64,000 nucleotides of DNA from Pseudomonadota bacterium (GTDB lineage: Bacteria; Pseudomonadota; Alphaproteobacteria; Puniceispirillales; Marisalimonadaceae), in NCBI GenBank assembly GCA_027625145.1, contig JAQBXK010000007.1, positions 1-64,000 of the forward strand, written 5' to 3'. Each line of letters starts with the position of its first letter. Position 1 is the first letter of the stretch. This document shows, one piece after another, positions 1 through 64,000 of this stretch. The notes beneath the pieces were generated by a model. That model worked only from the letters and a program-made list of their open reading frames with translations. It was not told the DNA's origin and made no database searches. Both the position numbers and the translations under genes were made by a program.

Positions 1-148
1 GTTTATTAAAGAAAAAAATAAAGATGAAACATTGTTAATTTATTGTTATCACGGGAATTCAAGCAAGTCGGCAGCTAATTTTTTTGCAGAAAAAGGATTT
101 ATAAATGCCTTTAGTATGGACGAAGGTTACTCTGGCTGGATAAAGTAA
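1..148 (+). CDS. Rhodanese domain protein, C-terminal fragment (GlpE-like)
   Basis: The window opens inside this gene; the reading frame begins at base 2 and stops with TAA at 146-148, leaving 48 residues. They contain the sulfurtransferase loop CYHGNSS, whose cysteine would carry the persulfide, followed by the usual C-terminal helix and the EGYSGWIK ending. The loop is close to that of GlpE-type single-domain thiosulfate sulfurtransferases (known family pattern). The gene converges on the MaoC-like gene with only 8 bp between the stops. The N-terminus, start and full length lie outside the window, so a longer multi-domain protein is possible. Confidence 0.75.
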   Translation, partial: FIKEKNKDETLLIYCYHGNSSKSAANFFAEKGFINAFSMDEGYSGWIK

Positions 149-156
149 TAATCAAC

Positions 157-615
157 TTATTTATCTTGTTTAGTTTTTAACATAGAGTTTGATATCCATG
201 TCATTACAATATCATCATTTTGGTTAGTTACGGTTTGCTTTAATCGGACAGTTCCTTTAGTTGGATTTTTACTTGATTTTTTAGTCTCTAAAACCTCAAC
301 TTTGGTTTTTAAAACATCACCAGGATATACAGGCTTTGTCCATCTTAATTCATCAAGTCCCCAAGCACCCATACCTGTTCCGTTAAAAATATCTGTTTTA
401 AAAATTTGCGTAAATGATTTCCCTAATGTCATAAAACCACTAGATGTTAATTGTCCAAAAGGTCCTTTTTTTGCTTCCTCTTCATCCAAATGAAAAGTCT
501 GTGGATCGTATTTTGAAGCAAAATCTATTATTTCATCTTTTGAAATTAAAGTTCCATCTGTTTCAAAAGTCATTCCAACAGAAAAATCTTCAAAATACAT
601 CGGTTTAAGTTTCAT
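157..615 (-). CDS. MaoC-like (R)-specific enoyl-CoA hydratase
   Basis: A 152-residue single hot-dog-fold protein of the MaoC/hydratase-2 family, which adds water to trans-2-enoyl-CoA. The family catalytic pair is visible as Asp37 and His42 in the segment DPQTFHLDEE, followed by the conserved GPFGQLTSSGF stretch. It is the last gene of the minus-strand operon that starts with the acyl-CoA ligase at 9769, after the SDR gene, so it probably supplies the hydration step next to the SDR dehydrogenase in degradation of the acid that the operon imports. The substrate cannot be told from sequence. Some MaoC-like proteins have other dehydratase roles. Confidence 0.85.
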   Translation of the reverse strand: MKLKPMYFEDFSVGMTFETDGTLISKDEIIDFASKYDPQTFHLDEEEAKKGPFGQLTSSGFMTLGKSFTQIFKTDIFNGTGMGAWGLDELRWTKPVYPGDVLKTKVEVLETKKSSKNPTKGTVRLKQTVTNQNDDIVMTWISNSMLKTKQDK

Positions 616-643
616 GACAGGATAATTTTTCTGTGAATAGGTT

Positions 644-1393
644 TTATCTAGGAGCTAATCTAACAGAGCCATCAAGTCTTATAGTTTCACCATTTAACAT
701 AACATTGGTTAAAATGCTTTCAACTAACATGGCGTATTCTAGAGGTGTGCCAAGACGCTTTGGGAATATAGTTGTCGCTATCAAGCTTTGTTGAACTTCT
801 TCACTCATACCTGATAACATTGCAGTAGCAAAAAGTCCTGGTGCAATGGTGTTAACTCTTATTCCATTTGATGCAAGTTCACGAGCAATAGGAAGGGTCA
901 TTCCTGCTATTCCACCTTTTGATGCTGAATACGCAGCTTGTCCTATTTGTCCATCAAATGCTGCAACTGATGCAGTGTTTATAATAACGCCCTTTTCACC
1001 TTCATGATCAGGTTCATTACTTTGCATTTTATCAGCACATAATCTTAGCATGTTAAAGCTTCCAATTAAGTTCACTCTTAATACTTTTTCAAAAAGTGCT
1101 AGATCATGCATTCCTCTACTAGAAACAACTTTTGCACCAATAGCAATTCCAGCACAATTAACTAAACAATTAATTCCATTAAAATCGGTTATAGCCTTTT
1201 TCATTTCTTCTTCGTTAGATACATCTCCAACAAAATACTTGGCACCAATTTCATCAGCAACATTTTTAAGGCCATCGGCGTTTAAATCTATTAATAGAAG
1301 TTCTGCCCCTCTTTCTTTTAGATATCTTGCTGTACCTTCGCCAAGGCCACTTCCAGCACCAGTAATAACTGCTTTAACATTTTTAAGTATCAT
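644..1393 (-). CDS. SDR-family 3-hydroxyacyl-CoA dehydrogenase (type II-like)
   Basis: A 249-residue short-chain dehydrogenase. The NAD-binding TGAGSGLG motif is at residues 11-18 and the catalytic set Ser142, Tyr155, Lys159 (YSASK) is intact. Overall it resembles 17beta-HSD type 10 / 3-hydroxyacyl-CoA dehydrogenase type II, including the AAFDGQIGQAAYSASKGG stretch. An acidic residue (Asp36) after beta-2 suggests NAD rather than NADP. It sits between the PaaK-like ligase (2 bp gap) and the MaoC hydratase, so oxidation of a 3-hydroxyacyl-CoA is the natural role (inference from context). Confidence 0.85.
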   Translation of the reverse strand: MILKNVKAVITGAGSGLGEGTARYLKERGAELLLIDLNADGLKNVADEIGAKYFVGDVSNEEEMKKAITDFNGINCLVNCAGIAIGAKVVSSRGMHDLALFEKVLRVNLIGSFNMLRLCADKMQSNEPDHEGEKGVIINTASVAAFDGQIGQAAYSASKGGIAGMTLPIARELASNGIRVNTIAPGLFATAMLSGMSEEVQQSLIATTIFPKRLGTPLEYAMLVESILTNVMLNGETIRLDGSVRLAPR

Positions 1394-1395
1394 TT

Positions 1396-2643
1396 TTATT
1401 CTCCAAAATCACGAGTATCATCTATCACTTTTCCATCATTTGGTAAACTATTAACAGAAACTATTTCTACCGTTCCTCTTAAATTTATAATATTTTTTAC
1501 TTCAGATATTATTTTTTCTTGGATATTTTTTATTTCAGATGTCTCAGTAACATTAGTCTCTATTTTAATATGAAGTTCATCTCTATCATTGGATCGACTA
1601 ATAATCATTCTTGCTTTATTATTTTTAAAATTAAGATTTTCTAAAACTTTATTAACTTGAGATGGTTGAACAAACATACCTCTAACTTTTGTTGTTTGGT
1701 CAGCTCTTCCAAGCCATCCTTTTATTCTTTTGTTGGTTCTTCCAGTAGAGCTTATGCCTTCTTGAATAGCAGAAAGATCTCCAGTAGCAAACCGTATGAT
1801 AGGTAATTCTAAATTATTGAGAACAGTAACTACAACTTCTCCAACTTCTCCGTCAGGTATAACATGACCTGTTCCAGGTCTAACAATTTCTAAGATAATA
1901 TTTTCATCGATTATCATTCCATCGTTTTCATCTGCCTCATAAGCTATCAAGCCTAAATCAGCTGTTCCATAACATTGGCGAACTTGAATATTCCGTTCTT
2001 TAAAGTTTTGAGCGACATTTGGGAAAAGTGGTCCACCAGTAACTACTGCTTTTTTAAGAGATGTAAGAGGTATGTTTTTTTCATCAGCTTTATTTAGAAT
2101 AATTTTTAAAAAATCAGGAACTCCAATATATGCTGTAGTTCCTAAAGTATGCATAACTTCTAATTGTAAATCTGTATTCTCACCTCCAGCAGGAAAAACA
2201 GTGCATTTTAAAATTCGCGCAGCTTCTTCAAACATCGCTCCAGCAGGGGTAAAATGATAGGAGAAACAATTTTGAACAATATCTCCATAACCAATGTTGG
2301 CAGCATGTAATGCTCTTGAAAATCTCCACCAATCTTTAGAGTGACCGTCTAGATCATAAATAGGTCCTGGAGATCTATAAATATGAGCAAAATCTATCAC
2401 TTTACTAATATTTAAATTTGCAAAGGGTGGATTTTCAACTTGTTGATTAATTAAAGCTGTTTTTCGTAATAAAGGAATTGATTTTAAATCAGATAAATTT
2501 TCTAATTTATTAGATAGTCGTTCAGATTGATTTGGATTATTTTGTGCTGTTGCAATTAGAATATTTAATTTATTTAAATGATCTAGCTCTCTATCAGCCT
2601 TAGAACGCAATTCTAAATCATCAAAAAACTTTTTATTTATCAT
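1396..2643 (-). CDS. Phenylacetate-CoA ligase family protein (PaaK-like)
   Basis: A 415-residue AMP-forming ligase of the PaaK/adenylate-forming superfamily, slightly shorter than typical PaaK (about 430-440). The adenylate-forming motif CYGTADLGLIAYE is clear in the middle, and the C-terminal swinging domain is present with GWLGRADQTTKVRGMFV. The N-terminal glycine-rich loop that is usually SSGTTG is degenerate here (YRSPGPIYD near residue 90), a form I associate with PaaK relatives encoded beside Liv-type importers. It lies directly downstream of livF, spacing 7 bp. It probably activates an imported aromatic or alicyclic acid to its CoA thioester; substrate unknown. Confidence 0.8.
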   Translation of the reverse strand: MINKKFFDDLELRSKADRELDHLNKLNILIATAQNNPNQSERLSNKLENLSDLKSIPLLRKTALINQQVENPPFANLNISKVIDFAHIYRSPGPIYDLDGHSKDWWRFSRALHAANIGYGDIVQNCFSYHFTPAGAMFEEAARILKCTVFPAGGENTDLQLEVMHTLGTTAYIGVPDFLKIILNKADEKNIPLTSLKKAVVTGGPLFPNVAQNFKERNIQVRQCYGTADLGLIAYEADENDGMIIDENIILEIVRPGTGHVIPDGEVGEVVVTVLNNLELPIIRFATGDLSAIQEGISSTGRTNKRIKGWLGRADQTTKVRGMFVQPSQVNKVLENLNFKNNKARMIISRSNDRDELHIKIETNVTETSEIKNIQEKIISEVKNIINLRGTVEIVSVNSLPNDGKVIDDTRDFGE

Positions 2644-2650
2644 TATAGTT

Positions 2651-3493
2651 TTATAACCATCTTTTTCGACGTCTATATTGTTTTACGTCTTTAAATGATT
2701 GTCTTCCTTCACCAGATATACCTAAATAAAATTCTTTGACATCTTCGTTATCTCTCATAGATTCAGCGCTGCCTTCCATAACAACGCGTCCATTTTCAAG
2801 AATATATGCATATTCAGCGTATTGAAGTGCTATATTAGTATTTTGTTCTGCAAGTAAAATTGTCACACCTTCTTTTTTATTGATCTCTTTAACAATTTCA
2901 AAAATTTGTTTTACTAACTGTGGAGCTAGACCCATTGAAGGTTCATCTAATAATATCATAGTTGGTTTTGCCATTAAAGCACGACCTATAGCTATCATTT
3001 GTTGTTCACCGCCAGATGTATAACCCGCTTGTGATGTCCTTCTGTCACGTAATCTTGGAAAATAATTATAAACTCTTTCTAGATCAAGTTTAACCTCTTT
3101 TGCATTACTTCTAGTATAAGCACCAGTAAGTAAGTTTTCTTCAACTGTTAAATGCTCAAAACAATGTCTGCCTTCCATAACTTGAATAACGCCTTTTTTA
3201 ACAAGTTGTGATGGATCAAGCTCGTGTATGTACTCATCTTTAAACTTAACTGAACCTTTTGTAACCTGACCTCTTTCTGAAGCTAATAAAGTAGATATTG
3301 CTTTTAACGTTGTACTTTTCCCAGCACCATTCCCACCAAGTAAAGCAGTAATACCCCCTTTTCTTACATTTAAGCTTACGCCCTTTAAAACTAAAATAAC
3401 ATGGCTGTAAACCACTTCAATATTATTAACTATCAGAATATCATCATTTTCATCTGATTTTTTATTGTTATTTATTGCTTTAATATCAGCCAT
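2651..3493 (-). CDS. livF: ABC transporter ATP-binding protein, LivF-type
   Basis: A 280-residue ATPase of a branched-chain-amino-acid-type (HAAT) importer. Walker A (GGNGAGKST, near residue 55), the LivF-style signature SGGEQQM, Walker B (MILLDEPSMGL) and the H-loop region AEQN are present. It is longer than classic LivF (about 235) because of a 20-residue polar N-terminal extension and a basic tail ending YRRRKRWL; similar extensions are seen in LivF proteins located next to PaaK-like ligases. It follows livK after a hairpin with a T tract (3511-3546), so its expression probably depends on partial read-through. The substrate is probably not leucine, given the catabolic neighbours. Confidence 0.88.
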   Translation of the reverse strand: MADIKAINNNKKSDENDDILIVNNIEVVYSHVILVLKGVSLNVRKGGITALLGGNGAGKSTTLKAISTLLASERGQVTKGSVKFKDEYIHELDPSQLVKKGVIQVMEGRHCFEHLTVEENLLTGAYTRSNAKEVKLDLERVYNYFPRLRDRRTSQAGYTSGGEQQMIAIGRALMAKPTMILLDEPSMGLAPQLVKQIFEIVKEINKKEGVTILLAEQNTNIALQYAEYAYILENGRVVMEGSAESMRDNEDVKEFYLGISGEGRQSFKDVKQYRRRKRWL

Positions 3494-3510
3494 ATTTATT
3501 TACCTTTTTT

Positions 3511-3546
3511 AAAAAAAGAGCCTATTAAAATCTAAATAGGCTCTTT
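3511..3546 (-). terminator. Hairpin with U tract between livK and livF
   Basis: On the minus strand the arms AAAGAGCCTATT and AATAGGCTCTTT (3535-3546 and 3515-3526) pair over 12 bp with an 8-nt loop and run into a tract of seven U residues (3511-3517). This has the form of an intrinsic terminator, but it sits inside an operon, 7 bp after the livK stop and 18 bp before the livF start. Partial termination, or 3'-end protection of the livK message, would favour binding-protein synthesis. Confidence 0.75.
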
Positions 3547-3552
3547 AATTTT

Positions 3553-4848
3553 TTAGTTACAACGTAGAGTTAATTTTTGCTCTTCAGCGTATTTTGTAGA
3601 ATCTTCAGCGATTAATTTATTAACCACTTCACTGTCACCGTACATATATTCAGTGATTAAATTCCACTTTTTAGCTTTTGCATCCCATTGTTGAACTGCA
3701 GCTAAACCGCTTCCACCATGATTTTCACAAGTGTTCTCAAATGCAGGTGCAAAGTCCTTAAAGCCTAATTCTTGGTATCTCTTAGCATCAAGCTTTACAT
3801 TTTCCATTCCATCACGGTACATTGCTGCAGTGATTTTAGATGTTCCATGTATTTTTTGAGCAACTGTAGCAGCTTCTACTTGAACCATAGCTTGGAAAAG
3901 CCCTCTATTATATAGAACTGTTCCAAAATGAGATCCGTCACCTGATTGCTCACCTTTATCAAATACATATTTTTTAATATCTTTATGCACTTGATAGTTA
4001 TCTCCAGGAGCGTTAAATGTTAGCGACTTGTAACCATGAGCTCCCATACCAGATGGTAACACATCATTTTCTGATCCTGACCACCAAATTCCAATAAATT
4101 TATCCATCGGAAAACCAATTGATGCTGCAGATTTTATAGCAACAGAGTTCATCACACCCCAACCCCACATTAAGACATAATCTGGACGGCTTTTACGTAT
4201 ATTAAGCCAAGTTGCCTTTTGCTCTTGTCCTGGATGATCAACTGGTAATAACATTAGTTTATAGCCATGTTTCTTTGCTAAAACTTCAAGCGTTCTAATT
4301 GGCTCTTTACCATAAGCTGAGTTATGATAAACAAGTGCTATTGTTTTACCTTTAATGTTTCCCAGATTTTCTTTTAATACATGTCTAACAGCTATTGAGG
4401 CTCCATCCCAATAAGTTGCTGGAGCATTAAAAATCCATTTAAAAACTTTACCATTTTTAGCGGATGTTCTTCCGTAACCAGTAGAATAAACAGTAACTCC
4501 ATCATTGGTTGCTTTTGGAATTAATTGATAAGTAATACCAGTAGACATTGGTTGAAAAACCATAGCGTTTTCTTTGTTTTTCTCGTAGCACTCTACACCG
4601 ACTTGTGTTTTGTAACCAGTTTCGCATTCAGGGTGTAATATTTTTTCACCACCAATGCCGCCGTCTCTAGCGTTAATCATCTTATAGTAGTCAACAAAAC
4701 CATCTGCATTCGGAATTCCGTTAGGTGCATATGCTCCCGTACGGTATACAAGCATTGGAAATTTAAGATCTGCTACTGCTATTTCCACAAAACCAGAAAT
4801 CGCAACTACAGCACTAGTAAGTCCAATTATAAGTTGTTTTATTCTCAT
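3553..4848 (-). CDS. ABC transporter substrate-binding protein, LivK-type
   Basis: A 431-residue periplasmic binding protein of the Leu/Ile/Val type I fold. A Sec signal peptide is evident at residues 1-27 (basic MRIKQ, hydrophobic core, cleavage after a VADL-like region). Mature features include the ligand loop around YRTGAYAPNGIPNADG and DGGIGGEKI. It belongs to the larger HAAT binding proteins (about 400-430 residues) that accompany CoA-ligase-linked Liv operons. A good Shine-Dalgarno (GGGAGG) precedes the ATG. The gene is bracketed by terminator-like hairpins at 4879-4900 and 3511-3546, so it may form its own abundant transcript unit. Ligand unknown; an organic or aromatic acid is my inference. 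Confidence 0.87.
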   Translation of the reverse strand: MRIKQLIIGLTSAVVAISGFVEIAVADLKFPMLVYRTGAYAPNGIPNADGFVDYYKMINARDGGIGGEKILHPECETGYKTQVGVECYEKNKENAMVFQPMSTGITYQLIPKATNDGVTVYSTGYGRTSAKNGKVFKWIFNAPATYWDGASIAVRHVLKENLGNIKGKTIALVYHNSAYGKEPIRTLEVLAKKHGYKLMLLPVDHPGQEQKATWLNIRKSRPDYVLMWGWGVMNSVAIKSAASIGFPMDKFIGIWWSGSENDVLPSGMGAHGYKSLTFNAPGDNYQVHKDIKKYVFDKGEQSGDGSHFGTVLYNRGLFQAMVQVEAATVAQKIHGTSKITAAMYRDGMENVKLDAKRYQELGFKDFAPAFENTCENHGGSGLAAVQQWDAKAKKWNLITEYMYGDSEVVNKLIAEDSTKYAEEQKLTLRCN

Positions 4849-4871
4849 TAGTTCCTCCCTGAGAAATATTT

Positions 4872-4900
4872 AAAAAAACCTACTAATTTTATTTAGTAGG
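4872..4900 (-). terminator. Terminator-like hairpin between livM and livK
   Basis: Read on the minus strand, CCTACTAA and TTAGTAGG (4893-4900 and 4879-4886) form an 8-bp stem with a 6-nt loop, followed directly by seven U residues (4872-4878). It overlaps the livM stop codon and lies 30 bp upstream of the livK ATG. It looks like a weak intrinsic terminator or attenuator, separating the ligase-livGHM part from livK. Confidence 0.65.
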
Positions 4901-5972
4901 GGAAAGGCCATCGTCTTAATTTTTCTTTTGTGATGGACCAAAGTCTTGCAAGGCCATGTGGCTCTACAATTAAAAAAACAATCATTAAAAGACCCCAAAT
5001 AGATATTTCAAAGTGTTTAGCTGTCACTGCAGATAGACCTATAAGGTCTACCATTATAAATTTTAAACCAATTGGAAGGGTAACGATGAATCCAGCTCCA
5101 AGAAATGATCCTAACATAGACCCCAGACCTCCGATTATAATCATAAATAAAACTGGAAAAGACATTGTCATAATATCAAATGATTCCGTTACTTCAATGG
5201 CTCCTAGAAAAATAGCAAAGTACAAAGCCCCAGAAACCCCAATAAAAAATGAGCTAACAGCAAAGGCTGACAATTTAGTTTTTAAAGGTGGAACTCCAAT
5301 AATTTCTGCAGCAATATCCATATCTCTAATTGCCATCCATGATCTACCTATTTTACTTCTAATCATGTTTTTTGCGGCAAAACCAAGAAGAACTACAAGG
5401 ACTAAACAAAATAAATATGTTGCATAAGGAGGAGCTGTTGCCCCTGTAACTGGTATTCCAAACATTAATCTTTCAGAAACAGTAATTTGGCCAGTAGCAG
5501 AATAATTATAAAACCAAGGAACTTTATTGAAAAGCCATACTAAAAAAAATTGAGCTGCAAGTGTTGCAACAGCCAAATAAAACCCTTTTATTCTTAAGGA
5601 AGGAAGTCCAAACACAATTCCAACAGCTGCAGTAATTACACCAGAAATAAGTACAATTATCATTATATTCAGATCTGGGAAAGAAGTCATAATTTTGTAC
5701 GTTGAGAAAGCCCCTACAGCCATAAATCCACCAGTGCCAAGCGATACTTGGCCACAATACCCTGTTAAAATATTAAGGCCTATGGCAGCTAAAGAAAAAA
5801 TTAGAAAAGGGACTAAAATGGCCTTTTCCCAATAACTGTTAATAAAAAAGGGAACTACAAGAAAAGCAATAAGCATTAAGGTGCTAAAGAGAACTTTATC
5901 CTGTATTAAAGGAAAAATAGCATGGTCAGACTTGTATGAAGACTTGTATTGACCTGTTTCTTTGTAAATCAT
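4893..5972 (-). CDS. livM: ABC transporter permease, LivM-type
   Basis: A 359-residue polytopic membrane protein of the LivM family, with roughly ten hydrophobic segments. Family signatures are visible: LTGYCGQVSLGTGGFMAVGA near the start, the SLRIKGFYLAVATLAAQF stretch, and the cytoplasmic EAA-like loop GRSWMAIRDMDIAAEIIGV that contacts the ATPase. A soluble N-terminal extension of about 25 residues precedes the first helix. It partners with LivH 5 bp upstream. It carries the imported solute across the inner membrane. Confidence 0.88.
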   Translation of the reverse strand: MIYKETGQYKSSYKSDHAIFPLIQDKVLFSTLMLIAFLVVPFFINSYWEKAILVPFLIFSLAAIGLNILTGYCGQVSLGTGGFMAVGAFSTYKIMTSFPDLNIMIIVLISGVITAAVGIVFGLPSLRIKGFYLAVATLAAQFFLVWLFNKVPWFYNYSATGQITVSERLMFGIPVTGATAPPYATYLFCLVLVVLLGFAAKNMIRSKIGRSWMAIRDMDIAAEIIGVPPLKTKLSAFAVSSFFIGVSGALYFAIFLGAIEVTESFDIMTMSFPVLFMIIIGGLGSMLGSFLGAGFIVTLPIGLKFIMVDLIGLSAVTAKHFEISIWGLLMIVFLIVEPHGLARLWSITKEKLRRWPFPY

Positions 5973-5977
5973 TAAAC

Positions 5978-6982
5978 TTAAACCCTCTCGATAATTTTCT
6001 CGCCAAATAAGCCTTGTGGACGAAACAATAAAAATACTAGTGCCATTACATAAGCAAACCAGTTCTCAAGAGCTCCAATTTGAAAAAAGCCACCAATATA
6101 AATTTCTGCTAATTTTTCACCCACTCCAATCATTAGCCCACCAATGATAGCTCCTGGAATTGAAGTAAATCCTCCAAGAATAAGAACAGGCAATGCTTTT
6201 AGAGCAATCAAGGATAATGAAAATTGCACCCCAGATTCAGTTCCCCACATTATTCCTGCCACCATTGCAATGAACCCTGAAATAGCCCAAACCAATACCC
6301 AAATAGTTCTTAATGAAATGCCAACTGATAATGCGGCTTGATGATCGTCAGCAACAGCTCTAAGCGCTCTTCCAGTTTTGGTATATTGAGAAAAAAGAGC
6401 TAAAGAAACCACTAAAACGACAGCTATTACTGAAGCCCATACATTTAATACATCAACATACATTCCATAATAATCACTGCCTTCAGGAGCAAGTCCTATA
6501 GTTGCTTGTTCAAGCCATTCAGATCCTCCACTTGGAATACCTACATCTAAGACTTTTACATTAGAGCCCCACATTAAATCTCCAACTCCCTCTAGTACAA
6601 AAGCTAAACCAATTGTTGCCATAAATAAAATAATAGGCTCTTGGTTTATTAGATGTTTTAGAACCAGTCGTTCTATTACCCAGGCTAAAGCAATCATAGT
6701 TATCATAGTTAAAATGATTGCTAGAAAGTTAGGCATAGAAGCATACCAATGATGATAATTTGTACCAAAAAGTTCATTTATAAGGTGAGCAAAAGGAACT
6801 TGACCTGTTTGATAACCTACTAGTGTTAGAGCTGCAAAAAGAGCAAACACACCCTGTGCAAAGTTAAATACACCTGAAGCTTTAAATATTAAAACAAATC
6901 CAAGTGCAACTAGGGAATACATAACTCCCGACATCAATCCGTTTAGAACGGTTTCAATAAAATTTAGTAAATCAACACTCAT
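5978..6982 (-). CDS. livH: ABC transporter permease, LivH-type
   Basis: A 334-residue membrane protein of the LivH family. It shows the NGLMSGVMYSLVALGFVLIFKASGVFNFAQG start typical of the family (first helix and amphipathic segment), the coupling-loop region GRALRAVADDHQAALSVGI, and the C-terminal LRFRPQGLFG-type ending (FLLFRPQGLFGEKI). Periplasmic loops around residues 75-90 and 150-170 are longer than in E. coli LivH, as in the CoA-ligase-associated subgroup. It lies between livG (15 bp upstream) and livM (5 bp downstream). Confidence 0.88.
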   Translation of the reverse strand: MSVDLLNFIETVLNGLMSGVMYSLVALGFVLIFKASGVFNFAQGVFALFAALTLVGYQTGQVPFAHLINELFGTNYHHWYASMPNFLAIILTMITMIALAWVIERLVLKHLINQEPIILFMATIGLAFVLEGVGDLMWGSNVKVLDVGIPSGGSEWLEQATIGLAPEGSDYYGMYVDVLNVWASVIAVVLVVSLALFSQYTKTGRALRAVADDHQAALSVGISLRTIWVLVWAISGFIAMVAGIMWGTESGVQFSLSLIALKALPVLILGGFTSIPGAIIGGLMIGVGEKLAEIYIGGFFQIGALENWFAYVMALVFLLFRPQGLFGEKIIERV

Positions 6983-6997
6983 AAAATATTTTCCTTA

Positions 6998-7801
6998 TTA
7001 ATCATCTGACACACCTAAGTAGGCATCAATAACTGCTTTATTATTTCGTATTTCTTGTGGAAAACCAGAACCTATTTTTTTCCCATAATCTAAAACAACA
7101 ATTCTATCTGAAATATCCATTACCACTCCCATATCGTGTTCAATCAATACTATAGTGGTTTTAAACTCATTATTAACTGTTAAAACAAATCTACTCATGT
7201 CCTGTTTTTCTTCTACATTCATTCCTGCCATTGGCTCATCAAGAAGTAATATTTCAGGCTCCATTGCCAATGCTCTGCCAAGCTCAACTCTTTTTTGCAA
7301 GCCGTATGGAAGAGATCCAACGGGAGTTCTTCTTATTGATTGGAGGTCTAGAAAATCTATTACCCGTTCAACTTTTTCACGGTGAATTTCTTCTTCTTTT
7401 CCTGCAGGGCCGAAGTAAAGGGCTTGCATTAAAAAATTTTGTTTTTGCTTTAATAATCTTCCCGTCATTAAGTTATCTAATGTACTCATGCCTTTAAAAA
7501 GAGCTATATTTTGGAATGTTCTGGCAATACCGCTTTTGGCTGCAAATTCTGGTTCCATCCCCTTGCGATCTGTTCCAGCAAAGTTAATTAAGCCACTTGT
7601 AGGTTTGTAAAAGCCGTTTATCACATTTAACATGGATGATTTGCCGGCACCATTTGGCCCTATAATAGCAAAAACTTCTCCTTTATTCACTTCAAAAGAA
7701 ACATCAGTTAGAGCTTTTACTCCACCAAAAGCTAAGCTAATATTTTTTAGCTCAAGAATTTTTTTGCCATAGGGAATATTTTGTAGATCTTGTAAACTCA
7801 T
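6998..7801 (-). CDS. livG: ABC transporter ATP-binding protein, LivG-type
   Basis: A 267-residue ATPase of the LivG type. Walker A GPNGAGKSS is near residue 50, the LivG-like signature is degenerate (LPYGLQKRVELGRAL), Walker B is EILLLDEPMAGM and the switch histidine is in LIEHDMGVVM. It starts immediately after the stop of the acyl-CoA ligase gene (0 bp gap), so the two are translationally close. It energises the LivHM pore together with LivF. Confidence 0.9.
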   Translation of the reverse strand: MSLQDLQNIPYGKKILELKNISLAFGGVKALTDVSFEVNKGEVFAIIGPNGAGKSSMLNVINGFYKPTSGLINFAGTDRKGMEPEFAAKSGIARTFQNIALFKGMSTLDNLMTGRLLKQKQNFLMQALYFGPAGKEEEIHREKVERVIDFLDLQSIRRTPVGSLPYGLQKRVELGRALAMEPEILLLDEPMAGMNVEEKQDMSRFVLTVNNEFKTTIVLIEHDMGVVMDISDRIVVLDYGKKIGSGFPQEIRNNKAVIDAYLGVSDD

Positions 7802-9769
7802 TTATTTCTTACCTTTTTGAGGTTTTTTGATTTTGGGCTTAGCTGTCTTAGTATTTAATTGTTTTGTCTCAATTAAATGTTTAATTTCCATTGTTGCGCT
7901 TATTTTACTTTTTCTTCCATCTTCAAGTGTGAATTCGGTATTAATTGAAGCTGTATTTTTATCAGAATATAAATCTTTAATTATATCTTTATATCTATCA
8001 TTAATTACACTTCTTCTAACTTTTCTAGTTCTTGTTAATTCACCATCATCAGCTTCTAACTCTTTAAATAATAATAGAAATTTTGAAATTTTAGTATTTT
8101 CTGGTAACTTGTCATTAACTTGTAAAATTTCATTCTCGATAAGATCATATATTTTTTTATCGGCAGATAGACCTGTATATGAAGTAAAAGCTAATTGCCA
8201 TTTTTCAGCTAACTTTGAAACTATAGAAAATCTAATACAAATAATTGCAGTAAGATATGGTTTGTTAGAGCCAATCACTACGGCTTCTCCAACGTATGGA
8301 GAAAATTTTAACTTATTTTCAATATTTTGAGGAGAAAATTTTACACCATCGGATTTTATAGCAATATCATTAATTCTATCTACTACATTTAATCTTCCAG
8401 TTTTATCTATAAAGCCAGCATCACCAGTATGCATCCAACCTTTTTTTATGGTGTCTTTAAATGCTTTTTCGTCATTGTAATATCCTGAAAACATACTTGG
8501 ATGTTTTGTAATAATTTCACCCATTCCATTTGGATCAGGATCTATAATCTTAATTTCGCAATCAGGAAAAGGGATGCCTACTGTTTCACAATCCATTGTA
8601 CCTTCAGGCACTTCTTGAAGTGTGTAAGCTCCCATTAATTCTGTTTGACCATATAATTGTCTTAATGGAATTCCCATAGCTAAGAAAAATTTAAAGGTTT
8701 CAGGCCCTATGGCCGATCCACCAGTTGCTGCAGAAGTAACCTTACTAAAGCCAAGTCTGTCTTTTAATGATGAGAAAAGGAGTTTGTCTGCAAGAAAATC
8801 CCTCTTACCTTCATCTACTGCTTTTAATCCTCTTTTTAACATAACATTAAAAAGCCATTGAGTTATCTTAGGTGCATCTAAAATTCTTGACCGCATGTCG
8901 GCTGCAATTTGTTCCCATAGCCTTGGAGCGCCAAGCATAAAAGTTGGTCCAATTTCTCGCATATCTTCCATCGCCGTTTCAGGTCTTTCAGGAAAGTTAA
9001 CCTTCATGCCTCCAATAATATTAAAACCTACTGCGTAAGTTTGTTCCATAATCCAGGGGAAAGGGAGAACAGAAACATATTCATCTTCAATTGTTTTAGG
9101 ATCAACATTCAAATATCTAACTACATGTTCAATAAATTTACCACCTGGTAGCATTGCTAATTTAGGATTTGAAGTTGTTCCAGAAGTTGTACAAAGTATT
9201 GCATTTTGATCAGCATGTATTGAATCTATTAATTTATTGTAAGAATTCTGATTCTTAGCTGCAATAGCCTTGCCTTCATTTATTAATTGGACCATGTCGA
9301 TAATATGTGGATCATTTAATTCTTTTAATCCTCTGCTATCTTCATAAAAAATAGTAATTTTATTATTTTTAGTTCTCTTTATGGTAAGAAGTTTATCAAC
9401 CTGTTCTTGATCTTCAGCAAAGGCAAAGTTTACCTTTGCAGCCTCTATTAGATATCCCACTTCATCATCAAGAGTATCTCTATAAATTCCTAAGCTCATT
9501 CCACCAGCTGCTTGAGCGGCAAGTTCAAAGAAAAGCCAAGAAGGTTTATTGTCACCTATAAGGCCAATTACATCGCCTAACTTAAATCCTCTTTTAGCTA
9601 ATCCAAGAGATAAATAAGAAACTATTTCATGATATTCTTTCCATGTTATTTCATTCCATATTCCAAGATCTTTGTCGCGTAAAGCTATAGTTGTTGGAAT
9701 TGTTTCAGCCCTATAACGAAGAACTTTAGGAAGAGTATTATGTTTTTTTGTATCAGGATAATTAGACAT
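7802..9769 (-). CDS. AMP-forming long-chain-type acyl-CoA ligase
   Basis: A 655-residue adenylate-forming enzyme of the long-chain acyl-CoA synthetase (FAA/ACSL-like) group. The P-loop TTSGTTSNPK is near residue 195, the adenylate motif YGQTELMGAY near 375, and the hinge region GWMHTGDAGFIDKTGRLNVVDR near 440. A lysine-rich tail (about 20 residues) ends the protein. It is the first gene of the Liv operon and abuts livG with no gap, which links CoA activation to import. Similar ligases accompany Liv operons in other proteobacteria (family knowledge). The true acid substrate is unknown; the neighbouring PaaK-like ligase suggests it is not only ordinary fatty acids. Confidence 0.87.
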   Translation of the reverse strand: MSNYPDTKKHNTLPKVLRYRAETIPTTIALRDKDLGIWNEITWKEYHEIVSYLSLGLAKRGFKLGDVIGLIGDNKPSWLFFELAAQAAGGMSLGIYRDTLDDEVGYLIEAAKVNFAFAEDQEQVDKLLTIKRTKNNKITIFYEDSRGLKELNDPHIIDMVQLINEGKAIAAKNQNSYNKLIDSIHADQNAILCTTSGTTSNPKLAMLPGGKFIEHVVRYLNVDPKTIEDEYVSVLPFPWIMEQTYAVGFNIIGGMKVNFPERPETAMEDMREIGPTFMLGAPRLWEQIAADMRSRILDAPKITQWLFNVMLKRGLKAVDEGKRDFLADKLLFSSLKDRLGFSKVTSAATGGSAIGPETFKFFLAMGIPLRQLYGQTELMGAYTLQEVPEGTMDCETVGIPFPDCEIKIIDPDPNGMGEIITKHPSMFSGYYNDEKAFKDTIKKGWMHTGDAGFIDKTGRLNVVDRINDIAIKSDGVKFSPQNIENKLKFSPYVGEAVVIGSNKPYLTAIICIRFSIVSKLAEKWQLAFTSYTGLSADKKIYDLIENEILQVNDKLPENTKISKFLLLFKELEADDGELTRTRKVRRSVINDRYKDIIKDLYSDKNTASINTEFTLEDGRKSKISATMEIKHLIETKQLNTKTAKPKIKKPQKGKK

Positions 9770-10117
9770 TTTTTTTTCTTTTAAATTAAAATTCTTTAAA
9801 TAATATTATATTCATTATGTTTTTAAAAATTAGTAAAATTAGTAAAACTACTAAATTTAAAAAAGTTATATATTGAAATGATACATATAAATTAAGTAGC
9901 CCCCCACTACATTATAACTATGCTAAATGAATTCTATTGAGCCCAAATAAGAAATTGCTTAATTCCAAAAAAGAAACAATACTTTATAAACTAACCAAAA
10001 AATTTTTAAAATCAACCAAAACTTAAAGAAAAATTGGAAAAAGTATTATTGAATATTTTCAATGTCTTAGGAGTGGTTAATTTAAAAAAATTAAAATTAA
10101 TTAAGATAATTAATATG
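9770..10117. other. 348-bp intergenic region upstream of the ligase-liv operon
   Basis: No gene found on either strand; the longest start-to-stop frame is under 20 codons. It should hold the promoter of the minus-strand operon at 9769. Visible elements: an imperfect inverted repeat TTAGTA/TACTAA at 9839-9854, a run of six C (G on the transcribed sense) at 9900-9905 flanked by GTAG and CTAC, and an inverted repeat ATTGAA-TATT-TTCAAT at 10048-10063 that could act as a weak terminator for the acyl-CoA dehydrogenase gene ending at 10118. None is strong enough to assign. Confidence 0.5.
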
Positions 10118-11827
10118 TTAAATATAAGAATCTTTAGTTAACTTTACTATGTTCGCTCCATTTTTAACTATCTCTAGATGAGTAGAAATTCTTGGAAGAA
10201 TATGAAGGTTATAAAAATCAGCAGAAACTATTTTGCTTTTTAAGAATATTTCATTTTTAGGATTGTTAGACAATTTAATATTAGCTTTAATTTTTGCTTT
10301 ATGCATCAACCAGCCGCCAACCAAATATCCAAAACCCATAAGATAATCAAAGCATATGCATGATAGCAATTCTTGATCATCTCTATTATTTAAAATATAA
10401 TCTAAGGTACTAGATGTTAATTTTATCATTTTAGTTATTTGAGGGTTATCATTACAATCTAAGTTCATCTGCGTTAAAAATAATTTAGCAGCTTCTCCAT
10501 TATCTCTTAAAGTTTTCCGAAACATAAAATCATTAGCTTGAATGGCATTAGTTCCTTCATATATTGGAAGTATACGCGCATCTCTCATATATTGAGCAGC
10601 TCCTGTTTCTTCTATAAAACCCATTCCTCCGTGAATTTGTACTCCATTGCTAGTAATTTCTTGGGCCAATTCAGTTGACCAGCCTTTAATTATAGGGATA
10701 AGAAAGGCTTCTTGAAGCGATGCGTTTGTATCTCCATTATGAGATCTTTCCATTATCTCAGATGAAACCAATATAAGAGCTCTCATTGCTTCAGTTAAAC
10801 TTCTCATGGATAAAAGTAATCTTTTTATATCACCATGACCTATTATAGGTGTTCCTTTTTCTCTGTTTATAGGTGTTCCTTGAATTCTCATATTTGCGTA
10901 TTCAAGGGCTTTTTGTCTTGCGGCTTCTGAAATAGCCATTCCTTGAAGTCCTACGTCAAATCTGGCTCTGTTCATCATAATGAACATATATTCTATACCC
11001 CTACCTTCTTCTCCAAGCATATAGCCTATTGCGCCTTCTTCTTCTCCGTATAACATAACAGCGGTTGGACTAGCTTTAATGCCCATTTTATGTTCAATAG
11101 AAACACATTTTAAATCATTTCTTTTTGTGTATTTACCATCTTTGTTTTTTAAAAATTTTGGAACAATAAAAGTAGAAATTCCTTTAATACCCTCGGGTGC
11201 TCCTTCAGCTCTAGCAAGAACTAAATGTATAATATTTTCGGACATGTCATGTTCACCATAAGTGATATAAATTTTTTGACCCCGTATTCGCCAATTTTTT
11301 CCATCATATTCAGCCTTAGTTCTTATGGTAGCGAGATCTGTTCCTGATTGATTTTCAGTAAGGTTCATTGTTCCAGTCCAAATCCCTGAATTAAATTTAG
11401 GTAAATATAATTTTTTTTCTTCTTCAGTTCCGATTAAAGTAAAGGCGTCTATTAATCCTTGAGTAAGAAGGCTACAAAGAGAAAATGACATATTTGCACC
11501 GTGCCAATATTCATTTATTGCTGCTCCCATTCTCAATGGAAGCCCCATACCTTCGTAGTTAGCATCACTTGCAACGCCTATCCAGCCACCTTTAGCTATT
11601 TCTGAAAAAGCATTACTAAAACCCTTTGGAGTTTCCACTTCATGATCTTGTCTTAAAATTGGATTATTTTTGTCACCAAAGTGATTTAAAGGAGCCAAAA
11701 AATTATCGGCTAATTTACCTGCTTCTTCTAGAACAGCATAAATTGTAGAGTTATCTAATTTATTATGTGGTGGTAATAAATTTTCTAAAATAAATTGAGT
11801 GTCTTCTATAGGCGACTTATAAGCCAT
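10118..11827 (-). CDS. Acyl-CoA dehydrogenase, DmdC-like (C-terminal-domain type)
   Basis: A 569-residue FAD-dependent acyl-CoA dehydrogenase of the long form, with an N-terminal extension, the FAD/substrate segment WTGTMNLTENQSGTDL, and the C-terminal part with QIHGGMGFIEETGAAQYMRDARILPIYEGT. This form includes DmdC (3-methylmercaptopropionyl-CoA dehydrogenase of DMSP demethylation) and near relatives acting on other acyl-CoAs. I place the start at the ATG ending at 11827 (MAYKSP), because GGAG lies 8 bp before it; an in-frame TTG 12 bp upstream would swallow that ribosome site. Divergent from an acyl-CoA synthetase, as dmdC and dmdB are close neighbours in SAR11. dmdA is not in the window, so the DMSP role is unproven. 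Confidence 0.85.
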   Translation of the reverse strand: MAYKSPIEDTQFILENLLPPHNKLDNSTIYAVLEEAGKLADNFLAPLNHFGDKNNPILRQDHEVETPKGFSNAFSEIAKGGWIGVASDANYEGMGLPLRMGAAINEYWHGANMSFSLCSLLTQGLIDAFTLIGTEEEKKLYLPKFNSGIWTGTMNLTENQSGTDLATIRTKAEYDGKNWRIRGQKIYITYGEHDMSENIIHLVLARAEGAPEGIKGISTFIVPKFLKNKDGKYTKRNDLKCVSIEHKMGIKASPTAVMLYGEEEGAIGYMLGEEGRGIEYMFIMMNRARFDVGLQGMAISEAARQKALEYANMRIQGTPINREKGTPIIGHGDIKRLLLSMRSLTEAMRALILVSSEIMERSHNGDTNASLQEAFLIPIIKGWSTELAQEITSNGVQIHGGMGFIEETGAAQYMRDARILPIYEGTNAIQANDFMFRKTLRDNGEAAKLFLTQMNLDCNDNPQITKMIKLTSSTLDYILNNRDDQELLSCICFDYLMGFGYLVGGWLMHKAKIKANIKLSNNPKNEIFLKSKIVSADFYNLHILPRISTHLEIVKNGANIVKLTKDSYI

Positions 11828-11903
11828 TATTTTCTCCAATATTCAAAAATAAATTTTTATTACTAATCAAAATAGCTTTCCTAGTTGATAAAATAAAACC
11901 ATA

Positions 11904-11922
11904 CCATTATTAATATTAATGG
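11904..11922. promoter_or_regulatory. Near-palindrome in divergent promoter region
   Basis: CCATTA and TAATGG arms (11904-11909 and 11917-11922) flank a 7-bp AT centre, within the 108 bp between the acyl-CoA dehydrogenase and the acyl-CoA synthetase. It overlaps the GGGAGG ribosome site of the synthetase, so it could be an operator or a translational hairpin. No regulator gene is adjacent, and the arms are AT-rich; chance is possible. Confidence 0.3.
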
Positions 11923-11935
11923 GAGGTAATTAACA

Positions 11936-13573
11936 ATGTCTATTTCTGAAGATGGTTTAAATAAAAATCAAGCAAATTTTTCTGCTTTAAGTCCTTTATC
12001 CTTTCTTGAAAGAACTAGAAAAACATTCCCCAATCATATTGCAGTTGAATATAAAGACTATAAAATAAATTATAAGGATGCTGGATATAGATGTGACGCT
12101 CTAGCTAATTTTTTAAAGAATAGAGGTGTTAATTCTGGAAGTGTAATTGCCGTTATGTTACCCAATATTCCAGTTATGTGGGAGTGTCATTACGGGATAC
12201 CAATGGTATCAGGCGTAATAAATGCCATTAATACAAGATTAGATTATCATACGGTTAATTTTATTTTAGGGCATGGGGAATCTGAAATATTTATATATGA
12301 TTCTGAATATAGTGAAATTATAGAAAAAGCATTAGAAGGTATGCCTAATCCTCCACTATTAGTTGAATTTGTAGATAAGATTGCAGGTAAAAAACGATCT
12401 GAATTTGCTAATAAAATAAATTGTTTAGATTATGAAACTGAAATTAGAAACTATTTAGATGTTGGTTTTGAATACGTGTTGCCAGAGGATGAATGGAGTT
12501 CTATAGCCTTAAACTATACCTCGGGAACTACAGGTAATCCAAAGGGTGTGGTTTATCATCATAGGGGCGCTTATTTAAATGCAATTGGAAATACTCTTAC
12601 GTGGGAACTTCCTATGCATCCAAAATATCTATGGACCCTACCAATGTTTCATTGTAATGGTTGGTGTTTTCCTTGGACTATCACTGAAAGAGCTGGAACA
12701 CATGTTTGTTTAAGACAGCCAGCAGGAGAATTAATTGTTGATGCTTTTCTAAAACATTCAATCACACATTTATGTGGAGCTCCTATAGTAATGCAAATGG
12801 TAGCTGATCATTTGATACAAAATAATATATCTTTAAAAATTAATATTAAAATGATGACAGCTGGCGCACCACCTCCAGAAGCTGTATTAAGTAAAATGGC
12901 TTCATGTGGAATTGAAGTTATTCATGTTTATGGTTTAACAGAAACTTATGGTCCAGCAGTTGTCTGCGCTTGGCATCCTGAATGGAATGATCTTGAGCCA
13001 ATAGAACAAGCTAAATTAAAATCACGCCAAGGCGTCACATACTCAGTTCAAGAAAATATAAAAATAATTGATACTAAGACCAATATAGAAGTTCCTAAGA
13101 ATGGGAATACATTGGGAGAGGTTTTGATTAAAGGGAATATAACTATGAAAGGATACTTAAAGAATTCAAAAGCCACTGATGAGGCTTTTGAAGGAGGTTG
13201 GTTTCATACTGGAGATTTAGGGGTTTGGTATGAAGATGGTTATATTCAACTTAAAGATAGATCTAAAGATATTATAATTTCTGGAGGAGAAAATATTTCT
13301 TCTATTGAAGTTGAAGATGCTCTCTACAAGCATCCTGATGTAGTGACGGTTGCTGTCGTTGCCAAAAACGATGAAAAATGGGGAGAAACTCCCTGTGCTT
13401 TTGTAGAATTAAAAAAAGGATCGTTAGTTAATGAAATTGATTTAAAAAATCATTGTAAATCTTTATTAGCTAGCTTTAAAGTGCCAGGTTATTTTAGATT
13501 TGTTGAACTGCCTAAAACGAGTACTGGAAAAATACAGAAATTTAAACTTAGAGAAGAAGCAAATCTAATTTAA
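11936..13573 (+). CDS. AMP-forming acyl-CoA synthetase (DmdB-type or short/medium-chain)
   Basis: A 545-residue adenylate-forming enzyme. P-loop NYTSGTTGNPKG is near residue 200, followed by the characteristic TLPMFHCNGWCFPWT segment. The adenylate motif is YGLTETYGP and the C-terminal catalytic lysine is in KTSTGKIQKFKLR. The HHRGAYLNAIGN and HCNGWCFPW stretches place it with the AAE/butyrate-CoA-ligase-like group, to which SAR11-type DmdB-annotated proteins also appear to belong. A strong ribosome site (GGGAGG) precedes the ATG. Divergent pairing with a DmdC-like dehydrogenase suggests they act in sequence: acid activation, then alpha,beta-dehydrogenation. Methylmercaptopropionate is one candidate substrate; branched or short-chain acids are others. 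Confidence 0.85.
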   Translation: MSISEDGLNKNQANFSALSPLSFLERTRKTFPNHIAVEYKDYKINYKDAGYRCDALANFLKNRGVNSGSVIAVMLPNIPVMWECHYGIPMVSGVINAINTRLDYHTVNFILGHGESEIFIYDSEYSEIIEKALEGMPNPPLLVEFVDKIAGKKRSEFANKINCLDYETEIRNYLDVGFEYVLPEDEWSSIALNYTSGTTGNPKGVVYHHRGAYLNAIGNTLTWELPMHPKYLWTLPMFHCNGWCFPWTITERAGTHVCLRQPAGELIVDAFLKHSITHLCGAPIVMQMVADHLIQNNISLKINIKMMTAGAPPPEAVLSKMASCGIEVIHVYGLTETYGPAVVCAWHPEWNDLEPIEQAKLKSRQGVTYSVQENIKIIDTKTNIEVPKNGNTLGEVLIKGNITMKGYLKNSKATDEAFEGGWFHTGDLGVWYEDGYIQLKDRSKDIIISGGENISSIEVEDALYKHPDVVTVAVVAKNDEKWGETPCAFVELKKGSLVNEIDLKNHCKSLLASFKVPGYFRFVELPKTSTGKIQKFKLREEANLI

Positions 13574-13576
13574 ACT

Positions 13577-16500
13577 TTAGCTTACTTTTTTTAAATCATT
13601 TCTCTTTATTAATTTTTCTAAAGCTTGATCCCATTTTGCTTCAGCGATATTCATATTGTTTTCTTTAATATGACCATAACCTTTTATTGATAAAGGAATA
13701 TCGAGGAATTCGATTATTTTTTTATAATTATATTCTTCTATAACCTCAGAAATTTGTTCAATTGTATTTATAGTTTTTTTAACTAAAGCACGTTCTTTTT
13801 TTCTCTCTGTTGTATATCCAAAAATATCAAATTTAGAGCCTCTAAGAAATTTGAAATAAGATATTATTTTAAAAGCTTGAAATACCCACGATCCAAATTT
13901 TTGTTTTTGAAGATGGCCAGTTTCTTTGTCAGTTTTTGAAAAAAGTGGAGGAGCTAAATAATATTCTAATTTAGCATTTTTGTTTTCTTGAAGAAATTGT
14001 TTTGCAAAATCTCCCGATGTATGAAGTCTTGCAACTTCATATTCATCTTTGTAACGCATAATTCTAAATAATGTTAAAGCAATTTTTCTAGTTAATTCGA
14101 AATTGGTTTTTTGATTAATAATTTTAGATTCTTTTTTAAGAATTGTGGACAAAATAACATCAAATTTTAGAGAATAATTTTTGTCATGATACTTTTCAAG
14201 TATATTAGAAAAATTTGAAATATAATCATCGATTGGTTTTTCCTTTGAATCATTTTCTAACATTCCTGCTGCTTTAAAAACGTCATTAGGACTTGTGGCT
14301 AAAAGTCTTCCCCAGTTAAAGGCGTTCAAATTTTGTTGAATAGCTACACCATTAAGTTCTATTGCTTTTTTTATGGATTCTAATTCAATTGGAAAGTGTC
14401 CTTTTTGAGCAGCAATTCCTAACATCATAATATTTGCAGATACGGTGTCACCAACTAATGCTTCAGCTAAGTTAGACAGATCAATGAAATGAATTTTTTC
14501 TGGTTCAATATGAATTTCAAGATGTTTTTTTAATAATTGATCATCTACGACAGTACCAATATGTACACCAGCTACGCCAACAGGCTCAACTCGGCCATTA
14601 ATTATAGCTATAGTTTTATTTGGATTTAATGTTCTTGTTATTGAAGGAGAAACTGACACAACAGCGTCGCATCCTAAAAGTAAGTCAGCTGTTTCATTTG
14701 GTAATCTGGCTGATTTATTATAAAGAGATTTATTATTACTTATTCTTATCTGGCTTGTAACGGCTCCATTTTTTTGAGCTAATCCAGTAAAGTTCATTGA
14801 TTGAGCATATAATTTATCAATTCTGGCAGCCATCACTATAATTGCAGCAATTGTTGATATTCCAGTTCCCCCAATTCCAGCCATTATAATATTTTTAGTA
14901 TCTTTGAGATATTGCTTTGGTTTATCTAATAATTCTATATTGGAAGGCAGGGATGGATAAATTTTTATAGATGGTTCTAATGGTTTATCTAATGTAACTC
15001 CCATAAAGCTTGGACAAAAACCTTTCGTACATGAATAATCTTTATTACAAATACTTTGATCTATTTGTCTTTTTGTTCCATCAAAATGATCAAATGGTTT
15101 AACCGCTACACAATTAGATTTTTCCGCGCAATCACCACAACCTTCACATACATCAGGATTGATGAACATTTTTATTTCTCTATCCGCAACTAAGCCTCTT
15201 TTTCTTCTTCTTCTAAGTTCAGTAGCACATGTTTGAACATATATAATTGCTGTAACACCTTCTATCATCCTTACTTCTTTTTGAACTTTTAAAAGGTCAT
15301 CTCTATGATATATTTCTACTCCGTCCGCAAAAAGACGAGTTTCTTGAAATTGTTCTGGTTCATCTGAAACGACATATATTTTTTTTACACCTTCCGCTGA
15401 CAATTGCTTTGAAATCGCCCATGGAGTTGCTCCGCCTATAGCCTTTTGGCCCCCTGTCATTGCAACGGCATCATTATATAGTATTTTAAATGTTATATTA
15501 ACATTAGCTGATACGGCAGCTCTTATTGCAAGAGACCCTGAATGTGCATAGGTGCCGTCTCCAATATTTTGAAAAGTGTGATTGTGGTTTGAAAAAGGGG
15601 CTCTTCCGATCCAATGACCTCCTTCTCCTCCCATTTGACTAAAATTGGTTAATTTTTCTGGATGAAGAAAATAACCTATTGAATGACATCCTATGCCTAT
15701 TCCTGTTACTTCGCCATCTAAGGTTTTAGTGCTTGAGTTATGTGGGCATCCTGCACAATACCAAGGTGTTCTTGTCGCTACTGGTGGAAGATTGTTTCCT
15801 AAAGAAACTGCTTTAACTTTTGGACGATCATTTTCACTAGTTTTAGGAGTAATTTTTTTTAAAAGGCAATCAGCTATAATATCGCTTGATAACTCTGATA
15901 CTTTGGGTATCAATGTTTCATTTGTAACGGCATCAAATTTTCCAGATAAAAGAGGCCTTTCTTTAATGTTAAAAAGGATATGGGCAACTTGTTCTTCAAC
16001 AATTGCTCCTTTTTCTTCTATAATCAAGATTTGTTCAAATCCTTCACAGAATTGAATTATTTCTTCGTTTATTAGTGGCCAAGGAACGGTGCAGGCATAA
16101 ATTCCAATGCCACTTTTTTCTGGAGAATCAATCCCAATCCGTTCTAGGGCATCCATTGTTTCTGAAGTAGCTTTTCCAACAGTTATTAAACCAAGTTTTT
16201 TTTGCTTAGGATTAATTATATTTTTATTAATTTTATTTTTTTTAATAAACTCTTTAGCCGCTGGAATACGTCTGTTAATTAATGCAGCTTCTCTATCAAG
16301 CGCTGGGTCATGTCTATTAACATGAACATTAAAGGGTGCTTCTAGTTTAAATAATTTAGGCCTTAACATACTTAGATCAATTACTGCATTTGAATCAGCT
16401 GTGTCACTAGTAATTTTTAATGCAACACAAATACCTGCGTAACGTGAGAGAGCAAATGCTTGCAGTCCCATTGGGATCACTTCATTAACATTAGCAGGGT

Positions 16501-17029
16501 AAAATACTGGAATACCTGCTGAAATTAACGACTGTTCTGATTGATAAGCTAATGTTGAACTTTTTCCTATTGGGTCATCTGCTACAGCTAGAACCATGCC
16601 TCCTTTTGCAGCTACTCCTCCCATATTAGCATGACGAAGAGAATCCATGGCCCTATCTAAGCCAGGGCCTTTGCCATACCACATTGAGAAAACGCCATCT
16701 ATTTCTGGCCTGTCATATAAGCCAAGCATTTGGGTGCCCCAAGCTGCTGTAGCTGCTAATTCTTCATTTACAGCAGGTTGAAAAATTATATTATTTTTAT
16801 CTAGATGTTTTTTTGCTCTTCCAAGTTCTAAATCAAGTGTTCCTAAGGGAGAGCCAGGATAACCGCTGACATAGCCTTTAGTTAATAATCCATTTTGTTT
16901 ATCAAGGTTTGCTTGTTCAATTAGGAGTCTGACTAATGCTTGAACACCATTCATTAATGCTAAATCATTGTCCTTAGTATAACAATCATCTAATTTAATA
17001 GGATTTATTTGATTCAAATCTAATCTCAC
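13577..17029 (-). CDS. Indolepyruvate ferredoxin oxidoreductase, fused alpha-beta subunits
   Basis: A 1150-residue protein joining the two halves of 2-ketoacid:ferredoxin oxidoreductase (IorA-IorB). It oxidatively decarboxylates aryl- or branched 2-oxo acids to acyl-CoA. In order: pyrimidine-binding domain (SGYPGSPLG near residue 55), ThDP-binding domain with WYCAGCPHN near 425 and GIGCHSIG, ferredoxin-like cysteines (PDVCEGCGDCAEKSNC near 640, then SCTKGFC), then the gamma-like domain beginning IIMAGIGGTGIS near 715, and an alpha-helical C-terminal region. The start is GTG at 17029; no better ATG lies nearby. This oxygen-tolerant fused form is common in aerobic alphaproteobacteria. Its product could feed the PaaK/CoA-ligase-linked pathways here, or leucine-type oxo acids. 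Confidence 0.92.
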   Translation of the reverse strand: MRLDLNQINPIKLDDCYTKDNDLALMNGVQALVRLLIEQANLDKQNGLLTKGYVSGYPGSPLGTLDLELGRAKKHLDKNNIIFQPAVNEELAATAAWGTQMLGLYDRPEIDGVFSMWYGKGPGLDRAMDSLRHANMGGVAAKGGMVLAVADDPIGKSSTLAYQSEQSLISAGIPVFYPANVNEVIPMGLQAFALSRYAGICVALKITSDTADSNAVIDLSMLRPKLFKLEAPFNVHVNRHDPALDREAALINRRIPAAKEFIKKNKINKNIINPKQKKLGLITVGKATSETMDALERIGIDSPEKSGIGIYACTVPWPLINEEIIQFCEGFEQILIIEEKGAIVEEQVAHILFNIKERPLLSGKFDAVTNETLIPKVSELSSDIIADCLLKKITPKTSENDRPKVKAVSLGNNLPPVATRTPWYCAGCPHNSSTKTLDGEVTGIGIGCHSIGYFLHPEKLTNFSQMGGEGGHWIGRAPFSNHNHTFQNIGDGTYAHSGSLAIRAAVSANVNITFKILYNDAVAMTGGQKAIGGATPWAISKQLSAEGVKKIYVVSDEPEQFQETRLFADGVEIYHRDDLLKVQKEVRMIEGVTAIIYVQTCATELRRRRKRGLVADREIKMFINPDVCEGCGDCAEKSNCVAVKPFDHFDGTKRQIDQSICNKDYSCTKGFCPSFMGVTLDKPLEPSIKIYPSLPSNIELLDKPKQYLKDTKNIIMAGIGGTGISTIAAIIVMAARIDKLYAQSMNFTGLAQKNGAVTSQIRISNNKSLYNKSARLPNETADLLLGCDAVVSVSPSITRTLNPNKTIAIINGRVEPVGVAGVHIGTVVDDQLLKKHLEIHIEPEKIHFIDLSNLAEALVGDTVSANIMMLGIAAQKGHFPIELESIKKAIELNGVAIQQNLNAFNWGRLLATSPNDVFKAAGMLENDSKEKPIDDYISNFSNILEKYHDKNYSLKFDVILSTILKKESKIINQKTNFELTRKIALTLFRIMRYKDEYEVARLHTSGDFAKQFLQENKNAKLEYYLAPPLFSKTDKETGHLQKQKFGSWVFQAFKIISYFKFLRGSKFDIFGYTTERKKERALVKKTINTIEQISEVIEEYNYKKIIEFLDIPLSIKGYGHIKENNMNIAEAKWDQALEKLIKRNDLKKVS

Positions 17030-17119
17030 TATAAATTTAATTTGTTTAAAATAATTTAATTAATTTAAATATATTTAACAAGTGATAAGAATTATTTTTA
17101 TAAAAATTATGGAGTTGAA

Positions 17120-18763
17120 ATGCTTTTAAGGTTGAAAAATTATGATGATTTATATTCAACCTTTGAATGGCAAGTTCCAGATTACTATAATATTGCATCG
17201 GATACTGTTGATAAAGATGCATATAAGAATAGAACTGCTTTGATAAATATTTTAGATGATGGAAAAACTGAGAATTGGTCTTTTTTAGATATAAAAATAT
17301 CTGCAAATAAATTAGCAAATGCTTTTGATTATTTAAAATTAGACATTAATGCAAGAGTAGGAATTATATTAGGTCAATGTCCAGAAGCAGCTATAAGTCA
17401 TATGGCATGTTTTAAATCAGGACGAATTTCGATACCATTATTTAATCTATTTGGAGTAGATGCATTATACTATCGTCTAATGAACTCTAAAGCTTCTTTA
17501 GTAATTTGCGATCAATTTACTCTTATAATGGTTAAAGAAATTTATGAAAAACTACCATATTTAACATCCATAATTTGTATTGATGGTGATTATAGTGAAC
17601 AAAATATTTTTAATTTTAAAAAATTATTAGAAAAAGCTTCAAATTTTTATGAAACCAAGAAAACAAAATCAAGTGATCCTGCTATTATTATATACACTTC
17701 TGGTACAACAGGAGGCCCTAAGGGAGCATTACTTCCACATAGAGTATTATTAGGCCATATACCTGGAGTAGAAATGCCTCATGAATTTTTGTCTTCATCT
17801 GAACCAGTTCAAGATATATTTTGGACACCAGCTGATTGGGCATGGATTGGAGGGTTGTTTGATGTTTTACTTCCAGCATGGCATTTTGGATTATCAGTTG
17901 TAAGTTATAGAGGAAAAAAATTTGATCCTGAATTTGCTTTTTATTTATTATCAAAATTTAATATCAAAAACACCTTTTTGCCTCCTACAGCACTAAAAAT
18001 GATGAAATCATATAATTCTTCAAAACGATTAGATAATTTAAATTTAAGAACAGTAGGTTCTGGCGGAGAGGCTTTAGGAGAAGATTTATTAGAATGGGGA
18101 AAAGATATTTTAGGGGTAGGAATTAATGAATTTTACGGTCAAACGGAATGTAATCTAACTATTTCAAATAATGGAGCTATAATGCCAACAAAGCAAGGTT
18201 CGATTGGAAAACCTGTTCCAGGTCATTTAGTTAGATTAATGGACAAAAATAACCAATTTATAATAAAGCCAGGGTATGATGGAGAAATTGTTGTAAAATA
18301 CGATACGCCTGTGGCTTTCTTAAAATATTGGGAAAATGATATAGAAACAAAACAAAAAGTTATTGATGGCTGGCTTCATACTGGAGATTACGCTTATAAA
18401 GATGATGATGGGTATTTTTATTTTAAAGGACGTGAAGATGATATAATAAATAGCTCAGGCTATAGGATAGGGCCAAGTGAAGTTGAAGATTGTATTTTAT
18501 CGCATTCTGAAGTTGATATGGTGGCGGTTATTGGTGTTCCAGACAAAATTAGAGGTCAAATAATAAAAGCATTTATCATTCCGAAAGATAAAAATAATGT
18601 GTTAGATCAAAATAAAAAAATGAAAGAAACCATTCAAGACTTTGTAAAACTAAAACTTGCTGCACATGAATATCCTCGCATTATAGAGTTTGTTAATGAT
18701 CTCCCAATGACAACAACTGGAAAAATTATTAGAAAAACACTAAGGGATGAAATTAAAGAATGA
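17120..18763 (+). CDS. AMP-forming acyl-CoA synthetase (acetyl/medium-chain ACSM-like)
   Basis: A 547-residue adenylate-forming ligase with P-loop IYTSGTTGGPKGAL near residue 195, WTPADWAWIGGLFD, adenylate motif NEFYGQTECNLT near 340, hinge DGWLHTGDYAYKDDDGYFYFKGREDDIIN, and the catalytic lysine in TTTGKIIRKTLR. The arrangement is that of ACS/ACSM-type ligases (propionyl, butyryl and medium-chain acids). Ribosome site GGAG lies 6 bp before the ATG. It is divergent from the oxidoreductase gene (90-bp gap) and starts the plus-strand run to 24068, with the MetY-like gene 48 bp downstream. Confidence 0.87.
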   Translation: MLLRLKNYDDLYSTFEWQVPDYYNIASDTVDKDAYKNRTALINILDDGKTENWSFLDIKISANKLANAFDYLKLDINARVGIILGQCPEAAISHMACFKSGRISIPLFNLFGVDALYYRLMNSKASLVICDQFTLIMVKEIYEKLPYLTSIICIDGDYSEQNIFNFKKLLEKASNFYETKKTKSSDPAIIIYTSGTTGGPKGALLPHRVLLGHIPGVEMPHEFLSSSEPVQDIFWTPADWAWIGGLFDVLLPAWHFGLSVVSYRGKKFDPEFAFYLLSKFNIKNTFLPPTALKMMKSYNSSKRLDNLNLRTVGSGGEALGEDLLEWGKDILGVGINEFYGQTECNLTISNNGAIMPTKQGSIGKPVPGHLVRLMDKNNQFIIKPGYDGEIVVKYDTPVAFLKYWENDIETKQKVIDGWLHTGDYAYKDDDGYFYFKGREDDIINSSGYRIGPSEVEDCILSHSEVDMVAVIGVPDKIRGQIIKAFIIPKDKNNVLDQNKKMKETIQDFVKLKLAAHEYPRIIEFVNDLPMTTTGKIIRKTLRDEIKE

Positions 18764-18811
18764 TATTATTAAAAAGTTATATAAATAAAGATTGTTAAAT
18801 TAGGAAATATT

Positions 18812-20107
18812 ATGAGTGATAATTATAAATTTGATACCCTCTCATTACATGCGGGTCATATTCCAGATAAAGAGACCGGATCTCGTGCTGTTCCTATTTA
18901 CCAAACTACCTCATATGTTTTTAAAGATACTGAAGAAGCGGCGGCTCTCTATAATATGGAAGTAGGAGGCCATTTATATTCAAGAATTTCTAATCCTACT
19001 GTTTCTGCGCTTGAACAAAGAATAGCAGCATTAGAAGGAGGAACTAGTGCAATAGCCTGTTCCAGTGGAATGGCTGCAATGCATTTAGTAGTTACAGCTT
19101 TGTGTAGTAGTGGAGATCATATTGTCGCCTCGAGTAAAATGTATGGAGCAAATATTAATTTACTTCAACATACAATGCCTAGATTTGGAGTTGAAACAGA
19201 TTTTGTTAATCCTAATGATCCTGAAGCAATTGAAAAAGCAATTAAACCTAATACAAAGATGGTCTTTGGAGAAGTGATAGGGAACCCAGGATTAGATATA
19301 ATGGACGTGCCTGTGGTTGCCGAAATTTGTAAGAAGAATCGTGTACCTCTTGTTTTAGATGCAACTTTTAATACTCCATTCCTAATGCAACCATTCAATT
19401 ATGGAGCTAATATTGTTATCCACTCTTTAACTAAATGGCTTGGTGGGCATGGCATAGCAATTGGTGGAGCAATAGTAAATGGCGGAAATTTTGATTGGGG
19501 AGATAAAGAAAAATTTCCAACTATTTCTGGACCACATTTTGCCTTAGGAGGGATTAGTTTTTGGGAAGAGTTTGGTCCATCTGCATTAACAGCTAAAATT
19601 AGAGCAGAGGGCATGTATAATTTTGGTCCATCTTTATCTCCAACAAATGCTTTTTATTTAATGCAAGGAATAGAGACTTTGCCTTTAAGAATGAAAAAAC
19701 ATATGGAAAACACTCATGAAATACTAACTTATTTAAAAGATCATGAGGCAGTTGAATGGGTTAAGCATCCTGATTTAGAAACTCACCCCGATCATGAAGT
19801 AGCAAAAAAAATACTTCCGAAAGGATCAGGTTCAATTATCGTTTTTGGAATAAAAGGAGGAAGAAAAGCTGGTCAAATTTTTATTGAATCTGTTCAATTA
19901 GCCTCTCATCTTGCTAATGTAGGAGATGCAAAAACCCTTCTTATTCATCCAGGCAGTACAACCCATTCTCATTTAAGTTCAGAAGCTATGAAAGAAGCTG
20001 GCTTAACTGATGATATGATCAGACTTTCCGTAGGATTAGAAGATATTGATGATATAAAGAAAGATTTCGAAAAAGGGTTTAGAGCGGCTAAAAAGCTTAT
20101 AAAATAA
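18812..20107 (+). CDS. PLP-dependent O-acetylhomoserine sulfhydrylase / methionine gamma-lyase family
   Basis: A 431-residue Cys/Met-metabolism PLP enzyme. PLP Lys208 lies in IHSLTKWLGGHG; other family marks are YSRISNPTVSALEQ near 56-69, SGMAAM near 85-90, and the C-terminal LIHPGSTTHSHLS. Length and the GGNFDWGDKEKFPTIS insertion fit O-acetyl-L-homoserine sulfhydrylase (MetY), which makes homocysteine from sulfide or methionine from methanethiol; methionine gamma-lyase is the alternative and cannot be excluded by eye. There is no SAM riboswitch in the short upstream gap. The alpha/beta hydrolase follows after 10 bp. With the CDO-like protein and rhodanese nearby, this suggests handling of reduced sulfur. 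Confidence 0.87.
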   Translation: MSDNYKFDTLSLHAGHIPDKETGSRAVPIYQTTSYVFKDTEEAAALYNMEVGGHLYSRISNPTVSALEQRIAALEGGTSAIACSSGMAAMHLVVTALCSSGDHIVASSKMYGANINLLQHTMPRFGVETDFVNPNDPEAIEKAIKPNTKMVFGEVIGNPGLDIMDVPVVAEICKKNRVPLVLDATFNTPFLMQPFNYGANIVIHSLTKWLGGHGIAIGGAIVNGGNFDWGDKEKFPTISGPHFALGGISFWEEFGPSALTAKIRAEGMYNFGPSLSPTNAFYLMQGIETLPLRMKKHMENTHEILTYLKDHEAVEWVKHPDLETHPDHEVAKKILPKGSGSIIVFGIKGGRKAGQIFIESVQLASHLANVGDAKTLLIHPGSTTHSHLSSEAMKEAGLTDDMIRLSVGLEDIDDIKKDFEKGFRAAKKLIK

Positions 20108-20117
20108 GGAATTTTTA

Positions 20118-20930
20118 ATGTTTATTAATTTTAAAGGTGCAAAAACGTATGTTGGTACCGGTGGTAAAAATCTAGAAACAAATAAAACTACAATTTGTTT
20201 TATTCATGGATCAGGTCAAAATCATTTAAGCTTTGTTCAACAAGCTAGATACTTTGCTTATAAAGGATATTCTGTAATTGTTCCAGACATGCCTGGACAT
20301 GGTTTTTCAGATGGAAATCCATGTCGATCTATTAAAGAAAATGCTGAGTGGATTTATGATTTACTAAAAGAATTAAAAGCAAAAGATATAGTCTTCGTAG
20401 GTCATTCTCAAGGATGTTTAGTAGGTTTAGAGCTAAATAAAATTTATCCAGAATTATTAAAAGGTATAATTTTCGTCGCTGGATCTAATACTATTTCTGT
20501 TAATCAATTTTTATTAGACCTTGCATCAAGCAATCCAAAAAAAGCATATAAAATGATGGTGACATGGGGGCATGGTAAAGACGGTGCGATGTCTATCGCA
20601 AGTTGGCCTGGTCATTCGTACTTTGGTGAAGGTTTTAATGTAATGAATATGAATATAGAAGATGCTCTTAAGCTAGATTTAGAAGCTTGCAATGAATATC
20701 AGGATGGAGAAGACGCTTCAAAGAAAATAAATATTCCAGCTTTAGCTGTTTTAGCGCAATATGACCAAATGACACCATTGAAGTCTGGGAAAAAATTTGT
20801 TGATATCATTAATAATTGTGAAAGTCATATTCTTGATTGTGGACATTTTCTTCAAGCTGAAAGACCTAAGGAACTAAATTTAATAATATCTTCTTACCTT
20901 GATAAACTTGAAAACATTGAAATAATATAA
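20118..20930 (+). CDS. Alpha/beta-fold hydrolase
   Basis: A 270-residue alpha/beta hydrolase. The nucleophile elbow is GHSQG (serine near residue 98), the oxyanion region is IHGSGQNH near residue 30, the acid is probably the Asp in AQYDQMTP, and the catalytic histidine is in DCGHFLQAERP. No signal peptide is seen, so it is cytoplasmic. It could be an esterase, thioesterase or C-C hydrolase; the substrate is not readable from sequence. It is tightly placed between the MetY-like enzyme (10 bp) and a CoA ligase (15 bp), implying a shared pathway. Confidence 0.8.
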   Translation: MFINFKGAKTYVGTGGKNLETNKTTICFIHGSGQNHLSFVQQARYFAYKGYSVIVPDMPGHGFSDGNPCRSIKENAEWIYDLLKELKAKDIVFVGHSQGCLVGLELNKIYPELLKGIIFVAGSNTISVNQFLLDLASSNPKKAYKMMVTWGHGKDGAMSIASWPGHSYFGEGFNVMNMNIEDALKLDLEACNEYQDGEDASKKINIPALAVLAQYDQMTPLKSGKKFVDIINNCESHILDCGHFLQAERPKELNLIISSYLDKLENIEII

Positions 20931-20945
20931 GGTTTTATAAATTAA

Positions 20946-22526
20946 ATGGATCAAAGCAACCCATATATTTTTCTAGAATTATCTAATCCTGATCATTGGT
21001 TAATCCCAGAAATTATTTTAACACAATCTTCAATGTATCCTGAACGAAAAATTATAAGCTTTATTGATGGCTTTGAATGGACATTCAATGATTTAAAAAT
21101 TAAGTCTTTAGAAAAAGCGCATATTTTAAAAAAGTTAAATATTAAACTAGGTGATACTCTTACGGTTATGATTGATAATCCAAAAGAATTTATTCCTTAT
21201 TGGATAGCATCTAGCTTTCTTGGGGTGATGTTTGTTGCTTTAAATACAGCTCTAAAGGGAAGTGTTTTGCTCCATCAAATAAGTATTTCTAAATCCAATT
21301 ATGTAATAGTAGATGAAGCTTATTTTAATGAAGTAAGTAATTTAATTGAGGTATCAGAATTAAATACAAAAACTCTAAACTGTTTAAAACTTTTTTCAGA
21401 TGAATTAATGGATGAAAAGGATATTTACATTGGAAAACCAAGTGATGATGTTTGTACAATGTTTACAAGTGGAACTTCAGGGCCGTCAAAGGGAGTTTTA
21501 ATGCCCAATGCTCATTGTGTATTATTTGCGATCGGTACAATCGAAAATTATGAATTAAATCATAATCATATTTTTTATATTTCTCTTCCTTTATTTCATG
21601 CCAATGGATTATTTATGCAGCTTTTAGCTTGTTTTATTACAGGGGCTAAAGCTATTATAAGAATGCGTTTTTCAGCATCTAATTGGCTAAATGATATAAG
21701 AAAATATAATGTAACTCATACCAATATGTTAGGAGCAATTGCAGCTTTTGTGGTTGCTCAGCCACCTTCAAAATTTGATAAAGATCACGATTTAATTTTA
21801 ATAGGATCTGCACCCTTGCCATCTGAACCGGAAAGAATTTTTAGAGAAAGATTTGGAGTAAAAGATGTCTTGCCACTTTATGGTATGACAGAAGTAAATA
21901 TTCCTATTTATGGTTTAAAAAATGAAAATGGTAACGGTAAATGTGGAAAAATTTATGATAAGTTTTTTGAAGTTGAAATAAGAGATCCTGAAACTGATAT
22001 CCCTATAATGGATGGTCTTGTTGGCGAGATAATGGTTAGACCAAAACAACCGTATGGCTTTATGTCTGGGTATATGGGAATGCCTGAAAAAACAATTGAG
22101 TCATGGAGAAATTTTTGGTTTCACACTGGAGATGCTGGAATAAAGGAGGCATCAGGTCACTTTGTTTTTGTTGATAGAATAAAAGACTGTATTAGACGTC
22201 GAGGAGAGAACATTTCTTCTTATGAGGTTGAACAAGCTTTTTTAGAAATACCAGAAATTACTGAAGCTGCAGCTTATGCTATTCCTGCAAAAGGTGGAGA
22301 AGGTATGGAGGATGAAGTTATGGTGGCTTTGATGAAGGATCAGAATGCTATTATAGATTATAATGATCTATTGCTTAAAGCTAAAGTAAATTTAGCTAAA
22401 TTTGCTATTCCTAAATATATTAGAGTTATGGATGAATTTCCAAAAACTCAAACAGGAAAAATTCAAAAAAATAAATTACGTGAAGAAGGTATTACTTTAG
22501 ACACTTGGCAAAATGAAAAAATATAA
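20946..22526 (+). CDS. AMP-dependent CoA ligase (CaiC-like)
   Basis: A 526-residue adenylate-forming ligase resembling crotonobetaine/carnitine-CoA ligases. P-loop MFTSGTSGPSKGVL is near residue 180, then the FYISLPLFHANGLFMQ segment. The adenylate motif is PLYGMTEVNIP near 320, hinge FWFHTGDAGIKEASGHFVFVDRIKDCIRRRGENIS, and catalytic Lys in KTQTGKIQKNKLREEG. It is the second CoA ligase in this plus-strand run. The substrate could be an organosulfur or quaternary-amine acid, but that is inference from neighbours only. Confidence 0.83.
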   Translation: MDQSNPYIFLELSNPDHWLIPEIILTQSSMYPERKIISFIDGFEWTFNDLKIKSLEKAHILKKLNIKLGDTLTVMIDNPKEFIPYWIASSFLGVMFVALNTALKGSVLLHQISISKSNYVIVDEAYFNEVSNLIEVSELNTKTLNCLKLFSDELMDEKDIYIGKPSDDVCTMFTSGTSGPSKGVLMPNAHCVLFAIGTIENYELNHNHIFYISLPLFHANGLFMQLLACFITGAKAIIRMRFSASNWLNDIRKYNVTHTNMLGAIAAFVVAQPPSKFDKDHDLILIGSAPLPSEPERIFRERFGVKDVLPLYGMTEVNIPIYGLKNENGNGKCGKIYDKFFEVEIRDPETDIPIMDGLVGEIMVRPKQPYGFMSGYMGMPEKTIESWRNFWFHTGDAGIKEASGHFVFVDRIKDCIRRRGENISSYEVEQAFLEIPEITEAAAYAIPAKGGEGMEDEVMVALMKDQNAIIDYNDLLLKAKVNLAKFAIPKYIRVMDEFPKTQTGKIQKNKLREEGITLDTWQNEKI

Positions 22527-22565
22527 TTAACATATTAAATACATGAAAAAAAGAAGGAAGTATAA

Positions 22566-23483
22566 ATGTCTATTAATAAATTTATAGGATGTTGGCCAGT
22601 AGCTCCAACGCCTTTCCATCTAAATGGAGAAATAGATCGAGATGGAATGAAAAGAGTTCTTGATTGTATGGTTGATCAAAATGTTGATGGGATTTGTATT
22701 TTAGCTAATTATTCAGAGCAGTTTTTATTATCTGACAAAGAAAGAGAAATGCTTACAAGGCTATGTATTGAACATATAGCTGGAAGAGTTCCTGTTATTA
22801 CAACAGTAAGTCATTTTTCTACAGATGTAGCTTTTTCAAGAGCAAAGCTTGTAAAAGAATTGGGTGGAGAAATGATTATGATGATGGCTCCATATCATGG
22901 AGCATTAATGAGAGGGACCCCAGATCAAACCTTTGAACAGTTTTCAAAGGTAGGTGAGGTTGGTGTTACTATTATGGTTCAAGATGCTCCTTTATCAGGA
23001 GTTGATTTGTCAGTCCCGCTTCTTGTTAAAATGGCAAAAGAAATCGAAATGGTTAAGTGTTTTAAAATTGAATGTGCTCAGGCCGCATCAAAATTAAGAG
23101 TTCTTATAAGAGAAGGGGGAGATTTTATAGAAGGTCCATTTGATGGAGAAGAAGGTATAACTTTATTTGCAGATTTAGAAGCTGGTGCAACTGGTAATAT
23201 GAGTTCTGCAATGATACCAGATCTTATTAGGCCAGTAATTTTAGATTTTCTTGATGGGAAGAATAAAGAATCAGAAGAAAAGTATGATCATATTTTACCA
23301 TTAATAAACTATGAAAACAGACAATGTGGTTTTAGAGCTACAAAAGTAATAATGAAAGAAGGAGGGGTTATAAATTCTGATTTTTGTAGACATCCTATTC
23401 CTTCGTTAGAAGAAAATTCAAGAAAAGGTTTAATAAGGTTAGCAAAAAAATATAATCCAATTGCATTGCATTGGGGAAAATAA
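22566..23483 (+). CDS. Dihydrodipicolinate synthase/N-acetylneuraminate lyase family protein
   Basis: A 305-residue TIM-barrel protein of the DapA family (class I aldolases and dehydratases acting on 2-oxo acids). The Schiff-base lysine is Lys167 in KCFKIE, and the N-terminal VAPTPF signature is at residues 12-17. The tyrosine that DapA and sialate lyase carry in a YNxP motif is replaced (IMVQDAPLSG around 136-145), and the GTTGE loop reads ANYSEQF, so it is neither a standard DapA nor a NanA. It may be a retro-aldolase or dehydratase for a specialised 2-oxo or hydroxy acid. It follows the CaiC-like ligase by 39 bp with a good GAAGGA ribosome site. Confidence 0.8.
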   Translation: MSINKFIGCWPVAPTPFHLNGEIDRDGMKRVLDCMVDQNVDGICILANYSEQFLLSDKEREMLTRLCIEHIAGRVPVITTVSHFSTDVAFSRAKLVKELGGEMIMMMAPYHGALMRGTPDQTFEQFSKVGEVGVTIMVQDAPLSGVDLSVPLLVKMAKEIEMVKCFKIECAQAASKLRVLIREGGDFIEGPFDGEEGITLFADLEAGATGNMSSAMIPDLIRPVILDFLDGKNKESEEKYDHILPLINYENRQCGFRATKVIMKEGGVINSDFCRHPIPSLEENSRKGLIRLAKKYNPIALHWGK

Positions 23484-23525
23484 AAATTTCATATCTTAAC
23501 ATAATACACAATTTTTGGAGGGGAA

Positions 23526-24068
23526 ATGACTTATACACTAAGTGAATTAGCGTTAGATATTAAAAATATCATTCAAACTAACGGAATATTAGAAGGTTCA
23601 GGTCGAATATGTTCTTTTGTGTCGAAAGCTTTGATGGATAAAAACTTTATCTCAGACAATCTTCCTGACAGAACTTCTGATCAAAAGCCAAGAGAAGTTT
23701 TATATGAAGATAAAGATACAGGTTTTTGTATTTGTGGTCATGTTTATCACACTGAAGCTATTGGTTTTCCTCATGATCATGGATCAAGTTGGGCAGTATA
23801 TGGACAAGCTGATGGTGAAACAGAAATGACCGAATGGGAAATTATAAAAGATAACTCAGATGATGATGTTATATATGTTAAGCCTAATAAAAAATATATT
23901 ATGAAATCAGGAGATGTTCATTTTTATGCCCAAGGAGATGTTCATTCTCCTTTAAGAAAAGAACCTGTAAGGTTATTAAGGATAGAAGGTGTAAATTTAG
24001 ATAATATTAAAAGATCCAATATTAAGGCAGAAGACCAAAAGTCTAGCCAAGGTACAGTAGGGAAATAG
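23526..24068 (+). CDS. Cupin of the cysteine/thiol dioxygenase-like type
   Basis: A 180-residue cupin. The metal site fits the 3-His facial triad of thiol dioxygenases: His83 and His85 in FPHDHGSSWAVYGQ, and His140 in GDVHS, at almost the same spacing as His86/His88/His140 of mammalian cysteine dioxygenase. That family adds O2 to a thiol, giving a sulfinate (cysteine, 3-mercaptopropionate or cysteamine). Sequence around the core is divergent, so the substrate is uncertain and a non-oxygenase cupin remains possible. A strong GGAGGGG ribosome site lies before the ATG. It ends the plus-strand run and faces the multi-rhodanese gene tail to tail. Confidence 0.65.
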   Translation: MTYTLSELALDIKNIIQTNGILEGSGRICSFVSKALMDKNFISDNLPDRTSDQKPREVLYEDKDTGFCICGHVYHTEAIGFPHDHGSSWAVYGQADGETEMTEWEIIKDNSDDDVIYVKPNKKYIMKSGDVHFYAQGDVHSPLRKEPVRLLRIEGVNLDNIKRSNIKAEDQKSSQGTVGK

Positions 24069-24112
24069 TAATTATTTAAAAAAATAGATAGATGAAATTA
24101 AAATAGATTACT

Positions 24113-25681
24113 TTAAGAAATTTTAAAATGAGATAATTCTTGGTTATCCATTTTTTTTATTAAATCAATTTCCCATTTAAGATATTTTTTTGCGTCTTCT
24201 CTATTTCCTTTATGACGCATATGTGTATGAAAATTATAGTCGATAGAAATTTTTTCTGATAAAAATTTTATTGATTCATCCATAATAAGCGGATAATTCT
24301 TTAATTCGCTTTGAGACCATTTATAAACCTTAGTTAGATGGCTTAATTTCTTTTCTTCTAAATCTTTAATAATCAAACTAGCTTTTTCAAGGTTATCAGT
24401 GATTATTACTATGGCATCATTATTTTTAATATTTTGTTTATGTAAATTAGCACGATTTAACCAAATTGAATTTTTTAGTCTTTTTCTACTATAATCTTTA
24501 CTAGATCTTATATCATATACAATTGTATTTTTAAGGTTGATTAAATCTTCACTCTTTAATAAATTTAATTTATCTTTTTTAAAGATTGTTTGATTTTTTA
24601 ATTTTAATTTTTTTACTTCTAATAACCCTTTTTTTAATATGTAAGTTTCATAGCCGATTTTTTTTAACCACGAGGCAGTTGTACCTGCCCTGATTAAGTC
24701 ACCATCATCTATAAGTATTACTCGTGCATTCCAGACACCTATATATTTATCAGTAGCTTGTACAAGCTGACCTCCAGGAACATTTTTAATAAAACTATTT
24801 TGATTACTATTTTTATTTGAAGTAGTAACATTAAAAATGAAAGTAGACCGAGTGTCATCTAGAATTAATTCTTGAGCTTTTCTATGGTCTATTAAAGATA
24901 CGTTAAGCTTAGATATTAATTGCAAAATTTTATTCTGTAATTTTTCTGTTTCTATATTATTAGGGCTAATATCTAAAAATTTATTTTTGTTATGTTCTAA
25001 ACAAAGATCAGATAAAAACCAACCTTGAGTTCCATTTTCTAAAGCTTTCACTTTATTGCTAATGCCTAAATCAATTAGCGTTTGTGCGCCTATTATAGAT
25101 CTTGTCCTGCCTGCACAGTTAATAATTATTTCAGTATTAATATCTTTTACATGAGAGGAAACTCTGTAAGCAAGTTCCCCGTTTGGACAACATATGCTAT
25201 TGGGTATACTCATCTTTTGATATTCATCAAAAGGCCTACCATCGATAACAATGCAATTTTCATTATTTTTTTGTTTTTTATTTAACTCTTTAGCGGTTAT
25301 CGAAGGAGTATGAAAATATTGTTCAATTAATTCACCAAAGCTTTTGCTAGGTACGTTAATTCCATCGAATAATTTGTATCCAGCATTTATCCACCCATTA
25401 ACTCCTTCTTCTAAAATAAAAAGATTGCTATAACCTATTAGAGTTGCTGCTTTATAAGCTAAAATTGAAATGCCATCATTTTGATCTAATAAAATCACTT
25501 TAGTTTTCTTATTTGGAATTAATATTTCTAAATTTAATTCAAATAAACTATATGGTATAGATATAGAAAAGAATGGATGACCTTTAGTGTGCTGTCCTAT
25601 TTCCCTTACATCTATAAATGCAATTTCATTCTTATCAGATAACCAAGATTTTAAAGTTTCAGCATTTACTTTTAAAGTCAT
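24113..25681 (-). CDS. Four-domain rhodanese with one catalytic cysteine
   Basis: A 522-residue cytoplasmic protein made of four rhodanese-like units, at roughly residues 1-105, 125-232, 262-372 and 385-470, followed by a charged helical tail. Only unit 2 has a catalytic loop cysteine (Cys189 in NCAGRTRS). In units 1, 3 and 4 the loop positions read LDQNDG, IDDGDL and ITDNLE, with no cysteine. Unit 2 should perform sulfur transfer; the others may be structural or binding modules. Four-unit rhodaneses are known in alphaproteobacteria, but their roles are poorly defined. It is divergent from the ThDP enzyme and convergent with the thiol-dioxygenase-like cupin, so a role in thiosulfate or persulfide handling is plausible. 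Confidence 0.85.
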   Translation of the reverse strand: MTLKVNAETLKSWLSDKNEIAFIDVREIGQHTKGHPFFSISIPYSLFELNLEILIPNKKTKVILLDQNDGISILAYKAATLIGYSNLFILEEGVNGWINAGYKLFDGINVPSKSFGELIEQYFHTPSITAKELNKKQKNNENCIVIDGRPFDEYQKMSIPNSICCPNGELAYRVSSHVKDINTEIIINCAGRTRSIIGAQTLIDLGISNKVKALENGTQGWFLSDLCLEHNKNKFLDISPNNIETEKLQNKILQLISKLNVSLIDHRKAQELILDDTRSTFIFNVTTSNKNSNQNSFIKNVPGGQLVQATDKYIGVWNARVILIDDGDLIRAGTTASWLKKIGYETYILKKGLLEVKKLKLKNQTIFKKDKLNLLKSEDLINLKNTIVYDIRSSKDYSRKRLKNSIWLNRANLHKQNIKNNDAIVIITDNLEKASLIIKDLEEKKLSHLTKVYKWSQSELKNYPLIMDESIKFLSEKISIDYNFHTHMRHKGNREDAKKYLKWEIDLIKKMDNQELSHFKIS

Positions 25682-25697
25682 TTCTTAATACCCATCA

Positions 25698-25724
25698 TTT
25701 TAATAATTTTACATATTATTAAAA
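25698..25724. promoter_or_regulatory. Inverted repeat in rhodanese/ThDP divergent promoter
   Basis: Arms TTTTAATAAT (25698-25707) and ATTATTAAAA (25715-25724) are perfectly complementary over 10 bp around a 7-bp centre. It lies in the 97-bp gap between two divergent genes, 16 bp upstream of the rhodanese ATG. It could be an operator controlling both genes. The arms are pure A/T, so chance matches are not rare in this genome. Confidence 0.35.
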
Positions 25725-25778
25725 CATAATGTAATGTTATTTAACTAGTTTATTATTTAAGTTGAATGGGGGGATTAT

Positions 25779-27431
25779 TTGACGACTTATAATGTAGGAG
25801 ACTTAGTTTCAGAATTTTTATATCAAAATGGTGTTAAAAATGTATTTGGAGTTGTTTCTGTCCATAATATTCCAATGCTAGATGCAATTGGAAGACGTAA
25901 CTTTATTAGAATGGTTCCAGCTAGGGGTGAAATGGGAGCGGGTCATATGGCCGATGGATATGCAAGAGCAACCAATGGTCTAGGAGTTGTTTTCACAAGC
26001 ACTGGTCCTGGAGCTGCTAATGCAGCTGGTGCGATTATTGAATCAAGATTTGCTGGTTCATCAGTACTTCATTTTACTGGACAAACAGCCACAGCAAACC
26101 TAGATAAAAATCAAGGTACTGTTCATGATGTTTATGATCAATTAGGGATGCTTAAATCAATCTCTAAAAAAGCTATTAGAATTAATAATGCACAAGAAGT
26201 TCTTGAAAAATTAATAAACGCTGTAGAAATAGCTCTCACTCCCCCAATGGGTCCTGTTTCAATTGAGATACCAATAGATATTCAAAGAACAAGTATAGAA
26301 AGACCTATAGCTCTAGATCAAATTAAATTACCAGATATTAATTCAGAAATAGGTGACATGTCTTCTTTTGACAAAATGGAGAGTATAATAAGTTCATGTA
26401 ATAGAAAGATATTATGGGTAGGCAATGGAGCTAAGTTTGCTAGAGAACAGGTAGAAAAATTTATAGAAATGGGATTTGCTGTTGTCACTAGTACGTTAGG
26501 TAGAGGAGTTGTTCCGGAAAGTCATAAAATGAGTTTAGGCGCCTTTAACGCGGTTCCTTTGATTGAAGATTTCTATAAAACTTTAGATTTAATGATTGTG
26601 GTTGGAAGTAGATTAAGAGGGCATGAAACTAGAGATATGTCTCTTGAATTACCTAAGAATATTATACAAATAGATATAGATCCAGATGCAGAAAACAGAA
26701 CATATCAAACGAATCATTTTCACTGTGGAGATGCTAAAAAAGTTCTAGATGAGCTTGCTAATAGATTATCAGAAAAACTTGGTTTAGAAGAAAAATGGGC
26801 TAATGAGGTTAATGATCTTAAAAACAACATTGTTAATGAATATAAAAGTACACTTGGTGCTTACAAAAACTTTCCAGAAATTGTTAGAAAAGTTTTACCA
26901 AAAGATGGAAGGTGGGTTAGAGATGTTACTATCTCCAATAGTATGTGGGGCAACCGTTTAATGCTAATCAATTCTCCAGAAGAAAATATTTATCCAGTAG
27001 GCGCAGCTATTGGTCCTGGCATGGCTTTAGCTATTGGTGCGTCAATAGGGAGTGAAGGTAAAAAAACTATTGCTATGTGTGGTGATGGAGGTTTTATGCT
27101 AAATTTACCTGATTTATGGACAGCTGCAGAAACGCAATGTGATGTCGTTTTTTTGGTAATGAATGATCAAGGTTATGGAGTTATAAAGCATATTCAAGAA
27201 AGTATGTATGGAGGAAGAAAATTTTTTGCAGATCTAATAGGGCCAAATTTTGAAGATTTAGCAAAAGTTGCAAAAATGAAATATAAGAGAGTTGATCATG
27301 CCAATGAACTAGAAAAAATATTAGACGAAGCGGTCAAATTTGTAGGACCAGTTTTAGTTGAAGTTAATGTTCATTCAGTAGGTGAAATGCCACGTTATTT
27401 TGCTCCTCCTCCTCACGCTCTTAAAAATTAA
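25779..27431 (+). CDS. ThDP-dependent enzyme (acetolactate synthase-like family)
   Basis: A 550-residue thiamine-diphosphate enzyme: pyrimidine domain 1-165 with the activating glutamate in PARGEMGAGHMADGYAR, central domain about 190-330, and PP domain with GDGGFMLNLPDLWTAAETQ...N (metal-binding GDG...N). It is not a regular IlvB, because there is no small subunit beside it and the N-terminal GVVSVHN region differs. Candidates are 2-oxo acid decarboxylase, oxalyl-CoA-type or sulfoacetaldehyde-type enzymes. The start is TTG at 25779 with a run of six G (25768-25773) 5 bp before it, the only plausible ribosome site. TauE/SafE follows after 11 bp; the pair may release and export an acid or sulfite-like anion (inference). 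Confidence 0.83.
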   Translation: MTTYNVGDLVSEFLYQNGVKNVFGVVSVHNIPMLDAIGRRNFIRMVPARGEMGAGHMADGYARATNGLGVVFTSTGPGAANAAGAIIESRFAGSSVLHFTGQTATANLDKNQGTVHDVYDQLGMLKSISKKAIRINNAQEVLEKLINAVEIALTPPMGPVSIEIPIDIQRTSIERPIALDQIKLPDINSEIGDMSSFDKMESIISSCNRKILWVGNGAKFAREQVEKFIEMGFAVVTSTLGRGVVPESHKMSLGAFNAVPLIEDFYKTLDLMIVVGSRLRGHETRDMSLELPKNIIQIDIDPDAENRTYQTNHFHCGDAKKVLDELANRLSEKLGLEEKWANEVNDLKNNIVNEYKSTLGAYKNFPEIVRKVLPKDGRWVRDVTISNSMWGNRLMLINSPEENIYPVGAAIGPGMALAIGASIGSEGKKTIAMCGDGGFMLNLPDLWTAAETQCDVVFLVMNDQGYGVIKHIQESMYGGRKFFADLIGPNFEDLAKVAKMKYKRVDHANELEKILDEAVKFVGPVLVEVNVHSVGEMPRYFAPPPHALKN

Positions 27432-27442
27432 AAGTATTATAT

Positions 27443-28183
27443 ATGCCAGTAGAATTATCTGAATTTACAGTTTATTTTTTAATTATTGCAAGCATGATAA
27501 CTTCATTTGTCAGCGCAGCCTTTGGAATAGGAGGTGGCGCAATATTATTAGGATTGCTTGCGCTTAAACTGCCTCCTATTGCTTTGCTTCCTATACATGG
27601 AATAGTTCAAATAGGTTCTAATATGGGAAGGGCAATAATTTTTTTTAAAGACATAAAAACAGGACCATTAATTCCATTTTGTTTAGGCACCATTTTAGGC
27701 GCCACACTTGGAGGTTCACTTTTTATTCAAATAGAGCCTTGGTTAATTCAATTAGCTGTTGGGATATTTATTTTATGGTCTGTTTTTGGAAAAATACCAG
27801 CTATAGGTGCAACTCACGTATTGTTTGGAGGGGTTTTTACGGGTTTTTTAACTATGTTTTTTGGTGCTTCTGGTACTGTTGTAGCAGGAATGGTAAAAAC
27901 TATGAAGTTAGAGCCGATTAAACATCTAGCAACTCATTCTGCTTTAATGACTATTCAACATTTTATAAAGGTTATTGTATTTGGATTTGTAGGATTTGCT
28001 TATGCTGAATATTCTCTTCTAATTATAGCTATGATCATTAGTGGTTTCATCGGAACTCTTATAGGAAAAAAAGTTCTTGTAAAGCTTGGCCATAAATATT
28101 TTAAAATAGTGCTTAATGTTGTTTTAACTTTGATTTCTTTAAACTTAATGTGGAACGCTATAACTATTAGTAATATTTTTTAA
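27443..28183 (+). CDS. TauE/SafE family membrane anion exporter
   Basis: A 246-residue inner-membrane protein with about eight hydrophobic helices in two related halves, matching the TauE/SafE (sulfite exporter) family. The first helix carries the family-typical SFVSAAFGIGGGAILLG, echoed in the second half by GFLTMFFGASGTVVAGM. Proven members move sulfite or sulfoacetate outwards, but many are uncharacterised. Its position 11 bp after the ThDP enzyme and near sulfur genes makes export of sulfite from organosulfur breakdown plausible, not shown. It ends 9 bp from the convergent tctA gene. Confidence 0.85.
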   Translation: MPVELSEFTVYFLIIASMITSFVSAAFGIGGGAILLGLLALKLPPIALLPIHGIVQIGSNMGRAIIFFKDIKTGPLIPFCLGTILGATLGGSLFIQIEPWLIQLAVGIFILWSVFGKIPAIGATHVLFGGVFTGFLTMFFGASGTVVAGMVKTMKLEPIKHLATHSALMTIQHFIKVIVFGFVGFAYAEYSLLIIAMIISGFIGTLIGKKVLVKLGHKYFKIVLNVVLTLISLNLMWNAITISNIF

Positions 28184-28192
28184 TTACGTAAT

Positions 28193-29671
28193 TTAGTCTT
28201 TTTGTTTTGTTATCACGCCATATATGTAAGGCCCGCATAATCCAAGAAATGCAAGTACAAGAAAAAACGCAGCTAATGGCTGAGTTAAAATCATCCACCA
28301 CTGTCCATCAAACATTTTCAATGAGTTTTGAAGATTACTTTCTACCATTTCACCTAAAATAAGACCAACTGCAATGGGAGCAACCGCAAATCCATGTCTT
28401 CTTGCAAAAAATCCAATAACCCCAAAAATTAAAGCTATCCAAATATCAAGAGTGGATTGTTGTATGGCATAAGCACCAATTACAGACAAAGCAAATACAA
28501 TTGGCCATAACATAGGTCTTGGTATTAACGAAACTCTAGCAAATAATTTAGCTGCATAAAGTCCCATAGCCATAAACATAAAATTAGCTAATAACATTGA
28601 GCCAAAAATTTGATATACTGTGTCTACTTGCTCAGTAAATAAATACGCTCCAGGTCTTAATCCATGAACCATTAGACCTACTAAAATTATAGCAGTTGTT
28701 CCGCTTCCAGGAATACCTAGCACCATAGTTGGAACCATTGCTCCACCAGTAGCTGCATTATTAGCTGCTTCAGCTCCGGCAATACCTTCTATCGAACCTT
28801 TACCAAATTCTTCTTTATTTTTTGACCATCTTCTTGCCTCAGAATAACCAATCATAGAAGCAACTGTAGCTCCTTCAGCAGGCAATATACCAATAAAAGT
28901 ACCTATGCCGGATGATCGCAAGATTGTTTTCCATATTTTTTTGTAATCTTCTTTAGTTGGCAATTTAACAGCCTTTAGTGCCACAGTTTCTATAATTAGA
29001 TTGACAGTTTTAGATTGCACTAACATTTCTGAAATTGCAAAAAGGCCAATAAAAACAGGGACAAAAGATAACCCTTCGTACAACTCATAATTTCCAAACA
29101 TAAATCGTTCAATATTAGTAACTCTTTCAGCTCCTATAGTAGATAGCCATACCCCAAAAACACCGCCAATAAGGTTTTTTGTAGCTCCTCCAGCGCTAAT
29201 GCTAGCTAACATTGACAAGCCAAAAATAGTAAGAGCAAAGTACTCAGGTGGACGAAATTCATAAGCAACTCTTGCTAATAGAGGAGCTGCAATACATAAA
29301 ACAATAATGGAAAAAACACCTCCTATTGTGCTTGATACAACAGCAATACCTAGGGCACGCCCTGCCTCTCCCTTTTGTGCTAATGGATATCCATCAAATG
29401 TAGTAGCTGCAGAAGCAGAAGTCCCAGGTGTGTTAATTAAAATAGCAGTTATAGAGCCGGCAAATGTGGCAGAAACATAAATGGTTGATAGAACGGCTAT
29501 TGCCTGAACAGGTTCCATGGTTAATGTAAAAGGTAGCAATAATGCCGCACCTGTCGTAGCACCAAGGCCTGGTAAGACACCTATAATTATACCTAGTATT
29601 GTTGTAGCAAAAATTAATGCTATTAAGTATGGGTCGGTGAAAACCGATGCCATTGCTGATAATTCAACCAT
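28193..29671 (-). CDS. tctA: Tripartite tricarboxylate transporter permease TctA
   Basis: A 492-residue polytopic membrane protein of the TctA family, the large subunit of tripartite tricarboxylate transporters, driven by ion gradients. The family signatures GVLPGLGATTGAALLLPFT near residue 30 and IGILPAEGATVASMIGYSEARRWSK near 255, plus GIPGSGTTAIILVGL near 320, are clear and reflect its internal duplication. It is the last gene of tctCBA, with 12 bp after tctB. The substrate could be citrate, another carboxylate or an aromatic acid; it depends on the binding protein. Confidence 0.93.
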   Translation of the reverse strand: MVELSAMASVFTDPYLIALIFATTILGIIIGVLPGLGATTGAALLLPFTLTMEPVQAIAVLSTIYVSATFAGSITAILINTPGTSASAATTFDGYPLAQKGEAGRALGIAVVSSTIGGVFSIIVLCIAAPLLARVAYEFRPPEYFALTIFGLSMLASISAGGATKNLIGGVFGVWLSTIGAERVTNIERFMFGNYELYEGLSFVPVFIGLFAISEMLVQSKTVNLIIETVALKAVKLPTKEDYKKIWKTILRSSGIGTFIGILPAEGATVASMIGYSEARRWSKNKEEFGKGSIEGIAGAEAANNAATGGAMVPTMVLGIPGSGTTAIILVGLMVHGLRPGAYLFTEQVDTVYQIFGSMLLANFMFMAMGLYAAKLFARVSLIPRPMLWPIVFALSVIGAYAIQQSTLDIWIALIFGVIGFFARRHGFAVAPIAVGLILGEMVESNLQNSLKMFDGQWWMILTQPLAAFFLVLAFLGLCGPYIYGVITKQKD

Positions 29672-29683
29672 AATTCTCTCTAT

Positions 29684-30145
29684 CTATCCATAATAAATAT
29701 TTGTTAGTATGCCTCTTGGAAATCTAATTTTTAACACATAATCAAAAAGTATAAATATTGCTCCAGGGGTAATAATCGCGTTACATATATTTACCCATAA
29801 ACGTTTTTCTCCCCATGTATAACCCATTAAAAACATGCAGACCGTTATTCCAATAAACATATCAGTTGTAATTGTTAAGAAATAAAAAAGTAAGAAAAGA
29901 AAAATGGTAAACCAAGTTGTAAATATTTCTAATTCAATTCTTTTTGGATAATTTTTAAAAAATTGTAGTGAAAGAAAACTAATTAAAATTAAATTTATAA
30001 CCATTAAAAAAATAGGAAATGTACGCGCTTGCATACTGTCGCCAACGATCATTTCAGGAGAAGTATCAAATTGCAGTGATATCAAAATAATTGCAATTGA
30101 AAAAAGTGCCAGAAATATTGGAGTTATATATAGTTTTTTTTGCAT
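29684..30145 (-). CDS. tctB: Tripartite tricarboxylate transporter small subunit TctB
   Basis: A 153-residue protein with four predicted hydrophobic helices and the common TctB layout (short N-terminal helix, a long loop with DSMQARTFPIFLMV, then three helices). Sequence identity in this family is low, so the assignment rests on topology, size and its place between tctC and tctA. It is a small membrane subunit of the importer. Confidence 0.87.
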   Translation of the reverse strand: MQKKLYITPIFLALFSIAIILISLQFDTSPEMIVGDSMQARTFPIFLMVINLILISFLSLQFFKNYPKRIELEIFTTWFTIFLFLLFYFLTITTDMFIGITVCMFLMGYTWGEKRLWVNICNAIITPGAIFILFDYVLKIRFPRGILTNIYYG

Positions 30146-30154
30146 AATTTTACC

Positions 30155-30184
30155 TTTAGATGCCCTTAATTAAGGGCATCTAAA
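30155..30184 (-). terminator. 30-bp perfect palindrome between tctC and tctB
   Basis: Bases 30155-30184 form an uninterrupted palindrome (half-site TTTAGATGCCCTTAA), capable of a long stem in tctC-B mRNA. It is 14 bp after the tctC stop codon and 9 bp before the tctB start, so it covers the entire junction. No U tract follows, so mRNA 3'-end protection or processing of tctC fits better than full termination. The short gap also means it could limit tctB translation. Confidence 0.7.
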
Positions 30185-30198
30185 TTAATTTAAAGTGT

Positions 30199-31179
30199 TT
30201 ACTTTATAAGACCCATTTCTTTTAAAGCAGGTCCAAATTCGCTAACCATAAATTTGATTTGTTTTCCCCATGCTGCAGAAGCTTGCGGAGAAGTGTTGTC
30301 TAGTCCTGAATTTGCAAGGTAAGCTTGATACAATGAATGTTTCATTGCTTTAGTTATACTTTCTTCCATAGCTGCTACTCTTGCTGGATCCGTTCCTGCA
30401 TGAGTAACAAATCCTCTAGTAGTAGAAAGAACTAAGTCAACACCAAGAGATTTAGCTGTTTTTGCTTTAGGTATAGGTCCCATTGGGTCGTAACCTAAAA
30501 TAATTAATGGACATAAGTCTCCAGCTTCAATAGGAGCTCCTGCTTCAGATAGATTTAATATTCCAACATCTACTGATCCAGCTACTACCTGAGTAGCAAG
30601 TTCGCCACCACCTTTAAAAGCTATATATTTAGGCATTGGTTTTCCTATTTTCTTTGCCCATAAGTAAGCAGTTAGATGATCAATAGTTCCGGTATGAGTT
30701 CCTCCAAAGCTAATCTTATCACCTTTTTTCATGCCTGCTAAAAAGCTTTCAGGTGTTTTATAAGGACTTTTTTTACAATTAACCATTAAAATTTGAGGAT
30801 CGTTTGTACCTCTTGCAATAGGGGCTATGTCTTCTATTTTTAATTTAGTTTTCCCCATTGCCATTGCAATAGCGTGACCAACTGTGAATGTAAGTATGGT
30901 ATTTCCATCGGCAGGTCGTGTCATAAAATAATTCATAGATGCAGCGCCGCTGCCACCTTTTTTATTAACAACAACCATATCTTGTTTTAGTTCTCTTCTA
31001 GCACGAATCATCATCATTCTTGAGTTAACGTCAGTTCCGCCACCAGCTCCTGCGTGAGTTACAACTTCAAGAGCTGGCCTACTATCTGCGGCTATAGCTG
31101 ACACTGTTGAGAAAGTAACAGCTGTAGCAAGAGCAACAAAGCTGGTTCCTAATTTGAAAAGCATTTTAGATTTAATCAT
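30199..31179 (-). CDS. tctC: Tripartite tricarboxylate transporter substrate-binding protein TctC
   Basis: A 326-residue periplasmic binding protein (Bug/TctC family). A Sec signal peptide of about 31 residues ends near AIAADS. The mature part has the family ligand-loop pattern: HAGAGGGTDVNSR, VVNKKGGSGAASMNYF, and the FKGGGELATQVVAGSVDVG block near 190. The ribosome site GGAGG stands 9 bp before the ATG; a small hairpin precedes it at 31203-31216. It captures the substrate for TctAB, likely a carboxylate. Confidence 0.92.
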   Translation of the reverse strand: MIKSKMLFKLGTSFVALATAVTFSTVSAIAADSRPALEVVTHAGAGGGTDVNSRMMMIRARRELKQDMVVVNKKGGSGAASMNYFMTRPADGNTILTFTVGHAIAMAMGKTKLKIEDIAPIARGTNDPQILMVNCKKSPYKTPESFLAGMKKGDKISFGGTHTGTIDHLTAYLWAKKIGKPMPKYIAFKGGGELATQVVAGSVDVGILNLSEAGAPIEAGDLCPLIILGYDPMGPIPKAKTAKSLGVDLVLSTTRGFVTHAGTDPARVAAMEESITKAMKHSLYQAYLANSGLDNTSPQASAAWGKQIKFMVSEFGPALKEMGLIK

Positions 31180-31202
31180 TTAATTTCCTCCATAAAGATT
31201 AA

Positions 31203-31216
31203 CCAGCATTAGCTGG
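31203..31216 (-). other. Leader hairpin upstream of tctC
   Basis: CCAGC and GCTGG pair around a 4-nt loop, about 25 bases before the tctC start codon and just upstream of its GGAGG ribosome site. It could be a 5' stability hairpin. It is short and may be incidental. Confidence 0.3.
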
Positions 31217-31325
31217 GTATTTTAGTAATGTTATAAGTATTTAAAAATATACTTATTTATTTCATTGTTATTTGGATGTAATTTATTTGTTAATTATTAT
31301 TTACCCCCCCATAAATCAATTAATG

Positions 31326-31359
31326 TTAATTAATGATTTTAATTTTAATTAATGATTTT
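31326..31359. repeat. 15-bp direct repeat upstream of tctC
   Basis: Two exact copies of TTAATTAATGATTTT start 19 bp apart (31326 and 31345), separated by 4 bp. They lie about 150-180 bp upstream of the tctC start. The spacing near two helical turns would place both on one DNA face. They may be regulator sites or low-complexity duplication. Confidence 0.6.
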
Positions 31360-31384
31360 TTTTAAGTCAAGCATTACAAATAGA

Positions 31385-31414
31385 TAAATATAAATATAAA
31401 TATAAATATAAATA
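31385..31414. repeat. Five tandem copies of TAAATA
   Basis: Thirty bases consist of five exact TAAATA hexamers, located between the small minus-strand ORF (ends at 31432) and the tctC promoter region. It is a simple-sequence array and could vary in copy number by slippage. Nothing suggests a CRISPR. Confidence 0.85.
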
Positions 31415-31431
31415 TTATAGAATATAGCTAG

Positions 31432-31596
31432 TTAATTTTTTTTTCTATTGCTTATATCAATCATATTTATTCTATAAAGCTCTATAGTTTCAGTTCTAGT
31501 ATAAGGTTTTTCTTTTTTTTCTATTAATAGATTATTCAGTTGAGGTGAAGCTGTTGCTAACTGAATTATAATTGATAAAACTGATAAAGGTTCCAT
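31432..31596 (-). CDS. Small ORF of 54 residues, unknown function
   Basis: An ATG at 31596 opens a 54-codon frame ending in TAA at 31432. It is preceded by AGAGAGGAA, a good ribosome site at about 7 bp spacing, which is the main reason to consider it real in an otherwise empty gap. The first 16 residues (MEPLSVLSIIIQLATA) are hydrophobic and the rest is charged (IEKKEKPYTRTE), so a small membrane-anchored or exported peptide is conceivable. I recognise no family. It lies between tctC and the COQ7 gene, both of which point away from it. Confidence 0.4.
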   Translation of the reverse strand: MEPLSVLSIIIQLATASPQLNNLLIEKKEKPYTRTETIELYRINMIDISNRKKN

Positions 31597-31756
31597 AAAA
31601 TTCCTCTCTATATTAAGAATAACAGAGCAATTAACATACCAAAAAACTATAATATCAAATATAAAACTCTTGTTTTTTTTGTTTATAGGGTTAAGTAAAT
31701 AAGTTAGAAAATAAATTGTATTTCAGTTTCTCTCAAAACAAGTAATTAAAAAAAAT

Positions 31757-32320
31757 ATGAACAAAATAAATATAATTGAAAGCTATAGATCTTCTAAAGT
31801 GTTTGTTCCAGATAACATGATTCGCTGGATCAGATCGAATCATGCTGGAGAGACTGGAGCAGTATGGATTTATATAGGAGCAAGGTGTGTTTTTTGGAAT
31901 AAATCTATTAGAAATATGGCAAAAGAACATTTTATTACAGAAAAGAAACATTTGATTGTAATGAGCCATATCTTGCCAAGCTCTAAAAGAAGTAAACTTT
32001 TAATTTTATGGAGAATTTTAGGGTTTAGTTTAGGTTTTATATCGGCTTTGTTTGGCTATAGGTTTTTTTGTATTACCATCCAATCTGTTGAAAATTTTGT
32101 TGAGAAACACTATCAAGAGCAAATAGATTTTTTATTTAATAATTCATTATCTTTTGACCTTCTGCAAGTACTTCAAATTTGTTGTAATGAAGAAATTGAA
32201 CATCAACTAGAAGCAAAAAAAAATAAAGGCTTACAATTAAACAATACATATGAAAATCTATGGTCTTGTATAATTGGAAAAGGTTCAAGTTTAGCGGTTA
32301 ACATTTCAAGATTTATTTAA
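31757..32320 (+). CDS. coq7: Demethoxyubiquinone hydroxylase, COQ7 family
   Basis: A 187-residue di-iron monooxygenase for the penultimate step of ubiquinone synthesis. The carboxylate and histidine ligands expected for COQ7 are visible: Glu32 in HAGETGAVWIY, Glu62 and His65 in EKKHL, a middle Glu in the VEKHYQEQ stretch, and the C-terminal EEIEH. A hydrophobic hairpin near residues 85-112 would sit in the membrane surface, where the quinone tail enters. The start has no clear ribosome site (AT-rich leader). The DCC-family gene follows 13 bp later. Confidence 0.9.
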   Translation: MNKINIIESYRSSKVFVPDNMIRWIRSNHAGETGAVWIYIGARCVFWNKSIRNMAKEHFITEKKHLIVMSHILPSSKRSKLLILWRILGFSLGFISALFGYRFFCITIQSVENFVEKHYQEQIDFLFNNSLSFDLLQVLQICCNEEIEHQLEAKKNKGLQLNNTYENLWSCIIGKGSSLAVNISRFI

Positions 32321-32333
32321 TAAAGTTATAGGT

Positions 32334-32714
32334 GTGGGTGTGATTAAAGTTTTTTATGATGGAAAGTGTGGTCTTTGTAGTAAAGAAATTAATTATTATA
32401 TAAAGATCGCTCCTAAGAATGTTTTTGATTGGTTTGATATAGCCACAAAACCAAGTGATTTAAAACATATTCAAGTTTCACAACACGATGCCTTGATGCT
32501 ATTACATGCACAAGATAAAAAATTAAATTTAAAAATTGGTGTTGATGCATTTATTTTAATATGGAGCCAGCTAAAATATTGGAATATTTTAGCTGTTATT
32601 GTAAAATTACCAATTATTAATCAACTTACAAAATTAATTTATAATTATTTTGCAAAATACAGATTTAAAAAGTTAAGACATTGTCAGCTGGCTACTCGTA
32701 AGGTTATTAAGTAA
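32334..32714 (+). CDS. DCC-family thiol-disulfide oxidoreductase-like protein (DUF393)
   Basis: A 126-residue protein beginning VIKVFYDGKCGLCSKEI, which holds the DxxCxxC motif that defines the DCC/DUF393 family. The family is thioredoxin-like and poorly characterised. I use the GTG at 32334; a second GTG two codons later (32340) is equally possible. The C-terminal segment is hydrophobic and then basic. It follows coq7 closely and is 1 bp from the next small ORF, so the three probably share a transcript. Confidence 0.8.
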   Translation: MGVIKVFYDGKCGLCSKEINYYIKIAPKNVFDWFDIATKPSDLKHIQVSQHDALMLLHAQDKKLNLKIGVDAFILIWSQLKYWNILAVIVKLPIINQLTKLIYNYFAKYRFKKLRHCQLATRKVIK

Positions 32715-32715
32715 A

Positions 32716-32901
32716 ATGTTGAAATGGTTAAAAAATAATCTATCTAAAAAAAGGCTACCTAAAAAGGAAAGCCGTTTAGAGCAAATAAAAAAAAATCCAT
32801 ATAAAAGAGTTGATAGTGATAATATGACTGAAATCGAAAAAATGGATCAGGGTTTTAACGGCAAAACATTTTCTATAAATGGAATGGATATAGATTTTTA
32901 A
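32716..32901 (+). CDS. Small basic hypothetical protein (61 aa)
   Basis: A 61-codon frame beginning 1 bp after the DCC gene stop (TAAaATG). It is lysine-rich in the first half (LKNNLSKKRLPKKESRLEQIKKNP) and acidic later, with no signal peptide or membrane segment. I recognise no family. The tight coupling to the upstream gene and codon use like its neighbours support a real gene; it may be translated by re-initiation. Confidence 0.55.
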   Translation: MLKWLKNNLSKKRLPKKESRLEQIKKNPYKRVDSDNMTEIEKMDQGFNGKTFSINGMDIDF

Positions 32902-33000
32902 TTAATTGAAATTTTTTTAAGTTATTTAATATTTTGCCTTTAATCTAATAATTAGGTATTTTTTGATTCTAGTTTAAAAAAGATTGTTTAGGGGATCAAA

Positions 33001-34137
33001 ATGAATAAATTAACAATGATATTTGGGGCATTATTATTGATGTCTTCAGGATCTGTAAATGCAGACGGTCATAAGGTTAAAGTTGGAATGATTACTACTT
33101 TATCTGGAGGAGGCTCTGGATTAGGAATTGATGTAAGAGACGGTTTTATGCTTGCTGTTAAAAATAATAAAAATATTAGTGTAATCATCAAAGATGACCA
33201 AAGAAAACCTGATATTGCAGTTCAGTTAGCAGATAAAATGATACAGTCAGATAAAGTTGATGTTTTGACAGGAATAATCTGGTCAAATTTAGCTATGGCA
33301 GTTGTTCCTGCAACAGTTAATCAAGGAAAATTTTATCTGTCGCCTAATGCTGGCCCATCTGCTTTGGCTGGTAAAGGTTGTCATAAAAATTATTTTAACG
33401 TTGCTTGGCAAAATGATAACTTGCATGAAGCAGCTGGAGGATATGCAAACTCTGCAGGTTTTAAAAAATCTTTTATTCTTGCTCCTAATTACCCTGCTGG
33501 CAAAGATGCCCTTACAGGATATAAGAGATTTTTTAAAGGTGAACTTGCGGGTGAAATATATACTAAACTAGGTCAAAAAGATTATGCAGCTGAGATAGCT
33601 CAAATCAGAGCATCTGGAGCTGATAGCATTTTCTTTTTCTTGCCAGGGGGAATGGGCATAGGTTTTATGAAACAATTCTCTCAATCAGGAATTAAGATTC
33701 CGGTCGTAGGACCAGCTTTTTCCTTTGACCAAGGGATTCTTAAAGCAGTTGGTGATGCTGCGTTAGGTGTTAAAAACACATCACAATGGTCAAAGGATAT
33801 TAAAAACACAGCAAATCAAAAATTTGTAGATGATTTTAAATCTGCTTATGGAAGGTTGCCATCTTTATACGCATCTCAAGGTTACGATACAGGAAAACTT
33901 TTAATTTCTGCAATGTCTAAAGCAAAGATCAAAGATACTGATAAATTTAGAAATGAATTAAGAAAAGCTGATTTTTCATCAACTAGAGGTAAATTTAAGT
34001 TTTCTAAAAATCATCATCCAATACAAGATATATATGTTCGTGAAGTTATAAAGGAAGGTAAGATTTTAACCAATAAAATAATTTCAGTTGGGCTTAAAGA
34101 TCATTCAAATGTTTATGTTTCCGAATGTAAAATGTAA
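33001..34137 (+). CDS. ABC transporter substrate-binding protein, LivK-type (second system)
   Basis: A 378-residue periplasmic binding protein of the Leu/Ile/Val fold. The Sec signal peptide is residues 1-21 (ends SVNADG). The mature part starts KVKVGMITTLSGGGSGLGIDVRDG, with a ligand-loop serine/glycine run, and continues with VVPATVNQGKFYLSPNAGPSALAGKGCHKNYF. It resembles the branch linked to aromatic acids or amides, as much as amino acids. A strong ribosome site (GGGG at -8) precedes the ATG. A 12-bp hairpin follows its stop, before livH. Confidence 0.88.
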   Translation: MNKLTMIFGALLLMSSGSVNADGHKVKVGMITTLSGGGSGLGIDVRDGFMLAVKNNKNISVIIKDDQRKPDIAVQLADKMIQSDKVDVLTGIIWSNLAMAVVPATVNQGKFYLSPNAGPSALAGKGCHKNYFNVAWQNDNLHEAAGGYANSAGFKKSFILAPNYPAGKDALTGYKRFFKGELAGEIYTKLGQKDYAAEIAQIRASGADSIFFFLPGGMGIGFMKQFSQSGIKIPVVGPAFSFDQGILKAVGDAALGVKNTSQWSKDIKNTANQKFVDDFKSAYGRLPSLYASQGYDTGKLLISAMSKAKIKDTDKFRNELRKADFSSTRGKFKFSKNHHPIQDIYVREVIKEGKILTNKIISVGLKDHSNVYVSECKM

Positions 34138-34147
34138 AATAAATAAT

Positions 34148-34174
34148 AAGGCGAGTATTACTAATGCTCGCCTT
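34148..34174 (+). terminator. Hairpin between second livK and livH
   Basis: Arms AAGGCGAGTATT and AATGCTCGCCTT pair over 12 bp (one G-U) with a 3-nt loop, 10 bp after the binding-protein stop and 15 bp before the livH ATG. No long U tract follows, so mRNA protection or partial attenuation fits better than full termination. Confidence 0.7.
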
Positions 34175-34189
34175 GTTCATATAGTTTAA

Positions 34190-35110
34190 ATGGCACTCAT
34201 CTTATTCATAGAGCAACTTTTAAATGGCATCCAATTTGGAATAATGCTTTTTTTAATTTCTGCAGGATTAACTCTCATTTTTGGTGTAATGGGATTAATT
34301 AATCTTGCGCATGGTTCTTTTTATATGATAGGAGCTTTTGCTGCTAGCATTGTTGCTGGTTTGACCGGCTCTTTCTGGATTGCCTTGGCAGCAAGTTTAT
34401 CCGCTGCTGCAATTGCTGGAGTGTTAATTGAAGTTTTAATTATCAGGCATTTGTACAAAAGAGATCATTTAGATCAAGTCTTAGCTACTTTTGCCTTGAT
34501 ATTATTGTTATCTGAAGGTGTAAGATGGTTATTTGGAGCTTTTCCTTTATATCTAAATATCCCCAGTTCTTTGGATGGAAGTATTCTTCTGTCGTTTAAT
34601 ATAATTTATTCAAAATATAGAATGTTTATTATTTTAATAGGCATATTAATAGCATTAGGTCTCTATTTTTTGATTTCTAAAACTCGATTAGGAATTCGTA
34701 TAAGAGCCGGACAAAATGATCGTGAAATGATATCTGCCCTTGGAGTTGATATAAGCAAGCTTTATACAATTGTATTTGCAATAGGAGCAGCACTTGCAGG
34801 TTTGGCAGGGGCAATGATTGGAGCTATTCAATCCATTGAAGTCGGAATGGGTGAACCAGTTTTAATTTTAGCTTTTGTTGTCATAGTTATTGGAGGAATA
34901 GGATCTATTAAGGGAGCATTTATAGGTTCTATTTTAGTAGGAGTTACAGATACAATTGGAAGAGTTTTCTTGCCCACTTTTTTAAACTATTTTATGGATT
35001 CTTCAAATGCTTCATCATTGGGTTCTTCAATAGGTTCAATGTTAATATATATATTGATGGCATCCGTATTACTTCTAAAACCTTCTGGATTGTTTGGAAA
35101 GAGTGAGTAA
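34190..35110 (+). CDS. livH: ABC transporter permease, LivH-type (second system)
   Basis: A 306-residue membrane protein with about eight to nine helices. Family signatures: NGIQFGIMLFLISAGLTLIFGVMGLINLAHGSFYMIGAF at the start, the ATPase-contacting loop GIRIRAGQNDREMISALGVDISK, and the C-terminal LLKPSGLFGK. It follows the hairpin after livK and overlaps the next gene by one base (TAATG). Confidence 0.9.
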   Translation: MALILFIEQLLNGIQFGIMLFLISAGLTLIFGVMGLINLAHGSFYMIGAFAASIVAGLTGSFWIALAASLSAAAIAGVLIEVLIIRHLYKRDHLDQVLATFALILLLSEGVRWLFGAFPLYLNIPSSLDGSILLSFNIIYSKYRMFIILIGILIALGLYFLISKTRLGIRIRAGQNDREMISALGVDISKLYTIVFAIGAALAGLAGAMIGAIQSIEVGMGEPVLILAFVVIVIGGIGSIKGAFIGSILVGVTDTIGRVFLPTFLNYFMDSSNASSLGSSIGSMLIYILMASVLLLKPSGLFGKSE

Positions 35111-36090
35111 TGATTAAAGAACAATTTTTTAATAAATGGGTTTTTTTATTGTTATTAATTATTCCAGCAATTGGAATAATATTTAATGAACCTTACTATA
35201 TTACTTTAGCTACTAAAGTAATTATTTTAGGGATTGCAGGAATTGGATTAAACTTAGCTCTTGGTTATGGAGGACTTATCTCTTTTGGGCATGCAGCTTT
35301 TTTTGGAATTGGGGGATATGTTGCTGCTATAATGTCAAAGCACGCTCTGAATGGAGAGCTTTTATTTGAGATACCATTAGCTATTTCGGGTACATCAGAA
35401 ATGTTAATTATTTGGCCATTAGCTATTATCATTAGTGCTTTTTTCTCTTTGTTAATAGGATTGCTTTCATTAAGAACAAGCGGGGTCTATTTCATAATGA
35501 TTACTTTAGCGTTTGCTCAAATGTTATATTATTTCTCTATTAGTTGGCCTAGTTATGGAGGAGAAGATGGGCTTTCTATGCATATGAGAAATACTCTACC
35601 GTTTATTAATACAATGAACCCACTAAACTTTTTTTTAATTTGTTTGGTATGGTTTTTTATCGCAATATTTATTACTTCTAAGTTAATTAACTCTCCTTAT
35701 GGTATGGCATTACAGGCTACAAAACAAAATGAAGAAAGAGTTAAATCTGTTGGCATAGAAACGTTTAAAGTTAAACTAATAGTTTTCGTTTTTTCAGGGG
35801 CTATAACAGGTTTAGCGGGATCTCTATATGCAGACTTAAATAGATTTGTAAGTCCTTCAATGCTTAATTGGCATACTTCAGGAGAAATTATGGTGTTTGT
35901 AATTCTTGGCGGAATAGCCAGGATTTATGGCCCTTTACTTGGAGCAGCTTTTTTTATAATTTTAGAACAAACTCTTGGACTTTATACAGAGAATTGGCAA
36001 TTTTGGTTAGGTTTAATTTTAATTTTGGAAATTCTTTTCGCACGTTCTGGTATAATGGGTCTTTTTGATAAAAAAATAAATTATGAATAA
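35110..36090 (+). CDS. livM: ABC transporter permease, LivM-type (second system)
   Basis: A 326-residue membrane protein of the LivM family with about ten helices: GLNLALGYGGLISFGHAAFFGIGGYVAA near residue 50, LSLRTSGVYFIMITLAFAQM near 120, and the coupling loop GMALQATKQNEERVKSVGIETFKVK near 200. Its start overlaps the livH stop by one base and it overlaps livG by 8 bp, so translation is coupled through the block. Confidence 0.9.
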   Translation: MIKEQFFNKWVFLLLLIIPAIGIIFNEPYYITLATKVIILGIAGIGLNLALGYGGLISFGHAAFFGIGGYVAAIMSKHALNGELLFEIPLAISGTSEMLIIWPLAIIISAFFSLLIGLLSLRTSGVYFIMITLAFAQMLYYFSISWPSYGGEDGLSMHMRNTLPFINTMNPLNFFLICLVWFFIAIFITSKLINSPYGMALQATKQNEERVKSVGIETFKVKLIVFVFSGAITGLAGSLYADLNRFVSPSMLNWHTSGEIMVFVILGGIARIYGPLLGAAFFIILEQTLGLYTENWQFWLGLILILEILFARSGIMGLFDKKINYE

Positions 36091-36835
36091 TCAGATTTTA
36101 AATATAACAAATCTATCAAAATCATTTGGTGCTTTTAAAGTTACTGATCAAATTACTATTGATTTAAAATTTAACGAAATTCATGCTTTGATTGGACCAA
36201 ATGGAGCGGGAAAATCAACATTAATTAAGCAGATTGTTGGAACGGTTAAACATGATATGGGTTCCATAATCTTAGATCAAGAAGATATTACAGATCTAAA
36301 TGACGTAGAAAGAGCGAAGATAGGTATATCAAGAACATTTCAAGTTTCATCTATTATTCCAAAATTTACAGCTTTAGAAAATATAGTTCTTTCTCTTTTA
36401 GAAAAATCACAAAAAACATTTCAATTATTTAAGAGTTTAAATAGCAACAGCAAACTTTTTTCTGAAGCAAAAGAAATACTTTTACAAATAGAATTAGAGG
36501 ATAGAAGTAAGGTGATAGCGTCAGAATTAAGCCATGGTGAAAGAAGGAAACTGGAAGTTGGTTTAGCTCTTGCAATGAAACCAAAGGTATTTTTGTTTGA
36601 TGAACCTATGGCAGGTCTAGATGAAATAGGTACTAAAATGATGATTAATTTATTTCAAAGAATTAAATTAAACTCTCCTATTTTATTAATTGAGCATGAT
36701 ATGGATGCTGTTTTTGCTCTTGCTGATAGGGTATCCGTTATAGTGTATGGAAAAATTGTTGCTACGGGAACTGTAGAGGAAATAAAAGCTAATCCTATAG
36801 TCCATGATGTTTATTTAGGCTATGAAATTACATGA
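36083..36835 (+). CDS. livG: ABC transporter ATP-binding protein, LivG-type (second system)
   Basis: A 250-residue ATPase: Walker A GPNGAGKST near residue 39, a LivG-like degenerate signature LSHGERRKLEVGLAL, Walker B VFLFDEPMAGL and the switch histidine in LIEHDMDAVF. The gene overlaps livM by 8 bp and livF by 4 bp (ATGA), so it is translated in step with both. Confidence 0.9.
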   Translation: MNNQILNITNLSKSFGAFKVTDQITIDLKFNEIHALIGPNGAGKSTLIKQIVGTVKHDMGSIILDQEDITDLNDVERAKIGISRTFQVSSIIPKFTALENIVLSLLEKSQKTFQLFKSLNSNSKLFSEAKEILLQIELEDRSKVIASELSHGERRKLEVGLALAMKPKVFLFDEPMAGLDEIGTKMMINLFQRIKLNSPILLIEHDMDAVFALADRVSVIVYGKIVATGTVEEIKANPIVHDVYLGYEIT

Positions 36836-37521
36836 GTTTTCTTTTAGAAATAAAATCACTTAAATCATGGTATGGAGCAAGCCAAGCCTTATTTGATGTA
36901 AATTTAGAAATTAAAAAAGGTGAAGTTGTAGCTTTGCTTGGTAGAAATGGTATGGGAAAAACAACAACTGTTAATTCAGTTTGTGGTTTAATGCATAGAT
37001 ATGAAGGTGATATAAATTTTGATGGTTTTTCATTATCTGGACAGCCTAGCTTTAAAATTGCTCAAAATGGTATTGGTTTAGTTCCAGAAGGTAGAAGGGT
37101 ATTTTCAAACTTAACGGTTTTAGAGAACTTAATTGCAACGGCAAGAGATGGTGATTGGTCATTGGAGGATATCTACAATTTATTTCCAAGGTTACAAGAA
37201 AGAAATTATCAATTAGCTTCATCTTTATCAGGTGGAGAACAGCAAATGTTGGTTATTGGAAGAGCTTTAATGACAAATCCAAAACTATTAATTTTAGATG
37301 AAGCAACTGAAGGTCTTTCTCCAACTGTTAGATCTGAAATTTGGAAGGTCATAGAACAGTTAAAATCAAAAAATATATCTATATTAATTATAGATAAATC
37401 ACTTAAACAATTATTAGCATTGGCAGATAATTTTTATATTCTTGAAAAAGGAAAAACCGTGTGGAATGGAGCCTCCAAAAAACTTACAAATGAAATTGCT
37501 CAAAAATTTTTAGGGGTTTAG
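36832..37521 (+). CDS. livF: ABC transporter ATP-binding protein, LivF-type (second system)
   Basis: A 229-residue ATPase of normal LivF length: Walker A GRNGMGKTT near residue 37, signature SLSGGEQQMLVIGRAL, Walker B LLILDEATEGLSP. The motif EATEGLSP and the switch region IIDKSLKQLL (lysine where most LivF have a glutamine or histidine after the acidic residue) match a sub-branch seen with aromatic-acid or amide importers. It is the last gene of the operon and converges on the aminotransferase with a 41-bp gap. Confidence 0.9.
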   Translation: MSFLLEIKSLKSWYGASQALFDVNLEIKKGEVVALLGRNGMGKTTTVNSVCGLMHRYEGDINFDGFSLSGQPSFKIAQNGIGLVPEGRRVFSNLTVLENLIATARDGDWSLEDIYNLFPRLQERNYQLASSLSGGEQQMLVIGRALMTNPKLLILDEATEGLSPTVRSEIWKVIEQLKSKNISILIIDKSLKQLLALADNFYILEKGKTVWNGASKKLTNEIAQKFLGV

Positions 37522-37562
37522 TTAAAGAAACTCATAATAGTTATTTTTCTTTAGATTAAAAT

Positions 37563-38900
37563 TTATTTATATTCATCACATACATTTTCAATTGTAGATT
37601 TTAATTTAATTGAAATTTCATTAATTTCATTCTCATTAATTATAAAGGGTGGAGCTAGCAAAATATGATCACCTATACTACCATCAATTGTGCCTTGCAT
37701 CGGATAACAAATTAAACCTATATTTAATGCTTCTTTTTTAATTTTATTAGCAATATTAAATTTCTTAGGAAATGGTTCTTTAGTAGACTTGTTTTTAACT
37801 ATTTCTATTCCTCTAAATAGACCTCTTCCTCTAATATCGCCTACAAATTGATTTTGGCCAATAACTCTTTGTAAAGTTCTTTGAAGAATATTTCCCTTTT
37901 CTTTTACTTGTTTGCACATATCTTCATCTATTAACTTTGTTAAAACTGCTAGCGAAGCAGCACAAGCAATAGGATGGCCTAGGTATGTATGGCCATGTTG
38001 AAAAAAGCCACTTCCATTTGATATCGCGTCATATATATAATCTTGACACATCATTGCCCCAATAGGTTGATATCCAGCTCCCAAACCTTTAGCTATAGTA
38101 ATAATATCAGGTATTATTTTTTCTTCATCACATGCAAATAATGAACCTGTTCTCCCCATTCCACACATCACCTCATCAAGAATGAGTAATATGCCGTATT
38201 TGTCACATATTTCTCGAATACGCTTGAAGTAACCTGGTACAGCCGTTACTGCGCCAGCTGTAGCTCCAACAACTGTTTCTGCAATAAAAGCCATAACATT
38301 TTTTGCGCCAAGAGTTCTTATCTCATCTTCAAGTTCATTAGCGACTCTTAATCCATATTCCGTTTCAGTTTCATTATTATTTTTATTACGGTATGGATAA
38401 CAAGGAGAAATAGAACTAGTTTCAAGCATAATTTTTTCAAAGTAGGTTTTACGTGTAATATTTCCTCCCGCAGCAAGAGCACCTAATGTGTTTCCATGGT
38501 AACTTTGTTTTCTAGAAATAATTCGATGTCTTTCAGGTTCACCAATTTCAACAAAATATTGTCTGGCTAATTTTAAAGAAGCTTCCACAGCTTCTGATCC
38601 ACTTGAAACAAAATATACTTTATTGATACCTTCAGGAGAATTGTTAGCTAGAAGAGTTGCTAATTTTTCTGCAGGATCGTTGGTAAAAAAAGAAGTGTGT
38701 GCAAATGCTAATTCTTCTGTCTGTTTAATTATAGCTTTTCTAATAGTTTCATCAGAATGACCAAGACATGAAACAGCAGCTCCGCCTGAGGCATCAAGAT
38801 ATCGTTTACCATTTTTATCAATTATATAACAGCCATCACCTTTAACTGCAAAAGGTAAATCATAATTAGTATGGCGAGGGAAAACATGGCTAGTTTTCAT
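37563..38900 (-). CDS. Class III (omega) aminotransferase
   Basis: A 445-residue fold-type I PLP enzyme of the class III aminotransferases. PLP residues are visible: Lys271 in TIAKGLGAGYQP, Asp242 in LILDEVMCGMGRTG, and the phosphate loop SSGSEAVEASLKLARQ near 99-114. It moves an amino group from an omega-amino acid or amine to pyruvate or 2-oxoglutarate. It abuts the TRAP permease gene with no gap, so the amine taken up by that TRAP is a plausible substrate. Exact substrate unknown. Confidence 0.88.
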   Translation of the reverse strand: MKTSHVFPRHTNYDLPFAVKGDGCYIIDKNGKRYLDASGGAAVSCLGHSDETIRKAIIKQTEELAFAHTSFFTNDPAEKLATLLANNSPEGINKVYFVSSGSEAVEASLKLARQYFVEIGEPERHRIISRKQSYHGNTLGALAAGGNITRKTYFEKIMLETSSISPCYPYRNKNNNETETEYGLRVANELEDEIRTLGAKNVMAFIAETVVGATAGAVTAVPGYFKRIREICDKYGILLILDEVMCGMGRTGSLFACDEEKIIPDIITIAKGLGAGYQPIGAMMCQDYIYDAISNGSGFFQHGHTYLGHPIACAASLAVLTKLIDEDMCKQVKEKGNILQRTLQRVIGQNQFVGDIRGRGLFRGIEIVKNKSTKEPFPKKFNIANKIKKEALNIGLICYPMQGTIDGSIGDHILLAPPFIINENEINEISIKLKSTIENVCDEYK

Positions 38901-41516
38901 TTAAGATTCCTTTTTTAGTTTTTTCCTTCGTGTATATTGATTGAAGTATATTAAAATTAATATCAACAAAGAAGGTAGGTAAAAAATCTCTTTCATTAAT
39001 CTATCAGTTTTTTTAATATAAATTGTTTTTAAAACAACTGGTTGATCCGCATAAAAGTCAAAAGTTCTCATTTCTTGAAATAGAGCACTTCCAGGTAATG
39101 GCTCTTCAATTAAGGCTTCTCCATTTTGAATATTTAAAATCAATCCGGCATCTTTTATTCTTTCATCAATGTTTAGTTTTTCATTAAATATAATGATTGA
39201 ATTTCTTTTTATTAATTTTTCTGGATTATCAAAATCAGGCCCTAAAAACTCTACTCTAACGGAGATATTTCCAGATAAGTTAATAGGTGATTTATCATTT
39301 GTAATTAATTGAACAATTTTGTTTCCTGGGAACTCAATGAAGGGCGATTGGACTTTATCTAGCCAAAAATCAGGCCTAAAGAGGCTAAACGCAATTACAA
39401 TAAGCAATATTGATTCATATAATTTATTCTTAACTAACATATGATTTTGAATTGCTGAACAAAAAGCTAGCATCGCAAGAATAACTGTAATAACAACTAT
39501 TATTCCATCAAAAAAATTAACATTAATTAAAAGAATATCAGTATTAAAAATAAACATAAATGGAAGTATGGCGGTCCTGATATCATAACTAAAACCTTGT
39601 ATACCCGTCTTTATAGGATCCCCTTTTGATATTGCTGCTGCAGCAAAAGCAGCTAATCCAACAGGAGGAGTGTCATCGGCTAAAATACCAAAGTAAAATA
39701 CAAAAAGATGTACTGCTACTAAAGGGACAATTAACCCATTTTGAGCCCCTACCATAACTATGACGGGTGCCATCAATGAAGAAACAACAATATAGTTTGC
39801 AGTCGTAGGAAGACCCATTCCTAATATTAAGCTCATAAAAGCTACTAGGATAAGCATAACAACTAAATTACCTGATGAAACATTTTCTACAAATTCACCT
39901 ATAAACTGATGTGCTCCAGTTAATGATACAGTGCCAATAATAACTCCAGCTATTCCAGTTGCTATTGCAATAGTAATCATGCTTTTCGCACCTTTTTCTA
40001 AGCCTTGAAGCAAGTCGCAAATACCATTTTTCCATAATTTATAACTTATATGTTGCTTTCTAAAAAAAGCTTTTAATGGTCGTTGAGTTAATAATACAAA
40101 AATAATAGACAGGCTTGCCCAATAAGCTGATAGGGAAGGTGATAATCTACTAACTAAAACACACCATAATAATACAATGATTGGTAAAAGATAATAATAG
40201 CCGGTGATTGCTATAGATTGAACAGTAGGCAAATTTTTCATTTCTTCATCATTTAAACCTAAAGTTAAGTCAGGGTTTTTAGATGCGCGCCATATAAAAA
40301 AAATATAGAAACTAATAAAAATAATAACAGCTGATATAAATGTTATGATTGGATCAATGTTGTTTGTCCAAGAGAATAAAATATTTATAATAGTTCCCAG
40401 CAAGCTAACTATTATAAAGCCAATTAAAAATCCTGTAAATTTTCTTAAAAAAGACTTTGATGGAGTATCTCTTTTAAGACCCGTTAAGCCTAATTTTATT
40501 ACTTCAAGATGTACAATATAAAAAAGAGCAACATATGATGCAAGTGCAGGCAAAGCCGCGTATTTAATAAGTTCATAGTAGCTAACATCTGTGAACTCTG
40601 AAATTAAAAAGGCTGCAGCTCCCATAACAGGAGGTGTTAATTGACCATTAGTAGAAGATGCTACTTCTATAGCCCCAGCTTTTTCAGCAGAGAGGCCAGT
40701 TTTTTTCATAAGTGGAATTGTAAATGTTCCAGTAGTGACTACATTGGCAATTGATGATCCTGAATAAATACCAGACAACCCAGAAGCAACAACAGCTGCT
40801 TTTGCTGGGCCTCCTCTAAGGTGTCCTAAGGCCGCGAAAGATAGTTTAATGAAATAATTTCCAGCACCAGATTTTTCTAATAAAGCTCCGAATAGGACAA
40901 ATAAAAAGATCATAGAAGTTGATACTCCTAAAGCAACGCCAAATACTCCTTCTGTTTGCATCCAAAAATGCCAAGAAGCTTTATTAAGGGAAGCTCCTTT
41001 CCATTTCATTGTTTCGGGAATAAAATCAAGATGACCAAACATGACATAGAATATAAATAAACTAGCTACTACTAATAATGGTAATCCAAGAGATCTGTAA
41101 ACAGCAATTCCTATGCATAAGATCCCTGTAATTGAAAAGAATACATCAAAATTAGTTGGTAATCCTGCTCTATTAGAAATATCTAATTTAAATATATATA
41201 AATACAAACAAGCCGAAACAGCAAGAAAAGCTAATATCAATTGGTTTAATTTATCTACGTATGGGTTGATTTTATTTATGACTGGATAAGCTAACAAGCA
41301 TAACCCTAAGCCAAAGGCTAAGTGTATTTGTCTAGCTTCTTGCCCATTAAAAACTAAATTTAATTTAGTTAGGGCACTTAAATAAAAAGGGAAATCTGAG
41401 GCAATCCAAAGTTGAAATAATGACCATATTATACAAATTAAAGAAATAACCTTACCAAAGGATGGTTCTCGTTGATTATAATTATGAGGAGATGAAATTG
41501 CTTTAAAGTACTTCAT
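38901..41516 (-). CDS. TRAP transporter fused permease (4TM-12TM) with DUF3394
   Basis: An 871-residue membrane protein in which the small DctQ-like and large DctM-like TRAP subunits are joined. The DctM part contains the family motifs SGIYSGSSIANVVTTGTFTIPLMKKTG near 250 and LILGMGLPTTANYIVVSSLMAP near 555, with VHLFVFYFGILADDTPPVGLAAF after it. The C-terminal 180 residues form a mostly soluble DUF3394-type region followed by a last helix. This fused form works with TAXI binding proteins, as encoded just upstream (96-bp gap with a hairpin). It is a sodium or proton-driven importer. Confidence 0.92.
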   Translation of the reverse strand: MKYFKAISSPHNYNQREPSFGKVISLICIIWSLFQLWIASDFPFYLSALTKLNLVFNGQEARQIHLAFGLGLCLLAYPVINKINPYVDKLNQLILAFLAVSACLYLYIFKLDISNRAGLPTNFDVFFSITGILCIGIAVYRSLGLPLLVVASLFIFYVMFGHLDFIPETMKWKGASLNKASWHFWMQTEGVFGVALGVSTSMIFLFVLFGALLEKSGAGNYFIKLSFAALGHLRGGPAKAAVVASGLSGIYSGSSIANVVTTGTFTIPLMKKTGLSAEKAGAIEVASSTNGQLTPPVMGAAAFLISEFTDVSYYELIKYAALPALASYVALFYIVHLEVIKLGLTGLKRDTPSKSFLRKFTGFLIGFIIVSLLGTIINILFSWTNNIDPIITFISAVIIFISFYIFFIWRASKNPDLTLGLNDEEMKNLPTVQSIAITGYYYLLPIIVLLWCVLVSRLSPSLSAYWASLSIIFVLLTQRPLKAFFRKQHISYKLWKNGICDLLQGLEKGAKSMITIAIATGIAGVIIGTVSLTGAHQFIGEFVENVSSGNLVVMLILVAFMSLILGMGLPTTANYIVVSSLMAPVIVMVGAQNGLIVPLVAVHLFVFYFGILADDTPPVGLAAFAAAAISKGDPIKTGIQGFSYDIRTAILPFMFIFNTDILLINVNFFDGIIVVITVILAMLAFCSAIQNHMLVKNKLYESILLIVIAFSLFRPDFWLDKVQSPFIEFPGNKIVQLITNDKSPINLSGNISVRVEFLGPDFDNPEKLIKRNSIIIFNEKLNIDERIKDAGLILNIQNGEALIEEPLPGSALFQEMRTFDFYADQPVVLKTIYIKKTDRLMKEIFYLPSLLILILIYFNQYTRRKKLKKES

Positions 41517-41580
41517 ATTATTAGATTTCTATGCAAGACGTTTTATCAATTACAATAAAATTATTAATATAAATATTTTA

Positions 41581-41605
41581 GCGCAGACATTACAAACGTC
41601 TGCGC
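41581..41605 (-). terminator. Hairpin between TAXI binding protein and TRAP permease
   Basis: GCGCAGAC and GTCTGCGC pair over 8 GC-rich bp with a 9-nt loop, 7 bp after the binding-protein stop. It is one of the most GC-rich elements in any gap of the window. No U tract follows, so mRNA stabilisation or attenuation is more likely than full termination. Confidence 0.68.
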
Positions 41606-41612
41606 AATTTTA

Positions 41613-42581
41613 TTACATCCAACCACGTTCTTTATAATATTTAATAGCTCCAGGATGAAGGGGAGCAGATAATCCATCTTTAATCATTTGTTTCTCATTC
41701 AAATTTTTAAATGCTGGATGCAACTTTTTAAAGTCAGAAAAGTTATCAAATGTTGCTTTTACAATTGTGTATACAACTTTCTCAGATACGTCTGAAGATG
41801 TTATAACAGTAGCTCCTACACCAAATGTAGTTGTTTTATTAGGAGATCCTGTATACATGCCTGCTGGAACTTCGGCTACTCTATAAAATGAGTTGTCTTT
41901 AATTAATTTATCAATAGGAGCTCCTTTTACAGAAACTAATTGAACGTCACAGCTAGATGCAGCTTCTTTAACCGCGGCTGCAGGATGTCCTACTGTATAA
42001 ATCATTGCTTCTATCTTGCCGTCACAAATGGCTTGTGCCATTTCAGAACCTTTAAGTTCGGCAGCTAAAGAAAAATCACTCATTTTCATTCCGAATGATT
42101 CCATTACAACTTCCATTGTAGCTCTTTGTCCAGAACCAGGATTTCCAACGTTAACTTTTTTCCCTTTTAATCCCTCAAAAGAAGTTATCCCAGAATCTTT
42201 TCTCACAATTAACGTGAATGGTTCTGGATGGACTGAGAAAACAGCACGAAGTTTACTAAATTTACCTTTATCTTTAAATTTTGACGTTCCATGATAGGCA
42301 TGAAATTGCCAATCAGATTGAGCAACTCCAAATTCTAATTCGCCAGCACGAACAGTATTAATATTATATACTGAACCACCGGTTGATTCTGCAGAGCAGC
42401 GTATACCATGTGATTTTCTATCCTTGTTAACTAGTCTGCAAATAGCTCCGCCAGTTGGATAATAAACGCCAGTAACTCCGCCTGTACCTATAGACACAAA
42501 CTTTTGAGCAGATGCTTCAGTCATTGTTATAGCTGCAAAGCCTGCAACTATTACTCCCACTATTAGTTTTTTAAAATTCAT
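41613..42581 (-). CDS. TAXI-family TRAP transporter substrate-binding protein
   Basis: A 322-residue periplasmic protein with a Sec signal (residues 1-25, ending EASAQ). The TAXI family hallmarks are at the mature N-terminus: [25 protein letters not shown], then [29 protein letters not shown], and [22 protein letters not shown]. It captures the substrate for the fused TRAP permease. Known TAXI ligands include amino acids such as glutamate and other small acids; here the aminotransferase suggests an amino compound. The RpiR-family regulator is divergent. Confidence 0.92.
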
Positions 42582-42606
42582 AATATTCCTCCCATATTGA
42601 ATTAAT

Positions 42607-42616
42607 AATGTACATT
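42607..42616. promoter_or_regulatory. Candidate regulator site, TAXI side
   Basis: AATGTACATT is a perfect 10-bp palindrome 26 bp upstream of the TAXI gene start, in the intergenic region divergent with the RpiR-family gene. It shares the ATGT...ACAT core with the larger palindrome at 42668. Paired palindromes in a regulator-target divergent gap are typical operators; binding is inferred. Confidence 0.4.
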
Positions 42617-42667
42617 ACACTACAACAACGAATATAAAAAACAATTGTTATATTTTAAAATAAAATG

Positions 42668-42679
42668 TTACATATGTAA
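42668..42679. promoter_or_regulatory. Candidate regulator site, regulator side
   Basis: TTACATATGTAA is a perfect 12-bp palindrome, 24 bp upstream of the RpiR-family start codon and flanked by TG on the left and TA on the right. Distance between the two palindrome centres is about 62 bp, nearly six helical turns, which would permit looping. Autoregulation plus control of the TAXI operon is my inference. Confidence 0.45.
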
Positions 42680-42702
42680 TATAACTATTATTCAAGGATT
42701 GC

Positions 42703-43482
42703 ATGATGAAATTAATTGATAAAATTAAATTACATCACAACAACTTAACTCCTAAATTAAAACAAGCTAGTAATTCCATTCTATTGAACTTAAATGAAAT
42801 TCCTTTTCAAACAATAAGAGAAACAGCAAAAAAAGCAGATGTTTCTGCTCTTTCTGTTTCTAGACTTAATAAATTATGGGGGTATACAGGTTATTCAGAT
42901 TTTCAATTAGCTGTACGTCTAGAATGTTATCCAAATATAAAAAAAAACCCAAAATTAGATTTGGATATTATAGATGAAAACAATATAAAAAACTCAATTG
43001 AACTTGCAGCTAAAGTTTTAACCGAATCAAATGAGGTTTATATTTCTGGTTTTAGAAGCGCAAAATCTTTTGCCCTATATATGAATTATATGGGGAGAAT
43101 GGTATTTGACAATTTTTATTTAATGCCTGACTCAGGACTTTCAGCCGCACAAGATTTTGTTCATTTTGGTAAAAATAATTTATTAGTAGCTTTTTCAACA
43201 ACTCCATACTCAAGCGAAACTGTAAAATTAATTAAAACCGCTCAATCTATGAAAATAAAGACACTATCTTTTACAGATAATAATCTTTCTCCTCTAGCTC
43301 AACACTCTGATTTTGTGGTAGAAGTCCCTATTTTAAAAATGAATAGATTATATAATATGGCACCAATGATAAACGTAATTGAACAAGTTTTAGAAAAGAG
43401 TTTTGAAATTTTAGGTAAAAATGCAGATCAAAAAATAGAATATTTTTCCCAAAGAATAAAAGCTATTAATGGTTACTGGTAA
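42703..43482 (+). CDS. RpiR/MurR-family transcriptional regulator
   Basis: A 259-residue regulator: N-terminal helix-turn-helix of the RpiR type (residues 1-75, with TIRETAKKADVSALSVSRLNKLWGYTGYSDFQ) and C-terminal SIS sugar-isomerase-like ligand domain (about 95-235, with VYISGFRSAKSFALYM and LVAFSTTPYSSETVKLI). These usually sense phosphosugars, yet several regulate amino-acid or amine uptake operons. It is divergent from the TAXI-TRAP-aminotransferase operon and likely controls it through the palindromes in the 121-bp gap. A rho-independent terminator follows the stop. Confidence 0.87.
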   Translation: MMKLIDKIKLHHNNLTPKLKQASNSILLNLNEIPFQTIRETAKKADVSALSVSRLNKLWGYTGYSDFQLAVRLECYPNIKKNPKLDLDIIDENNIKNSIELAAKVLTESNEVYISGFRSAKSFALYMNYMGRMVFDNFYLMPDSGLSAAQDFVHFGKNNLLVAFSTTPYSSETVKLIKTAQSMKIKTLSFTDNNLSPLAQHSDFVVEVPILKMNRLYNMAPMINVIEQVLEKSFEILGKNADQKIEYFSQRIKAINGYW

Positions 43483-43513
43483 TGAATTAATAGTTGTTAA
43501 TTCAATTTTTTTT
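43483..43513 (+). terminator. Intrinsic terminator of the RpiR-family gene
   Basis: TGAATTAA (43483-43490) and TTAATTCA (43497-43504) form an 8-bp stem with a 6-nt loop, followed by eight T (43506-43513), immediately after the regulator stop codon. Confidence 0.75.
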
Positions 43514-43537
43514 ATATTTCAAAACGGAATATATTTT

Positions 43538-43843
43538 TTAGAAAGAAGTTTCACCAAAATCCTGTGTAACAGCTCCAACAAAATGAACAGTTTTAGGAGA
43601 TAAAGTTTTAACATATTTAGCTATGTTATCTTCAATAAGTTTCTCTATTTTTTTCATGGAATCAGCGTCGGGAAATTCCCATAAAACTACACTAACATTA
43701 GGAGTTTGAGGGTTTTTTATCGCTCTAAATCTAACTCCTTTAACCGATTGAAGTAAATTAGGCCATCTAGTTTCAAGAATTGATTCAAAAAGTTCGCAAT
43801 CTTCATTACTAGAGAAAGTTCTTACAAAATTTTTTATTAACAT
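43538..43843 (-). CDS. Hypothetical protein, dimeric alpha/beta-barrel-like (101 aa)
   Basis: A 101-residue cytoplasmic protein with no signal peptide or membrane segment. Alternating strand-helix pattern (FRAIKNPQTPNVSVVLWEFPDADSMKKIEKLIED) resembles small ferredoxin-like or ABM-type proteins, but I recognise no specific family. It stands alone between the RpiR gene (convergent) and nrtS (divergent), with its own start at the ATG ending 43843. Good codon use and length support a real gene. Confidence 0.6.
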   Translation of the reverse strand: MLIKNFVRTFSSNEDCELFESILETRWPNLLQSVKGVRFRAIKNPQTPNVSVVLWEFPDADSMKKIEKLIEDNIAKYVKTLSPKTVHFVGAVTQDFGETSF

Positions 43844-43981
43844 GGCTACCTCAAATTATAGAAAAAGAATTTAGGAATTACATCAGCTTTATTGTAGAAA
43901 ATATATGTTAAAATCATTATATCTTTAATTTATTAAAACTTTATTATATTTTTATAAATATTTATTAACAGGTTTTTTAAA

Positions 43982-44206
43982 ATGTTTGCAATAGCAACAA
44001 GGTCAGATGTTCTTTTACGTGCCTTTAAAATGGCGTTAATAGTTGGCGTAGTTTTAGCTTTAATAAATCATGGTGATCATATTATACTTGGAACAATGTC
44101 AGACACTAATTGGATGAAAGTAATGCTAACCTTTTGTGTTCCTTTTTGTGTTTCAACTATTTCATCTGTTCTAGCTATAAGAAGAGAGCAAAATTTTAAT
44201 AATTAA
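43982..44206 (+). CDS. nrtS: NrtS-like small nitrate/nitrite transport protein
   Basis: A 74-residue protein with two hydrophobic helices (residues 14-32 and 47-65). The pattern ALIVGVVLALINHGDHIL, then W-K-x4-F-CVPFCVSTISSVLAI matches the NrtS family, first recognised as small nitrate/nitrite transport proteins in cyanobacteria and marine bacteria. No nitrate or nitrite reductase is in the window, so its role here is open. The downstream DUF3108 gene probably overlaps its stop codon. Confidence 0.75.
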   Translation: MFAIATRSDVLLRAFKMALIVGVVLALINHGDHIILGTMSDTNWMKVMLTFCVPFCVSTISSVLAIRREQNFNN

Positions 44207-45011
44207 AAAGTTTCTTTTATACAACATCAAACACATTTATTTCACTTTGTGTTTATTGATATCTATTTTCTTTGTAAATCAGTCTTCAGCTAATAGCTTT
44301 ACAGAAGATTATTTATATGATGTTCAATTGGGAAATATAAGTGTAGGAAAATCTGTTGTTTCTGTATTAATTAAAGGTAATGAAATCAGGGTAAGTGCCA
44401 AAACAAAGTCAGAAGGGTTTCTCGACTTATTTTATAATTATGAAAGCGAATTAATAACTAACTCTTACAAAGAAGAAAACATATGGAAAGCTGATAATTT
44501 TTTAGTTAATGGAATTTTAAATAGTAATAAAAGATATACTAATGTTAACTGGCCTAAAAATAACAAAGAGTTATATTATAGAACAATTCCAATTTTAGAT
44601 TTAAAAAAAGTTTATAATGTTTCAAAATCAAGTCTTAAAAATGTAATAGATCCAATTACAGCTATTTTAAAAGTAATAGAAAATATTAAGAAAGAAAGCC
44701 CTTGTGATATAAAGCTTAGAATTTTTGATGGTAGAAGAAGATATGATTTATTAACTAAACATTTAGGTAAGACATTTTTAAAAAATGATAGACCAAAATC
44801 ATTTTCTGGTAATGCTATAATATGTGGAATAAAAATTATTCCTTTAGGTGGGCACCGAAGAAATTCAAAGTGGCAGCCAGAAGAAGACCAATTTAGTGAT
44901 TTTAAAATGTTTTTTGGAAGAACTACTTCTGGTGCATTATTCCCAGTTAGAGTATCTTTAGAAAGATGGTTTGGAATAGTAACCGTACGTTTATTAAAAA
45001 GTAATTTATAG
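44202..45011 (+). CDS. DUF3108-domain protein, exported
   Basis: A protein of about 269 residues with a DUF3108-type beta-rich body (YDVQLGNISVGKSVVSVLIKGNEIRVSAKTKSEGFLDLFYNYESE). The family is periplasmic or outer-membrane associated and uncharacterised. The first standard start codon is TTG at 44247, but it would cut a signal peptide in half: the frame upstream reads KKFLLYNIKHIYFTLCLLISIFFVNQSSANS, a complete Sec signal. No ATG, GTG or TTG lies upstream before the in-frame stop. An ATT at 44202, overlapping the nrtS TAA, gives a full signal peptide, so I propose it as the start. If the ATT is wrong, the start is 44247. aroE follows 2 bp after. Confidence 0.7.
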   Translation: MKKFLLYNIKHIYFTLCLLISIFFVNQSSANSFTEDYLYDVQLGNISVGKSVVSVLIKGNEIRVSAKTKSEGFLDLFYNYESELITNSYKEENIWKADNFLVNGILNSNKRYTNVNWPKNNKELYYRTIPILDLKKVYNVSKSSLKNVIDPITAILKVIENIKKESPCDIKLRIFDGRRRYDLLTKHLGKTFLKNDRPKSFSGNAIICGIKIIPLGGHRRNSKWQPEEDQFSDFKMFFGRTTSGALFPVRVSLERWFGIVTVRLLKSNL

Positions 45012-45013
45012 TT

Positions 45014-45865
45014 ATGAAACTTGGATTAATTGGAAAAAATATCAAAAGTTCTCAAGCACCTGATATTCATAGGCGGCTTGGTAAATTATTTGATATCCCC
45101 TTAACATATGAATTGTTTGATTTAAAAGATAAGAATGAAACTGACTTTGCTAAGTTGCTTTCAGAATTAAAATTTGATGGATTTTCTGGCGTTAATATAA
45201 CATTCCCATTTAAAGAAATTGCTATTAAATACGCTGATAAGGTTAATAAAAGTGCTTATTATATCAAAGCTTCAAATACTTTAATTTTTAGAAACAATGT
45301 TATTGCAGAAAATACAGATTACACAGGATTTTTAAGAAACTATTTTTTTCATTTTAAAGATACCAAACCTGGAAAGATTCTCTTAATAGGTGGGGGTGGG
45401 GTAGGAAGGGCAATCACTTTTGCTTTAGGTTCTTTAGGTGTCAGTCATATTTATTTATTAGAAAAAGATAATGAAAGAAGTAATAAACTAATTGATGAAC
45501 TAAGGTTATCCAATATTAATTGTTCTTCTATAGATTTTCGTGAACTTGAGGAAATAATTAACAAGACTGATGGGATAGTTAACTGTTCACCAATAGGTCA
45601 TTTTGATTTTCCAGGTTGTCCCCTTGGTTTATTTAAGCCTAAGAGTAATCATTGGATATTTGATGCTGTTTACACTCCAGCAAAAACAGAATTTTTAAAA
45701 AAAGGAGAAAAGGCTGGTTCAAAAATAATTTCTGGGATTGATTTATTTATTTTTCAAGCTTTAGATGCTTTTTTATTATTTTCAGACAAACAAAATATTA
45801 AAGAAACATTATTAAAAGAAATTAACTTTTTAAGAAGTCATTATTTTAAAAGTTTATACAAATGA
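45014..45865 (+). CDS. aroE: Shikimate dehydrogenase
   Basis: A 283-residue NADP-dependent shikimate dehydrogenase for aromatic amino-acid synthesis. Substrate side: SSQAPDIH near residues 12-19, catalytic Lys67 in NITFPFKE, and Asp102 in ENTDYTGF. Cofactor side: GGGGVGRAI near 126 and the NCSPIGHFDFP motif near 197. It begins 2 bp after the DUF3108 gene and ends 2 bp from the convergent CoA-transferase. The position away from other aro genes is unremarkable in this kind of genome. A paralogue acting on quinate is less likely given the intact dyad. Confidence 0.92.
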   Translation: MKLGLIGKNIKSSQAPDIHRRLGKLFDIPLTYELFDLKDKNETDFAKLLSELKFDGFSGVNITFPFKEIAIKYADKVNKSAYYIKASNTLIFRNNVIAENTDYTGFLRNYFFHFKDTKPGKILLIGGGGVGRAITFALGSLGVSHIYLLEKDNERSNKLIDELRLSNINCSSIDFRELEEIINKTDGIVNCSPIGHFDFPGCPLGLFKPKSNHWIFDAVYTPAKTEFLKKGEKAGSKIISGIDLFIFQALDAFLLFSDKQNIKETLLKEINFLRSHYFKSLYK

Positions 45866-45867
45866 TA

Positions 45868-47079
45868 TTATGGTTTGTTTTCAAATATTATTTCGTCTGA
45901 AAACATCTTTTCAATAACATCGTCGCCATAACCAAAATCTTTTAAAATTTCTCTTGTATGTTGACCTATTAAAGGTGGCTTATGTTTAACTCCAACGGAT
46001 TTAGAACGACTAAATTTGATCGGTGAAGATACGCCTTTATAGTCATCCTTAGTAATGATCATTTCTCTTTCTAGTGTTTGAGGATGATTTAAGGCCTCTT
46101 CTATATTTCTTACTGGGCCAGCAGGAATCCCTGCTGCAAGTAATTTTTCTGAAAACTCTACCCCATCAACATTACTTAACTCTTTTTCAAGATATGTAGT
46201 TAATTGTTCTCTATTTTTAACTCTATCACCATTTGTAAGAAATCTTTTATCATCTATCAAATGATCTAGATTTAATGCCTTACATAATCTAGCAAAACCA
46301 GCATCATTACCTATGCCCATAAAAATTTCATTAGTTGCTGTTTGGAATTTATCATAAGGAGCAATATTTGGGTGTGCATTTCCTGTTGCTTTACCAGGCT
46401 TATCTGACAAAAAGTAATTAGCGCTATGAGGATGCATCAATGAAAGAGCCGTATCATATAGTGACATATCTAGAAATTGACCTAATCCAGATTTATTTCT
46501 TTCATTAAGGGCCATTAATATTCCAATTGTACAGTAGAGGCCAGTTCCCATATCAACTATAGGCACTCCAATTCTAACATCACCAACATCTGGTTGACCA
46601 TTAATTGACATCATTCCTGTCATTGCTTGTACAATCGCATCATATCCAGGAGCTCCACCAAGTGGTCCTTCAGCACCAAATCCTGATATTCTACAATGAA
46701 TTAACTTAGGAAATTGTTTTTTTAGAACTTCTTCGTAACCTAATCCCCATTTCTCCATTGTACCAGTCTTAAAGTTTTCAATTAAGATGTCAGATGATTT
46801 AAGGAGCTCAATAATTAAATCTTTTCCTTCTTGCTTAGTTAGATCAATTGCTATTGATTTTTTATTTCTATTTACATTAATAAAATATGAAGCCATCTTG
46901 TTAACAAAAGGTGGTCCCCAACCTCTAACTTCATCCCCAATTTTCGATTCTACTTTTATTATTTCAGCTCCATGATCAGCTAAAATTTGAGTAGCATAAG
47001 GTCCACCAAGCACTCTAGTTAGATCTAAAACTTTAATTCCATTTAAGGCGTGTGTTATTATATTATTTTGATTGGACAT
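45868..47079 (-). CDS. Class III CoA-transferase (CaiB/BaiF family)
   Basis: A 403-residue CoA-transferase of the formyl-CoA transferase/CaiB type. Family marks: LDLTRVLGGPYATQILADHGAEIIKVE at the N-terminus, NRNKKSIAIDL, and the nucleophilic aspartate in VPIVDMGTGLYC near residue 175. It moves CoA between carboxylic acids. It is the last gene of the leucine-degradation operon, after the second acyl-CoA dehydrogenase, and could activate a further acid or recycle CoA. Substrate unknown. Confidence 0.87.
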   Translation of the reverse strand: MSNQNNIITHALNGIKVLDLTRVLGGPYATQILADHGAEIIKVESKIGDEVRGWGPPFVNKMASYFINVNRNKKSIAIDLTKQEGKDLIIELLKSSDILIENFKTGTMEKWGLGYEEVLKKQFPKLIHCRISGFGAEGPLGGAPGYDAIVQAMTGMMSINGQPDVGDVRIGVPIVDMGTGLYCTIGILMALNERNKSGLGQFLDMSLYDTALSLMHPHSANYFLSDKPGKATGNAHPNIAPYDKFQTATNEIFMGIGNDAGFARLCKALNLDHLIDDKRFLTNGDRVKNREQLTTYLEKELSNVDGVEFSEKLLAAGIPAGPVRNIEEALNHPQTLEREMIITKDDYKGVSSPIKFSRSKSVGVKHKPPLIGQHTREILKDFGYGDDVIEKMFSDEIIFENKP

Positions 47080-47105
47080 TTTCTCACTTTTTTTTAATTA
47101 AAATT

Positions 47106-48272
47106 TTAATACGATTTAGGTAATCCCAAAACGCGTTCTGATATATAATTTAGAACCATTTGAGCACTTACTGGAGCTAACTTAGGTATTAAAGATTCTC
47201 TTAATAACCTCTCTACATGATATTCTTTTGCATATCCCATACCTCCAAGAGTTATTAATGCTTGGGTAGCAGCTTTGAAACCAGCTTCAGCTGCAAAAAA
47301 TTTGGCAGCATTGGCCATTCCGCCACAATTTTCGCCAGTATCATATTGATATGCTGCTTTTGCAATCAATAATTCTGCTGCTTCTAGTTCGATCCAGTTT
47401 TCTGCAAGTGGATGTTGGATACTTTGATTCTTTCCAATTGGTCTGCCAAATACAACTCTTTCTCCTGCGTATTTTACAGCTCTTGCTAAAGCACTTTTTC
47501 CTATTCCTAACGCTTCAGCAGCAATTAGTATCCTCTCTGGATTAAGACTATCTAATAAATATCTAAATCCTTTTCCTTCTTCACCAATTCTATCGAAATC
47601 TTCAACTTCAAGATTATCAATAAATATTTGATTACTATCTACGGCCGCTCTTCCCATTTTTGAAATTTCTTGAACTTCAATTTTATTTCTATCGAATTTT
47701 GTATAAAATAAAGTTAATCCATCAGTATTTTTTATACATTCTTCAACCGGTGTTGTTCTTACTAACAAAAGTATCTTGTCAGCTATTTGAGCAGTTGATG
47801 TCCAAATTTTTTGACCGTTAATAATGTATCCATTATTTATTTTTTTAGCAGTTGTCTTTAGTTTTCCCGTATCTAAGCCTGAATCAGGTTCAGTTACACC
47901 AAAGCATGTTTTTTCTTTTCCAGTTATTAGGGGAGGGAGCCATTTAGCTTTTTGTTCATTGTTTCCATGAACTACAATAGGATGTGGTCCAAAAATATTA
48001 ATATGTATAGAAGAAGCTGCTGCCATTCCTCCACCAGTTTCAGAAATTTTCTGCATAAAAATTGATGCTTCTCTAATCCCAAGGGCAGAGCCGCCATATT
48101 CTTCTGGCATACAGATTCCTAACCATCCGCCATTGGAAACTTCTTCATAAAACTCATGAGGAAATTTACTTTCTCTATCACAATTAAGCCAGTAATCATC
48201 ATCAAAATTTTTCATGATATTTTGAACTGATTCAATGATTGATAATTGTGTTTCGTTATAACTAAAGGACAT
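47106..48272 (-). CDS. Acyl-CoA dehydrogenase (additional member of liu operon)
   Basis: A 388-residue FAD acyl-CoA dehydrogenase of normal length. FAD/substrate segment CFGVTEPDSGLDTGKLKTTA near residue 125, then INGQKIWTSTAQIAD; C-terminal QALITLGGMGYAKEYHVERLLRES. It differs from the LiuA protein in the same operon (where [13 protein letters not shown] closes the protein), so it acts on a different acyl-CoA. It follows the AhpD-like gene by 5 bp. Together with the CaiB-type transferase, it suggests the operon serves a second acid besides leucine. Confidence 0.87.
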   Translation of the reverse strand: MSFSYNETQLSIIESVQNIMKNFDDDYWLNCDRESKFPHEFYEEVSNGGWLGICMPEEYGGSALGIREASIFMQKISETGGGMAAASSIHINIFGPHPIVVHGNNEQKAKWLPPLITGKEKTCFGVTEPDSGLDTGKLKTTAKKINNGYIINGQKIWTSTAQIADKILLLVRTTPVEECIKNTDGLTLFYTKFDRNKIEVQEISKMGRAAVDSNQIFIDNLEVEDFDRIGEEGKGFRYLLDSLNPERILIAAEALGIGKSALARAVKYAGERVVFGRPIGKNQSIQHPLAENWIELEAAELLIAKAAYQYDTGENCGGMANAAKFFAAEAGFKAATQALITLGGMGYAKEYHVERLLRESLIPKLAPVSAQMVLNYISERVLGLPKSY

Positions 48273-48277
48273 CTAAA

Positions 48278-48874
48278 TCATCTTGCCATATTATGATAAT
48301 TTTCATTAGGCTCCATTTCTGTTGCTGAAGCTAACCTATTAGTCATATTAAACATACCAACTATAGCGCTTATATCCCAAATATCTCTATCTGTATAACC
48401 TGCTTCTCTAAGTTCATTTCTATCCTGTTCTTTTATTTCAGAAGGGTCGCGTGTTAATTTTTTAGAAAATTCAAGGAGTTTTTCTTGTTTTAAGGGTAGT
48501 TCTGCTGAACGAAAATTTGCCGCTATTCTTTCTCCTAGTTGAGGATCATTAGATATCTCTCTTACTGCGGCACCGTGAGCAACTATACAATAATAACAAT
48601 GATTTTCTGAAGACACAGTCACTGCAATCATTTCTCTCTCTAATTTTGTTAAGCCAGATTCTCCTAACATTAGAGAATTATATAATTTAGTAAAACCTTC
48701 AAATTGTTTAGGAAATTTAGAAAATGAAGCAAGAACATTTGGAATAAATCCAATTTTTTCATTTACTATATTTAGGTAATTTTGAGCCTGCTCTTCACCA
48801 TCTTTTTGACCATCATAATCTAAATTTAATTTTGTTAAATTTTGATCTTGACCTTGCTTCTTTATTTCTTCCAT
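48278..48874 (-). CDS. AhpD-like peroxidase-related protein
   Basis: A 198-residue protein of the carboxymuconolactone decarboxylase/AhpD fold, peroxidase-related subgroup. The redox motif EXXCXXCXXXH is seen as ENHCYYCIVAHGAA near residues 92-105. The family reduces peroxides or disulfides with lipoyl-type partners. It abuts the enoyl-CoA hydratase gene with no gap. Similar proteins accompany acyl-CoA dehydrogenases, possibly to remove H2O2 from flavin leakage (inference). Confidence 0.8.
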   Translation of the reverse strand: MEEIKKQGQDQNLTKLNLDYDGQKDGEEQAQNYLNIVNEKIGFIPNVLASFSKFPKQFEGFTKLYNSLMLGESGLTKLEREMIAVTVSSENHCYYCIVAHGAAVREISNDPQLGERIAANFRSAELPLKQEKLLEFSKKLTRDPSEIKEQDRNELREAGYTDRDIWDISAIVGMFNMTNRLASATEMEPNENYHNMAR

Positions 48875-49690
48875 TTATTTCTCCATAATCCAATTAGGGT
48901 TTCTTTTTTCAAAGAATGCATTAATACCTTCAATAGCTTCAGGGTTTTCCCATACGTCTGCAAGTGCTTCCACTGAAAAATTAATAATAGCTTCATCAAT
49001 CTTAGGTGACAAATCTCTCACTAGTTTTTTAGAAGCTGAAACTGCATCAGGTGCATTTGAATAAAAGGCATTAACTTCTTTTTTAATTTCCTTATCAATT
49101 TTAGTCCTATCTACAAATGACTTTATTAATCCAAAACTCTTAGCTTCTTCAGGATTAAAAACACGAGCGCTTGTGAATAAATCAATGGAATTATTGGCGC
49201 CAATTTTTGATATAACATAAGGACTAATAGTCGCAGGAATTAATCCAAGTCTTGTTTCAGTTAGAGCCATTTTAATATTTTCAGTAGATATAACAATATC
49301 GCAAACAGACATTATTCCTATGCCTCCACCAAAAGCATTACCTTCTACTTTGGCAACCAATGGTTTAGGAAAGTTATACATTTTGTTTAAAATGTTTGCT
49401 AATTTATATGCTTCTTTAATGCGTGTTTTTCTATCTGAATTTATTTGTTCCTTCATCCAATCTAAATCTCCTCCTGCACAAAAGGATTTGCCTTTAGCTG
49501 ATATTATTACAAACCTAATATTGTTATCTTTAATTAAACTATCAAAAGTTATATTTAATTCTTCTATCATCAATGGTGACAAAGCATTATGTCTGTCTGG
49601 TTGATTTAAAATTATTTCGGCAAAGCCACTAATATCTTTTTTAAAAATTATTGTTTTATATTCGCTTTTAACCCCAGTCATAAGTACCAT
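48875..49690 (-). CDS. liuC: Methylglutaconyl-CoA hydratase (enoyl-CoA hydratase family)
   Basis: A 271-residue crotonase-fold protein. CoA-binding oxyanion motifs: AKGKSFCAGGDLDWM near residue 63, KVEGNAFGGGIGIMSVCD near 110. It hydrates 3-methylglutaconyl-CoA to HMG-CoA in leucine breakdown, judged by the surrounding liu genes. The start overlaps the end of the HMG-CoA lyase gene by 23 bp; a second ATG three codons later would shorten this. It stands between liuE and the AhpD-like gene. Confidence 0.85.
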   Translation of the reverse strand: MVLMTGVKSEYKTIIFKKDISGFAEIILNQPDRHNALSPLMIEELNITFDSLIKDNNIRFVIISAKGKSFCAGGDLDWMKEQINSDRKTRIKEAYKLANILNKMYNFPKPLVAKVEGNAFGGGIGIMSVCDIVISTENIKMALTETRLGLIPATISPYVISKIGANNSIDLFTSARVFNPEEAKSFGLIKSFVDRTKIDKEIKKEVNAFYSNAPDAVSASKKLVRDLSPKIDEAIINFSVEALADVWENPEAIEGINAFFEKRNPNWIMEK

Positions 49691-50540
49691 CCATTTTGAG
49701 TTTCAAAGCTATTTCGGCACATTCATTTATTCTTTTAGTATTCAGTTTAGTTTCATAACCTAGTGATAACAAAAGTTCATTAACTTTTTCCGTGGCAACA
49801 TTCCCTTTGGATCCAGGTGAATATGGACACCCACCTAACCCTCCTACGGATGAGTCAAAGGTTCTAATGCCATGATCTAAACATACTCTAATATTATCTA
49901 AAGCATTTTTAAATGTATCATGGAAATGTCCTGCTAATTTATCAGGGGTAGTAAATGTTAAGCATTCATTTACTATTTTTATAGTTTGATCTGGATTTCC
50001 TTTACCTGTGGTATCACCTAATGAAACTTCATAACAACCCATTTCAATAAGTTGTTTAGCAATTTGTGCTACTTTTTTAGGATCAACCGTATCTTCATAA
50101 GGACAATGAGAAACACAACTTATATATCCACGCACGGGTATTTTCTTTTTTAAAGCCTCTACAACTAAGGGCTTAAATCTCAATAAACTAGTTTTAATAT
50201 CACAATTAATATTTTTTTGACTAAAAGTTTCTGAAGCCGCTGCAAAGATTGCTATTTCGTCTACTTTTGATTTGATAGCATTGTGAAGACCAATTTCATT
50301 GGGGGTTAATGCTGTATATTTAATATTTTTATTTCTTTTTATTTTAATAAACACTTCAGAGGCATCAGCAAGTTGAGGGACCCATCTAGAGCTTACAAAA
50401 CTTGATGTTTCAATTTTTTTAAACCCGCACAAAGATAGTTTATCAATAAATTTTACTTTATCATTGGTTGATATAAATTTTTTTTCATTTTGCAACCCAT
50501 CTCTAGGGCTCATTTCAAAAATAGTAACAAAATTATCCAT
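49668..50540 (-). CDS. liuE: Hydroxymethylglutaryl-CoA lyase
   Basis: A 290-residue TIM-barrel lyase that splits HMG-CoA into acetoacetate and acetyl-CoA, the last step of leucine degradation. Metal and substrate residues lie in FEMSPRDGLQNE near the start and in GHFHDTFKNAL near 200; the signature loop GLGGCPYSPGSKGNVATE carries the active-site cysteine near 236. It overlaps liuC by 23 bp and follows liuD by 22 bp. Confidence 0.93.
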   Translation of the reverse strand: MDNFVTIFEMSPRDGLQNEKKFISTNDKVKFIDKLSLCGFKKIETSSFVSSRWVPQLADASEVFIKIKRNKNIKYTALTPNEIGLHNAIKSKVDEIAIFAAASETFSQKNINCDIKTSLLRFKPLVVEALKKKIPVRGYISCVSHCPYEDTVDPKKVAQIAKQLIEMGCYEVSLGDTTGKGNPDQTIKIVNECLTFTTPDKLAGHFHDTFKNALDNIRVCLDHGIRTFDSSVGGLGGCPYSPGSKGNVATEKVNELLLSLGYETKLNTKRINECAEIALKLKMDGTYDWG

Positions 50541-50562
50541 AGAAAACCTTATATTATTTCAA

Positions 50563-52569
50563 TTATTTTTTTAAACTTAATAGTTTCATTTTATCAGACA
50601 CTTGTTGTCCATTAATAATAAATATTCTTTCAATAATACCATCTCTTGGTGAAGTAAGAGAAAATTCCATTTTCATTGCCTCAAGAATAAAAAGTACATC
50701 CCCTTTTTTAACTATAGAGTTTGCCTTAATTTTTTTAATTTTAACAATCCCATGCATTGGTGCAATAATACTGTCTTCTAAGTTACTAATATGATTATCT
50801 TTAGATTGTAATAAATTTCTATTAATTGCTTTGAATGTATGTTGTTTCGTAAAGAAGGTAAAAATTTGATCCCCACTATTTATATTTTTCATACTCTGAA
50901 AGCTTAAATTTATATTTTTCCCTTTTAGAGATGCTTCTATTTTTGATTGGTTAATTATTATTGATGAGAACAGAAATATTTTTTTATTAAATTCAATTTC
51001 TATTTCATTAGGCCTGGAACACACAATTTTATATAATACTTCTTTTTCTTTTATGCTTATTTTTAATGGATAAACATTTGGTTTCCACATATACAAATCA
51101 TATAAAGTATTAGTAGAAATAATTTTTAATTTTTTAAAAACAACTACTCCAACTAATGCTTTAAAGCTATCATCAATTTCATTGTCGATTAGAGATTTAA
51201 TATTTTCTTCAATGAATTTTGTAGTTACTTCTCCATCTTTAACATTTTTATTATTTAGTAATTTAATTAATAAATCTAAATTTGTTGTTATGCCTGCTAT
51301 TTCAATTTCATATAAATAATTTATTAAATGTTTTATAGCTGCATTTCTATTGTTTCCATGAGCTATAATTTTAGCAATCATAGGATCATAAAATGGAGTT
51401 ATGCTATCTCCAGATTTTGTTCCCGTTTCAATTGTACAATTTGGATGATTTAAATTGTCTGGAAATTTAAGATGGTAAATTTTACCACTTTGAGGAAGAA
51501 AATTTTTATTAACGTCTTCGGCATATAATCTAGCTTCAAAAGCCCATCCATTTATATTAATATCGTTTTGTGAAACTGGTAATTTTTCTCCATTAGCAAT
51601 ATTCAACTGCCAATCGATTAAATTAGTAGAAGTTATTGCCTCAGTAACTGGGTGCTCAACTTGAATTCTAGTATTCATCTCCATAAAATAAATTTTATTT
51701 TTATCTAATCCATTTTGGATGTCAGCTATAAATTCAATTGTGCCAGCTCCTAAATAGTTTATTGCACGTGCTGCTTTAACTGATAGTTCACCAAGAAAAT
51801 TTTGTATTTCCTTATTAAGATTTGGGGAAGGAGCTTCTTCTATAACTTTTTGTTGTCTTCGCTGTAATGAACAATCTCTATCAAATAAATGAACTACATT
51901 TCCAAATTTATCAGCAAAAATTTGAATTTCAATATGACGCGCTTTTGGTATATATTTTTCTAAAATACAGTTAGAATCATTAAAATTTGTTTTTGCTTCA
52001 TTAGAAGCTTCTTGGAAAGCTATTGAAAAATGATTTTTATTTTCAGCTATCCTCATTCCTCTCCCACCACCTCCTGATCTTGCTTTGACTAATAATGGGA
52101 AACCTATTTCATCTGCTTTATTTTTAAGAAAATTTAGTTCTTGTTTATCTCCATGATAACCAGGAACGACAGGCAAGCCTGCTTTTTCCATAAGAGTTTT
52201 AGCTTTATCTTTTTCTCCCATATTTCTTACAACATTGCTATTAGGCCCTATAAAAATTAACTTATTTTTTTCAACATTTTCTATAAAATCAGCGTTTTCT
52301 GATAACAATCCATAACCTGGATGAATTGCATTAGCTTTGTTTTTTTTAGCTATTTGTATTATTAAATTACCATTCATATACGTTTCAGAAACTAAAAATC
52401 CTTGAATATGTATCGCTTCATCAGCAAGTTTAGTATGTAAACTATCAATATCTAAATCAGAGTAGATAGCTAAAGTTGGAATATTTAATTTTTTTGCACG
52501 CTGAATAATTTTACATGCAATCTCACCACGGTTGGCAATTAATAATTTTTTTATTTTTTGTTTATTCAT
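50563..52569 (-). CDS. liuD: Methylcrotonyl-CoA carboxylase, biotin-containing subunit
   Basis: A 668-residue protein: biotin carboxylase domain (1-450) with the ATP loop GGGGRGMRIAEN near 165-176 and MEMNTRIQVEHPVTE near 300, then a linker domain, and a C-terminal biotinyl domain with EAMKMEF, biotin on Lys633. The length and its pairing with LiuB (5 bp away) point to the MCC alpha subunit rather than propionyl- or acetyl-CoA carboxylase. Confidence 0.92.
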   Translation of the reverse strand: MNKQKIKKLLIANRGEIACKIIQRAKKLNIPTLAIYSDLDIDSLHTKLADEAIHIQGFLVSETYMNGNLIIQIAKKNKANAIHPGYGLLSENADFIENVEKNKLIFIGPNSNVVRNMGEKDKAKTLMEKAGLPVVPGYHGDKQELNFLKNKADEIGFPLLVKARSGGGGRGMRIAENKNHFSIAFQEASNEAKTNFNDSNCILEKYIPKARHIEIQIFADKFGNVVHLFDRDCSLQRRQQKVIEEAPSPNLNKEIQNFLGELSVKAARAINYLGAGTIEFIADIQNGLDKNKIYFMEMNTRIQVEHPVTEAITSTNLIDWQLNIANGEKLPVSQNDININGWAFEARLYAEDVNKNFLPQSGKIYHLKFPDNLNHPNCTIETGTKSGDSITPFYDPMIAKIIAHGNNRNAAIKHLINYLYEIEIAGITTNLDLLIKLLNNKNVKDGEVTTKFIEENIKSLIDNEIDDSFKALVGVVVFKKLKIISTNTLYDLYMWKPNVYPLKISIKEKEVLYKIVCSRPNEIEIEFNKKIFLFSSIIINQSKIEASLKGKNINLSFQSMKNINSGDQIFTFFTKQHTFKAINRNLLQSKDNHISNLEDSIIAPMHGIVKIKKIKANSIVKKGDVLFILEAMKMEFSLTSPRDGIIERIFIINGQQVSDKMKLLSLKK

Positions 52570-52574
52570 ATGAT

Positions 52575-54182
52575 TTACATTCTAAAAATACCAAATTTGG
52601 TATCTTCTATTTCTTTATGTAAAGTTACTCTTAAGCTGGCAGCTAGGATATCTCGAGTTTTTGCGGGGTTAATTATACCATCATCCCAAAGACGTGCTGA
52701 AGCATACAATGGATGTGCCTGTTCTTCAAATTGATCTATAATTGGTTTTTTAAAATAATTTTCAATATTATTATTCCATTTACCTTTATTTTTAATAACG
52801 TTATTTTTCTTTAATTCAGCCAATACACTTGCAGCTTGCTCTCCTCCCATTACAGATATACGAGAGCAAGGCCAAGTCCATAGAAACCTTGGGCTAAAAG
52901 CTCTGCCACACATCCCATAATTTCCAGCTCCAAAGCTTCCTCCAATTAAAATTGTAATTTTAGGTACTTTAGTTGTAGCAACCGCATTAACTAGCTTAGC
53001 TCCATTTTTAGCTATTCCTCCATGTTCAGCATTTTCTCCAACCATAAAGCCAGTTATATTTTGCAAGAAAATTAAAGGAATTTTTCGTTGGCTACATAGT
53101 TCAATAAAATGTGTTCCTTTGAGTGCACTGTCAGAAAAAAGAACACCATTATTTGCTATAATACCACAAATCATTCCATGTATATTTGCAAAGCCAGTTA
53201 TTAATGTTGTTCCAAATTCTTTCTTAAATTCATCAAATTCAGATCCATCTACAATCCTGATAATAACTTCTCTCGCATCGTAAGGAACTTTATTGTCAGC
53301 GGGAACAATTCCTAAAAGTTCTTGTGAGTCGTATAATGGAGGATTAAAATCATTTGTATGAAAATTATTATTTTGATTTGTATTTAAGTTTTTAATGCAT
53401 TGTCTTGCTAAAGCAAGAGCATGTTCGTCATTGTCTGCTAGATAATCTGCTACACCAGAAATTTTAGTATGAACTTCTCCTCCGCCTAGTTTTTCTGGAT
53501 TTGTTATTTCTCCAGTTGCAGCTTTGACAAGTGGAGGCCCTGCTAGAAATATAGTTCCTTGATTTTTTACAATAATTGTCTCATCAGACATTGCTGGCAC
53601 ATATGCTCCTCCTGCAGTACAACTTCCCATCACCACTGCTATTTGAGCGATACCTTTAGAAGACATATTAGCTTGATTATAAAATATTCTTCCAAAATGT
53701 TCTCGGTCAGCAAAAACTTCATCTTGGTTTGGAAGATTTGCCCCACCTGAATCAACTAAATATATACATGGTAGGTGATTTTCTAAAGCTATTTCTTGAG
53801 CTCTAAGATGTTTCTTTACTGTAATTGGATAGTAAGTTCCTCCTTTTACAGTTGAATCATTGCATATTACCATTACGTCTATATTGTGAATTTTTCCTAT
53901 TCCAGTTATTATGCCGCCTGAAGGACATTCATTATTATACATATTATATCCGGCTGTTAAACCTACTTCAAGGAAGCCGCTTTCGGGATCAAGTAATTTT
54001 GAAACTCTCTCTCTTGGCAGCATTTTACCACGATTTTCATGACGTTCTTTTAGTTTTTCTCCACCTCCATCCATAGCTAAATTAACAGCTTTGAGGGTAA
54101 GGTCTAAGTCAATATTTAGTTGTTTTTTATTTTTTAAAAAATCAGGATCATCTGATTTGATTTGTGATTGAAGAATTGTCAT
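52575..54182 (-). CDS. liuB: Methylcrotonyl-CoA carboxylase, carboxyltransferase subunit
   Basis: A 535-residue carboxyltransferase of the crotonase-superfamily pair type. Both half-domains are visible: [37 protein letters not shown] near residue 120, and the acyl-CoA site [15 protein letters not shown] and [25 protein letters not shown] further on. The latter is the MCC-beta pattern. The gene overlaps liuA by 4 bp and lies 5 bp from liuD, so the three are co-translated. Confidence 0.93.
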
Positions 54183-55348
54183 ATGGTGGTTTCCATAAAT
54201 AGTTCTCTACCAATAAGCATTCGTCTGATTTCAGAAGTTCCTGCTCCAATTTCATATAATTTGGCATCTCTTAATAGTCTTCCTGCGGCAAAGTCGTTTG
54301 TATAGCCATTTCCACCAAGAGTTTGAATTGCTTCTAAAGCAATTTGTGTAGCTTTTTCAGCTGAATATAAAATACACCCAGCAGCATCTTTTCTTGTAGT
54401 CTCTCCTCTGTCGCATGCTTTAGCTACTTCATAAACATAAGATCTACATGCATTCATGGTGGTGTACATATCGGCAATTTTACCTTGCATGATTTGAAAC
54501 TCTCCGATTGATTTACCAAATTGTTTTCTTTCATGTATATATGGTACAACTATATCCATAGCTGCTGCCATTATTCCTAAAGGTCCTGCAGCAAGTACAA
54601 CTCTTTCATAGTCTAATCCACTCATTAAAATGGATGCGCCTTTCCCAACTTCACCAAGAATATTTTCTTCTGGTACAGGGCAGTTGTTGAAAATTAATTC
54701 AGATGTATCAGATCCTCTCATCCCAAGTTTATCTAGTTTTTTCCCAGCTGAAAAGCCAGACATTGATTTTTCGATTATAAAAGCTGTTATCCCTTTAGAT
54801 CCATCTGATGGGCTAGTTTTAGCATAGACTACTAGTGTATCTGCATCTGGACCATTAGTAATCCACATTTTTGTTCCATTTAGAAGATAGGTGTTGTTTC
54901 CTTGTTTTTCTGCATGAAGGGACATTGAAACAACGTCTGAGCCAGACCCTGTTTCACTCATTGCTAAAGCTCCAATTTTTTCTCCACTACATAAGTCTGG
55001 TAAATATTTTTCTTTTTGTTCTGGAGTACCATTCCTATTGATTTGATTGACGCATAAATTAGAAAAAGCTCCATATGAAAGTCCAACAGATGCGCTCGCT
55101 CTACTAATTTCTTCAAGAGCAATACAATGAGCTAGATAACTCATTTCACTTCCGCCATACTTTGATTCTGCGGTAATACCTAGTAGACCAAGTGCTCCAA
55201 GTTTTTTCCATAAATGATTAGGAAAGGTGTTGTCTTTATCAATTTGATTAGCTATTGGAGCTATTTCATTCTGTGCAAATTTATTAACAGTTTCTCTTAA
55301 AAGTTCGTTATCTTTGCCAATTGAAAAATTCATGGAATGTAAGAACAT
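54179..55348 (-). CDS. liuA: Isovaleryl-CoA dehydrogenase
   Basis: A 389-residue FAD acyl-CoA dehydrogenase, first gene of the leucine operon. [18 protein letters not shown] near residue 130, [23 protein letters not shown], the glutamate-bearing region [17 protein letters not shown] near 250 (IVD-type catalytic glutamate), and the C-terminal [16 protein letters not shown] keep the ATG at 55348; MNFSI five codons later is an alternative. A run of five G (AGGGGGC) stands 10 bp before the ATG, the only candidate ribosome site. The 79-bp gap upstream probably holds the operon promoter. Confidence 0.93.
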
Positions 55349-55427
55349 AAAAAACGCCCCCTATCTTACAAGTTTCTAAATTATAACATAACTAAGTTTT
55401 TCTTTCGTTCCATATAAAATTATATTT

Positions 55428-55883
55428 TTACTTGAGTTGGTTAGCTGCTCTTTCTTTTGCTTCAGCACTTTCAATCCCTGAGATATATAGTAAACCATTC
55501 ATACGTCGCATTAAATTTGCTTCAAAATCGTCTATTACTCCATCAGCAAGAATTACTCCCCACATCATCTCAATAACATCAATTCTTTCTTTATGGTCCA
55601 TTTCGTTTAATAAGATTTTAATTTGAGAAAATAGCTCTATCCTTGTTTCATTATCAGCTAATGCTTTTTTAATATTATCATCTGCTTCATTCTCAGTGAA
55701 ATTAAACTTTTTCATCAATAGATTTTTAATATGATTTATTTCTTCTGGGCCAGAATCTCCATCAATTTGGGAAGCTTCAATAAGTAAAACAATAACTGCT
55801 TGTATATCTTCTCCGTTATATACGTCTTCGTCTTCTTTATGAGATGTGATTTTAGCCATAGCAGATTTTAAATTTGAAAACAT
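55428..55883 (-). CDS. TerB-like protein
   Basis: A 151-residue, all-helical acidic protein that matches the TerB (tellurite-resistance) fold pattern, with the DGVIDDFEANLMRRMNGLLYI metal-type segment near 115. Two similar acidic motifs (IDGDSGPEEINHIKNLL and LADGVIDDFEANLMR) reflect the internal repeat of the family. Function is unknown; many alphaproteobacteria carry one such gene outside any ter cluster. It stands alone, divergent from the glutamate-synthase-like gene by 111 bp. Confidence 0.78.
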   Translation of the reverse strand: MFSNLKSAMAKITSHKEDEDVYNGEDIQAVIVLLIEASQIDGDSGPEEINHIKNLLMKKFNFTENEADDNIKKALADNETRIELFSQIKILLNEMDHKERIDVIEMMWGVILADGVIDDFEANLMRRMNGLLYISGIESAEAKERAANQLK

Positions 55884-55994
55884 TGTTGCTCCTGAAATTC
55901 TTGATCGTAATTATTTATTTTATAATATAGTCTTTATAGATATTTTAAAATTTTTATCATTATAAATTTTAAATGGTTTAAATGTGGAGCGTAA

Positions 55995-57590
55995 ATGAAA
56001 AAAAGATTTGTAGTTTGGTTTTTATTTTTTTGCCTTATACCTTTTGGATTTTTGTTAAGTTTTCAATCATATCTGATTTCTCTAATAGTCATAAGTATAG
56101 GGTTATGGGGTTTTTTTTTAGGTGCTATTGATTACCTGCAAACAAGAAGAGCTATTTTAAGAAACTATCCATTAACGGCTAGGTTAAGATTTATTTTTGA
56201 AAGCATAAGGCCTGAGATAAGGCAATACTTTGTTGAATCAGATAAAGAAAAAGTACCTTTTTCTAGAGAACAAAGAAATTTAGTTTATCAAAGAGCAAAA
56301 AATCTAAGTGGGATAAAACCATTTGGTTCATTAGAGAAAATGGATGCTATTGGTCACGAATGGCTGAATCACTCAATAATGCCAAGTCATATTGAAAGTC
56401 ATGATTTCAGAGTATTAGTTGGTAAAAAACAATGTAAAAAACCTTATTTATCGTCTTTTTTGAATATATCTGGAATGTCATTTGGTGCTCTTTCCCCTCA
56501 AGCTATAGAGTCATTAAATTTAGGAGCTAGGATTAATAATTTTGCACATACTACTGGAGAAGGTGGTGTATCTTCATTTCATAAAAAAAATAAAGGTGAT
56601 TTGATTTGGCAGATTGGCAGTGGATATTTTGGCTGTAGAGATGAATTTGGTAACTTTGATGATGATAAATTTAAAGAACAGGCTAAATTAGACCAAATTA
56701 AAATGATAGAGATTAAATTATCTCAAGGCGCCAAGCCAGGTCATGGGGGAATATTGCCTGCCGCTAAGGTGACATCAACTATTGCATTAGCTAGGGGAGT
56801 TCAAGAGGGAATTGATTGTATTAGTCCGTCATCCCACTCAGCTTTTAAAGATCCAATAGAACTTATAAATTTTATAAATAAATTAAGAGACCTATCGTCA
56901 GGTAAACCGGTTGGAATAAAATTGTGTGTTGGCCATCCTTGGGAATGGTTTGCTATAGCTAAGGCAATTGTAAAATTTAAATCTGGTCCAGATTTTATAA
57001 CTATTGATGGTTCTGAAGGAGGTTCTGGAGCTGCCCCCAGTGAATTTATGGATCATGTAGGAGCTCCATTACAAGATGGATTAATGTTAGTCCATAACAC
57101 TTTATTAGCTTTAGGAATAAGAAAAGATATTACATTGATTGCTTCAGGAAAATTAATTTCTGGCCATGATTTAGCCAGAACTTCTTCAATTGGAGCTGAT
57201 ATTTGTAATATGGCGAGAGGTTTTATGTTTGCCCTTGGATGTATTCAAGCGCAAACATGTCATAATGGGATGTGTCCTACTGGAATAACTACTCAAGATC
57301 CTTCAAGGGCAAGGGCTATAGTGATTGAAGAGAAACACAAAAGAGTTGCTAATTTTCATAAAGGGACATTGATAGCTTTAAAAGAAATTGTTGAAGCCGC
57401 AGGTGTAAAACATCCAGATGATTTTCGTCCTGAACATCTTGTGATAAGAGCTGAAGGAAATGAATTAGGAACTGCTTCTTCAATATTCACTTGGTTAAAA
57501 GAAGGGGACTTAAATAAAAAAGTTATAGATCATCCTGCTTTTTCACGCTTTTGGAAAAAATCTTCATATAAGACCTTTAATCTTTTGTGA
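55995..57590 (+). CDS. FMN-binding glutamate synthase-like protein
   Basis: A 531-residue protein: two N-terminal hydrophobic segments (about 5-50), then the FMN-binding/glutamate-synthase central domain. Seen in order: SGMSFGALSPQAIESLNLGA near 160, GEGGVSSFHKKNKGD, KLSQGAKPGHGGILPAAKVT near 245, ITIDGSEGGSGAAPSEFMDHVG near 335, and the cysteines in CIQAQTCHNGMCPTGI near 415, which match the 3Fe-4S spacing of GltB. It lacks the amidotransferase and the GXGXG domain of full GltB. Such membrane-tethered forms are widespread and poorly understood; the amt and glnE neighbours support a nitrogen role. Confidence 0.85.
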   Translation: MKKRFVVWFLFFCLIPFGFLLSFQSYLISLIVISIGLWGFFLGAIDYLQTRRAILRNYPLTARLRFIFESIRPEIRQYFVESDKEKVPFSREQRNLVYQRAKNLSGIKPFGSLEKMDAIGHEWLNHSIMPSHIESHDFRVLVGKKQCKKPYLSSFLNISGMSFGALSPQAIESLNLGARINNFAHTTGEGGVSSFHKKNKGDLIWQIGSGYFGCRDEFGNFDDDKFKEQAKLDQIKMIEIKLSQGAKPGHGGILPAAKVTSTIALARGVQEGIDCISPSSHSAFKDPIELINFINKLRDLSSGKPVGIKLCVGHPWEWFAIAKAIVKFKSGPDFITIDGSEGGSGAAPSEFMDHVGAPLQDGLMLVHNTLLALGIRKDITLIASGKLISGHDLARTSSIGADICNMARGFMFALGCIQAQTCHNGMCPTGITTQDPSRARAIVIEEKHKRVANFHKGTLIALKEIVEAAGVKHPDDFRPEHLVIRAEGNELGTASSIFTWLKEGDLNKKVIDHPAFSRFWKKSSYKTFNLL

Positions 57591-57597
57591 TGTATAA

Positions 57598-57627
57598 AAA
57601 AAAGGACAGTTTAATCTGTCCTTTTTT
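57598..57627. terminator. Bidirectional intrinsic terminator
   Basis: Twelve-base arms AAAAAAGGACAG (57598-57609) and CTGTCCTTTTTT (57616-57627) pair around a 6-nt loop. The T tract and its mirror A tract make it work for both convergent genes, the glutamate-synthase-like gene (stop at 57590) and amt (stop at 57644). Confidence 0.85.
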
Positions 57628-57643
57628 ATAGATTTATATTATT

Positions 57644-58942
57644 TTATTTTCTGAAGTCAGGATAAGCTTCCATTCCTATTTCACTTAGGTCCATGCCTTC
57701 TAACTCTTCTTCAGGTGTTACCCTTATTCCTATTGTCATTTTAATGATATACCACAAGATTGCTGAAGCAATTATTGTAAAAGCGCCAATTGCAGTTATA
57801 CCATAAACTTGAGCTCCAATTGTTGCATCTGAATTTGAGAAAACAACAGCGATTGTTCCCCAGATTCCAGCAAATAGATGTACTGGAATAGCACCTACTA
57901 CATCATCAATTTTTAACTTATCTAGTAACGGTATTGTTAATACTACTATTAGACCACCTACAGCACCAATACCTATCGCTAGCATTGGTGTAGGAGCTAG
58001 AGGTTCTGCAGTAATGGCAACTAAACCACCTAATGCACCATTTAACGCCATTGTTAGATCAGTTTTTTTGTAGAACAACATAGTGAGTATGATAGCAACT
58101 ACAACGCCACCAGCAGCAGCCAGATTTGTGTTGATATATATATTTGATATAGCGGCTACATCTGCGGCAGTTCCCATAGCTAACTGTGATCCACCATTAA
58201 AACCAAACCATCCAAACCATAATAGGAATGTTCCTAAAGTAGCTAATGGTAAGTTAGATCCTGGCATTGGAGTGATACTTCCATCTTCACCATATTTACC
58301 TTTACGAGCGCCTAGAATAATTGCGCCAGTTAATGCTGCCCAACCACCAACACCATGAACTATAGAAGAACCTGCAAAATCAAGAAAGCCTGCTTCACTT
58401 AAGAAACCGCCACCCCATGACCATGAACCTTGAATAGGGTATATGAATCCACATAAAACGATTACAAAAACAAAAAAGCTTTTAAGTTTAATTCTTTCTG
58501 CTACCGCTCCACTAACAATAGAGGCTGCCGTTGCACAAAAAACCATCTGGAAGAACCAATCTGATCCAGAAGAATATGTTGAATCTTTTTCTCCTCCAAA
58601 AGTTTTTAACTCATCAACTGGTGCCCAAATAGATAGAGTGCCGATCCATCCTGATACATCCATATACATTAAATTATAACCAAAGACGGCAAACATAATT
58701 CCAGCAATTGAATATAATCCAATGTTTTTTGCACATTGTACTACTGCATTTTTAGCTCGTACCAAACCAGTTTCTAGCATACAAAAACCTGCTGCCATTA
58801 ACATCACAAGAAATCCATGAACTAGGAAAGAAAATGAATTAAAAATATAAGCAGTTTCTGGATCTGTTGCAGCTGTAGCAACACTAGATAACCCTGTTGT
58901 TAGTCCAGCTATTGCGATAAATAGCTTGATTAGATTAGTCAT
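57644..58942 (-). CDS. amt: Ammonium transporter
   Basis: A 432-residue protein with a signal-like first helix and eleven further helices, of the Amt/Mep/Rh family. Recognisable segments: LETGLVRAKNAVVQCAKNIGLYSI near 57-80, GAVAERIKLKSFFVFVIV, the pore-histidine regions SSIVHGVGGWAALTGAIILG near 190 and VHLFAGIWGTIAVVF near 350, and LLWFGWFGFNGGSQLA. No glnK gene lies next to it, unlike most amt loci. It takes up ammonium or ammonia for assimilation. Confidence 0.93.
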   Translation of the reverse strand: MTNLIKLFIAIAGLTTGLSSVATAATDPETAYIFNSFSFLVHGFLVMLMAAGFCMLETGLVRAKNAVVQCAKNIGLYSIAGIMFAVFGYNLMYMDVSGWIGTLSIWAPVDELKTFGGEKDSTYSSGSDWFFQMVFCATAASIVSGAVAERIKLKSFFVFVIVLCGFIYPIQGSWSWGGGFLSEAGFLDFAGSSIVHGVGGWAALTGAIILGARKGKYGEDGSITPMPGSNLPLATLGTFLLWFGWFGFNGGSQLAMGTAADVAAISNIYINTNLAAAGGVVVAIILTMLFYKKTDLTMALNGALGGLVAITAEPLAPTPMLAIGIGAVGGLIVVLTIPLLDKLKIDDVVGAIPVHLFAGIWGTIAVVFSNSDATIGAQVYGITAIGAFTIIASAILWYIIKMTIGIRVTPEEELEGMDLSEIGMEAYPDFRK

Positions 58943-59149
58943 TATAAACTCCGTTAATAATTAATTTTCTAAAATATGCCAATAAAATTAATGTAGGACA
59001 AAGTTTGTAAGAGGATAAATAAATGGTTTTTAAATAATGATTAAAAAATAGGCGTTATTTGGATACTAAATTAAATAAGATTAATATTTAATCATTAATT
59101 ATTTTTTATTTTGGCTAAAAGTTATGCATGATTTTTTAATATTTATTAA

Positions 59150-60679
59150 TCAAGAATCCTTTTCAAGGCGTTCTATGATTTCGTTTAGAGTATTGTAAAT
59201 TTCTATTTTACCTAGATTTATTGAAGACTTTAAGGATCCAAGATCTTTTTTATTTGTCTCGGAGTTCAATATAGATATTGCCTTTAAAGGTAAATGGTCT
59301 TGCTTTTCATCTAAGTAACAAATATTCATAATTTGATCTAATTTAAAAAACATTTTTTCCATTTTCTTAAGCAAAAGTATTTGTTTATCATATTCATGAG
59401 TGTTTTTATTTATTGATCGATCTAGATAAAAAAACTTTAAAAATTCTATATCTCTTTGTCCTCCGGCACTATATTTAGTTTCAAACCATTTTGATGGTGA
59501 GGAACTTTTTAAAGCAACATTAGAGTTGGGCTTTTTATTATCTGTCCTCATCAATTTTACTTCAGCGGCAACTTGTTTTGAAAGTATTGGTATAGACTGT
59601 AAGTTTTTTATTAAACTTGACACATCTGAAGTGAATTTATTTTTTTTAGAAACAAGTCTAATTTTTTTTAAAGCTATTTTTTCCCATGAATATGTTTTAT
59701 TTTCTTGATATTCTTTAAAGTTAGAAAATGTAGACGCAATTGGTCCATACTTACCTGACGGTTTTAATTTAGTGTCTACTTCGTACAACATTCCTTCTTT
59801 TGTCTTGGTTGATAAAATATTTATAACCATACGAAATAGATCTATATAAATAGATCTATGATTTTTTTTAGAATTTTGTTCAATGTCATTATGAATAAAT
59901 ACCAGATCTAAGTCAGAATTAGAAGTCATGGTCATTGTTCCAAATCTTCCATATGCAATTATGCAATATTGATCACACTTAAAGTCATATTTTTTGATTA
60001 TTTTTTTCTCAGCTATTTCTAATGTTTTATTTAACGTGGCTTGCGCAAGTAAAGAAAATTCATTAGATGCTCTTTGTATGTCTATATCATTTTTAATTAA
60101 GGCAAATAAGATTTGAAATTTAAGAAAACGATGATTTTTTCTTAAAGCATCAAGTAAAGCTTCTTCGTCGTCAATATTAGAATCAATTTTATCAAATGTA
60201 CTTTGATAAAACGTAATGTTTCCATTTAGTCTCATTGCATAATCAGGATCTAATATATCTAACAATTTTTTATCTTGAGATATTAAATTAGTCATGTAGC
60301 CAGAAAATGTTAAAATATTAGATAGATTATCATATGTAAATTTTCTATTAATGAGTTCTTCTAAATAAGAAAAATTAAAAATTATATTATCTATAAACCT
60401 TAAAAGTTGATATAATCCTTGATCTTTGTCACTTGATTTTAAAATAATTGGAACAATGTTTTTTATAAAAATTAAAATCCAATTTTCCACTATATTTTTT
60501 ATTTTTAATGAAACTTTTTCTAAAAAGTAATTATTAAACAAGTTAATAATAGAGGTCTCATTCGTTTTGGAAGAATTGAGTAATTGTTTAATCAGGGCAA
60601 TATGTGGATACTCAATATTGATTTCATTATTATAAGGTCTTGGTAGATTTATTGGTATAGTAAGTTTTTCATAAAGCAT
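59150..60679 (-). CDS. glnE: Half-length GlnE: adenylylating (AT-C) domain only
   Basis: A 509-residue protein equal to the C-terminal half of glutamine synthetase adenylyltransferase. After a helical linker part (1-230), the nucleotidyltransferase domain has IAYGRFG at 241-247 and the metal-binding SDLD at 255-258 (Asp256, Asp258). Next come STKTKEGMLYEVDTKLKPSGKYGP, YSWEKIALKKIRLV and AGGQRDIEFL. The order closely tracks AT-C of E. coli GlnE (adenylylating). The N-terminal deadenylylating half, expected to bring the length to about 930-950, is absent. The 83 bp upstream carry no GlnE coding and the next gene is divergent, so this is a complete short form or a remnant. The gene is 207 bp from amt. 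Confidence 0.8.
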   Translation of the reverse strand: MLYEKLTIPINLPRPYNNEINIEYPHIALIKQLLNSSKTNETSIINLFNNYFLEKVSLKIKNIVENWILIFIKNIVPIILKSSDKDQGLYQLLRFIDNIIFNFSYLEELINRKFTYDNLSNILTFSGYMTNLISQDKKLLDILDPDYAMRLNGNITFYQSTFDKIDSNIDDEEALLDALRKNHRFLKFQILFALIKNDIDIQRASNEFSLLAQATLNKTLEIAEKKIIKKYDFKCDQYCIIAYGRFGTMTMTSNSDLDLVFIHNDIEQNSKKNHRSIYIDLFRMVINILSTKTKEGMLYEVDTKLKPSGKYGPIASTFSNFKEYQENKTYSWEKIALKKIRLVSKKNKFTSDVSSLIKNLQSIPILSKQVAAEVKLMRTDNKKPNSNVALKSSSPSKWFETKYSAGGQRDIEFLKFFYLDRSINKNTHEYDKQILLLKKMEKMFFKLDQIMNICYLDEKQDHLPLKAISILNSETNKKDLGSLKSSINLGKIEIYNTLNEIIERLEKDS

Positions 60680-60734
60680 TAATCTAATACCAATTTTAAT
60701 TATCTTTATTTTAACCTATAGATAATTTAGCATG

Positions 60735-60750
60735 TTTTCAATATTGAAAA
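60735..60750. promoter_or_regulatory. Palindrome in glnE-like/pirin divergent region
   Basis: TTTTCAATATTGAAAA is a perfect 16-bp palindrome, 12 bp before the pirin ATG in the 83-bp divergent gap. It could be a regulator site or a small hairpin. No regulator gene stands next to it. Confidence 0.35.
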
Positions 60751-60762
60751 TATTTAGGTAAC

Positions 60763-61641
60763 TTGATGGAAGCAGCATTTAATAACAATATTGTTATAGG
60801 AAAATCAAGAGACCTTGGTGGATTTGAGGTTAAAAGAGTTTTGCCCCACGCAACAAGGCAGATGGTTGGTCCATTTATCTTTTTTGATCAAATGGGTCCA
60901 AATGAATTTCTTACAAATTCTGGAGTAGATGTTCGTCCCCACCCTCACATAGGATTAGCTGCATTAACTTATTTGTTTTCAGGAGAAATTTTACATCGGG
61001 ATTCAATTGGCTCTTCTTTAATAATTAAGCCAGGTGATGTGAATTTAATGATTTCTGGAAAAGGTATAACTCATTCCGAAAGAACACCAAAAAGTATTAA
61101 CGTCCCACATAAACTTTTTGGAATTCAATGTTGGATAGCTCTACCAAAGTCTTATGAAGGAATGAAGCCTGAGTTTCATAATTTTAGTAAAAAGGATATA
61201 CCATCTATTATAACCAAAAGTATGATGGCAAATATTATTTTAGGTGCAGCTTATGGCAAAACATCACCTTTAAAAAATGTGTCTAATGGTTTTTTTGCAG
61301 AAATTAAAATTAAAATGAATAACAAATTAGAATTGCCTAAAGATATAGAAGAACTTGCTTTATATGTCCTATCAGGAAAATTAGAAATAAAAGATAGAAG
61401 TTTGAATGCTGGGGAGATGTTTATTTTTAATAATAAAAGTAATGTTTCAATTCAATCTAAAGAAAATTGTCATTGTATTCTACTGGGAGGAAATACAATG
61501 AATGAAAAAAGGTATATATGGTGGAATTTTGTTGCGTCTGATATAGCATTAATTGAAACAGCAAAGAAGAATTGGCTTAACAAAAAATTTATTATGCCAG
61601 TTGATGATAAAGAAGAGTTTATTCCTCTTCCCAAAAATTAA
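60763..61641 (+). CDS. Pirin family protein
   Basis: A 292-residue double-cupin protein. The N-terminal metal site is complete (RPHPHIGLAALTYLFSGEILHRDS near residues 58-81, with the His-x-His pair, and HSERTP near 104-109); GIQCWIALP follows. The second cupin (about 180-270) lacks such ligands, as in the family. Some pirins act as quercetin dioxygenases or redox regulators; the function of most is unknown. No pathway can be assigned from context. Confidence 0.87.
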   Translation: MMEAAFNNNIVIGKSRDLGGFEVKRVLPHATRQMVGPFIFFDQMGPNEFLTNSGVDVRPHPHIGLAALTYLFSGEILHRDSIGSSLIIKPGDVNLMISGKGITHSERTPKSINVPHKLFGIQCWIALPKSYEGMKPEFHNFSKKDIPSIITKSMMANIILGAAYGKTSPLKNVSNGFFAEIKIKMNNKLELPKDIEELALYVLSGKLEIKDRSLNAGEMFIFNNKSNVSIQSKENCHCILLGGNTMNEKRYIWWNFVASDIALIETAKKNWLNKKFIMPVDDKEEFIPLPKN

Positions 61642-61685
61642 TATAATTATTATAATTAAGGTTTAAAGCCATTAAGGAGTAAATC

Positions 61686-62315
61686 ATGTATGTGCCAGAG
61701 CATTTCAGTGAAAAAAATATAAATGAAATAAAAAAATTAATTGATAATTATCCTCTGGCAACACTTTTTACTTCTGGGATCAATGGTTTTTCAGCTAATC
61801 ATCTTCCTTTTTTGATTGATTTCAATGCTAATGGTACGCAAACAATATTAGGACATATAGCCCGTAATAACCAACTTTTTAAAGAAAATAAAAATGGCGA
61901 TGAAGTCTTAATTGTCTATAAGGGAGAAGATGCATATATAAGTCCAAATTGGTATCCAACAAAACAAACAACTCATGAAGTTGTGCCAACTTGGAATTAT
62001 CAAGCGGTACATTTTTATGGAAAATTAGAGCTTATTGAAGATCCAAAATTTTTACTCGGAATTGTTGGAAGATTAACAAAAATACATGAAAAAAAAATCG
62101 GCGAAAAGATACCTTGGAAAATAAATGATGCTCCGAGAGATTTTTTAGAAAAAAAATTATCGGAAATAATTGGAATAAAAATTGAAGTTTTAAGATTTGA
62201 TGCTAAATCAAAGATAAGTCAAAATAGAGAAAAGATAGATTTTGATGCTGTTCAAAAAAAAATGTTTGAGAAAAATAAAAAATCAATATCTTTAGCTATG
62301 GAAAAAATTAAATAA
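61686..62315 (+). CDS. FMN-binding negative regulator-like protein (PaiB family)
   Basis: A 209-residue protein with a split-barrel flavin fold (YPLATLFTSGINGFSANHLPFLID near 20-43, GHIARNNQLFKE, and VLIVYKGEDAYISPNWYPTKQTTHEVVPTWNYQAVHFYGKLE). This matches PaiB-like FMN-binding proteins. PaiB was named a negative regulator in Bacillus, but these proteins look more like flavin oxidoreductases with no DNA-binding domain. A ribosome site AAGGAG precedes the ATG. FBPase follows after 27 bp. Confidence 0.82.
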   Translation: MYVPEHFSEKNINEIKKLIDNYPLATLFTSGINGFSANHLPFLIDFNANGTQTILGHIARNNQLFKENKNGDEVLIVYKGEDAYISPNWYPTKQTTHEVVPTWNYQAVHFYGKLELIEDPKFLLGIVGRLTKIHEKKIGEKIPWKINDAPRDFLEKKLSEIIGIKIEVLRFDAKSKISQNREKIDFDAVQKKMFEKNKKSISLAMEKIK

Positions 62316-62342
62316 CTTAATTAGTTAAAGGGAAAGATAAAA

Positions 62343-63305
62343 ATGTATTTGGCTGAGTACTTGTCAAAGTTTTGCGAAGAAAAAGATATTAGATTTATAA
62401 TTAAGAATTTAAGTCAAGCGGCTATTAAAATATCTAAGATTATTAGATCCGTTGATAATGCAGTCAATGTTGATGAAAAATATGAAACTAAAAATATTGA
62501 TGGTGACATTCAAAAACCATTAGACATTTTGTCTGATGAGATATTATTAGAGTTTTTAAAAAAATCTCCTGCTAGTGCTTATGCTTCGGAAGAACAAGAA
62601 GGTTTTGTGGATTTTAAAAATAATAACGAATATATAGTTTTTGCTGACCCTCTTGATGGGTCTAGTAACATCGATGTAAATGTATCAATAGGAACGATAT
62701 TTTCTGTTATGCCTAGAAACGATTTATCTCTTGAAAAAGCTTTTCTTCAAAAAGGAATGAATCAAAAAGCATCAGGTTTTTTTGTTTATGGACCGCAAAC
62801 AACTTTATTTTTAACAGTTGGAAAAGGTACGGCTTTATTTTGTTTAGATGAAGAAAGAAATGAGTTTATAATAGTTAACGAACAAATAAAAATTCCAATT
62901 TCAACAAATGAATTTGCTATTAATGCTTCTTATTCTAGATTCTGGGATATAAAAACTTCTAACTATATTGAAAATTGTCAGCAAGGTATTGATGGCCCAA
63001 GAGATAAAAATTTTGGAATGAGGTGGGTAGGATCATTAGTAGCTGACGCTAGTAGGATATTTAATAGAGGTGGAATATTTTTATATCCAGCAGATTCAAG
63101 AGTTAAATATAAAGAGGGAAGATTACGTCTAACATATGAAGCAAATCCAATAGCAATGTTAATTAGAGAGGCGAATGGTAAGGCAACTAATGGTTTAGAT
63201 GATATTTTAAATATAGAAGTTAAGTCGATACATCAAAGATCATCTTTGATTTTTGGATCTTCAGAAGAAGTAGAAGAATATATAAAATCTTCTAAAAAGG
63301 TATAA
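62343..63305 (+). CDS. fbp: Class I fructose-1,6-bisphosphatase
   Basis: A 320-residue sugar phosphatase. The class I metal/active-site motif DPLDGSSNIDVNVSIGTIFSV is at about residue 101; the EEQE loop that binds metal is near 81-86, and GGIFLYPAD with KEGRLRLTYEANPIAMLI near 255-280 forms the sugar-phosphate end. It converts fructose-1,6-bisphosphate to fructose-6-phosphate for gluconeogenesis and supplies transketolase, encoded just downstream. A role in a Calvin cycle would need RuBisCO, which is not in the window. Confidence 0.93.
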   Translation: MYLAEYLSKFCEEKDIRFIIKNLSQAAIKISKIIRSVDNAVNVDEKYETKNIDGDIQKPLDILSDEILLEFLKKSPASAYASEEQEGFVDFKNNNEYIVFADPLDGSSNIDVNVSIGTIFSVMPRNDLSLEKAFLQKGMNQKASGFFVYGPQTTLFLTVGKGTALFCLDEERNEFIIVNEQIKIPISTNEFAINASYSRFWDIKTSNYIENCQQGIDGPRDKNFGMRWVGSLVADASRIFNRGGIFLYPADSRVKYKEGRLRLTYEANPIAMLIREANGKATNGLDDILNIEVKSIHQRSSLIFGSSEEVEEYIKSSKKV

Positions 63306-63380
63306 TTTTTAAAAACTTTTATGTAATTCTATTTATATAAGTGTTAAAGATTATTAATAGTTAATAATTTTATTAGTAGC

Positions 63381-63398
63381 GTTTCTTGAAGGAGAAAC
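63381..63398 (+). promoter_or_regulatory. Ribosome-site hairpin before transketolase
   Basis: GTTTCT (63381-63386) and AGAAAC (63393-63398) pair around TGAAGG, so most of the AAGGAG ribosome site of the transketolase gene sits in the loop, and its end in the stem. It ends 4 bases before the ATG. It may tune initiation, or may be incidental. Confidence 0.35.
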
Positions 63399-63402
63399 TT
63401 TA

Positions 63403-64000
63403 ATGCAAGGCCAAGTTGAATCTAAAAGAGATATATCATTATTAATGGCTGATGCTATAAGGTTTTTAGCTGCAGATGCTGTTCAAGCCGCTAACTCTGG
63501 TCACCCGGGGATGCCAATGGGAATGGCAGATGTTGCGACCGTTTTATTTAGTAAGTTTATTAATGTTTTGCCAGATAATTCAGATTGGCCTGATAGAGAT
63601 AGATTTGTTTTGTCTGCTGGGCATGGGTCTATGTTGCTTTATGCAATTCACTATTTATTAGGCTATAAAGATATGCCTATAGAAAGTATTAAAAACTTTC
63701 GTCAATTGAATTCTAATACAGCTGGTCACCCAGAATTTGGCCATGCAAAAGGAATAGAAACTACAACTGGACCACTTGGTCAAGGGTTGGCTACTGCTGT
63801 AGGAATGGCTTTAGCTGAAAGGTTACTTGCTTCAAGGTTTGGATCAAATTTAGTCGATCATTATACTTATGTTATTGTAGGCGATGGTTGCCTCCAAGAA
63901 GGAATAAGTCATGAGGCAATAGAGTTTTCTGGTCATTTAAAATTATCTAAATTAATAGTGCTATGGGACGATAACAATATATCTATTGATGGTTCAACAG
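63403..64000 (+). CDS. tkt: Transketolase, N-terminal part
   Basis: The ATG at 63403, 6 bp after AAGGAG, opens a frame that runs off the window (199 full codons seen). Transketolase ThDP-domain marks are clear: [15 protein letters not shown] near residues 31-45, [14 protein letters not shown] near 67-80, [32 protein letters not shown] near 107-138, [13 protein letters not shown] near 157-169 and [10 protein letters not shown] at the end. It moves two-carbon units in the pentose-phosphate pathway. Next to fbp, it probably starts a carbon-metabolism cluster that continues past the window (inference). Confidence 0.95.

Follow-up and report, generated by a model that had tools for sequence, protein, structure and literature searches.

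Hairpins behind the binding-protein genes of four importer operons

The window, by which we mean the whole 64,000-nucleotide stretch of DNA analysed, comes from a SAR116-cluster alphaproteobacterium (nearest named relatives, SAR116-cluster single-cell genomes) and carries four solute-importer operons: two of the ABC type, a tripartite tricarboxylate transporter (TTT) and a TAXI-TRAP system (Table 1). Within each operon a hairpin starts 6-14 nt after the stop codon of the binding-protein gene, and the next gene 3' of it encodes part of the cognate transporter, namely the ABC ATPase, TctB, LivH and DctM. Pfam assignments of the binding proteins and of the genes that follow them agree with a first-pass annotation that had described three transporter families, each hairpin lying ahead of the next operon gene. 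No further binding protein was found among ten other large proteins scanned in the window, and none of its remaining proteins falls in the binding-protein clusters. In the TAXI permease, 871 aa long, a DctM protein is joined to a DUF3394 domain. At 1396-2643 and 7802-9769, two AMP-binding (acyl/aryl-CoA ligase-like) genes flank the livK1 operon on the same strand, one of them with a PaaK-type C-terminal domain, and these neighbours suggest that the substrate of the livK1 importer may be an aromatic or organic acid.

Table 1. Importer genes and 3' hairpins of the window (z from 200 dinucleotide shuffles; MFE, minimum free energy of the spacer in kcal/mol)
Feature	Position	Strand	Evidence
ABC transporter ATPase gene, 3' of the livK1 hairpin	2651..3493	-	PF00005, E 6e-27
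livK1 3' hairpin, 12-bp stem AAAGAGCCTATT/AATAGGCTCTTT, then 7 U	3511..3546	-	Fold z -3.5 (MFE -16.5); orthologs
livK1, ABC importer binding protein (Peripla_BP_6)	3553..4848	-	PF13458, E 3e-36
tctA, large membrane subunit	28193..29671	-	PF01970, E 2e-150
tctB, small membrane subunit	29684..30145	-	PF07331, E 4e-10
tctC 3' hairpin, perfect 30-bp palindrome	30155..30184	-	Fold z -5.5 (MFE -18.8); orthologs; covariation
tctC, TTT binding protein	30199..31179	-	TctC cluster membership; PF03401 on cluster members
livK2, binding protein of second ABC importer (Peripla_BP_6)	33001..34137	+	PF13458, E 8e-78
livK2 3' hairpin, 15-bp stem with G-U pairs, 3-nt loop	34145..34177	+	Fold z -6.3 (MFE -19.5); orthologs; covariation
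livH, permease gene, 3' of the livK2 hairpin	34190..35110	+	PF02653, E 9e-37
TRAP permease, fused DctM domain and DUF3394	38901..41516	-	PF06808, E 4e-69; PF11874, E 1e-38
TAXI 3' hairpin, 11-bp stem, 3-nt loop	41581..41605	-	Fold z -4.0 (MFE -17.4, first 60 nt of spacer); orthologs with changed stems
TAXI-TRAP binding protein (NMT1_3)	41613..42581	-	PF16868, E 1.8e-90

All four hairpins that the first-pass annotation had placed here exist, and shuffle folding backs each of them, none of the 200 dinucleotide shuffles per spacer folding as well as the native sequence. The tctC element is the perfect palindrome that had been described and forms, as RNA, a 13-bp stem with a 4-nt loop. It carries no U tract, nor do the livK2 and TAXI hairpins; livK1, whose 12-bp stem and U tract were as annotated, has the sole window hairpin with a real one. 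Two descriptions needed amending: the livK2 site was correct and its extent too short, since the stem can reach the full span given in Table 1, and the TAXI stem, put at 8 bp, has 11 bp with one G-U pair. An Rfam search of the window gave no match, which rules out a known RNA family, and inspection of the sampled binding-protein stems found no shared REP sequence. The stems are unrelated to one another and thus not copies of one repeat family, so that a repeat element is also ruled out.

Pairing is conserved while stem sequences diverge

The same GTDB family is represented by 58 genomes in 4 genera, and the ortholog counts given here include the window's own copy. The hairpin is kept after tctC in 43/43 family loci (tctC orthologs, 76-86% identical), after livK2 in 37/37, after livK1 in 30/30, with a U tract that varies, and after the TAXI gene in 4/4, with altered stems. 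The stems diverge among these orthologs and their pairing is preserved. For livK2, 94.9% of cells pair and 8 of 12 stem pairs show compensatory change with both sides altered, measures of pairing and covariation that were reached by 0 of 500 shuffles; the closest livK2 relative, with a 98% identical protein, already has a C-G to U-A exchange in its stem. For tctC, 94% of cells pair, where arm shuffles reach no more than 84%, and compensatory change is seen at 9 of 12 pairs, the pairs being counted in each clade's own register because the stem alignment shifts by one column between clades. The loops of the relatives are unpaired and variable in length. Among livK1 orthologs the stem is present throughout, with about 7 U behind it in genus g4 and only 3-4 U in genus g3. 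Across these orthologs (L361-L389) the U tract shifts between genera as if termination strength were tuned apart from the stem.

Strong hairpins are concentrated at binding-protein genes across the genome

The genome measures 2.27 Mb in 83 contigs, of which 1.65 Mb (GC 30.5%), taken as stretches, was examined with genes called by a custom script, whose gene starts overstate some spacers (that of livK2 is 52 nt, not 106). All co-directional junctions were scored using arbitrary thresholds, a strong hairpin scoring 22 or above; hairpin score and MFE are two measures and they agree. Binding proteins were found through clustering and Pfam (DctP, TAXI (NMT1_3), NMT1, TctC, Peripla_BP_6, SBP_bac_5, SBP_bac_3 and Bmp), and a PotD-like protein, assigned by appearance only, was included. 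Among co-directional junctions with spacers of 45-200 nt in the 1.65 Mb, a strong hairpin is present at 20/24 binding-protein junctions and at 13/262 others (p = 2e-18), or, by folding energy, at 20/24 and 9/262. The first-pass annotation had named equal hairpin frequency at matched junctions as telling against its view, and the frequencies are far from equal. Matched junctions and shuffles together rule out chance pairing in AT-rich DNA. Strong hairpins were found after ABC, TRAP, TAXI-TRAP and TTT binding-protein genes. Where a membrane or ATPase (ABC) gene comes next, 17/20 binding-protein genes have a hairpin with MFE ≤ -14, as against 0/27 non-binding-protein genes followed by a membrane-protein gene, which excludes an effect of the following membrane gene rather than of the binding-protein gene.

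Exceptions occur, mostly at short spacers (11-44 nt). In the sample, 30 binding-protein genes are followed by a gene in the same direction, and the six with spacers below 45 nt have no strong hairpin, so the hairpin is not required for every importer. Among the 24 whose spacers are longer, four do not reach the threshold: there is no hairpin at C12_65, weaker ones are found at C14_27 and C2_2, and C12_85 scores 21.5 where 22 is needed. The chromosome-wide rule proposed by the first-pass annotation therefore survives as a strong tendency, and 'all' holds within the window only. Outside the importers, strong hairpins follow a few genes that are probably very highly expressed, for a rhodopsin (L101:10438-11214), a porin (L052:8558-9529), GroEL (L043:5358-7019), glutamine synthetase (L066:2119-3528) and Hsp20 (L062:8320-8742), and these mostly carry U tracts and mostly stand ahead of long gaps. 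Most other gene ends are without a hairpin, which suggests mainly Rho-dependent or unstructured termination.

Distribution across Alphaproteobacteria and U-tract context

In 80 named livK loci, mostly from Alphaproteobacteria, 67 spacers fold at z ≤ -2; they range from 17 to 85% GC and hold unrelated hairpins in the same place. Where livH comes next in Alphaproteobacteria, a significant fold is found in 60/70 cases after livK and in 1/70 after livH. For the other families, a class-wide sample with spacers of at least 35 nt has a hairpin after 9/18 DctP, 10/11 TAXI and 3/8 TctC genes, and a same-locus control, made up of the DctP and TctC loci only, gives 12/25 vs. 4/39 (p = 0.001). Many of the loci in these samples, livK included, are related, so that their counts are not independent events. 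The hairpin after the binding-protein gene is widespread, not universal, and clearest for LivK and TAXI. What had been described as a design rule of this chromosome is thus real as a phenomenon and not specific to the chromosome, and the proposal that selection acts on structure rather than sequence is upheld by the compensatory changes together with the GC-rich relatives, which bear unrelated stems at the same place. A small group of livK loci from low-GC uncultured Alphaproteobacteria (L207-L210) has the usual spacer of 46-48 nt without a significant hairpin, a natural loss for which relatives that bear the hairpin could serve as comparison.

The U tract depends on what follows. Scored as at least 6 T in 8 nt, it accompanies 1/63 livK hairpins before livH vs. 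7/11 where livH is not next. Within this genome, at least 6 T are found at 6/20 binding-protein junctions vs. 11/13 other strong tandem hairpins, the latter as expected of terminators, and behind a DctP gene lying at a convergent end the hairpin has 9 U. The distance from hairpin to livH start has a median of 17 nt, and that to the tctB start is about 8-15 nt (by eye, in orthologs). A median of 17 nt is too short to hold a separate promoter, and polymerase must therefore read through into the permease.

A proposed 3' barrier and its alternatives

We favour, at a probability of about 60%, a reading in which the hairpins are 3' barriers that stop exonucleases, whether or not combined with partial termination, and raise the level of binding protein over that of permease. 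We infer both the mRNA step and its exonuclease mechanism, as follows. Each hairpin would act in cis as an RNA element, placed in the spacer that separates the binding-protein gene from the remaining importer genes, and would set unequal expression inside one polycistronic mRNA. Transcription would pass it partly or fully, and cleavage of the permease part by an RNase E-type enzyme, or premature release, would make it the 3' end of the binding-protein message, where it would block 3'-5' exonucleases such as PNPase. Message for the binding protein would then accumulate while the permease mRNA, without a hairpin, decayed. RNase E/G, PNPase and Rho are encoded in the genome. The context dependence of the U tract and the lack of promoter room together favour such a barrier after cleavage or premature release, of the kind demonstrated for malE and other E. 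coli operons (PMC5927463), and some of the members with a U tract (livK1 and the SBP3 gene C16_52) probably double as partial terminators. The serious rival is that the hairpins are mainly partial intrinsic (internal) terminators which let a fraction of polymerases continue into the permease genes, since 16 stem-loops in Ruminiclostridium, typically with poor U tracts, were shown experimentally to terminate (PMC9045158) and livK1 has its 7 U here and about as many in genus g4. We nevertheless judge it unlikely as the main action: only that single livK hairpin in 63 has a U tract when a permease gene is next, the tract is poor in 14/20 cases in this genome and missing from 3/4 window hairpins, and the genus g3 livK1 orthologs drop to 3-4 U while the stem stays. 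Because stem-loops in Clostridia terminate despite poor U tracts (PMC9045158), a missing U tract does not prove that termination is missing too, and either action would be expected to end alike, with binding protein in excess of pump.

An action on translation, by separating terminating ribosomes from the downstream start or by lowering permease initiation, would suit stems that lie so near the next start, but no conserved Shine-Dalgarno pairing is seen within the stems, livK1 orthologs have an AGGA motif free between stem and start, and the covariation gives no signal of pairing to the ribosome site, all of which makes it quite improbable. A little less probable still is that these are ordinary transcript ends marking highly expressed genes, binding-protein genes being merely such genes; the few strong hairpins behind GroEL, glutamine synthetase, porin, rhodopsin and Hsp20 fit this idea, yet those have U tracts and mostly precede long gaps, whereas the binding-protein hairpins are mostly U-less and sit in operon spacers of about 50 nt without promoter room. 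The perfect DNA palindrome at tctC could recall an operator site for a regulator, but it lies 3' of the first gene and not at a promoter, and a DNA operator is ruled out for practical purposes by stems whose sequence changes while pairing is kept and by loops that are unpaired and variable.

Comparison with known systems

The parallel with malE-type mRNA drawn by the first-pass annotation fits well, and cellulolytic Clostridia offer a closer one: in their ABC importer operons, internal terminators follow the 5' binding-protein genes (Wu et al. 2022, PMC9045158). There, stem-loops occur in 87.3% of long (>50 bp) spacers after these genes and short spacers are continuously transcribed; E. coli ABC cases were added in the same study by prediction (PMC9045158). 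Both sets share a stem-loop directly after the 5' binding-protein gene, a long spacer, a long stem and a poor U tract. At -16.5 to -19.5 kcal/mol the four window spacers lie well within the limit of ≤ -10 kcal/mol for stem-loops in spacers >50 bp, and the 3' tracts are low in U beside those of canonical terminators (the 6/20 vs. 11/13 and 1/63 vs. 7/11 given above). The Clostridia type is ABC and Gram-positive, whereas the hairpins here, in an AT-rich alphaproteobacterium, also stand in TRAP, TAXI-TRAP and TTT operons and show ortholog covariation. The livK operons are ABC operons and those of tctC (TctB/TctA) and TAXI (DctM) are not, so the class must be widened to include them.

In the E. 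coli ABC operons found to show differential decay, it was always the binding-protein gene that was stabilised, and its protective hairpins had no U tract (PMC5927463). A U-less hairpin between binding-protein and permease genes, as at malE-malF (PMC5927463), is what tctC, livK2 and TAXI have, livK1 differing by its U tract, and by analogy stabilisation would be expected for the binding-protein segment only. The E. coli protective structures lie mostly within the next coding sequence, whereas ours lie in the spacer, about 6-23 nt past the stop. Rho-independent terminators resemble the hairpins in having a GC-richer stem-loop and, at livK1, a U tract; unlike them, 3/4 window and 62/63 livK-livH hairpins are U-less, with the next operon gene within tens of bases. 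No precedent for TRAP or TTT importers was found in open papers. Early work on Rhodobacter capsulatus may have mentioned stem-loops between dctP and dctQ.

Significance for importer stoichiometry

A cell needs its binding proteins in large excess over membrane pumps, and to our knowledge it is known only for some ABC importers how one operon yields that excess. Hairpins after ABC binding-protein genes are already known in Clostridia and E. coli; their reach to TRAP, TAXI and TTT importers in marine Alphaproteobacteria, the ortholog covariation and the context-dependent U tract seem to be new. Most likely, the hairpins let a single shared message yield binding protein in far greater amount than membrane pump. 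More tentatively, and at slightly less than even odds, the U-less covarying hairpin would be a convergently maintained stoichiometry element of ABC, TRAP, TAXI and TTT importers across Alphaproteobacteria, with lineages switching between a terminator (with U tract) and a read-through decay barrier (U-less) by whether permease genes follow. The presence or absence of the U tract in otherwise equal hairpins is a natural contrast able to separate termination from decay, and for metagenomes the hairpin would be a simple predictor of expression steps. A device known for ATP-driven importers extends here to two importer kinds that do not use ATP, which suggests a general, sequence-independent solution common to mechanistically unrelated importers in abundant ocean bacteria.
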